A stretch of 34,678 nucleotides of DNA, from positions 1 to 34,678 of the forward strand of contig JAHOYT010000002.1 of NCBI GenBank assembly GCA_019038645.1, written 5' to 3'. The notes under the pieces are model-generated. The model saw only the letters and a program-made list of their open reading frames with translations, searched no databases and was not told the origin of the DNA. Positions within the stretch are counted from its first letter, which is position 1. Each line of letters starts with the position of its first letter. The stretch is from Bacteroidales bacterium (lineage in GTDB: Bacteria; Bacteroidota; Bacteroidia; Bacteroidales; UBA12077). Shown here piece after piece: positions 1-34,678 of the stretch. The translations under genes and the position numbers were made by a program.

Positions 1-41
1 TAATAGTATATTTTTTTGATTTATTACACTTAAATATACTA

Positions 42-78
42 AATAACCTGCTAATATGCAAATACTTAGCAGGTTATT
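42..78. terminator. perfect 13-bp hairpin, terminator-like
   Basis: The arms at 42-54 and 66-78 are perfectly complementary (AATAACCTGCTAA and its reverse complement) around an 11-nt loop. No strong T-run follows on either strand. It may end a gene lying left of the window or be an intergenic repeat; it is too far from rsmI (stop at 249, minus strand) to be assigned to it with confidence. Confidence 0.4.
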
Positions 79-90
79 CTCTTAACTTAT

Positions 91-210
91 TGACATTGGT
101 CTGCTGACAGGCAGGAAAGGGAATCTCGTACTTAATCTGATACAATGTTTATTAGATTTTCAATCAAGTTAGAGATGACAAAAAAGGACTTTTGAGACAG
201 CCTCTTTTAT
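91..210. repeat. dispersed intergenic repeat remnant
   Basis: This non-coding stretch contains TCTGCTGACAGGCAGG (100-115). The same 16-mer with one change occurs again at 17492-17507. It ends in GGACTTTTGAGACAGCCTC (186-204), which resembles ends of degenerate mobile or dispersed repeats I know from Bacteroidota intergenic regions. The two copies of the 16-mer are seen directly; membership of the whole stretch in a repeat family is inference. No open reading frame of note lies here. Confidence 0.4.
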
Positions 211-248
211 TTAAGTGTATTTAGCAGTCTAATAACAAAGGGCAACAA

Positions 249-950
249 TTAATCCTCACTTTTTGCAGATTTTGCGAAACTTGATAATCCCTCAACGATA
301 ATTACTATTTCTCCTTTTAAAGTTGATTTAGTATAATATTCGATTAATTCTTTTAAAGTACCACGAATATTCTCTTCATGAATTTTAGTTAATTCACGGG
401 AAACAGATGCTTTTCTATCATCACCAAAGGTTTCTGCAAATTGTGCCAGCGTTTTCAAAAGCCTGTATGGCGATTCATAAAAAACCATGGTTTTTTGTTC
501 TTCAGCAAGTTCCATAAGCCTTTTCTGACGTCCTTTTTTTTGAGGTAAAAATCCTTCAAATGAAAAACGATCGTTAGGTAAACCTGAATTTACAAGTGCA
601 GGAACAAAAGCAGTGGCTCCTGGTAAACATTCAACTTCAATTTCTTTTTCAATGCAGGCTCTGGCAAGTAAAAATCCTGGATCTGAAATTCCAGGTGTTC
701 CAGCATCTGAGACCATTGCAAAGGTTTCACCTAATAATATCCGATCAATAATTCCAGGTATTGCTTTGTGCTCATTAAATTTATGATGAGCAAAAACAGT
801 TTTTTCAATGGAATAGTGTTTTAATAAAATACTGGTTTTACGTGTGTCTTCTGCAAGAATAATATCAACTTCTTTTAATATGCGTATTGCTCTTAAAGTA
901 ATATCCTCAAGATTTCCAATAGGGGTGGGAACTAAATAAAGTTTACTCAT
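249..950 (-). CDS. rsmI: 16S rRNA (cytidine(1402)-2'-O)-methyltransferase RsmI
   Basis: It 2'-O-methylates C1402 of 16S rRNA in the decoding centre, using S-adenosylmethionine. The 233 residues show the tetrapyrrole-methylase fold signatures: PTPIGNLEDIT (8-18), AEDTRKT (33-39), SDAGTPGISDPG (81-92), the LPGATA loop near 109-114, FEGFLP (131-136) and FYESPYRL (157-164). It is shorter than the roughly 285-residue E. coli enzyme because it lacks the C-terminal extension, as is usual in Bacteroidota. It is the second gene of a minus-strand pair, 108 nt after the hypothetical gene at 1059-1787. The ATG start puts the first motif at the usual distance from the N-terminus. Family assignment is very secure. 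Confidence 0.96.
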   Translation of the reverse strand: MSKLYLVPTPIGNLEDITLRAIRILKEVDIILAEDTRKTSILLKHYSIEKTVFAHHKFNEHKAIPGIIDRILLGETFAMVSDAGTPGISDPGFLLARACIEKEIEVECLPGATAFVPALVNSGLPNDRFSFEGFLPQKKGRQKRLMELAEEQKTMVFYESPYRLLKTLAQFAETFGDDRKASVSRELTKIHEENIRGTLKELIEYYTKSTLKGEIVIIVEGLSSFAKSAKSED

Positions 951-1058
951 TTTTACATGTTTGTATTGCTATTGAAAGAAAACGCTGGTCTTTGTATATT
1001 CTCAATTAAATCAATTTAAGTATTTACCAGGTATTCAGTAATAATATCTACGTACTAA

Positions 1059-1787
1059 TTAAGAATATTTTCTTTTTACTAATTCTTTTAATCGTTCAAA
1101 ATTTGAATCCTCAGAATCCCAGTCAAAATTTTCACCAAGAAATTCTAAAGCATTTTCAAAAGTGTCGAAATTATTTAAAACCTGAATAGTTTCATGATAA
1201 TGCTCCTTGTCATTTTCAAATAACTCCTTTATAAAAATAAATTTGTCGTTTATTCCAATCGCAGAATTAATATCTTTTATTGGCTTTGATTGCATTTTGG
1301 CAGAAACGTCTTTCTTAATATTTTTCCTGGAAATATTATCATGCACAAACTTTCTGGAATGAAATTTATCAGCAATAATTTCAGCATTATTACCATTTTC
1401 TATTATTTCTACAGATTCATCTTTAGCTTCTTCTTCAACTGGAATATCTCCGCCTGGTTTTTCAATTACAAGCTCAGGTTCCGGAACAGTATTTTCTTCT
1501 GCTTCAGGCTCAGCGATTTCAGGTTTTATAATTATTTCTGTAACTTTTTTTACATTGTCATATTTAGCCTGTTCAGGTTTTGTTAATAATTCTTTAGCCT
1601 GATCCTGAGTAGTATGTGATGTCTTTGTATTAATGTTTAATAATAAATCATAAAGATTTCTTACTTTTGAAAGAGCAAGATCAATATCTATCTGATGCAG
1701 TTCGTCAGGGTTTTCAAATTTACCCGAGATAGTATAAATATCTTGTATATTTTTTAGGATGGTTTTAACCAGTTCGTGTTTATTCAT
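1059..1787 (-). CDS. hypothetical protein with acidic Pro/Glu-rich linker
   Basis: I do not recognise a named family. The 242 residues fall into three parts: a helical N-terminus (about 1-60, ending near LYDLLLNIN), a low-complexity linker rich in Glu, Pro and Ile/Val (about 85-130), and a basic then helical C-terminal domain (about 140-242) containing ALEFLGENFDW. No signal peptide, membrane segment or catalytic motif is visible, so a cytoplasmic protein is likely. It lies upstream of rsmI in the same direction and is divergent from tdk, with 59 nt between the two starts. Proteins of this shape occur near housekeeping genes in Bacteroidota; a role cannot be inferred. A TATTTTTG -7-like box on the minus strand (1811-1818) is a possible promoter. 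Confidence 0.75.
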   Translation of the reverse strand: MNKHELVKTILKNIQDIYTISGKFENPDELHQIDIDLALSKVRNLYDLLLNINTKTSHTTQDQAKELLTKPEQAKYDNVKKVTEIIIKPEIAEPEAEENTVPEPELVIEKPGGDIPVEEEAKDESVEIIENGNNAEIIADKFHSRKFVHDNISRKNIKKDVSAKMQSKPIKDINSAIGINDKFIFIKELFENDKEHYHETIQVLNNFDTFENALEFLGENFDWDSEDSNFERLKELVKRKYS

Positions 1788-1846
1788 AGGGCAATGGTTA
1801 TTATATTATGCAAAAATAACGATAATAGTTTAGAATTTAGTATAAG

Positions 1847-2434
1847 ATGTATTTCGAAGGTACAAATAAAAAAAGCAAAAACAGAGGCTGGGTTGAAGTT
1901 ATATGTGGATCGATGTTTTCTGGTAAAACGGAGGAATTAATCAGGAGATTAAGAAGGGCCGAATACGCAAAATTGAAAGTTGAAATCTTTAAACCTTTAA
2001 TTGATGTAAGATATTCCGAAGAAGAAGTAGTCTCTCACGATGAGAATACAATTCGCTCTACACCGGTAGAGTCTTCAGGTAATATATTGCTGCTTGCCGG
2101 AAATGTGGATGTTATAGGAATTGATGAGGCTCAGTTTTTCGACAAAAATCTTGTTGATGTTTGCAATAAATTGGCAAATAGTGGGATTCGTGTTATCGTG
2201 GCTGGTCTCGATATGGATTATCTCGGAAAACCTTTTGGACCAATTCCTGCTTTAATGGCTGAAGCTGAATATGTAACGAAAGTACATGCAATTTGTATGC
2301 ATTGTGGAAATTTGGCTCAGTACTCACATCGTATAGCTGAAAGCGATAAACTTGTACTTCTTGGAGAGACTAACGAATACGAACCTCTTTGCAGAGTTTG
2401 TTTTAATAAAGTTATGAACGAAAAAAATTCATGA
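1847..2434 (+). CDS. tdk: thymidine kinase
   Basis: It phosphorylates thymidine with ATP in the pyrimidine salvage pathway. This is a type II (zinc-containing) thymidine kinase of 195 residues, the normal length. The P-loop is GSMFSGKT (21-28), the Mg/catalytic box is DEAQFF (93-98, catalytic Glu94), and the zinc ribbon is formed by Cys150, Cys153, Cys182 and Cys185. The lasso region between the zinc cysteines contains YSHR, as expected. The stop codon overlaps the start of murF-alr by four bases (ATGA), so the two are probably cotranscribed and translationally coupled. The start at 1847 leaves about 18 residues before the core, common in this phylum. Confidence 0.96.
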
Positions 2435-4893
2435 TATATACAATTTCAAAAATATCAAATATTATAGATGCCTGGTTAATTGGTGAAGATAATAGCGAAA
2501 TTGAAAACTTATTAATTGATAGCCGGAATATAGTATCGTCCGTTAAATCATTATTTTTTGCAATTAAAGGAGAGCGGCACGATGGCCATAAATTCATTAG
2601 CGAACTTTATGAAAAGGGAGTAAGGAATTTCGTTGTGGAATCATTACCACAGAATCATTTAAGTTACTCTGAAGCAAATTTTCTGGAAGTTAAAAATACA
2701 CTGAATGCATTGCAAAAGATTTCCGCTTATCATAGAAAAAACTTTTCTTATCCTGTTATAGGAGTTACCGGAAGTAACGGAAAAACTATTGTGAAAGAAT
2801 GGTTATTTCATGTATTGCAGGGTAAAAATCAAATAGTAAGAAGCCCTAAAAGTTATAATTCACAGGTTGGTGTTCCGTTGTCGGTTTGGTTAATGAATGA
2901 ATCTTATAATCTGGCAATTATTGAGGCAGGAATTTCTCTTCCTGGCGAAATGGAAAAGCTGGCAGATATAGTACAACCAAATATTGGATTAATAACTAAT
3001 ATTGGTGATCCGCATCAGGAAAACTTTACAGATTATCATAAAAAGGCTGAGGAAAAACTAAAATTATTTAAAAATTCTGATATTATTATTTATTCAGCTG
3101 ATCATAAAATCATTGATCAGATAATTAGAAGTGATAAAAATTTATCAAAGAAAAAACTATTTAGCTGGTCGGAAGAATCTAATGCTGATCTAAGAATTAT
3201 TTCCAAAACAATCATCAACAACAAAACTAAGATAGAATTCAGGTTTAATAATTATAACAGTGAAATAACTATCCCTTTTATTGATAACGCATCGATTGAA
3301 GATGCTATTCATGTTATGGCTGCATTATGTGCAATGGAGTTAAATCCGGGCGAGTTCAGGTATAAATTTGAATCATTACCACCTGTTGCCATGCGTATGG
3401 AGCTAAAAAAAGGAATTAATAATTGCACTATTATTAATGATAGCTACAACTCAGATCTTAATTCATTTGCAATAGCCTTAAACTATCTCAGCCAGCAAAA
3501 TCAACACGATAAAAAAACAGTAATTTTATCAGACATTCTGCAAACGGGAAAAGATGGCAACGAATTGTACGAAGAAGTTGCTTCGCTTATTAGCAAATTT
3601 CAAATTGACCAGATAATTGGAATAGGAGAATCTATTTCGGCACATTCAGGCCATTTTAATATTGAAAAGTACTTTTATAAAACAACTGAAGCATTTCTTA
3701 AAGATTCAGTAAAAAAGAGATTCAACGATGAAGCAATCTTACTAAAAGGATCAAGAAATTTTCGTTTTGAAAAGATATCTGCATTTTTTGAAGAAAAGGC
3801 ACACAGCACAATATTGGAAATTAACCTGGGTGCAATTGTGCAAAATTTGAATTATTTTAAATCAAAGCTCAGACCAGAAACTAAAATAATGGCTATGGTT
3901 AAAGCTTTATCCTATGGCAGCGGTACTTATGAAATAGCCAGTGTTTTGCAGTATCAACGTGCAGATTATCTGGGTGTAGCTTTTGCTGATGAAGGAGTTG
4001 CATTACGTCATGCAGGAATAGTAATTCCTGTAATAGTAATGAATCCCGGACAAAGTAGTTTTGAATTAATGCTTGAGCATAATCTTGAACCTGAGATTTA
4101 TAATTTTAATATTCTGAATCAGTTTAAATCGGCGGTTAAAAAGGCCAATATAAATAACTATCCTATTCATATTAAACTCGATACGGGCATGAACCGTTTA
4201 GGATTTGTAAAAAGTGAGATTGGGAAACTGATAAAGGAATTAAATAATTCAGATACGGTGAAGGTTGCTTCTGTATTTTCGCATCTTGCGGCCAGCGATG
4301 AAGATGTTCACGATCAGTACACTTTTGATCAGGTGTCTTTATTTAGTGAACTAAGTGACAGCATAGCTCAGAAAATAGGATATCCCGTAATCAGACATAT
4401 TTCAAATTCAGCAGGTATTGAGCGTTTCCCCGATGCGCAATTTGATATGGTACGTCTTGGAATAGGCTTATACGGAGTTTCTGCAACAAATCAGAATAAA
4501 CTCGCAACTGTTAGTACTTTGAAAAGTACAGTTATTCAGGTAAAACAAGTTCCAAAAGATGAAACTATCGGGTACAATCGTATGGGCAAGGCGCAGAAAG
4601 ATATGACAATCGCTATTGTTCCGGTGGGTTATGCGGATGGTTTGAATCGAAAACTAAGCAATGGAAAAGGAAAACTATTTATAAACGGGTTTTTTGTGCC
4701 GGTTGTTGGTAACGTTTGTATGGATATGTGTATGGTTGATATTACTGATTGTAATATACATGAGGGAGATGAAGTAATTATTTTTGGAAAAGAACAACCT
4801 GTCACTGTACTGGCAAATTTACTGGATACAATACCTTACGAAATATTTACAAGTGTTTCTTCACGGGTTAAACGAGTGTACTTTCAGGAGTAA
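2431..4893 (+). CDS. murF-alr: bifunctional MurF / alanine racemase
   Basis: This fusion couples two steps of peptidoglycan precursor synthesis. The N-terminal half (about 1-455) is UDP-MurNAc-tripeptide:D-Ala-D-Ala ligase, with P-loop GVTGSNGKT (111-119), the [11 protein letters not shown] substrate region (141-151) and the NDSYNS motif near residue 335. The C-terminal half (about 458-820) is a PLP-dependent alanine racemase, with the PLP lysine in [10 protein letters not shown] (Lys491), the second catalytic base Tyr715 in IGYNRMGK, and a C-terminal beta domain containing VGYADGLNR. Both halves are full length with active-site residues present. The fusion is typical of Bacteroidota and supplies D-Ala to the ligase made on the same chain. 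The ATG overlaps the tdk stop. Confidence 0.95.
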
Positions 4894-4934
4894 GAAATAG
4901 ATATTGAGGGTGCTTTGCAATTTTATTTATTTTG

Positions 4935-4971
4935 TTAGATGCTTAGCACTTTTAAAGTGCTTAGCATCTAA
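4935..4971. repeat. REP-like palindrome upstream of Y1 transposase
   Basis: The arms 4935-4952 and 4954-4971 pair at 17 of 18 positions around a single base. Each arm carries GCTTAGC, itself a near-palindrome, so the one mismatch falls at its centre (T opposite T). The copy sits 19 nt before the start of the Y1 transposase gene. The same core occurs on the other side of the gene. Confidence 0.75.
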
Positions 4972-4990
4972 TAACTAACACTTTTATTTA

Positions 4991-5581
4991 ATGCATTTCG
5001 AAAAAGATAAAACATACCATATTTATAATCGAAGTAATCAAACAATATTTTATAACGAAAGAAATTATCTTTACTTTTTATCGAAAGTAAAAATTTTAAT
5101 TAAACCATTTGCAGAAATTATTGCATGGTGTTTAATGCCTAATCATTTTCACTTTTTAATTGTTGCAAACGAAAAAAGTTGCGAATTGATTAATGAAAAA
5201 CACAGATCTAATGTGCAATTGTTATCAAAAAATATTGGAACTGTATTAAGCTCATATACAAAAGCTATAAATAAAGATTTTAATCGAAGAGGAACCCTTT
5301 TTTCACATAATACTAAAGCTAAATGCCTTAATGATGAAGTGAATAACCACAATTATGCAATAACTTGTTTTCATTATATCTACCAAAATCCGTTGATATC
5401 AAAATTATGTAATAATTTAAATGACTGGAAATTTAGCTCTTATCCTGATTATGCAGGCTTACGAAATGGCACTCTGGTAAATAAAGAATTGGCCTTTGAA
5501 ATAATATATTATGATAAGGATAATTTTTCGGATCATAGTTATGCAATTATTGATGATAAAAAATTAAAAGGTATTTGGTAA
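4991..5581 (+). CDS. REP-associated Y1 tyrosine transposase-like protein (RAYT)
   Basis: This is a Y1 HUH-superfamily single-strand nuclease related to IS200/IS605 TnpA. The 196 residues show the TYHIYNRSN opening (8-16), the HUH motif in MPNHFHFLIV (His52, His54), and the catalytic tyrosine region HYIYQNPL (Tyr129/Tyr131) followed by the DWKFSSY motif (145-151). No TnpB-like gene or classic insertion-sequence ends are present. Instead the gene is flanked by short palindromes sharing the core GCTWAGC, the arrangement of RAYT genes that act on REP sequences. It appears intact and full length. The family call is secure; that it acts on the flanking palindromes is inference from their position and shared core. 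Confidence 0.9.
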   Translation: MHFEKDKTYHIYNRSNQTIFYNERNYLYFLSKVKILIKPFAEIIAWCLMPNHFHFLIVANEKSCELINEKHRSNVQLLSKNIGTVLSSYTKAINKDFNRRGTLFSHNTKAKCLNDEVNNHNYAITCFHYIYQNPLISKLCNNLNDWKFSSYPDYAGLRNGTLVNKELAFEIIYYDKDNFSDHSYAIIDDKKLKGIW

Positions 5582-5944
5582 GTTAGTTGCTAAGCATTTT
5601 ATAAATGCTAAGCAACGGTTCAGTACAGATGTCAGATGCTGAGCAATAGTTCACAGATGCTAAGCACCTTTTCTATTAACCATAGAGGCGCTAAGCATCT
5701 AGGAGTGATTTTTCCACAATTAACTAATTACAAGCTTATTTAGAAAGTTATTGTGTTGATAACTGCTTAATCGTCACATATACAGATGTTAATAGACTGT
5801 TTCATGTGAAGTGTTTGATTGATTTATTATCACTATGTCCATGTAAATACGCTAATCCTGCTGATACGGCTTTGATTACGGTAAAAAAATGTTTTATTTT
5901 GACGCTTTATTAAAAAAGAACAATAACAAGTTCCTGAATGATTT
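5582..5944. repeat. intergenic region with REP-like palindrome cluster
   Basis: This 363-nt gap has no gene. Its first 120 nt hold five copies of the GCTAAGC core: a hairpin with arms 5586-5599 and 5603-5616 (one A-A mismatch), a degenerate GCTGAGC at 5638-5644, and a larger inverted pair with arms 5655-5668 and 5687-5700 around an 18-nt loop. With the two upstream copies this makes seven cores around the transposase gene. The remainder (5701-5944) is AT-rich with no structure I can support, and must contain the promoter of the serine hydrolase gene. Confidence 0.7.
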
Positions 5945-7381
5945 ATGGATTATAAGTATTTGAAAATATATACATTTCTTTCTTTGTTTTTTGTTGTAGC
6001 TGTAATATCAGCTGGTATTCACTACAATTCACCGGGAGCAACGCGAAATAAAGAAGAAATAGTCACTAATTCTGCAAAAATAGAAATAGAGAAGATTTTT
6101 TATCAGGAAAAGGCAAATAAGATAGATTCTTTAATGCAGATAAGGGCAAAAAAGAACTACTTCAATGGAAATATACTTGTAGCATACAAAGGTCAATGCA
6201 TTTATAATCAGTCGTTTGGTTATAGTGATTTATTGAGAAGAAAAGAACTGGAAAATGATGATATTTTTCAGCTGGCTTCGGTAAGCAAACAGTTTACAGC
6301 AATGGCCGTAATGATTCTGAAAGAAAGGAATTTACTTAACTATGATGATTCTGTTACCAAATTTATTCCTGAGTTTCCATATCCACGGATTACTGTAAGA
6401 ATGCTTTTAAACCACACTTCGGGTTTGCCAAATTATTACTGGTTAGTAGAACATCACTGGCATGGCAAGAAACCGCCACATAATGAGGAAATTATTAAAT
6501 TGCTGGCTGAGCATAAACTAAATCTATACTACACACCTGGTAGAAGATGGGATTACTCGAATACTGGTTATGTGATTTTAGCTTCGCTTGTTGAGCGAAT
6601 TTCAGATCAAAAGTTCGCAGACTTTATGCATAAAAATGTATTTGAACCATTAAAAATGGACAATTCGTTTGTATACAGCAGTTCATTTAGTAATTCAAAA
6701 AAAGACAGATTAAGCGGTTATTATTATCGGGGACGCAGATACAGAATAATTCCGGAAACGGTAAACGACGGAGCGGTTGGAGATAAGGGTGTTTATTCAA
6801 CTACCAGTGATCTTTTTAAATGGGATCAGGCTCTTTACAATAATGTGCTTGTTTCACAGGAAACACTCAGTGAGGCTATTTCCACTTTTAAACTTCGAAA
6901 TAAATATGAAATTCCATATGGCTTTGGATTCAGAATAAGAACAAGGAATGATAAAAAAATAGCTTATCACCACGGGAAATGGAATGGCTTCAGAACAAGT
7001 TTGCTACGATATGTGGAAGATACTAATACAGTAATAGTATTAAATCACACTTCAACTTCACTCAATAATGCGATTATAAGGGATATTCAGCAGGTTCTGG
7101 ATGATTCCATAAAATTTGATATGACACATGAAGTTGTTTCATCTATTCTGGATGAAGGACTGGAAAGTGCTGTGGAATTATATTTTGAACACACATCCGA
7201 TAATAATATTAAACTTGACACATCCAAAATTTCAAAAATCACTCAGATATTATATGATACTAATAATCCGGTTACTGCAGAAAAGTTGATTTTATTTAAA
7301 AATATGTATGCGAGGGGAGAGCTGGACACCAATTTTATGAATGACAGAAACTTTCTGGAAGCTTTATCAATAAAAAAATAG
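5945..7381 (+). CDS. serine hydrolase of the beta-lactamase / PBP4* family
   Basis: This is a class C beta-lactamase-fold serine hydrolase, a family covering D,D-peptidases, esterases and other hydrolases. The 478 residues begin with one hydrophobic segment (about 8-26) with no clear cleavage site, suggesting a membrane anchor with the enzyme in the periplasm. The catalytic boxes are SVSK (Ser112 nucleophile, Lys115), Y204-S-N206, and HHG (342-344) in the KTG position. The NHTSGLPNY motif (156-164) is typical of the family. The last 90 residues or so lie outside the catalytic domain and are unassigned. It stands alone, convergent with the Crp/Fnr gene. The substrate cannot be told from sequence; loss of a true KTG makes classical beta-lactamase activity unlikely. 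Confidence 0.87.
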   Translation: MDYKYLKIYTFLSLFFVVAVISAGIHYNSPGATRNKEEIVTNSAKIEIEKIFYQEKANKIDSLMQIRAKKNYFNGNILVAYKGQCIYNQSFGYSDLLRRKELENDDIFQLASVSKQFTAMAVMILKERNLLNYDDSVTKFIPEFPYPRITVRMLLNHTSGLPNYYWLVEHHWHGKKPPHNEEIIKLLAEHKLNLYYTPGRRWDYSNTGYVILASLVERISDQKFADFMHKNVFEPLKMDNSFVYSSSFSNSKKDRLSGYYYRGRRYRIIPETVNDGAVGDKGVYSTTSDLFKWDQALYNNVLVSQETLSEAISTFKLRNKYEIPYGFGFRIRTRNDKKIAYHHGKWNGFRTSLLRYVEDTNTVIVLNHTSTSLNNAIIRDIQQVLDDSIKFDMTHEVVSSILDEGLESAVELYFEHTSDNNIKLDTSKISKITQILYDTNNPVTAEKLILFKNMYARGELDTNFMNDRNFLEALSIKK

Positions 7382-7402
7382 AAATCTAATCAGGCATTTA
7401 AT

Positions 7403-8095
7403 CTAGCCTAATTCGCTGATTCTTTCCAGCCCTTTCAAATCAAGAATTTTAATTTTTCTTCCGTCAAGAGCAATGATTTTTTCACTGGCAAATGTTGAAA
7501 GAGTTCTGATTGCATTTGAGGTAGTCATATTTGAGAGATTGGCAATATCTTCACGCGACAGATATACTTTAATTGTTGCTATGTCTTCTTCAATACCATA
7601 GGTATCTTTGAGGAAAAGAAGAGATTCTGCTAAACGGCCTCTTATATGTTTCTGTGTAAGAGTAACAGTTCTGTTATTTGAAAATCCAAGCTCAGATGCC
7701 AGGGAGCGAATTATACTAAATGATAAATCTGAATTTGTGCTTAAGAGTTTATATAAAGTTTCTTTTTCAATTGTACAAATTACACTGTCTTCAATAGCCT
7801 CTGCCGAAGCAAGATAATTTTGTTCTGCGAATAACGCTCTGTAACCGATAAAACCAACAGGTTTTGCCATTCTTACAATTTGTTCACGACCACCAACACC
7901 TTCCTTAAAAATTTTCACTTTACCTTTCGAAAGACATATTAGCCCGCTGGGTTTATCACCTTCTTTATAAATAATGTCATTTTTTTTGTAATAAGTACAG
8001 GTACTGTTTCTTTTTAGTAATTCCTTTTCATCCTGATTAAGAACACTAAAAACGGACATTTGGTTATCGATAATATTATGGCATTCAACGTTCAT
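7403..8095 (-). CDS. Crp/Fnr family transcriptional regulator
   Basis: The 230 residues combine an N-terminal cyclic-nucleotide-binding-type beta-roll (about 15-115, with GDKPSGLICLSKGKVKIF) and a C-terminal Crp-type winged helix (about 148-222, recognition region LSREDIANLSNMTTSNAIRT). The cysteines (5, 33, 54, 107) do not form an FNR-type [4Fe-4S] cluster motif, and the phosphate-binding cassette typical of cAMP binding is not evident, so the effector is unknown. It is transcribed on its own, 152 nt downstream of nadE, and a TACATTTG -7-like box plus an inverted repeat lie in front of it. Regulators of this group often control oxygen, redox or nitrosative responses in Bacteroidota. Confidence 0.9.
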   Translation of the reverse strand: MNVECHNIIDNQMSVFSVLNQDEKELLKRNSTCTYYKKNDIIYKEGDKPSGLICLSKGKVKIFKEGVGGREQIVRMAKPVGFIGYRALFAEQNYLASAEAIEDSVICTIEKETLYKLLSTNSDLSFSIIRSLASELGFSNNRTVTLTQKHIRGRLAESLLFLKDTYGIEEDIATIKVYLSREDIANLSNMTTSNAIRTLSTFASEKIIALDGRKIKILDLKGLERISELG

Positions 8096-8115
8096 TGATC
8101 TATTTTTTATAAAAT

Positions 8116-8139
8116 TATGTTAAAAAACATACAAATGTA
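8116..8139 (-). promoter_or_regulatory. candidate promoter and operator of the Crp/Fnr gene
   Basis: On the minus strand TACATTTG (8132-8139) fits the Bacteroidota -7 consensus TAnnTTTG. Immediately downstream lies TATGTT-AAAA-AACATA (8116-8131), a perfect 6-bp inverted repeat where transcription would start, a position suited to autorepression. No well-spaced -33 TTTG is seen, and AT-rich DNA gives chance matches. Confidence 0.35.
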
Positions 8140-8247
8140 TCATTTTAGTCTAAAACTATAAAATATTTTTCTGAAAATCGGACTTTACTTTTATTATCTG
8201 ATTAAAATATACGAGGAAGGTTTAAACAAGAATCCAATTGTAAAATA

Positions 8248-9906
8248 TTAATGATATTTTGCTACCAGAGGCATCCTTCTTCCAGCGCCGAAAGCTTTGG
8301 TAGAAATTCTTAAAATAGGAGGTGCCTGATAACGTTTATATTCATTACTATCGACAAGTTTTATTATCCTTTCAACCAATATTTTATCCCACCCTTCTTC
8401 AATAATATCTTCCTGAGTTTTTTGTAATTCAATGTACTCAAAAAGAATTTTATCCAGCGTTTCATAATCAGGCAAAGAGTCTGAGTCTTTTTGCTCCGGG
8501 CGAAGCTCCGCAGAAGGAGGTTTAATAATAGTATTTTCCGGGATTATTTCGGAATTACGATTAATATATCGTGCTAATTTATATACATCAGCTTTATAAA
8601 CATCTCCAAGAACTGAAAGCCCACCGTTCATATCTCCGTATAGCGTTCCATAACCAACGGCCGCTTCGCTTTTATTCGAAGTGTTTAATAATATATGGCC
8701 GAATTTATTCGACAAAGCCATTAGAATTGTTCCTCTTGCTCTGGCCTGAATATTCTCTTCGGTAATATCTTCCTCTAATCCCTTGAAAATATTTTGAAAA
8801 GATTTATTAAAACTGTCCACAACATCCTGAATATTTATTATATCATGCTTAACACCAAGATTTTTTGCAAGAATTTCGGCATCAGTTATTGAATGATCAG
8901 ATGAATATTTTGATGGCAACAATAATACCCGCACATTTTCAGCTCCCAGCGCTTGCACAGCTATTACCAGAGCAACTGCTGAGTCAATTCCTCCTGACAA
9001 GCCCAAAGTTGCTTTTGTAAAATTCATTTTTTCAAAATAGTCATGAATTCCCAAAACCAGCGCATCATGAATTTTTGCTATAACATCAGGATCTTCATCT
9101 ATAGTTTTTTTAACAGAACATTTTTTAATATCCTCCAGATTATAAATTTTATAATCTTCGGCAAAAAGTTTCATTTCATCTGCAATTGTACCATCAGGGT
9201 TTACTACTAATGAACCTCCGTCAAAAATTAATTCTGTTTGTGCACCAACCTGATTTAAAGTAAAAACGGGAAGATTGTATTTTTTTGCATTTCGTATAAA
9301 TACATTTTTCCGACCCCATATTTTTGTATAGGAAAATGGGGAAGCAGCTATATTCAGGATTAAATCAGGTTTGTATTCAATGAGTTTATCCATCGGAGTA
9401 ACATTATACAACTGATTCCTGGCAAAAGTGTTTTCTGTAGGTCGAAAATCCCATAAATCTTCGCAAATTGTAATTGCAATTTTTACACCTTTATATTCAA
9501 CTATATTGAATTTGTCATTTGGCTCAAAATAGCGATACTCGTCAAAAATATCATAAGTTGGCAGCAAAGTTTTGTTCTGAATAAATTTAACCTCACCGTT
9601 CTCAATAAAAATTGCAGAGTTATATAATTTTTTCCCTTTCTTGTGGTAATTTAATGTCGGCGATCCAATAATAACAGCTATATCATTACTATTAGCTGCA
9701 ATTTCTTCAACTGCAATTCCGCATAGTTCAATAAACGATTTTTTCTCCAATAAATCCTGTGGAGGATAACCACAAACCGATAATTCAGAAAAAACGATTA
9801 AATCAACCTGATCATTTTTGGCTTTTTCAATATGATCAATGATTACTGAGGTGTTTTTTTCAAAATTACCTATATGATAATTTAATTGAGCCAGAGCAAT
9901 TTTCAT
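8248..9906 (-). CDS. nadE: glutamine-dependent NAD(+) synthetase
   Basis: It makes NAD+ from deamido-NAD+, ATP and glutamine, the last step of NAD synthesis. The N-terminal nitrilase-type glutaminase domain (1-260) has the Glu41-Lys112-Cys148 triad (FSELSVCGYPP, NKTLLPTYD, ICEDLW). The C-terminal ammonia-dependent synthetase domain (about 275-552) has the PP-loop SGGIDSA (304-310) and the TSNKSEAAVGYGT motif that contacts NAD. At 552 residues it matches the compact two-domain glutamine-dependent class. It follows an outer-membrane protein gene by 27 nt on the same strand and is probably cotranscribed with it. Confidence 0.96.
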   Translation of the reverse strand: MKIALAQLNYHIGNFEKNTSVIIDHIEKAKNDQVDLIVFSELSVCGYPPQDLLEKKSFIELCGIAVEEIAANSNDIAVIIGSPTLNYHKKGKKLYNSAIFIENGEVKFIQNKTLLPTYDIFDEYRYFEPNDKFNIVEYKGVKIAITICEDLWDFRPTENTFARNQLYNVTPMDKLIEYKPDLILNIAASPFSYTKIWGRKNVFIRNAKKYNLPVFTLNQVGAQTELIFDGGSLVVNPDGTIADEMKLFAEDYKIYNLEDIKKCSVKKTIDEDPDVIAKIHDALVLGIHDYFEKMNFTKATLGLSGGIDSAVALVIAVQALGAENVRVLLLPSKYSSDHSITDAEILAKNLGVKHDIINIQDVVDSFNKSFQNIFKGLEEDITEENIQARARGTILMALSNKFGHILLNTSNKSEAAVGYGTLYGDMNGGLSVLGDVYKADVYKLARYINRNSEIIPENTIIKPPSAELRPEQKDSDSLPDYETLDKILFEYIELQKTQEDIIEEGWDKILVERIIKLVDSNEYKRYQAPPILRISTKAFGAGRRMPLVAKYH

Positions 9907-9933
9907 ACAAGTAAAAGTTTATATTATGATTAA

Positions 9934-10590
9934 TTAGAATAATATTCCAACACGAATTGCTAAATTACCTAAGGTAACTTTACTATCATTTCCATCGGTA
10001 ATATCAACAAATCCGTTTGTGTATGTTAATCCAAGTACTACTGCAGCATTGCCACCTATAGAATATTCTACACCCGCTCCAATAAAATATCCTAAATTAA
10101 ATAAGCGAACTTCCTCACTAATGTTTTCATTTTCTAATTCATAATCATCAACTTCTGCTGTAGCTTTTATATTAACTCCTCCACTTAATCCTAAGTGAGT
10201 GAAAAAAGTCCAATATCCTATTTCGTTGGTTTTTAATTTTAAGCCTAAAGGAATATTTATGTATTGAAGTTTGTACTGAATTGTACTCCCTGGATCAAGA
10301 GATTCTATTCCACTCCCGGTTTTAAGGTCTTTTTGGTTTTCAAAATTTAAATTTCCACCCGTATTATCAATGGAAATTCCTGTCATCAGGGCATAATTTG
10401 GCGCAAAAAATTTATCAACATTTAAACCAATGTTAACTCCGAACTTGGAACCATCATTGTTTGCAGATTTCCAATCAGACGACATCCATGAAAATTTAGG
10501 ATCAACAAAAACTGCAAAACGGGTGCTGGTTTGAGAAAATACCTTAATGCTTGTCAGAGTTAATATTACAATAAATAAATACTTTTTCAT
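9934..10590 (-). CDS. outer-membrane beta-barrel protein (PorT/OMP_b-brl type)
   Basis: The 218 residues start with a signal peptide (MKKYLFIVILTLTSIKVFSQ, cleavage after about residue 20). The remainder alternates polar and hydrophobic residues in short strands with conserved glycines, for example GYWTFFTHLGLSGGVNIK, and ends in AIRVGILF, a typical C-terminal barrel strand with a terminal Phe. This is the small eight-stranded outer-membrane barrel architecture common in Bacteroidota. It lies 27 nt upstream of nadE in the same direction and 131 nt from the divergent gldB-like gene. A TATTTTTG box on the minus strand (10618-10625) is a possible -7 element. The exact function is unknown. Confidence 0.85.
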   Translation of the reverse strand: MKKYLFIVILTLTSIKVFSQTSTRFAVFVDPKFSWMSSDWKSANNDGSKFGVNIGLNVDKFFAPNYALMTGISIDNTGGNLNFENQKDLKTGSGIESLDPGSTIQYKLQYINIPLGLKLKTNEIGYWTFFTHLGLSGGVNIKATAEVDDYELENENISEEVRLFNLGYFIGAGVEYSIGGNAAVVLGLTYTNGFVDITDGNDSKVTLGNLAIRVGILF

Positions 10591-10721
10591 ACTTTTAGGC
10601 TTTATTTTTAGTTAATACAAAAATATAAAAAATCAAATCAAAGTAGGCGATTTTTATTGATTGTATTCAAAAATCAGACCTTAATCAGGAAATATAAATA
10701 TTTATTTAAAGAAAGCATTAT

Positions 10722-11732
10722 ATGATTAAAAGAGATTTGTTATATCTGGCATTAATTATTTTGTTTTTAAGTGCTTGTGATAAAGGCAATAAGCCAAGTG
10801 TTGATGTTTCTGAAATACAATTAAATATAGAGATTAAAAGGCTTGACAAAGATATTTTTGAGATTGATCCTGGAAATACAGAAAATGAAATAACAGAAAT
10901 CATTGAAAAATATAATGAGTTTTTTGAGTTATATAATTTAAGGGTTATTAATCTTGGAAGTCCTTATGATAAAAACTATTCTGAATATCTGAATGGATTT
11001 ATTACCGATTATGACATGAATAGTATTTATAATAAAACCAGGGAAGTTTTTCCTGATGTAATAGATTTATCAGAGGATTTAACAAAGGCATTTAAATATT
11101 ATAAATATTATTTTCCGGAGAAAGATGTACCTGAAGTTTATACATATATCGGAGGATTTAATCAATCAATTGTTATTTCAGACAGTATTCTTGCTATCGG
11201 AGTTGATAAGTATTTTGGTGCAGACTGTGAATTTTACGACAGATTAGGAATTGCAAACTACCTTCAGGTAAATATGAATCCCCGAAATATAGCAACGGAT
11301 GCTTTAAAAGCCTGGGCTACAACCGAATTTGTATTCAATGATTCGATTGATAATCTTGTAAATAATATGGTTTACCAGGGAAAAATACTGTATTTCCTTG
11401 ATGCTGTATTTCCCGAAGCTCCGGATTCCCTAAAAATAGGATTTTCTGAAGATCAAATCAATTGGTGCATTAAAAATGAAAAGCAGATGTGGAATTATCT
11501 AATAGAACAAAAATTGCTTTTTTCGACGGATTATATGGTAATTAACAAACACATTAATCCTGCTCCATTTACAGCAGGTTTTCCATCAGATTCACCGGGC
11601 AGGGCAACAGTCTGGTTGGGATGGAAAATTGTAAAAGCTTATATGAAACGTAATCCTGAAGTTTTGGTAAGTGATTTAATGCTTAATGATAATTATCAAA
11701 AAATTCTGTCAGAATCACGTTATGAACCATAG
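10722..11732 (+). CDS. gldB: GldB-like gliding-motility lipoprotein
   Basis: The 336-residue protein has a lipoprotein signal with lipobox LSAC (Cys19), then IKRLDKDIFEID (38-49), a typical GldB opening. The regions PEVYTYIGGFNQSIV and SIYNKTREVFPDV, and the end of the protein with GRATVWLGWKIVKAYM, also fit the family. In Flavobacterium GldB is an essential lipoprotein of the gliding/type IX secretion apparatus, but homologues are widespread in non-gliding Bacteroidota. Its proximity to nadE echoes an arrangement I recall from flavobacteria, though here the two are divergent with an outer-membrane protein between them and no gldC follows. The family call is good; a role in motility is not shown by this window. 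Confidence 0.85.
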   Translation: MIKRDLLYLALIILFLSACDKGNKPSVDVSEIQLNIEIKRLDKDIFEIDPGNTENEITEIIEKYNEFFELYNLRVINLGSPYDKNYSEYLNGFITDYDMNSIYNKTREVFPDVIDLSEDLTKAFKYYKYYFPEKDVPEVYTYIGGFNQSIVISDSILAIGVDKYFGADCEFYDRLGIANYLQVNMNPRNIATDALKAWATTEFVFNDSIDNLVNNMVYQGKILYFLDAVFPEAPDSLKIGFSEDQINWCIKNEKQMWNYLIEQKLLFSTDYMVINKHINPAPFTAGFPSDSPGRATVWLGWKIVKAYMKRNPEVLVSDLMLNDNYQKILSESRYEP

Positions 11733-11873
11733 TAAAGAGCTGGATTTTTAATTAGATTGTTTGTTTCACTTTTTTATATTGCTGATTAATAATAAGTATC
11801 TGAAAATGTTGAACAAAGGTTTTTGTTTAATGTTGCTATATAAAAAAATGACACATGGAATGATATAATTATG

Positions 11874-11881
11874 TAAATTTG
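11874..11881 (+). promoter_or_regulatory. candidate -7 promoter box of fhs
   Basis: TAAATTTG matches the Bacteroidota -7 consensus TAnnTTTG and lies 55 nt before the fhs ATG. A convincing -33 TTTG at the preferred spacing is not present. Confidence 0.35.
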
Positions 11882-11936
11882 TTAATTCAATTTGTGATTT
11901 ATAATATTAATTAATCATCATAAAATACTTTAAACT

Positions 11937-13607
11937 ATGAAATCTGATATTGAAATTGCTCAAAGTGCAAACATTCAGCCAGTAGTTAATATGGCTAAAC
12001 AACTAAACATTCCTGAGGATGAACTTGAATTGTATGGAAAATATAAAGCCAAGCTTCCTTTGAAGCTGATAGATGAGGAAAAAATTAAAAAAGCGAAACT
12101 TATTTTAGTTACTGCAATTACTCCAACACCGGCAGGTGAAGGAAAAACAACTACGTCGATTGGATTAACTATGGCTCTAAATAAAATTGGCAAAAAAACT
12201 ACTGTTGTATTAAGAGAGCCATCTTTGGGTCCTGTTTTTGGGATAAAAGGTGGTGCTGCCGGAGGAGGACATTCACAGGTTATTCCAATGGAAGATATTA
12301 ATCTGCATTTTACCGGGGATCTTTCAGCAGTTGAAAAAGCACATAATTTACTCGCTGCATTAATTGACAATAATTTACAATTAAAAAAAGGAAATCTGGG
12401 AATTGATCCCAGAACTGTAGAGTGGAAGCGTGTAATGGATATGAATGAACGTGCTTTACGTGACATAGTTATTGGTTTAGGTGGCACAAAAGAAGGAGTT
12501 CCAAGAGAAACTGGTTTTTATATTACTGCCGCTTCAGAAGTTATGGCTACTTTATGTATGTCTAAAGATTTAAACGATTTAAAGACAAGATTAGGTAATA
12601 TTTTTGTTGGTTATACTTATGATGATAAACCAATTTTTGCGCGTGATCTTAAGGCTGAAGGTGCTATGACTGTGTTGCTTAAAGATGCAATCAAGCCTAA
12701 TTTGGTTCAAACACTTGAAGGAAATCCTGCAATTATTCACGGTGGTCCGTTTGCGAATATAGCACAGGGAACTAATACCATTATTGCAACAAAAATGGGA
12801 TTGTCCTTAAGCGATTATGTTGTTACCGAAGCTGGGTTTGCAAGTGATCTGGGAGCAGAAAAGTTCTTTAATATTAAATCGCAGTTAGGCGGATTAAATC
12901 CAAATGCTTGTGTTATAGTGGCTACAATAAGAGCTTTAAAATATCATGGTGGTGCTAAACTAGCCGATTTACAAAATGAAGATTTAGCTGCTTTAGAAAA
13001 GGGGTTTGAAAATATGGATAAGCACATTGAAAATATGAGCTATTTTGGTTTTAAACCTGTTGTTGGAATAAATAAATTTTCATCAGATACTGATGCTGAA
13101 GTAGCATTATTAAAAAAGCATTGCGAAAAGCATGGTGTTACCGTAGCGTTAAATGATTCATGGGCGAAAGGTGGTGATGGAGCTATAGAATTAGCGGAAA
13201 CGGTTGTTAAAGCGGTTTCTGAATGCGATAATTGTTTTAAACCACTTTATGAACTTGACTGGAGTCTCGAGGATAAAATTAACACCATTGCAACAAAAAT
13301 GTATGGAGCAAAAGATGTTGAATATTCTGTTAAGGCAAAAAAGAAACTCCAGAAAATAACAGAACTTGGATTTGGAAATCTTGCTGTTTGTATAGCAAAA
13401 ACACAGAAATCTTTATCTGATGTTGCAAGTAAGAAAGGTCGGCCAACAGGATTTACGGTTAAAATCAGAGATATTGAATTATCATCAGGAGCCGGATTTA
13501 TTGTTCCAATTGCTGGTTCAATTATGCGTATGCCAGGCCTACCAGGTAAGCCATCAGCCGAAATAATTGATATCGATGAAAATGGTAACATCACAGGTTT
13601 ATTCTAA
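11937..13607 (+). CDS. fhs: formate--tetrahydrofolate ligase
   Basis: It joins formate to tetrahydrofolate with ATP, giving 10-formyl-THF for purine and formyl-Met-tRNA synthesis and linking formate to one-carbon metabolism. The 556 residues are the normal bacterial length. The nucleotide-binding P-loop TPTPAGEGKTT lies at 62-72, followed by LREPSLGPVFGIKGGAAGGG and the GDLSAVEKAHNLLAA region; the C-terminus carries GAGFIVPIAGSIMRMPGLP. The gene is monocistronic: a candidate -7 box precedes it and a strong hairpin terminator follows. No other folate-pathway gene is in the window. Confidence 0.97.
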   Translation: MKSDIEIAQSANIQPVVNMAKQLNIPEDELELYGKYKAKLPLKLIDEEKIKKAKLILVTAITPTPAGEGKTTTSIGLTMALNKIGKKTTVVLREPSLGPVFGIKGGAAGGGHSQVIPMEDINLHFTGDLSAVEKAHNLLAALIDNNLQLKKGNLGIDPRTVEWKRVMDMNERALRDIVIGLGGTKEGVPRETGFYITAASEVMATLCMSKDLNDLKTRLGNIFVGYTYDDKPIFARDLKAEGAMTVLLKDAIKPNLVQTLEGNPAIIHGGPFANIAQGTNTIIATKMGLSLSDYVVTEAGFASDLGAEKFFNIKSQLGGLNPNACVIVATIRALKYHGGAKLADLQNEDLAALEKGFENMDKHIENMSYFGFKPVVGINKFSSDTDAEVALLKKHCEKHGVTVALNDSWAKGGDGAIELAETVVKAVSECDNCFKPLYELDWSLEDKINTIATKMYGAKDVEYSVKAKKKLQKITELGFGNLAVCIAKTQKSLSDVASKKGRPTGFTVKIRDIELSSGAGFIVPIAGSIMRMPGLPGKPSAEIIDIDENGNITGLF

Positions 13608-13634
13608 ATACAAATAATTTATTTTAATAATTAG

Positions 13635-13663
13635 GTCCGTGCGTTTTTGTGCGGACTTTTTTT
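13635..13663 (+). terminator. rho-independent terminator after fhs
   Basis: An 8-bp stem (13635-13642 with 13649-13656, two G-U pairs) encloses a GTTTTT loop and is followed at once by seven T residues (13657-13663). It separates fhs from the MEMO-family gene. Confidence 0.85.
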
Positions 13664-13700
13664 GTAATATTATACCATTGTAATAATAAAAAATTGAATT

Positions 13701-14765
13701 ATGAGAAGTATATTTTTTTCGATTCTGTTCATAGGCTTAATTATTTGTGCAAGCTGTAATCAAAATCAACAAAACTCAGTTTTAAAAAATAGAAGTGTTG
13801 TAGATACCTTCGGATTTGCTCATCTGGATTGGCAAATGGATAGCATAATTTCTCGTATAAATACTACTAATAAATCAGATAAAGTATGGAGAGTTGCTAT
13901 AACACCACACGACGATTATACTTATGTTGGCGATTTATATCCTAAAATATTAAACGGAATAAAAGCAAAAACAGTTATACTTTTTGGAGTAGCTCATAAG
14001 GCACGAAATTACAATCTGGAGAATAAAATTATTTTCGATTCTTTCGATGAATGGTCGGCTCCGTATGGAAATGTAAAAGTTTCCGAAATGCGGGAAGATC
14101 TGATCTCAAAGTTGCCCGATAGTTTATTTGTTATACATGACGAAATGCAAAGTGTTGAGCATTCACTGGAAGCGCTTATACCTTTTTTACAATATAATAA
14201 TCGTGATATAGAAATAATTCCTGTTTTGGTTCCATATATGTCTTATGAAAAGATGCTGCAAATTGCTGATTATTTTTCAAAAACTTTATCTGAAATAATG
14301 TTAGATAAAAATTTAGAATGGGGAAGTGATGTTGCTGTCCTTATTTCAAGCGATGCAGTACATTATGGAGATGAAGACTGGGGTGGTAAAGACTATGCTC
14401 CATATGGAACGGATAGTATAGGTTTAGCTCAGACACGAAATCACGAAATGGAAATTATAGATAATTGTCTGGTAAATAATATAACTCCTGAAAAAATACA
14501 AAAGTTTATTCATTACACAGTTCAGGAATCGGATTACAAAGAGTATAAATGGATTTGGTGTGGTCGCTATTCCGTACCGTTTGGATTGATAACCGCAAAT
14601 AATTTAGATAAACTTATTGATAATAAAGGATTATCAGGGACTTTTGTTGGTTACTCAAACAGTATTGATCATGCTGTTTTAAAAGTTGATGATCTGAAAA
14701 TGGGAACAACCGCTCCGGCAAATAATCACCATTGGGTTGGATATGTTGCTGTGGGATATGAATAA
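13701..14765 (+). CDS. MEMO-family (AmmeMemoRadiSam protein B-like) lipoprotein
   Basis: The 354 residues open with a short hydrophobic signal ending in a lipobox-like CASC (Cys19), pointing to a lipid anchor outside the cytoplasm. The body is a MEMO1-type fold. Residues corresponding to the metal site of human MEMO1 (His49, His81, Cys244) are kept as His70 in TPHDDYTYVG, His99 in FGVAHKA and Cys287 in WCGRYSVPFG; SSDAVHYG (216-223) and EHSLEALIPFLQ (153-164) are further family motifs. The usual PHAGY is changed to PHDDY. In many prokaryotes MEMO proteins accompany AMMECR1 and a radical SAM protein; neither partner is nearby, and the secretion signal is unlike cytosolic members. Activity is unknown. 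Confidence 0.85.
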   Translation: MRSIFFSILFIGLIICASCNQNQQNSVLKNRSVVDTFGFAHLDWQMDSIISRINTTNKSDKVWRVAITPHDDYTYVGDLYPKILNGIKAKTVILFGVAHKARNYNLENKIIFDSFDEWSAPYGNVKVSEMREDLISKLPDSLFVIHDEMQSVEHSLEALIPFLQYNNRDIEIIPVLVPYMSYEKMLQIADYFSKTLSEIMLDKNLEWGSDVAVLISSDAVHYGDEDWGGKDYAPYGTDSIGLAQTRNHEMEIIDNCLVNNITPEKIQKFIHYTVQESDYKEYKWIWCGRYSVPFGLITANNLDKLIDNKGLSGTFVGYSNSIDHAVLKVDDLKMGTTAPANNHHWVGYVAVGYE

Positions 14766-14767
14766 AA

Positions 14768-14790
14768 AAAGGTGCTGATTTAGCACCTTT
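14768..14790. terminator. bidirectional terminator
   Basis: GGTGCT (14771-14776) pairs with AGCACC (14782-14787), extended by A-T pairs to 14768-14790. A-rich sequence on the left and T-rich sequence on the right let it serve both convergent genes, the MEMO-family gene and the minus-strand membrane protein gene. Confidence 0.7.
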
Positions 14791-14813
14791 CTTCATTTTG
14801 AATCTAAGTAATC

Positions 14814-15485
14814 TTACACACTTAGGTCGCTATTTTCTTTCTTTGCTATAACAATAGCATATATTGCTGCAAAAGCAAGATTAGCCCATATAATTGAAAA
14901 GATAATCCCAATCCCAAGAGCAGCCAATCCGGCAATTCCGATTGGAATTGTCATTAAGGCCATTAGAAATATTGTCCAGCCATGACCACGGGTCATTCTC
15001 CAGCTTTCTTCAACGGCTTTAACAGCTTCCATTTTCTTATCAACCACTAAATAGGGTACAAATGCTAATCGGCATGCGAAAATTATACCAGGAACAATCA
15101 GGAAGACAATGCCAATACCTATTATAGCTGTTAGTAATAAATTAGCTAACACGATATTAATATAGTCTTTAAAACCATAGAATAGTTCATTCATTTTAAT
15201 TTCACCACCGCGAATGATATTGAGAAAAACCTTGTACGCACCATACCTTAGCGGTGCTACTAAAAATATATAGAACGCTATAGTAAAGATGTTAAAAAAA
15301 CTAAACATTACAGGGAAATGAATGTCACGCATCTCCCAAGTCCATCCAACAGGTGTTTGAATAACTCCTAAAAATACAATAACTAAGAATGCATATAGAA
15401 AATATTTAAACATTTGTCTCCAGCCAAGACTGTACGCAGAGCCTGCTGTTGATTTTAAATTGTGTATCGATTCAATTGTTTCCAT
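14814..15485 (-). CDS. multi-pass membrane protein of unknown function
   Basis: The 223 residues have about five hydrophobic segments (about 29-46, 57-78, 108-136, 171-190, 193-214). The stretch VPGIIFACRLAFVPYLVVD (131-149) followed by AVKAVEESWRMTRGHGW (155-171) resembles the DUF975 / glycerophosphodiester-phosphodiesterase membrane-domain group, which have a similar PG-R and ESW-TRG pattern. No catalytic residues can be proposed. It is divergent from the membrane-bound LuxR-type regulator at 15780, with 294 nt between them containing repeated 12-bp motifs, so it could be a target of that regulator; this is inference. Confidence 0.75.
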   Translation of the reverse strand: METIESIHNLKSTAGSAYSLGWRQMFKYFLYAFLVIVFLGVIQTPVGWTWEMRDIHFPVMFSFFNIFTIAFYIFLVAPLRYGAYKVFLNIIRGGEIKMNELFYGFKDYINIVLANLLLTAIIGIGIVFLIVPGIIFACRLAFVPYLVVDKKMEAVKAVEESWRMTRGHGWTIFLMALMTIPIGIAGLAALGIGIIFSIIWANLAFAAIYAIVIAKKENSDLSV

Positions 15486-15553
15486 AATATCTGATTTTAA
15501 TGAATATTTTATTTTAATGTAAATGTATGCTGTATGTGGAACAGATTTCAGAG

Positions 15554-15702
15554 ACTTTAGTAGGAATTAAAAAATATCCTACCAAAGTAGGGGTGGTATG
15601 TTTCAGGAAAAGAGGTGATTAGTAATCTTTTGGATTAACAAAAAAGAGACGTAAAATGTGAAAGATGTACTTCCTGTCTTAAAAATTCCAACTTAGGTAG
15701 GA
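15554..15702. promoter_or_regulatory. three copies of a 12-bp motif in the divergent promoter region
   Basis: ACTTTAGTAGGA (15554-15565), its inverted form TCCTACCAAAGT (15577-15588) and ACTTAGGTAGGA (15691-15702) share the consensus ACTTWRGTAGGA. The first two form an inverted pair with centres 23 bp apart; the third is a direct copy 78 bp before the regulator start codon. The arrangement looks like an operator set for a dimeric regulator, most likely the LuxR-type protein encoded next to it. Confidence 0.5.
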
Positions 15703-15779
15703 GATACAATCATTCTCTTTAATGGATTTCGATAATTAATTTGTGTATTTTTATTTCTTATTAAGAATAAAATATAATA

Positions 15780-16736
15780 ATGAGTCTAATTTTAGTAATT
15801 ACAACCATTCTATTTTCCATATTGTTTGGTTGTGCTGCTTTGGCAATTTCTTTTTTTATGCAGCGCAGGTATGAATTGGACTATGTTAAAAGCTATTTCT
15901 ATCATCAAATATTGATATTTCTTTTTGGATTTTACGGTTTACTAGGAACTATAATAACACATTATCTATTAATTGATATTGAAATTAAAGGGGAAATACT
16001 GAAACACCTTTTTTCCTTTCTTCCTTTTATTGGAGTTCCATTTATGATTGCAGCCTGGTACATGTTTATTAAAATATCATTCGAACTGATTGAAAAAAAT
16101 CTCAGCTTAAAATTTACAATATGGTTTTTCATTATTCTTTTATTAGTGTTTCTGGTATTTGGCTTTCTGGTTCCGTTTATTAATTATTTTATGGTTGACC
16201 AGAAACAAATCAACACACATGTATTTTTGTTTTTTATTGTAATTGAGTTGGTTACGCTTATAATAGTTTTTGCAAATTATTTTATTTTTAGTAAAAATTT
16301 AAAGGATAAACATAAATTAAGATTTATAAAGTTTTTTGCTTTGGTTAATGTATTGCTCTATGCAATTTCTGTTGTATTTCTATTGAAAGGGGAGAAGGAT
16401 TTTCTGTTTATTAGCGGATATACAATGCTTTATTTCTTTAAAGATATTATTCCTCTATTGATACTTAACCGATATTTAAATAAAAATTATGTTCATCCCG
16501 TTAATATCGTTTCAGGGGATACCCGTGAATCGTTTATCGAAAAATTTAGTATTTCAAAAAGAGAAACTGAAATTGTTAATGAAATAATTTTAGGAAGATC
16601 CAATAAGGAAATTAGTGATCGTCTTTTTATCTCACTGCAAACAGTTAAAGATCACATTCACAACATTTATCTGAAAACCGGAATTAAAAACCGCGTTCAG
16701 TTAACAAACCTGATCCGACAGTTCGAAGCAAAATAG
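15780..16736 (+). CDS. membrane-bound LuxR-type (GerE HTH) transcriptional regulator
   Basis: The 318 residues begin with seven likely membrane helices (about 3-25, 43-65, 75-100, 113-136, 148-170, 183-203, 207-229). A short linker leads to a cytoplasmic LuxR/GerE helix-turn-helix at 257-314: FSISKRETEIVNEIILGRSN, then EISDRLFISLQTVKDHIHNI. No receiver, PAS or TPR domain is present, so the signal may be sensed through the membrane part directly. It stands divergent to a small membrane protein gene and is followed by a 159-nt gap before the redox gene pair. One-component membrane LuxR regulators of this shape are common in Bacteroidota and mostly uncharacterised. Confidence 0.88.
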   Translation: MSLILVITTILFSILFGCAALAISFFMQRRYELDYVKSYFYHQILIFLFGFYGLLGTIITHYLLIDIEIKGEILKHLFSFLPFIGVPFMIAAWYMFIKISFELIEKNLSLKFTIWFFIILLLVFLVFGFLVPFINYFMVDQKQINTHVFLFFIVIELVTLIIVFANYFIFSKNLKDKHKLRFIKFFALVNVLLYAISVVFLLKGEKDFLFISGYTMLYFFKDIIPLLILNRYLNKNYVHPVNIVSGDTRESFIEKFSISKRETEIVNEIILGRSNKEISDRLFISLQTVKDHIHNIYLKTGIKNRVQLTNLIRQFEAK

Positions 16737-16895
16737 CAAATGCCAGTCTTTTTTTGATCTTGTTATTATAGGTTTTGTAATAGTTTACCTGACATAATAA
16801 TAATTTAACTGTCATTTTTTCATATTTATCTGCTAAAATAAAAATGGCATAAAAAATGATATCAGGAGATACATATATAGATAAATAAAATAGAG

Positions 16896-17480
16896 ATGAA
16901 TTTTAAGAGTGTTATTTCATTTAAGGATTTACAGACTGAACTAAAAAAATCTGAAAAATTGTTTCTGTTGCTTTACAAATCAGGTTCTGAACAAAGTGAT
17001 TGTGCGTATCAAAATTTAAATGAATTAAAAACTGATAATAAAGAGATTAATTTGTTAATTGCTGATGTATCTAAAGTAAAGGATATTCATGAAAAGTTTC
17101 AGATAAATTCGGTTCCGGCCTTTTTAGAATTTGAAAATACAAAGCATACAAAAACCACGAAAGGATGTCATAAACCGGAATTTTTTAAGTTATTGCTTGA
17201 CAATAATTTGTATACAGCGACGAATAAAGAGGATGATAAAAAAGCAAAAAGAGTTATTGTTTATTCAACACAAACATGCCCGCATTGTACAACGCTTAAA
17301 AACTATTTAAAGGATAACAGAATTGCATTCAGAGACATAGATGTATCAAAAGATCAGAAAATGGCAGAACAAATGGTTAAGCGAACTGGTCAGCAGGGAG
17401 TGCCTCAGATTGATATTAATGGCAGGCAAGTTGTTGGATTCGACAAACCAAAAATTGATGAATTGTTAGAAATTAGATAA
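16896..17480 (+). CDS. thioredoxin-like / glutaredoxin fusion protein
   Basis: The 194 residues hold two thioredoxin-fold domains. The N-terminal one (about 1-105) has the cis-proline loop (SVPAF, Pro74) but no CxxC: the position reads SGSEQSDC, with a single Cys36. The C-terminal one (about 118-194) is a glutaredoxin/NrdH-like domain with active site CPHC (128-131), cis-Pro170 in GVPQ and the GF of the glutathione-site region (181-182). No signal peptide is seen, so it is cytoplasmic. Its last base is the first base of an ATG that reads into the GroES-like gene, and the two are probably one operon ending at the terminator at 17833. Partner and reductant are unknown. Confidence 0.85.
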   Translation: MNFKSVISFKDLQTELKKSEKLFLLLYKSGSEQSDCAYQNLNELKTDNKEINLLIADVSKVKDIHEKFQINSVPAFLEFENTKHTKTTKGCHKPEFFKLLLDNNLYTATNKEDDKKAKRVIVYSTQTCPHCTTLKNYLKDNRIAFRDIDVSKDQKMAEQMVKRTGQQGVPQIDINGRQVVGFDKPKIDELLEIR

Positions 17481-17491
17481 TGTTAAATCTG

Positions 17492-17507
17492 TCTGCCGAC
17501 AGGCAGG
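17492..17507. repeat. second copy of dispersed 16-bp palindromic repeat
   Basis: TCTGCCGACAGGCAGG differs by one base from 100-115. The core CTGCC-GACA-GGCAG can form a 5-bp hairpin. It lies between the Trx-Grx stop and the GroES-like start at 17525, and would be translated as SADRQ in an upstream-extended reading frame. Confidence 0.6.
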
Positions 17508-17524
17508 CATTAAAATTGAAAAAA

Positions 17525-17812
17525 ATGAAAGAATTACAACCGTTAAACGAACATGTTTTATTAGATATTACTGACGATAAAGAAGAGCAAAAAACTGCAT
17601 CCGGAATTATTATCCCTGATTCAGCAAAAGAGAAAAAGAAAATTGCAAAAGTTGTTGCAATAAGTAGTATCGAAAATTCAGCTATTAGCGTTGGCGATAG
17701 TGTTTTATATAAAGAATTTTCAGGAACAGAAGCAGAAATTGAAGGGAAGAAATATCTATTAATTCTTTATGACGATATTTTAGCTAAAATTGTTGAAACA
17801 GAAGCAATTTAG
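17525..17812 (+). CDS. GroES-like co-chaperonin, stand-alone
   Basis: The 95-residue product matches the GroES/Cpn10 fold: MKELQPLNEHVLLDI at the N-terminus, then ASGIIIPDSAKEKKK (mobile-loop side), then VGDSVLYKEFSGTEAEIEGKKYLILYDDILA at the end, given here in outline. I chose the ATG at 17525. The frame is open back to an ATG at 17480, but those 15 codons read through the dispersed repeat at 17492-17507, whereas 17525 starts exactly where GroES homology begins. No groEL is adjacent; it is instead paired with a thioredoxin-glutaredoxin fusion. It may be a second, specialised GroES-like protein beside a groESL operon elsewhere. Family is secure, role is not. Confidence 0.87.
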   Translation: MKELQPLNEHVLLDITDDKEEQKTASGIIIPDSAKEKKKIAKVVAISSIENSAISVGDSVLYKEFSGTEAEIEGKKYLLILYDDILAKIVETEAI

Positions 17813-17832
17813 TCAAACATAATGAATAAATT

Positions 17833-17868
17833 AAGGGTGCTCTGAATAATAACACCCTTTTATTTTTT
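17833..17868 (+). terminator. rho-independent terminator after GroES-like gene
   Basis: AAGGGTG (17833-17839) pairs with CACCCTT (17853-17859) around a 13-nt loop, followed by a T-rich tract (17858-17868). It overlaps the end of the convergent minus-strand gene. Confidence 0.8.
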
Positions 17869-18604
17869 ACCTGCCATCAACATTTAGTATGCGGGTTTTC
17901 TTTTTCAGGGTTCTAAGAATAACGAAAGCAAGAAAAGTTATTATTAGTGTGTAAAGCCAGAAATCTGTAATCAGAAATGTTTTAGTCTCAAGATAATTTC
18001 TTAAAACATTTAAATAAGCGAATGAAATTCCTACTGCAAAAAGGCCATTATATTCTCTTTTTAACACGTTCCTGGTTGAAAATTCCATTTCAGACTTGTT
18101 CCATCCTTTAAGTTTTGGGAAAAACGGAGGAGCCGTCATCGACCATTTTAGATACTTATCACCAAATTTATTTTTAAGAAATTGTTCTTCGGCAAACATT
18201 ATTCTTTCGTAATAAAGCCAGAATAAAAGAATACATGTTATAGCAAACCATATATTATTAACATAAAGAATAATTCCGAACCACATTAGAAAATTTCCAA
18301 GATAAAGCGGATGTCTTACAACAGAATAAATCCCTTTGGTATTTACAGTTTCTGCAACCTGCTGTTCTGTATTCCTTCCCGAAGTTCCTTTTGGCGTGAA
18401 TCCAATTACCATTATTCTAACAGCAAGTCCAAGAATTGAAACAGCCAGACAAATAATCGACCATGTTAATTCCGGAAGCTGAAAATCGTTTTTAAACTCT
18501 AAAATTAAAACCAGAGTGGCCAGGGGATATAAAATAACCGGTAAAAAACTACGGTATTTAAAAAACCAGTTTCCTCTTTTGTCAAATTCTTCTACTAAAG
18601 ACAT
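17867..18604 (-). CDS. isoprenylcysteine carboxyl methyltransferase-like membrane protein
   Basis: The 245 residues form an integral membrane methyltransferase of the ICMT / phospholipid methyltransferase type. The SAM-binding signature is RHPLYLGNFLMWFG (97-110) with the later paired acidic residues in YYERIMFAEEQFL (Glu139-Glu140) and the FGDKYLKW motif (147-154). About five to six membrane segments are visible: roughly 20-36, 46-68, 104-130 (helical hairpin), 188-207 and 215-235, the last two forming a C-terminal extension. The substrate in bacteria is usually unknown. It follows the ferredoxin gene on the same strand, but a terminator lies between them, so it probably has its own promoter. 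Confidence 0.85.
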   Translation of the reverse strand: MSLVEEFDKRGNWFFKYRSFLPVILYPLATLVLILEFKNDFQLPELTWSIICLAVSILGLAVRIMVIGFTPKGTSGRNTEQQVAETVNTKGIYSVVRHPLYLGNFLMWFGIILYVNNIWFAITCILLFWLYYERIMFAEEQFLKNKFGDKYLKWSMTAPPFFPKLKGWNKSEMEFSTRNVLKREYNGLFAVGISFAYLNVLRNYLETKTFLITDFWLYTLIITFLAFVILRTLKKKTRILNVDGR

Positions 18605-18698
18605 AATGTGCTTTTTTTATTTTAAAACTTCTGGCGGTGAATTTAATAATATTTTAGCGATTTCAGATATGTATATATCAGACTAAAATATTAGGAAT

Positions 18699-18723
18699 AA
18701 AAAAACCCGCTAAAAAAGCGGGT
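18699..18723 (-). terminator. rho-independent terminator after ferredoxin gene
   Basis: ACCCGC (18705-18710) pairs with GCGGGT (18718-18723) around a 7-nt loop. Read on the minus strand, the stem is followed by a run of T residues (complement of the A-tract 18699-18705). Confidence 0.85.
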
Positions 18724-18743
18724 GTATTTTTTAAGCTTCTGAT

Positions 18744-18911
18744 TTATTCCGGATGAATTGCTTCAACAGGACAAACATCAGCACATGCACCACAATCAGT
18801 ACAGGTTTCAGGATCAATTGTATAGATATCACCTTCAGCGATTGATTCAACCGGACATTCATCTATACAAGATCCACAAGCTGTGCAATCATCAGTTATA
18901 ACGTAAGCCAT
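18744..18911 (-). CDS. 2[4Fe-4S] ferredoxin
   Basis: This 55-residue protein is an electron carrier. It starts MAYVITDDCTACGSCIDECP and continues with a second half of the form CTDCGACADVCPVEAI, giving two CxxCxxCxxxCP cluster-binding motifs (Cys9, 12, 15, 19 and Cys37, 40, 43, 47). This is the classic clostridial-type low-potential ferredoxin, common in anaerobic and facultative Bacteroidota. The ATG is preceded on the minus strand by a TAATTTTG box about 40 nt upstream, and the gene ends 21 nt before a strong hairpin terminator, so it is monocistronic. I derived it from the reverse-complement translation; all eight cysteines are present. Confidence 0.95.
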   Translation of the reverse strand: MAYVITDDCTACGSCIDECPVESIAEGDIYTIDPETCTDCGACADVCPVEAIHPE

Positions 18912-18951
18912 GATTTTTATTTTTAAGTTTTAAAATTATTTAATTAATATG

Positions 18952-18959
18952 CAAAATTA
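18952..18959 (-). promoter_or_regulatory. candidate -7 promoter box of ferredoxin gene
   Basis: TAATTTTG on the minus strand matches TAnnTTTG and lies about 40 nt upstream of the ferredoxin ATG. No clear -33 element is visible. Confidence 0.35.
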
Positions 18960-19068
18960 TTTCCTTAATTTAATTTGAGAAATAAAATGGCTAATAAATA
19001 TCTTTTTTGGACAAATTTAGAATGATTCTAAATAAGTTGTTTGAGTTTACCAAAAAGTCTTATAACAA

Positions 19069-20259
19069 TTAACTATCATTTAAGAAACGTATTGAAATAT
19101 ATGCCATTGTTCCCACTCCTGTTTTCAGAGATTTTTCCTGAATATTAAAAGTAGGTGAATGTAAGGGATCCTTGAAATCATTACCATCTGATGTGCCAAG
19201 ACGATAAAAAGTAGCGGGAATTTCTTGCGAGTAATATGCAAAATCTTCAGCTGTCATTCTGATATCCAAATCAACTACATTTTCATCTCCTAAAAATTCC
19301 TTTGCATATTTTATTGATTTTTCAGTTGTATTCTCATTATTAATTAATACAGGATAACCTTTTTTAATATTTATATCCACTTTTGCTCCTTGCTTTTCTG
19401 CAATAGCCTGTGCAATTTCATTTATTTTCTGATGAATATTTTTTCTGTTCTTTTCATCCATAGTTCTGAACGTGCCTTCCAGATAAACTTCATTTGGAAT
19501 AACATTTGTTGCTCCGTTGGCAATAATTTTCCCGATCGTAAGCACTGTAGGAATATCTTCTGGAGCTATCTCGTCAGGTATTTTTTGTAATGCAATAATG
19601 ATCTGTGAAGCAATTAAAACAGTATTTGTTATTTTTTCAGGCATTGCACCATGTCCACCTTTTCCTCTAATAGTTAAATATAGTTCATCCGTTGAGGCCA
19701 TATAAATACCTTTTTTAAAGCCTGTTTTTCCGTATGGTAATTCCGGATATACATGCTGACCAAGAATAAATTCAGGAACAGGATCTTCCAGAACACCTTC
19801 TTCAATCATCTGTTTTGCTCCGCCAGGTATTTTCTCTTCGGCTGGTTGAAAAATAAATTTTATACTACCCTCGAAATGCTCTTTTAAATCGTTTAAAATT
19901 AGCAGAGTTCCAAGTAATGAGGCGGTATGTGCATCGTGTCCGCAAGCGTGCATTACGCCTTGATTAACAGACTTGTAAGATAAATTATTTTTTTCATTTA
20001 CAGGTAATGCATCCATATCAGCCCTTAAGGCAAGAGTTCTTTTTTTAGGATTTTCACCTTCAATATATGCTACAATACCTGTATTTGCCACTCCTGCATC
20101 GTATCTAATATTCCATGTATCAAGTAGTGACAGAATATATTTTGAGGTTTCTGTTTCGTTAAATGACAGTTCAGGACACTGATGGATATGCCTCCTGATT
20201 TCAATAACCTGATTATAGTATTTTTCTGTAAGCTGAGTTATAATATTTTTTAGATCCAT
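19069..20259 (-). CDS. M20 family amidohydrolase / metallopeptidase
   Basis: The 396 residues match the M20D group, which includes N-acyl-L-amino-acid amidohydrolases and hippurate hydrolases. Metal-site motifs are LRADMDALPV (78-87), HACGHDAHTA (104-113, with the Cys typical of M20D and His108) and the catalytic Glu pair in QPAEEKIPGG (138-147). GGHGAMP marks the dimerisation domain, and DLDIRMTAEDFAYY the last metal-ligand region. No signal peptide is visible, so the enzyme is cytosolic. Its start overlaps the stop of the TauE-like gene by one base, making it the last gene of a three-gene minus-strand operon. A role in hydrolysing acylated or conjugated amino acids is likely; the exact substrate is unknown. 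Confidence 0.92.
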   Translation of the reverse strand: MDLKNIITQLTEKYYNQVIEIRRHIHQCPELSFNETETSKYILSLLDTWNIRYDAGVANTGIVAYIEGENPKKRTLALRADMDALPVNEKNNLSYKSVNQGVMHACGHDAHTASLLGTLLILNDLKEHFEGSIKFIFQPAEEKIPGGAKQMIEEGVLEDPVPEFILGQHVYPELPYGKTGFKKGIYMASTDELYLTIRGKGGHGAMPEKITNTVLIASQIIIALQKIPDEIAPEDIPTVLTIGKIIANGATNVIPNEVYLEGTFRTMDEKNRKNIHQKINEIAQAIAEKQGAKVDINIKKGYPVLINNENTTEKSIKYAKEFLGDENVVDLDIRMTAEDFAYYSQEIPATFYRLGTSDGNDFKDPLHSPTFNIQEKSLKTGVGTMAYISIRFLNDS

Positions 20260-20627
20260 TATTTATCAATTATCATTTTTAAGGAAATTAATAACAGAAA
20301 TATGCCAAAAACTTTTTTCAGAGTTTTTGCAGGTAAATTAACAGAAATTATTGATCCGAGATAGCTTCCAAGCACAAATGCTATAATAAGTATTATTGCA
20401 AATTTGAAATTAACGTAACCGTTTTTATTATAATTTAGTACACCCAGAATACCCACGGGGAACAGGAGTACAGCAAGGCTGGTTCCCTGTGCCTGATGCT
20501 GAGTAAATCCAAGTATAAATATAAGTGCTGGTACAATAATTATTCCTCCACCAAGCCCAAGAGTTCCTCCCGCAATTCCTGCAATAAACCCTATTATAAT
20601 TAGTATAATAATTTCATTTACGCTCAT
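20259..20627 (-). CDS. half-size TauE/SafE (TSUP) permease
   Basis: The 122 residues form about four membrane helices and match one half of the TSUP (sulfite exporter TauE/SafE) family, with the hallmark GFIAGIAGGTLGLGGGIIIVP (residues 13-33). Typical family members have two such halves in about 240-260 residues; here only one is encoded and the next gene begins at once, so the protein presumably acts as a homodimer. It starts 10 nt after the large outer-membrane protein gene and overlaps the M20 gene by one base. It may export an organic acid or sulfur-containing product of the peptidase, which is speculation from gene order. Confidence 0.85.
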   Translation of the reverse strand: MSVNEIIILIIIGFIAGIAGGTLGLGGGIIIVPALIFILGFTQHQAQGTSLAVLLFPVGILGVLNYNKNGYVNFKFAIILIIAFVLGSYLGSIISVNLPAKTLKKVFGIFLLLISLKMIIDK

Positions 20628-20637
20628 GATGTATTAT

Positions 20638-23600
20638 TTAAAAATCCAAACTTAATGAAAAATAGAAAATTCGTGGAGTAATTTGCTGATTTTCTATTCC
20701 CCATGCCCAGTCAAAACGTGCAAAATATCCAAAGAGCATAGCTCTCAACCCAAATCCATAACCAGCAACCACAGGGCTTCGTTCGGTATCTAATGTTATA
20801 ATTATTGATCCACGGTCAATAATATCCTGATCGTATGCATTTTCATCTGAGTATGGGTTCCACCCGCTCCATGCTGAGCCGGCATCAAAAAATCCAACCA
20901 GTTGCATATTTGACCAGAATGACGAATTTACGGGGTAATTTGAAAAATACTTAACAAAAGGCCATCGTAATTCTGTATTTATAAGAGCAAAGTTATTACC
21001 GTTTCTTATATTCTGAGGGAATCCTCTGAGATTTGTTGCAACAGCCTGGTATGCATATTCCTCATTTTCATCAATCGGTATTTCATTTAGTGGAATAAAT
21101 GTTGGGGTGCTTTGCGAAAAATTTGTCCAGTTGTCAACACCACCCAGGTAATAAATTAATTTATTGTTACCAAACGATGTGCTTCCTGCAATCCGGGCTG
21201 CTAAAATCAGATCGCGGTGAATTTTCTGATAATGTCTGAAATCAGCTCCCAGAACGAATAAATCTGTTTTTGTTTTATTTATTTGTTTGTAATATTCTCC
21301 GAAAATTTTATAACGGCTTCCATTATACAGGTTTGTACCTTTGCTTATTGTATTATCAAAAATATAATCAAATTTTATTCCGGCCCACAATTTATGAACA
21401 TCAGGCAAATTGAGACTGTTACGATCTATTGACATATAAATTTGCCTGTCATGTCGGAGTGTTAATGTACCTTTTATGGCTGTAATCTGACTAAAGGGTA
21501 TTGTTCTCAGGTACATTAATTTGTTGGTTTGTGTTTTAGAAATAAAACTTGCAGTAGTATTTTCAAAACTCTGACGATGATAAATAATTTGTTCGTCAAT
21601 TTTTTTCTTCAGGTTTTCTAAACTCACTAAATATTCATTACTATTAAAATCGGCTGAAAATCTTACTCCGGCAATTATTTTGTAATCTTCAAGAAGGTCG
21701 TATGCCCCAATTTTGAATAAAGCATTGAAGCCAGGATTAAAATATACTGCTCCTCCTGTAAAGGCCTGATATGTTGAATTTAGGAAGCTGAAATCAACCT
21801 GACTGATAACATGATCGGTGTAAAATGTACGCTGGTAAATCTGAATTTTTGGTGTTGATAAGGCAAACTGCGAAGTATCATATTTTATGCTATCGTATTT
21901 TACATGAAACAAGGGCTTTTCAAACTCGAATACATAATGATTTACATCAACATAACTATCTTCTACAGAAAGCATTTTCGTTGTATCGGCAATATCATGT
22001 AAATTATTTTTGGTTTTCAGACTGTCCTCCTTCTGAACTTCTGAGTTTAGAAAATCACGAAAAACTGTATTGTTTAATTTTAAATCTGTTTTTGAAATTT
22101 CATAATCATTAATATTTCTTTTATAAATCTGATATATTCCGTTATCATAATTAGTATAAACAATTCCTGTGTTACTCCGGTTTAAATCGAACTCAGTAAT
22201 GTCTTTTGAAAAATTTGTTACAGGCTTTTGATTAAGAAAATACCTATAATGTAATGCAGTATCAATGTAGCTAATAGTACTGTCATATTTTCCCAGAAAA
22301 ATATTTTTTATACCATTCTGATCGTTCAGATAAAAGTATTCCTGTTCTCTGTACTGAACTGGGGAGAATTCGTTTTCAGTATAAGTGTCTGTTAATTTTG
22401 CTAAAACAATATTTCTGTTTTTATAATCGTATTTATAGAGATCAAATTGATTAGCATAATCATAATTATCCGATGTGAGAGTATCGCTTATGCGGTTTGA
22501 TGAAAAAACTATTTCGGTTGAATTATTTAAAAACCGGGGATTGAAATCATCAGCCACATCATCTGTAATTTGCTCACTTGATGATGATGCAATATCGAAT
22601 ACAAATATATCTGTTTTGCTGTTTTTAACAGCAGAAAACACCATTTTAGTACCGTCTTCGGAGTAAGAAAAGCTTAGAACTTTATCAAAATACAGAAGGT
22701 TCCGTTCAGTAAATTCATCCTTATCACTTATATAATGGATTAATTTTAATCCTCCTTTTTTTTCTGTAATAATCGTAAGGATGTTTCCTGAAGGATGCCA
22801 GTTTATTACCGGATAAGTGTAATCATTTACTTGTTTTATTTTGTGGCCCTGTTTTAATATTTTTTCCGATTTTTCCAATTGTGAATTGTAAATCCAAATC
22901 TTATATTGTCCTAATTCATTACTTACATATGCTATTTGTTCTCCGTCCTGACTTAATTTTGCATTGTTATAGAAAACATCAGGTTTATTTTTTTGTATAA
23001 TTCTTTTATCGCTTATTGAATCAATTGTTGAAAGAGATTCGTTTTCGAAATAATCATTATAATAATTCAGCCACTGATGTGTGATTTCTTTAAAGGGTAG
23101 TCCCAGCACATTAAGTAAAGCACTATTCGCTCCTTTATTAACCCTTGTTAAATATATTATATCAGTGATTACATTACTACCATAATAATCATTAATATAT
23201 TTCCAAAAAGAATGTCCTGCACAAACAGCATCTTCGCCTGTTAGTCTGTTAAATTTTTTATACCTCTTGTTAACAATCCCGTCTTTAACCCTGTTTTCAG
23301 TTTCAGTGCTCCATTCCTCAGCCAGATACGATGTTAATCCTTTGATATACCATTCCGGTAAATTTAGCATTGTTGAATTGGCAAAGTTGTCAGATAGTTT
23401 ATTCCCATAAAGCATTTCCATTACAACAACCTCAGAGATAGCAGATCGCATTTGATTTAGATATTCCTGATGATCGCCCTGAAAATAAAGGCTTACTTTG
23501 TTATTTCTGATTCTGGTTATACCTCCTGTATTATATTCTTCTTTTCCCGTTATTAATCCAACGTTACTTTGTCTGAAATCTGAATATTTATTATGAACCA

Positions 23601-23877
23601 GAAATATTAAACGCTTATTAAGCTTGTGATTTAAAAGTTCTTCCAGTCTTAATATTTCTTTAGTTGCATTTTCTCCTGTAAAACGCGCTATTGTTTCACC
23701 ATCCTGATTAAAGTATGTGTCAAACTTATCAAATCTGTAAAACGACCAGTAAAAATCATTATACTGAACTCTGTTTTTTCCAAAGTTCATCTGATGACCA
23801 TTATAAAATTGAGCATTTGAATTTTGCGAAATCAAAAGAGCAGAAAGAAAGACAATTATTACTAATACTTTTTTCAA
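20638..23877 (-). CDS. large surface protein: peptidase-like N-terminus, PD40 propeller, Omp85-like barrel
   Basis: This protein of about 1080 residues is probably an outer-membrane protein. I place the start at a TTG (23877), which gives the lysine-led signal peptide MKKVLVIIVFLSALLISQNS and an NAQ cleavage site; an upstream in-frame ATG at 23937 would add 20 hydrophobic residues and spoil it. Counting from that ATG, residues about 50-320 resemble peptidase-MA-like domains, but the zinc motif HExxH is replaced by SEVVVMEM. Residues about 320-640 contain TolB-type PD40 propeller repeats (LSQDGEQIAYVSN, FSYSEDGTKMVFS, FNPRFLNNSTEIVFSSNR). The C-terminal 350 residues are beta-strand rich with Omp85/surface-antigen features (TNLRGFPQNIRNGN, VAGYGFGLRAML) and end FYFSLSLDF, a barrel-closing strand. 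It heads an operon with the TSUP and M20 genes. Confidence 0.85.
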   Translation of the reverse strand: MKKVLVIIVFLSALLISQNSNAQFYNGHQMNFGKNRVQYNDFYWSFYRFDKFDTYFNQDGETIARFTGENATKEILRLEELLNHKLNKRLIFLVHNKYSDFRQSNVGLITGKEEYNTGGITRIRNNKVSLYFQGDHQEYLNQMRSAISEVVVMEMLYGNKLSDNFANSTMLNLPEWYIKGLTSYLAEEWSTETENRVKDGIVNKRYKKFNRLTGEDAVCAGHSFWKYINDYYGSNVITDIIYLTRVNKGANSALLNVLGLPFKEITHQWLNYYNDYFENESLSTIDSISDKRIIQKNKPDVFYNNAKLSQDGEQIAYVSNELGQYKIWIYNSQLEKSEKILKQGHKIKQVNDYTYPVINWHPSGNILTIITEKKGGLKLIHYISDKDEFTERNLLYFDKVLSFSYSEDGTKMVFSAVKNSKTDIFVFDIASSSSEQITDDVADDFNPRFLNNSTEIVFSSNRISDTLTSDNYDYANQFDLYKYDYKNRNIVLAKLTDTYTENEFSPVQYREQEYFYLNDQNGIKNIFLGKYDSTISYIDTALHYRYFLNQKPVTNFSKDITEFDLNRSNTGIVYTNYDNGIYQIYKRNINDYEISKTDLKLNNTVFRDFLNSEVQKEDSLKTKNNLHDIADTTKMLSVEDSYVDVNHYVFEFEKPLFHVKYDSIKYDTSQFALSTPKIQIYQRTFYTDHVISQVDFSFLNSTYQAFTGGAVYFNPGFNALFKIGAYDLLEDYKIIAGVRFSADFNSNEYLVSLENLKKKIDEQIIYHRQSFENTTASFISKTQTNKLMYLRTIPFSQITAIKGTLTLRHDRQIYMSIDRNSLNLPDVHKLWAGIKFDYIFDNTISKGTNLYNGSRYKIFGEYYKQINKTKTDLFVLGADFRHYQKIHRDLILAARIAGSTSFGNNKLIYYLGGVDNWTNFSQSTPTFIPLNEIPIDENEEYAYQAVATNLRGFPQNIRNGNNFALINTELRWPFVKYFSNYPVNSSFWSNMQLVGFFDAGSAWSGWNPYSDENAYDQDIIDRGSIIITLDTERSPVVAGYGFGLRAMLFGYFARFDWAWGIENQQITPRIFYFSLSLDF

Positions 23878-23959
23878 AATAAATTGCAAGTTTATCAAAT
23901 ATGAAAAGTAAAAAATAATTTTGGTTGAATTTACCACAATAATGTTAAAAGTTAAAGTT

Positions 23960-23976
23960 TGTTAACGATATTAACA
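23960..23976. promoter_or_regulatory. inverted repeat in divergent promoter region
   Basis: TGTTAA-CGATA-TTAACA is a perfect 6-bp inverted repeat between the divergent surface-protein operon and the DUF1573 gene. A regulator site is possible; no regulator can be named. Confidence 0.35.
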
Positions 23977-23992
23977 TACATTCATTATTTAT

Positions 23993-24000
23993 TATTTTTG
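23993..24000 (+). promoter_or_regulatory. candidate -7 promoter box of DUF1573 gene
   Basis: TATTTTTG fits TAnnTTTG and lies 43 nt before the ATG at 24044. The nearest TTTG upstream is spaced too far away to be a good -33 element. Confidence 0.3.
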
Positions 24001-24043
24001 TTAAACGTTTCGATTTTTAAAGTAGAATATAAAAATAATTCTT

Positions 24044-25129
24044 ATGAAAAAATTAATAATTAGCCTGATCTCTGTTCTTGTTTTTGTTAGTTATGTTAAT
24101 GCACAGCAAAAAGGCGCAAATATATCATTTGAAAAAGAGATACATGATTTTGGTAAAATTAAGGAAGATGGTGGTAAAGTAGAGTATAAATTCGCCTTCA
24201 CAAATACGGGCAACTCTCCGTTAATTATAACTAAAGTCAAAGCTTCATGTGGTTGCACTTCGCCCACATGGACAGAAAAGCCTGTTATGCCAGGGCAAAA
24301 AGGATTTGTTAAAGCAGTCTTTGATCCGGTAAGACGTCCCGGAAATTTTAATAAAAGCATTTCTGTAGAAAGTAATTCAGAAAAAGGTAGGAATATTTTA
24401 AGAATAACAGGTGAAGTCTCAGCCCGTGAAAAAACAATTGTGGATTTCTATCCAAAAACGATGGGTGAGTTAAGACTTGAAACAAATCATATGGCATTTG
24501 TCAGAGTATACAGTACTGAAATTAAAACTGATACTTTGAAAATTATTAATACGTCGGATTCAAATATGAAAATAACTTTGACTAATGTTCCTGATTATTT
24601 GAAACTGACTACTGTGCCTGCGGTGCTTAAGCCCGGGAAAAAAGGCTATATAATTGGAGAGTACAATGGTGCAACTGTAAATGACTGGGGTTTTGTTACC
24701 GATAGAGTCAAAGTATATTTAAATAACAAACAAGCAGCCGAAGGTGCTATTACAATTAGTGCAAAGATAGAAGAGGATTTTTCTCATTTATCTGAGACAG
24801 AAATTTTAAATGCTCCAAAAATAGTTTTTGAGGAAAAGACATTTAATTTTGGAGAAAGTGATTATAATGAAAAAGTTGAATATTTATTTAAATTCAAGAA
24901 TGAAGGTAAAAGTGATTTAATAATTCGTAAAATCAGAACAACCTGTGGATGCACAACCGTAGCTCCCGAAAATAAAACAATTAAACCTGGTGCAAGCAGT
25001 TCGTTTAAAACAATTTTTAATCCGGGATCAAGAACCGGTACTCAACGAAAGTCTATTTACGTTGTAACAAATGATCCAAAAAGTTCAAATGTACGATTAA
25101 TGATTACAGGTAAAATAAAAGAAAAATAG
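24044..25129 (+). CDS. secreted protein with two DUF1573 (ASH/Ig-like) domains
   Basis: The 361 residues start with a signal peptide (cleavage after VNA, residue 20). Two DUF1573 domains follow, about 27-125 and 262-360. Each opens with a FxxxxHDFG/FNFG strand, has the K-F-F/N-G pattern (YKFAFTNTGNSPLII and YLFKFKNEGKSDLII) and carries the family-defining CGCT motif (SCGCTSP and TCGCTTV). A middle region of about 130 residues with related beta-strand character may be a third, diverged Ig-like unit. DUF1573 proteins are abundant in Bacteroidota envelopes and are usually lipoproteins or secreted; function is largely unknown. It is monocistronic with its own terminator. Confidence 0.9.
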   Translation: MKKLIISLISVLVFVSYVNAQQKGANISFEKEIHDFGKIKEDGGKVEYKFAFTNTGNSPLIITKVKASCGCTSPTWTEKPVMPGQKGFVKAVFDPVRRPGNFNKSISVESNSEKGRNILRITGEVSAREKTIVDFYPKTMGELRLETNHMAFVRVYSTEIKTDTLKIINTSDSNMKITLTNVPDYLKLTTVPAVLKPGKKGYIIGEYNGATVNDWGFVTDRVKVYLNNKQAAEGAITISAKIEEDFSHLSETEILNAPKIVFEEKTFNFGESDYNEKVEYLFKFKNEGKSDLIIRKIRTTCGCTTVAPENKTIKPGASSSFKTIFNPGSRTGTQRKSIYVVTNDPKSSNVRLMITGKIKEK

Positions 25130-25153
25130 TTTTACAGAACAAAATATTGAAAA

Positions 25154-25183
25154 AAGGGAGGTAAATAAAAAACCTCCCTTTTT
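25154..25183 (+). terminator. rho-independent terminator after DUF1573 gene
   Basis: AAGGGAGG (25154-25161) pairs perfectly with CCTCCCTT (25173-25180) around an 11-nt loop, followed by T residues to 25183. Confidence 0.85.
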
Positions 25184-25232
25184 ATTTAATTGTATTGGGA
25201 TAAATCCTAATTTAGTAAAAAAGATTTTTATT

Positions 25233-26342
25233 ATGCCGGACAAGGATAAAAATAAAAAACGGGAATATAAATCAGCACTGAATGTTCAGGATGGAATAGA
25301 ACAACCCGAGTCTATTAACCCTGAGATAATTAAGAAATTCAGATCCAGAAAAAAAACACAATATTCTGTTGATGAATACGTAAAAGGTATTCTTAAAGGT
25401 AACAGAACAATACTGGGGCAGGCAATTACATTAGTAGAAAGTTCTTTGCCTGAGCACAATCATTTCGCAACAGAAATTGTTGAAAAATGTCTCCCATATG
25501 CAAGAAAATCTATAAGAATTGGGGTTACAGGAGTTCCTGGTGTTGGAAAAAGCACTTTTATTGAAGCGCTTGGTAAATATGTAACAAATCAAGGTAGAAA
25601 AATTGCCGTTTTAGCTGTTGATCCGAGTAGCGAAATAACAAAGGGAAGTATACTTGGCGATAAAACCAGGATGGAAGAGTTAGCAAATGATCCGAAAGCA
25701 TTTATAAGACCATCACCGTCGGCAGGATCGCTGGGAGGTGTTGCAAAAAAAACCCGTCATATAATTATTCTTTGCGAAGCTGCTGGTTTTGATACAATTT
25801 TTATTGAAACGGTTGGTGTTGGTCAATCAGAAACGGCAGTACACAAAATGGTAGATTTCTTTTTGTTGCTTATGCTCGCAGGAGCAGGAGACGAACTACA
25901 GGGAATTAAACGTGGTATCATGGAAATGGCAGATGCAATTGCAATAACAAAAGCCGATGGAGATAATATTCAAAAAGCGGAAATAGCCCGTGTAGCATAT
26001 CATAATGCCCTGCACTTATTTCCACCTCCGGAATGTGGATGGAGTCCAAGAGTTATGACATGTTCATCGTTAGATTTATCTGGTATAGATAATGTTTGGG
26101 GAAGTATAATGGATTTTGTTAAATATATTAAGGAAACAGGATTTTTCAGAAAGCAACGAATGAGACAGGCAAAATACTGGATGTATGAATCCATTAACGA
26201 AGAACTACGCGATCATTTTTATGCTCGGGAAGGTATTCAGGAAAAGTTAAAAACATTTGAGAAAAAAGTAGTTGAACGAAAGATGAATTCGTTTTTGGCA
26301 TCCCGTATTTTAACTGAAGACTATTTCAAAAATTCAAAATAG
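25233..26342 (+). CDS. meaB: methylmalonyl-CoA mutase-associated GTPase MeaB
   Basis: This G3E-family GTPase guards and loads the adenosylcobalamin cofactor of methylmalonyl-CoA mutase. The 369 residues are slightly longer than the usual 320-335 because of a lysine-rich N-terminus. Motifs are the P-loop GVPGVGKST (100-108), VDPSS (129-133), FIETVGVGQSE (190-200, switch region) and ITKADG (238-243, the NKxD position as TKAD). A C-terminal dimerisation helix bundle is present. The mutase genes, often adjacent in Bacteroidota, are not in this window. It indicates a B12-dependent succinate-propionate branch in the organism. Confidence 0.94.
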   Translation: MPDKDKNKKREYKSALNVQDGIEQPESINPEIIKKFRSRKKTQYSVDEYVKGILKGNRTILGQAITLVESSLPEHNHFATEIVEKCLPYARKSIRIGVTGVPGVGKSTFIEALGKYVTNQGRKIAVLAVDPSSEITKGSILGDKTRMEELANDPKAFIRPSPSAGSLGGVAKKTRHIIILCEAAGFDTIFIETVGVGQSETAVHKMVDFFLLLMLAGAGDELQGIKRGIMEMADAIAITKADGDNIQKAEIARVAYHNALHLFPPPECGWSPRVMTCSSLDLSGIDNVWGSIMDFVKYIKETGFFRKQRMRQAKYWMYESINEELRDHFYAREGIQEKLKTFEKKVVERKMNSFLASRILTEDYFKNSK

Positions 26343-26419
26343 TAAATTGATATCTTAAATTCTGTTTGTCTGGATTTTTTTGTATGTTTATTCCCTTAAA
26401 ATAATTTATAAAAATTAAA

Positions 26420-27526
26420 ATGATGAAAAAATTAATTTATGGTTTTGTTGCTATTGCACTAATGATTTCGTGTACAATGCAACCAAAATATAAGATTGAA
26501 GGAAATATTGCCGGTTTAGATTCAGGCTCAGCAGTTCTGAAAAAAATAGTGGACAATAAAATGGTAACTGTAGATTCAGTAATTATCGAAAAAGGAGATT
26601 TTACTTTTAGTGGTACGGTTGAGCAAGCTGAATATTTTGTAATAACATTTGCTGATACCCTGGATGGAATTCAGTTATTTTTAGATAATGTTAAAATAAC
26701 CATCGAAGGAGAAGTTGATAGTATCCGTGATGTAGTAGTAAGTGGTTCGGAATTGACAGGTTTATTTAATACGTTTAATTCAGAAATGTTTAATTTTAGT
26801 ATGCAAATGCGTGCATTATATAATGAGTATATTCAGATAAATATGGGAGGTGGTGATCCCGAAAGACTAAAAGCTATTGAAGGCGAATATACAGGCATTG
26901 AAGAGCAACAGAATGAATTTATTACTTCGTTTATGTCAGAAAATTCAAATAGTTTGCTTTCTCCGTTTATTGCTTTAAATTATGGTAATGCTAAATACAA
27001 AAATCTCGAAGAATTAGAGGAATTAGTAAATGTCTTTGGCGAAGAAGTTTCAGAATCAAAATACCTGGGCGAAATAAAAGAGAGAATTACAACTTTAAAA
27101 AATGTTGCAGTTGGTATGAAATACACTGATTTCACAATGAATGATCCTGAAGGAAACCCGGTTTCTCTTTCTTCAGTTGCAGAAGATAAATATGTTCTTA
27201 TTGATTTTTGGGCCGGTTGGTGTAATCCTTGTCGTGTGGAAAATCCTGTATTAGTTGAAAATTACGCTAAGTATAAAGAAAAAGGATTTGAAATTTTTGG
27301 TGTTTCTTTAGACAAAACACGTGAATCGTGGGTTAAAGCTATAAGCGACGATGGATTAACATGGACTCAGGTTTCGGAATTAACCTACTGGGATTGCTCA
27401 GTAAGAGAAGTTTATGCTTTTAATTCAATTCCACATAATATTCTACTGGATAAAGAAGGAATTATTATAGCAAAGAATTTACGTGGTGAAGCACTTGGTG
27501 CTAAATTAGCTGAGTTATTAGATTAA
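26420..27526 (+). CDS. TlpA-like thiol:disulfide oxidoreductase lipoprotein with DUF4369 domain
   Basis: The 368 residues begin with a lipoprotein signal ending ISC (Cys18; the second Met, two codons after the ATG region, is an equally good start). An N-terminal DUF4369-type beta domain (about 22-115) and a helical linker (115-230) lead to a thioredoxin/AhpC-TSA domain (about 232-368) with active site WCNPC (267-271) in DFWAGWCNPCRVENP, and a cis-Pro in SIPHNILLD. It is expected to act in the periplasm, reducing or isomerising disulfides or supporting cytochrome maturation; such DUF4369-TlpA lipoproteins are a Bacteroidota hallmark and are usually present in many copies. It ends at a perfect hairpin terminator. 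Confidence 0.9.
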   Translation: MMKKLIYGFVAIALMISCTMQPKYKIEGNIAGLDSGSAVLKKIVDNKMVTVDSVIIEKGDFTFSGTVEQAEYFVITFADTLDGIQLFLDNVKITIEGEVDSIRDVVVSGSELTGLFNTFNSEMFNFSMQMRALYNEYIQINMGGGDPERLKAIEGEYTGIEEQQNEFITSFMSENSNSLLSPFIALNYGNAKYKNLEELEELVNVFGEEVSESKYLGEIKERITTLKNVAVGMKYTDFTMNDPEGNPVSLSSVAEDKYVLIDFWAGWCNPCRVENPVLVENYAKYKEKGFEIFGVSLDKTRESWVKAISDDGLTWTQVSELTYWDCSVREVYAFNSIPHNILLDKEGIIIAKNLRGEALGAKLAELLD

Positions 27527-27551
27527 TAATAATCTTACTATATATTTAAAG

Positions 27552-27583
27552 GAGTGGTTAATTTATTTAACCACTCTTTTTTT
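27552..27583 (+). terminator. rho-independent terminator after TlpA-like gene
   Basis: A perfect 10-bp stem (27552-27561 with 27567-27576, GAGTGGTTAA and complement) with a TTTAT loop is followed by seven T residues. Confidence 0.9.
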
Positions 27584-27597
27584 ATGAAATAAATTTT

Positions 27598-27627
27598 ACA
27601 ATTCATTACAATATAATTACAGTTCAT
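27598..27627 (+). promoter_or_regulatory. candidate LytTR-type binding site (two 9-bp direct repeats)
   Basis: ACAATTCAT (27598-27606) and ACAGTTCAT (27619-27627) are direct repeats separated by exactly 12 bp, that is 21 bp start to start or two helical turns. LytTR regulators such as AgrA bind paired 9-bp repeats with this spacing and consensus WMMGTTNRK; the second repeat fits it fully, the first differs only at the G. The pair lies 84 bp before the solenoid gene, downstream of the preceding terminator, a suitable place for an activator. Confidence 0.55.
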
Positions 27628-27710
27628 TTCATTTAGTTTTTTTTAAGGTTTGTTTATTCTGATAATTGTATCATGAAAATAAACTGAAATATTAATTAAA
27701 ATAAATACTT

Positions 27711-29441
27711 ATGAAATCACGTGTAATATTATTAATGAGTTTTATCTTTTTAGCATCGTTTTATGTTGAAGCAAAAGAAGCAACACGAGCCAGAAAAGAT
27801 GATTGGGATAACAGAGAACATTTTTATAAATCAAAAGATTCATTTTCGGCATTCGAAATAGAATATAAAGGTAAAATTACAGTTACTGCTAATGATAAAG
27901 ATGTTAAAAGTATTAGTCCCGATGGATATCTAAAAATTACTAAATCTTCGTTTGGGAACAGTAGAACTGTTGAAATTACAAGCGATAGCAAAGGAAATTT
28001 ATCTAAAAAATATTTAGATGGTAGAAAAGAAGTTGCTTTTAGTCCGGAAGGACAAGAATGGTTAGAAGATATTTTAATCGATGTAATAAGAAAAACCGGA
28101 ATTGGTGGTAGAGATCGGATAATGAGAATTTATAATAAGGGAGGTGTTAAAGCAATCCTGGATGAAATTGAAGATTTCGACAGAACAAGCGGGTATTCTT
28201 ATTATAAGTCAACTAGTCATGCCTTATTTTTGTTCGAATCAATTGAGTATAGTGGGTTTAATGTAAAATACTTATACTACAAAACTTTAGTTGATGAAAT
28301 CAAATTAAGCAAAGAGGAATTAGTTAAAGTAATCAAAGCAACTGAAGATATTTCTTCAAATAGTACAAAGGGTACATTGCTAAGAGAAATCCTGAATAAA
28401 TATGAATTAGATTCTTACTCAATGGAGAAATTTCTTGATGCAACGGAATCATTAAGTTATAATACTGAACGTGGAAATGTATTGAGAGCATTCCAAAATA
28501 AATATGAAATTACAAGGGAAATTGCAGGTGAGTATTTTGATGTAATTGATGGAATGTCAATAAATTCTGAAAAAGGAAATGTAATTAAACCTTTGCTCGA
28601 AACTCAAAAATTAGATAAATCTGTATTGTCAGATCTGATTAATACGGTTGACGATTTTAGCTCAAATAGCGAAAGATCAGCTATTTACAGGTTGTTGATT
28701 CCTCATGTTGCTGGTGATGAAGATTTGACCAATCAGCTTATCAATGCGGCAAATCATTTAAGCAGTAGCTACAGATATTTTAGAGAAGAGATACTTGAGT
28801 TTATGGCAAAGGGGAAGATTGTAACAGACAACTCATTAAGTAAATCTGCTGTGTTAAATCTGCTTGACATTGCAATCACTTACGATGCAAATACACGCAA
28901 ATCAACAAATCTTAGAAAATTACATGGGTCTATGACAAATGATAAAGAGGTGGTTGAAGCGTACTTTGATGTAATTGAAAGCATGGATATTGAAAGGATA
29001 CAGTATAATTTATTACTTGATTTAATAAGAGTACATAAACTTGATGATTACGGATTAAAATTATTATTCGAAGCAGTTGAGGATATCGCAGAAGATGATG
29101 AGAAACATGGAGCTTCAGCAATATTACGTACTATGATTAAAGATTTACCAAGTGATCCTGATGTATTGGAAGCATTTTTTGAAGCTCTGGAAGAAATAGA
29201 TCATAACTCAGGTAAAGAAGAAATTATAAGAATGTTTTGTGAAAAAGGAAATCTTGATAAAAGAACAATAGTTTATTTATTGAAAACTGTTGAAGATATT
29301 GATGTTGATATTGAAAAAGCCACTTCATTAATGAAATTAAAAAAGGTTATGCCTAAAGGTGACGATGAGTTAACCTACATATTCAATAGTGTTGCTGATG
29401 AAATTAAATCAGATTATGAATACGAACGTGCAATGAAATAA
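27711..29441 (+). CDS. secreted alpha-solenoid protein with ~11 copies of a 34-residue repeat
   Basis: The 576 residues start with a signal peptide (MKSRVILLMSFIFLASFYVEA). A small beta-rich domain follows (about 40-112, IEYKGKITVTANDKDVKSIS), then a helical joint (115-198, WLEDILIDVIRKTGIGGRDR). From residue 199 to the end is a tandem repeat: units at 199, 233, 267, 301 and 335 are spaced exactly 34 residues, then slightly irregular units begin near 369, 409 and 444, and again 34-residue units at 481 and 515, with a partial unit at 549. Each unit looks like two helices with an SSNSxKGxxLR-like turn. The architecture recalls repeat proteins associated with envelope stress or M56-type signalling in other bacteria, but I cannot name a family. 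A periplasmic scaffold or sensor role is inference. Confidence 0.85.
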   Translation: MKSRVILLMSFIFLASFYVEAKEATRARKDDWDNREHFYKSKDSFSAFEIEYKGKITVTANDKDVKSISPDGYLKITKSSFGNSRTVEITSDSKGNLSKKYLDGRKEVAFSPEGQEWLEDILIDVIRKTGIGGRDRIMRIYNKGGVKAILDEIEDFDRTSGYSYYKSTSHALFLFESIEYSGFNVKYLYYKTLVDEIKLSKEELVKVIKATEDISSNSTKGTLLREILNKYELDSYSMEKFLDATESLSYNTERGNVLRAFQNKYEITREIAGEYFDVIDGMSINSEKGNVIKPLLETQKLDKSVLSDLINTVDDFSSNSERSAIYRLLIPHVAGDEDLTNQLINAANHLSSSYRYFREEILEFMAKGKIVTDNSLSKSAVLNLLDIAITYDANTRKSTNLRKLHGSMTNDKEVVEAYFDVIESMDIERIQYNLLLDLIRVHKLDDYGLKLLFEAVEDIAEDDEKHGASAILRTMIKDLPSDPDVLEAFFEALEEIDHNSGKEEIIRMFCEKGNLDKRTIVYLLKTVEDIDVDIEKATSLMKLKKVMPKGDDELTYIFNSVADEIKSDYEYERAMK

Positions 29442-29489
29442 AATATAAGGTTTGTAGATTTATAAAACCCGAATAGTTATTTTTTGAAT

Positions 29490-29540
29490 AAGCCTTGAGA
29501 TTTCAATCGAAAATTGATTAATTTAGAAATCTCAAGGCTT
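29490..29540 (+). terminator. 15-bp perfect hairpin between solenoid gene and kinase gene
   Basis: AAGCCTTGAGATTTC (29490-29504) pairs perfectly with 29526-29540 around a 21-nt loop, followed by TTTAGTTTTTA. It should stop transcription from the solenoid gene, but it ends only 13 nt before the kinase ATG, so it may also act as an attenuator or leader structure. Confidence 0.75.
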
Positions 29541-29553
29541 TTAGTTTTTATTT

Positions 29554-30603
29554 ATGCGAATTCGAAAAATCATATCACTTTTTTTCCTGAATGTAGTTTT
29601 AAGCCTAATTCTATATTCATATTTGCATTATAGCCAGTTAGGCGAACTTCCAAAATTTTCTAAAGATTGGTTTTTATTTATTTATTTGATATTGGGTGCA
29701 AATATTATTGGGTTTTCAATGACTTTTTTAAGCTCTTTATTAAATAAGATTCCTGTGTGGCAAAAGAAAATTGGACTGAGATTTATTTTAGGATTAATTA
29801 TTAATTATCTGTTGATACTTGCAATCGTTTATGTGAGTGTTTTACTCTACATAAAGCTTACGCAGCTAAATTACACTATTAGTGATTTGTTGGTTGAATA
29901 TCAGGAAATTGCGGCCAGAGTATATATCTTAATCCTGATTTTAGATATTTTATTGGTGGTTTCCGACTTTTTGATTTATTCGTATAAATATTATTCACAG
30001 GGACAATTGAAAACGGCACGATTAAGTCGGGAGCAAATGGAACTTCAGTTTGAAGCATTGCGCACCCAATTAAGTCCGCATTATTTGTTTAACAGCCTCA
30101 ATACAATATCATCCTTAATTTATAAGGATATAAATCAAACAGAAGAGTATATAAGGAATCTGGCAAGTACATATAAGTATATTCTCGAATCGGATAAAAA
30201 ACAATTGATTTCTTTAAAAAAGGAAATTCAGTTTATTCATGATTATTGTTATTTGCTACAAATTAGATTTGGAAAGGCTTTTCGGGTTTATATTGATATT
30301 GAAAAGTCGTACGAAAAAATGTTTATTCCGCCAATTAGCATTCAGATATTGGTTGAAAATGCAGTTAAACACAATGTTTTCGACGATGAAAATCCACTTG
30401 AAGTGGATATTATTGCTAAAGAAAACTCCGTATATGTTAATAATAAAATACTTAAAAACCCGGTAAGCAGAGAATCGTTTAAAATTGGTTTAGGAAATAT
30501 CCGTAAACGGTACGAAGTTTTTACTGATAAGAAGATAAAAATAACTAAGAATGATTTTTTTAAGGTTGAATTACCTTTATTAAAGCACGATATAAATGGT
30601 TAA
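29554..30603 (+). CDS. LytS/YehU-type sensor histidine kinase
   Basis: The 349 residues have four membrane helices (about 6-24, 39-63, 75-100, 121-144), a short coiled linker, then a His_kinase (PF06580-type) domain. The phospho-acceptor box is LSPHYLFNSLNTIS (His176), the N-box is ILVENAVKHN (265-274) and the G-box is IGLGNIRKRY (311-320), all intact. There is no large extracytoplasmic sensor domain. It heads a tight operon: its end overlaps the next gene by 8 bp and the LytTR regulator follows. It most likely phosphorylates that regulator. The signal is unknown. Confidence 0.92.
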   Translation: MRIRKIISLFFLNVVLSLILYSYLHYSQLGELPKFSKDWFLFIYLILGANIIGFSMTFLSSLLNKIPVWQKKIGLRFILGLIINYLLILAIVYVSVLLYIKLTQLNYTISDLLVEYQEIAARVYILILILDILLVVSDFLIYSYKYYSQGQLKTARLSREQMELQFEALRTQLSPHYLFNSLNTISSLIYKDINQTEEYIRNLASTYKYILESDKKQLISLKKEIQFIHDYCYLLQIRFGKAFRVYIDIEKSYEKMFIPPISIQILVENAVKHNVFDDENPLEVDIIAKENSVYVNNKILKNPVSRESFKIGLGNIRKRYEVFTDKKIKITKNDFFKVELPLLKHDING

Positions 30604-31633
30604 GAATATTATACATAACCCTGTGTTTCGAATTTTTACACCCATATTTTATGGTGTAACTATGTATATTTTAATTCTTTTGATTTTTGATAGTATTCAA
30701 CAGTTATCAGAAAATTTCTTTAGTATCGAAGTGTTTTTATGTGTAATTATTACTTATCTTATTTTTGAATCATTAAGAGTTTTTGCCCTTATAGTGGAAA
30801 AAAAGTGTTCCGTAAATTGTAGTGTTAGTTACCGGATTTTCATTCAGGGAGGAGGGTCCGTAGTAATAGCATTAGCAATCACAACTTTAATCATATCCTT
30901 TTATTTTTCTAAACTGGTTGGATTTAGTTCTTATGGGGCCGAGCTTACGGTATTTGATACAATTTTTGTATTAACCGGCATATTATATAATATGATTTAT
31001 TTTAGTTTCTTCTATTTAAATCGTATTAATGTAACGCAACTTGAGCAGGAAGATATTTTGCGTAAAAATACTGAAATTGAATTAGATACTTATAAAAACA
31101 AAATTAACCCCGATTTTTTATACGATAGTTTAGAGTCTTTAATTAGCTTATCGAAAATAAATCCGGAAGATGCTGATCAGTTTATATTAAAACTATCGGA
31201 CGTTTACAGAAATATTCTTTCAAATAAAAAAAGTGAATTAACTTTGATTAGCAGTGAGCTTAATATTTCAAAAACATTAATAGAGATTTTTAATTATAAA
31301 CTCAACGGGAATCTGCAGTTTAGTATTGATTCTGAAATTGAAAATGGTTCTCATCATATTATTTCAGGAACCATGGTTGTAATTATTGAAGATATTATTA
31401 ACCGGTCAATAATTTCCAATATTGAACCATTAGAAATTAATGGTGAAATTGAGAATAACGTCTTAAAAATTCATCATCCTGTTCAAAATAAGTTAGTTCA
31501 AAATTTTTCTAAAAGAACAGAATTGAAACAATTGAAAACAGCTTACCTGTATTATGGTAAAAAAAGCATTTCTATCGATGATAAAAATAATATTAGAACT
31601 TATAATATTCCTGTTTTTGAAATGGAAAGGTAA
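30596..31633 (+). CDS. histidine-kinase-like protein lacking catalytic residues (pseudokinase)
   Basis: The 345 residues copy the layout of the preceding kinase: four membrane helices (about 12-31, 43-68, 86-106, 118-140), a linker, then a His_kinase-like domain. The H-box reads KINPDFLYDSLESLISL: the histidine is Asp173 and the following Asn is Asp177. The N-box reads IIEDIINRS (263-271) instead of VENAVKHN, and the glycine-rich G-box is gone (TELKQLKTAY, 308-317). The dimerisation helices are still recognisable (FILKLSDVYRNILS). The reading frame is intact and codon use is like the neighbours, so this looks like a maintained non-catalytic partner, probably dimerising with or regulating the active kinase, rather than a decaying gene. 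It lies 6 bp before the response-regulator gene. Confidence 0.85.
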   Translation: MVKNIIHNPVFRIFTPIFYGVTMYILILLIFDSIQQLSENFFSIEVFLCVIITYLIFESLRVFALIVEKKCSVNCSVSYRIFIQGGGSVVIALAITTLIISFYFSKLVGFSSYGAELTVFDTIFVLTGILYNMIYFSFFYLNRINVTQLEQEDILRKNTEIELDTYKNKINPDFLYDSLESLISLSKINPEDADQFILKLSDVYRNILSNKKSELTLISSELNISKTLIEIFNYKLNGNLQFSIDSEIENGSHHIISGTMVVIIEDIINRSIISNIEPLEINGEIENNVLKIHHPVQNKLVQNFSKRTELKQLKTAYLYYGKKSISIDDKNNIRTYNIPVFEMER

Positions 31634-31639
31634 TTTATT

Positions 31640-32419
31640 ATGAGAGTATTAATTCTAGAAGACGAAAAACCAGCTGCTGAAAAGCTTGAATTATTGTTAA
31701 AAAAATACGATCCTCAAATTGATATTTTAGCTCAAATAAGTACTGTAGTAAAAAGTATAGAATATTTACAAAAAAATCAGGATCAGGTAGATTTAATTTT
31801 CCTTGATATTCAGTTAACCGATGGCCTGAGTTTTGATATCTTCAAATCTGTAAAAGTTGAAAAACCAATTATTTTTACTACAGCTTTTAACGAATATGCC
31901 ATCGATGCTTTTAAATTAAATAGTATCGATTATTTATTAAAACCACTAAGTTATGATAGCCTGGTGCATGCAATGGATAAGATCAAAAGTATGCATAAAA
32001 ACCTGCCGGTTGAACAGCCGCAAAGTAATATTTCATTAGATCAGATCGCTAAATTGTTATCAGGAGCTGCCCAAAATTATAAAACAAGATATTTAGTAAA
32101 GATTGGCGAACACATTAAGTCAATTTCAACAGAAGATATTTGCTTTTTTTATGCCGAAGGACGCATTGTTTTTATACTTACAAAAGAAAACAGAAAGTTT
32201 ATTGTTGATAACACATTAGAGGAACTGATTAATCAGCTAAATCCTCAAAAATTCTTTAGAGCAAACCGCTCATTTATTATTAATTTCGATAACATTACCG
32301 ACGTTATAGTTTATTCTACGAGTCGTTTACGGGTCAAGTTTCCGTTTGAATTTGAGAAAGAAATTATAGTAAGCCGCGAAAAAGTTGCAGATTTTAAAGT
32401 ATGGTATGGGGGTGAATAA
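31640..32419 (+). CDS. LytTR family response regulator
   Basis: The 259 residues hold a receiver domain (1-115) and a LytTR DNA-binding domain (about 148-257). Receiver residues are intact: acidic pair Asp8-Glu9 in LEDEKPA, phospho-acceptor Asp56 in FLDIQLTDG, Thr80/81 and Lys101 in YLLKPL. The LytTR domain has IKSISTEDICFFYAEGR and the conserved FFRANRSFIIN (205-215). It is cotranscribed with the kinase and the pseudokinase. A pair of direct repeats suited to LytTR binding lies upstream of the solenoid gene at 27598-27627, making that gene a probable target; this is inference. Confidence 0.94.
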   Translation: MRVLILEDEKPAAEKLELLLKKYDPQIDILAQISTVVKSIEYLQKNQDQVDLIFLDIQLTDGLSFDIFKSVKVEKPIIFTTAFNEYAIDAFKLNSIDYLLKPLSYDSLVHAMDKIKSMHKNLPVEQPQSNISLDQIAKLLSGAAQNYKTRYLVKIGEHIKSISTEDICFFYAEGRIVFILTKENRKFIVDNTLEELINQLNPQKFFRANRSFIINFDNITDVIVYSTSRLRVKFPFEFEKEIIVSREKVADFKVWYGGE

Positions 32420-32471
32420 AAATTGATATTGTCAAATAATAAACTGTTGTTTTAAATTAATTTCTGAAATT

Positions 32472-33188
32472 ATGAAAAAGAAAATTCTTTTAGCGATTGT
32501 TATTATTGCCTCAAATATTTTAACCGTAAAAGCCGCCTTTTCACAAACCGAAACTGGTCAAAAGACAAAACAAAGTGAAAATATTAAGGTGCTAATAATT
32601 ACTGATGATAATTATGGATCAAGTTTTGTTTATGGTGATGAAAAAACTAAAAGTATCAAACAACAGTTTGAAAATTTTGGATGGAATATTACAATTGCCG
32701 CAATGAAGGATACTGTAATTCCTTGTGAATGGAGCAAAAAAACATTCGGTGCAGAGCCAATAATTGTTGCACGTAAAATTTCAGAAATAATACATCCTGA
32801 TGAATTTGATGCTGTAATTATTTTACCTGGCAGAGGTTTTTCAAACCTGATAAATAATAACGATTTTTTAAATTTCATTAAGAATGCAAATCAGGAAAAA
32901 ATAATCATTGCAGCCTGGTGCCGAGGTGTCAGATTATTAGCTGCTGCCGATATTATTCGTAATAAAAATATTATAGGACATTTCGATTATTTCGATGAAT
33001 ATAAAGCTGCCGGTGCAAATTATATTAATTACTCTTTTAGATTTGAGGATGGAAAGAAATTATTCACTAATACAACACCTCCAATACGAGATGGAAATAT
33101 TATTACAACAATAAGGAGCCTCTATTACAGAAATGAAATGTGTATGCTTATGCAAAAAGCAATTGAAGAGAATAGGCTCAGTAAATAA
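32472..33188 (+). CDS. secreted DJ-1/PfpI family protein
   Basis: The 238 residues begin with a signal peptide (MKKKILLAIVIIASNILTVK, then AAFSQ). The mature part is a DJ-1/PfpI (class I glutamine amidotransferase-like) fold: VLIITDDNYGSSF at the first strand, VIILPGRGFSNLI (115-127), and the nucleophile elbow AAWCRGVRLLAAADI with Cys150. Members include deglycase-like, protease and chaperone proteins; most are cytosolic, so an exported one is less usual. It starts 52 nt after the LytTR gene with no terminator between, so it may belong to that operon, and it ends before a strong bidirectional terminator. Substrate unknown. Confidence 0.87.
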   Translation: MKKKILLAIVIIASNILTVKAAFSQTETGQKTKQSENIKVLIITDDNYGSSFVYGDEKTKSIKQQFENFGWNITIAAMKDTVIPCEWSKKTFGAEPIIVARKISEIIHPDEFDAVIILPGRGFSNLINNNDFLNFIKNANQEKIIIAAWCRGVRLLAAADIIRNKNIIGHFDYFDEYKAAGANYINYSFRFEDGKKLFTNTTPPIRDGNIITTIRSLYYRNEMCMLMQKAIEENRLSK

Positions 33189-33265
33189 TAGAATTTACGA
33201 TGAAGATTTCTTTTGTCAAAGTTCTGTTGGAGAGTAAAATATAATTTATAATTAAGACTGATACA

Positions 33266-33292
33266 AAAGCCCAAACAATTTGTTTGGGCTTT
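33266..33292. terminator. bidirectional terminator
   Basis: A perfect 12-bp stem (33266-33277 with 33281-33292, AAAGCCCAAACA and complement) with an ATT loop lies between the convergent DJ-1 and DUF5916 genes. The A-rich and T-rich flanks suit both directions. Confidence 0.88.
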
Positions 33293-33311
33293 CTTATGAA
33301 AACAAACTGAA

Positions 33312-34678
33312 TTATACATTTAACCAATAACTTAACTTCAAAACAAACATTAAATCTTTTTGGCTAAAATCGTATGAATTATAATTATTTGTTACTACAA
33401 AATATATGTCTGACATAGGTTTGTATCTCCACTGTATTCTACTATTTATATTAAAGTTTTCAGCTTGTGTATGATATTGTAGAAATGTTGTCCAAAACAA
33501 TTTCTTAGAAAAAGAAATCTGAGTTTTTGCACCAATTAAATGCAAATCTTGTTTTCCATAATTTGCGGCTAAATCTACTTTATCTAATTGATAGTTAATG
33601 CTGAAATTCCCCCACGGTTGTTTCCTAAAATATATTTCGGTTCCCATTGTTAATTTATCACCATTAAAAAATGAGCCATAACTTCCATAGACTCTTCCAC
33701 TTAAGTTTTTATTGGCCGATGTTCTATACTGTGCAAAAAACCCATTATAGTCATATCTCTCTGCTGGTAAGGCATTGTCGCTATCTATGATTGTTGTTGG
33801 GAATGGAAGTTTTACCATGTTAATATAGTATCTTGTATATATCCAACTTCTATTTTTTAAATTGATAAAATAGCTGGCATATAGTTCGTATTCAGTTAAA
33901 ATGTTATCTGTATTATAAAATAATCTGGCCGATCCTCCAAGCTGATGACGGTTAATAAATCCACTTTTTGGATAAAATCGAAGTACATGTTGAGTGAAAA
34001 CTCCCTTATATCCTAATCTTATAGATGAATCTCTGTCGGCATCATAATTGTATAAACGAGGAGTAAAGCCAACATCTGCAATATAATTCTTATCCATCTG
34101 ACTCAAATCAAATTCAGCATAATATTTTCTTGAATTAAAGGTTGAATTAATATTGTAATATCCACTACCAGAGTATTTTTCAGGACTAAAGCTTTTATGA
34201 TATTTAGCAGAACCTTGCATTTTACCATTCTCAGAAAGAAAATTAAATTCAGCACCGGCAACTCTATTAAAATCTTGCGAAGAAAACGAACTATTTTCAA
34301 TTGTTTGCCTGTTTATCATAAAAGCTTTGATGCTCGATCTTTTTAATACTTTTTGTTGAATTGCACCCATGGCGTAATTTTCTGCGGAAAGATCACCTTT
34401 GTCGGCAGTTTGAACATCCATTAATCCAATACGTAGATTTTCGTTAACGTTTCCACTTAAACGTGTACCCAATATAATAGGAACGTTCTCTCCATCTTTT
34501 AATCCGATCTTTCTTGTAAATAATGGGCGTGCTTCACCCGAACCAAGATTCGAAAATAAATCGCTGTTTTCTAAAAAAAAGTTTCTCTTTTCCGGGAAAT
34601 AAGGATTAAATCTTGAAAGATTAGTTACTTGCTGATCAACTTCAACTTGTGAAAAGTCAGGATTAACAGTTATATCTA
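33312..34678 (-). CDS. DUF5916 outer-membrane protein, C-terminal part (runs off the window)
   Basis: The frame is open from its stop at 33312 to the right edge, so 454 residues of a larger protein are present and the start lies outside. Near the edge the translation reads DITVNPDFSQVEVDQQVTNL, followed by FNPYFPEKRNFFLENSDLF (ending near 34560), the hallmark block of DUF5916 proteins, which usually carry a CBM9-like carbohydrate-binding domain before it. A TTG at 34472 is not the true start because homology continues upstream. The rest is rich in amphipathic beta strands with many Tyr/Asn and ends in LKLSYWLNV, consistent with an outer-membrane barrel. Function is unknown; family members are frequent in Bacteroidota. 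Confidence 0.85.
   Translation of the reverse strand, partial: DITVNPDFSQVEVDQQVTNLSRFNPYFPEKRNFFLENSDLFSNLGSGEARPLFTRKIGLKDGENVPIILGTRLSGNVNENLRIGLMDVQTADKGDLSAENYAMGAIQQKVLKRSSIKAFMINRQTIENSSFSSQDFNRVAGAEFNFLSENGKMQGSAKYHKSFSPEKYSGSGYYNINSTFNSRKYYAEFDLSQMDKNYIADVGFTPRLYNYDADRDSSIRLGYKGVFTQHVLRFYPKSGFINRHQLGGSARLFYNTDNILTEYELYASYFINLKNRSWIYTRYYINMVKLPFPTTIIDSDNALPAERYDYNGFFAQYRTSANKNLSGRVYGSYGSFFNGDKLTMGTEIYFRKQPWGNFSINYQLDKVDLAANYGKQDLHLIGAKTQISFSKKLFWTTFLQYHTQAENFNINSRIQWRYKPMSDIYFVVTNNYNSYDFSQKDLMFVLKLSYWLNV

Follow-up and report, generated by a model that had tools for sequence, protein, structure and literature searches.

Repeat Pair and Gene Order

Two short direct repeats precede the gene of a solenoid protein in the window, which is the whole stretch of 34,678 nucleotides analyzed here (G000:C4:1-34678; G000 is the window's own genome, 3.39 Mb). 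Do they constitute the binding site of a LytTR regulator, and if so, which regulator would bind there and which genes would it control? Below, the solenoid gene is designated SOL, the two kinase genes HK1 and HK2, and the LytTR regulator gene RR; G and L numbers designate genomes and loci, respectively. The order in the window, with all features on the + strand, is a DUF4369/AhpC-TSA gene, a T-tailed hairpin, the repeats, SOL, HK1, HK2, and RR. The hairpin (27548-27580) is an inverted repeat closing the DUF4369/AhpC-TSA gene; its sequence differs among orthologues, and the repeats lie 3' of it.

The core of half-site 1, ACAATTCAT, occupies positions 27598-27606, and the core of half-site 2, ACAGTTCAT, occupies positions 27619-27627, starting 21 bp from the first. 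The exact 12-bp distance between them was recognized in the preliminary description of this DNA and was confirmed. The same description cited the consensus WMMGTTNRK for LytTR targets; ACAGTTCAT agrees with it, and ACAATTCAT has a mismatch at position 4. Behind the repeats are SOL (27711-29441, 576 aa), the putative target; HK1 (29554-30603) and HK2 (30596-31633), both with PF06580; and RR (31640-32419), the putative binder, with a receiver (PF00072) and a LytTR DNA-binding domain (PF04397). RR, the third gene after SOL, is indeed the sole LytTR regulator in the window. Genome-wide, 15 LytTR domains were found, one of them in a gene ~2.2 kb past the window end.

The bare repeat pair is weak evidence by itself. 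The intergenic region with the repeats has 17% G+C, the window contains one match to the motif at ≤3 mismatches where 0.35 would be expected, and at least one such match turned up in 31 of 100 window shuffles. Since shuffled windows match so often, significance had to come from comparison, which was decisive. A genome scan for the paired motif, as had been proposed, revealed the exact pattern ACARTTCATN{12,13}ACARTTCAT once in 3.39 Mb, with 0 in the reversed control; at ≤3 mismatches, there were 49 matches versus 23 in the reversed control. Among these 49, the surroundings were read for the three with 1-2 mismatches. C82:5695 was retained; C4:74524 was set aside because it overlaps a gene start, and C28:34863 because it is inside a long ORF.

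Conservation in the Genus and in a Second Family

SOL orthologues, 70-80% identical, were found from 6 of the 19 other genomes of the genus, the one from G004 being partial. In all seven genus orthologues with upstream sequence, the window's own included, the repeat pair is kept at 16-18 of 18 core matches, gapless over 80 columns, and the core of half-site 1 is kept in each of them. A SOL homologue from another family (G038, 30% identical) is preceded by CCGTTTCAC-N12-ACGGTTCAT with the same spacings. The repeats, whose conservation upstream of orthologues had been singled out as the point to check, are thus present in 7/7 genus orthologues, in G038, and in 11/11 testable loci outside the training data described below, one of which has the site before the gene preceding SOL and not directly before SOL.

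SOL, HK1, HK2, and RR stand in this order in G000, G017, G012, G015, G013, and G038, and across two contigs in G004. An RR orthologue is present in 7 of the 20 genus genomes (G000, G008, G017, G012, G015, G013, and G004), with 78-85% identity in the six other than the window's own. The contig of G009 ends just after SOL, and any RR would fall beyond its end. A single-protein search for relatives in genome contigs returned none; relatives were found with an alignment-based search.

Distant Loci

The SOL-HK1-HK2-RR block also occurs sporadically among other Bacteroidota, preceded by one operator; Roseivirga metagenome records are among its carriers. Nine other SOL homologues were found from a phylum sample of 395 genomes, five of them with HK/RR adjoining; eight others came from a class sample of 395, partly overlapping the phylum set, and 13 others from an order sample of 393. 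Two cassette-bearing loci, L240 and L241, are labelled Thalassovita and Thalassobius, which are alphaproteobacteria; their cassette is of the Bacteroidota type, and they are possibly mislabelled or mixed bins.

With the consensus taken from the genus, core scores were summed over the upstream regions of 10 distant loci, among them two near-copy pairs; the sum is highest at the spacing of 21 (146 versus 113-137 for the rest of the range 12-33). The core score was reached by 0 of 1000 shuffles for L241, L242, L243, and L247, and by 64, 109, and 250 of 1000 for L239, L240, and L245, respectively; on the 9-bp cores alone, these last three single loci are not significant. A matrix was built from 11 distant loci without any genus sequence, the near-copies L243 and L246 (of L242 and L244) having been dropped from it and from the offset test. 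In the window, its best score is at 27597 (44.8), and the next is 6.6. The training sites had been chosen by the 9-bp core score, so the matrix is circular for them; only this genus-free window test and the loci found later are out of sample.

The later set consists of 12 SOL loci of the order, from which L306 was excluded because only 52 bp of contig precede its ORF. The 9-12-9-33-8 architecture was fixed before these loci were found; the 72-bp matrix was built from other loci, yet after the core matches of the later ones were known. Ten of the 11 testable loci have a site directly before SOL, with scores of 15.0-54.5. It ranks first within the 8.6-13-kb locus in nine, where the best score elsewhere is ≤6.2, and second in L300, which has a further site before a SIMPL-domain gene. 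The eleventh locus, L301, has the site (39.9) one gene farther upstream, before an Rce1-like gene adjoining SOL. In all 10 direct sites, the -7 box at the fixed distance agrees in at least 4 of 6 letters. On the cores alone, the later set is weak evidence, with 165 for spacing 21 and 160 for spacing 16 (12 loci).

Among the 11 testable later loci, nine show RR. The contig of L301 ends after SOL, and L298 (G844:C95) carries the operator and SOL-HK1-HK2 with no RR within ~3.4 kb past HK2. The site is absent in all four SOL homologues that have no HK/RR neighbours (scores of -13.0 to -26.4), an imperfect control, as their upstream G+C is 0.43-0.66 against 0.22-0.50 in most cassette loci. The operator is accordingly conserved before orthologues that keep the LytTR regulator and is found at 0 of 4 homologues lacking HK and RR.

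Extra operator copies near the cassette were observed at L300:9223, L300:3158, L242:4470, and L243:5517. They precede a SIMPL-domain gene, the gene of an unassigned protein of 432 aa, and a SOL-like gene of reduced length, as putative local regulons. Weaker look-alikes, within 1.5 kb of paralogous LytTR regulators in G008 and G017, score 16.3 (L153:2954) and 13.9 (L154:801).

Architecture of the Putative Operator and Promoter

The conserved layout is 9 bp, 12 bp, 9 bp, and 33 bp, followed by a Bacteroidota -7 box. According to the available text of PMC4847170, a LytTR site comprises a pair of repeats, direct or inverse, each of 9-11 nt and separated by 11-13 nt, and such sites share no consensus; the 9-12-9-bp pair has this geometry. 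In the window, the -7-like element GATAATTG (27661-27668), a variant of TAnnTTTG, begins 33 bp past half-site 2; TAnnTTTG is the -7 consensus in the accessible portions of PMC9723704 and PMC7366714. When offsets of 0-49 were compared across the 11 distant loci left after removal of near-copies, 33 was the best, with a mean -7 match of 4.45 of 6; the remaining offsets averaged 2.06 (SD 0.64). No TTTG was seen by eye at the usual -33 distance in the window promoter, and a sigma-70 style promoter scan gave 38 sites versus 40.7 expected. The transcription start is predicted at ~27673-27675, which would place the centre of the repeat pair at about -60, upstream of the promoter.

The most informative columns of a 15-site matrix are C at positions 3, 13, 24, and 34 (1.8 each). 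They are ~10.5 bp apart and thus lie on one helix face; by this periodicity, the 9-bp repeats are the cores of ~14-bp half-sites, corresponding to TACAATTCATTACA (27597-27610) and TACAGTTCATTTCA (27618-27631). In the structure of AgrA, one LytTR domain reportedly touches two adjacent grooves. With an alignment inspected by eye, no clear candidate was recognized for RR residues co-varying with the TTGAT box variant of L244 and L246.

A Putative Second Target and Relic Sites

A sequence-only model, R1, was built from 14 genus sites. On G000, it gave two strong sites (2.3e-17 and 1.4e-15), the window site and C82:5646-5724, both of which were in its training; the next match was at 0.129, and all other G000 matches had E-values of at least that. 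Outside the training, R1 recovered the half-permease promoter of G009 (1.8e-13), the relic sites of G011 (5.2e-11) and G002 (1.8e-6), and the site of G038 (8.0e-4). A marginal match was obtained at G008:C8 (0.0024), and one in G040 (2.7e-5) was set aside as chance because it is inside an ORF.

At the C82 site, 33 bp separate the second half-site from TATTTTTG, as at the window operator, and the site scores 37.0 by the matrix without genus sequence. Its putative target is a 352-aa protein (G000:C82:4561-5616) that resembles parts of ~800-aa open frames and shows no Pfam family above cut-off; we take it to be an FtsX/MacB-like half-permease. The gene stands alone, and its two neighbours in 3.6 kb are PD40 and PALP (Pfam), neither of them an ATPase. 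In G009, a full-architecture site was also observed ~170 bp before a phosphoglucomutase/phosphomannomutase gene (L192:4026-4098, G009:C473), which would have a long leader.

The half-permease box is kept at 16-17 of 18 in 7/7 RR-bearing genomes and at 17 in G009. When left out of the matrix, the RR-bearing genomes score 40.8-53.4 for the box part of this site, and the untrained G009 scores 48.0. Where RR is missing, the scores are 33.2 (G011, with 16/18 core matches still present and no RR orthologue) and 29.5 (G018), and these permeases (59% identity for G011/G018) are not more diverged than those of G013/G004 (57%). No half-permease box was found in G007 and G016, whose permeases are 45-46% identical.

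Relics are seen where the cassette is lost. Behind the DUF4369/AhpC-TSA gene, G011 and G002 have a lipoprotein-like gene and no cassette, and the box is still present there at 18/18 and 17/18, respectively. The promoter part of both relics matches poorly, and indels contribute to this. Within 260 bp behind the DUF4369/AhpC-TSA gene, no box was found in G007, G016, G006, G003, G001, and G014; G010 and G018, where the contig extends only 378 and 164 bp past this gene, were not counted. Three genus members without an RR orthologue thus retain relic or weaker sites. The good boxes of G011 possibly reflect a recent loss or the use of the site by another regulator.

Proteins of the Cassette and the Intergenic Stem-Loop

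SOL is probably secreted, as judged from its N-terminal hydrophobic helix. A structure model (mean pLDDT 79.4, pTM 0.52) predicts a beta head and an alpha-solenoid after this helix. No family above cut-off was found in Pfam and NCBIfam, and among the best 50 matches listed, the structure search gave generic repeat proteins with TM-scores of 0.08-0.35 of the query. No function of SOL can thus be deduced from the fold.

The two LytS-type membrane kinases differ in their motifs. HK1 retains the H-box histidine and the N-box asparagine in 30/30 loci, a count that includes the near-copies L242/L243 and L244/L246, as do the counts for HK2. This PF06580 kinase and the receiver-LytTR regulator RR therefore have the features of a LytS/LytTR two-component system. 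The kinases are not all intact: the phospho-histidine of HK2 is absent in 30/30 loci and is replaced by D, E, G, S, T, Q, Y, N, K, or F (D in the window), Asn is at the N-box column in 2/30, and the glycine-rich box is lost as judged by eye. By these motif losses, HK2 is a dedicated pseudokinase.

Between SOL and HK1 is a stem-loop (29490-29541) with CCTTGAGATTTC arms; its tail is U-rich, and 12 nt separate the structure from the start of HK1. It is present and nearly invariant in the five genus loci read, in contrast to the varying hairpin before SOL, and is not evident in G038. The fold z-score is -5.07 (29430-29560); the stem-loop was missed by a simple terminator scan. The preliminary description proposed that a terminator separates SOL from the regulator operon. 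The structure itself is present as proposed; the regulator genes may share an attenuated transcription unit with SOL. From its sequence, the stem-loop may be a partial terminator/attenuator or a 3'-end stabiliser, perhaps more than a terminator; it could also terminate transcription fully, which would count against read-through.

Probable Regulation by RR and Its Alternatives

It is very probable, from the comparison of sequences, that 27597-27668 is the operator-promoter of the four-gene cassette, bound by RR and activating SOL. The proposal that SOL is a direct target of RR gains support from the conservation of the site and its association with the cassette. Confidence is slightly lowered by L298, where no RR was found within ~3.4 kb past HK2, and by the different G+C of the controls. 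In the proposed mechanism, HK1 would phosphorylate RR, which would then occupy the two ~14-bp half-sites side by side; these are TACARTTCANTACA-like and lie in tandem at a distance of 21 bp. The pair, centred ~60 bp upstream of the predicted start, would recruit RNA polymerase to the -7-box promoter, and operator-bound RR would switch on SOL. Read-through past the conserved stem-loop probably also drives HK1-HK2-RR, which would be autoregulation, and one distant gene in this genome, the half-permease gene, would be switched on as well. The pseudokinase HK2 probably tunes or senses for HK1.

RR could act in the opposite direction, either repressing from the site or binding unphosphorylated and being released, so that the signal derepresses SOL. 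The direction is not readable from sequence, and PMC4227749 mentions that AgrA represses bsaA. The pair is, however, located upstream, with its centre at about -60 and clear of the -7 box and the predicted start, as for an activator, and repression or derepression is considered unlikely.

The site could also be a true LytTR operator used by another LytTR protein, such as the one encoded 2.2 kb past the window end or, elsewhere, a member of a paralogue clade ~40-50% identical to RR. The genome has 15 LytTR domains to choose from, boxes persist in G011, which has no RR orthologue, L298 has the site with no RR found nearby, and weak similar sites are found near the paralogues at L153 and L154. 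Against these points, the site tracks the cassette RR across many families. The 40-50% clade is unrepresented in G000, where the next RR matches are 31-34% identical, and the 15 LytTR loci of G000 score ≤2.8 with ~1.5 kb read on each side. The neighbouring pair past the window end (LytS/LytTR-like, G000:C4:35.7-37.6 kb) is also beside the cassette in G013 and G004 and is absent from the stretches read of G017, G012, and G015. Control by a regulator other than RR is therefore judged quite improbable.

Conservation alone names no protein, and the block could belong to the promoter itself or be recognized by a non-LytTR factor. It agrees in geometry with the published LytTR sites, however, and the four SOL homologues without HK/RR neighbours are also without the block; RR is the recurring DNA-binding gene noticed among the cassette genes profiled. 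Such an origin of the block has a very low probability. The repeats could be fortuitous in an intergenic region of 17% G+C, as the shuffled windows with 3-mismatch matches might suggest; this is refuted by the conservation and the out-of-sample recovery, and its probability is negligible.

Comparison with Known Systems

On sequence criteria, the operator appears to be of a known kind, and the combination in the cassette appears to be a new variant; no description of this operator or cassette was found in the literature searched (titles and abstract openings, few subscription journals). With RR binding and activating at this site, the layout of operator and promoter would be precisely defined for a LytTR regulator of Bacteroidota, and a regulon can be predicted from it straight from sequence. 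In the cassette, an active sensor kinase also stands next to a dedicated pseudokinase, and the module would be a natural test of the role of pseudokinases in two-component signalling.

The YpdB repeat is GGCATTTCAT in the available text of PMC4847170, and it has CAnTTCAT in common with the window site. YpdA/YpdB and BtsS/BtsR of E. coli resemble the cassette in the LytS-type kinase, the LytTR regulator, and the tandem direct repeats. In contrast to these systems, the cassette contains a second, inactive kinase and a solenoid target in the same block, with a Bacteroidota-type promoter at a fixed 33 bp from the operator to the -7 box.

In the AgrA system, the kinase AgrC, with its peptide signal, is of a different type from the cassette kinases, the target genes are other ones, and the repeat sequence differs from the window repeats. 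The likeness is in the arrangement: the portion of PMC4227749 consulted places the two direct repeats at P2/P3 of Staphylococcus aureus, recognized by a LytTR domain, with a centre at about -60.

A tentative and rather doubtful reading is that SOL might serve, in the periplasm, as the sensing component of a receptor with three parts, in which an active LytS kinase and a pseudokinase form an obligatory heteromer that reads SOL. The level or occupancy of SOL would then feed back via the operator, and the SOL family would be separately wired to M56/BlaR1-type signalling elsewhere. At the M56/BlaR1-type loci L249 and L251, a SOL-family protein is likewise beside a membrane transducer (Peptidase_M56, Pfam), with presumably a BlaI-like repressor adjoining; they differ from the cassette in having no HK/RR match in the 13-14 kb read and no operator. 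L249 and L251 belong to distant members of the phylum, and two of the four SOL controls lie beside M56 peptidases.
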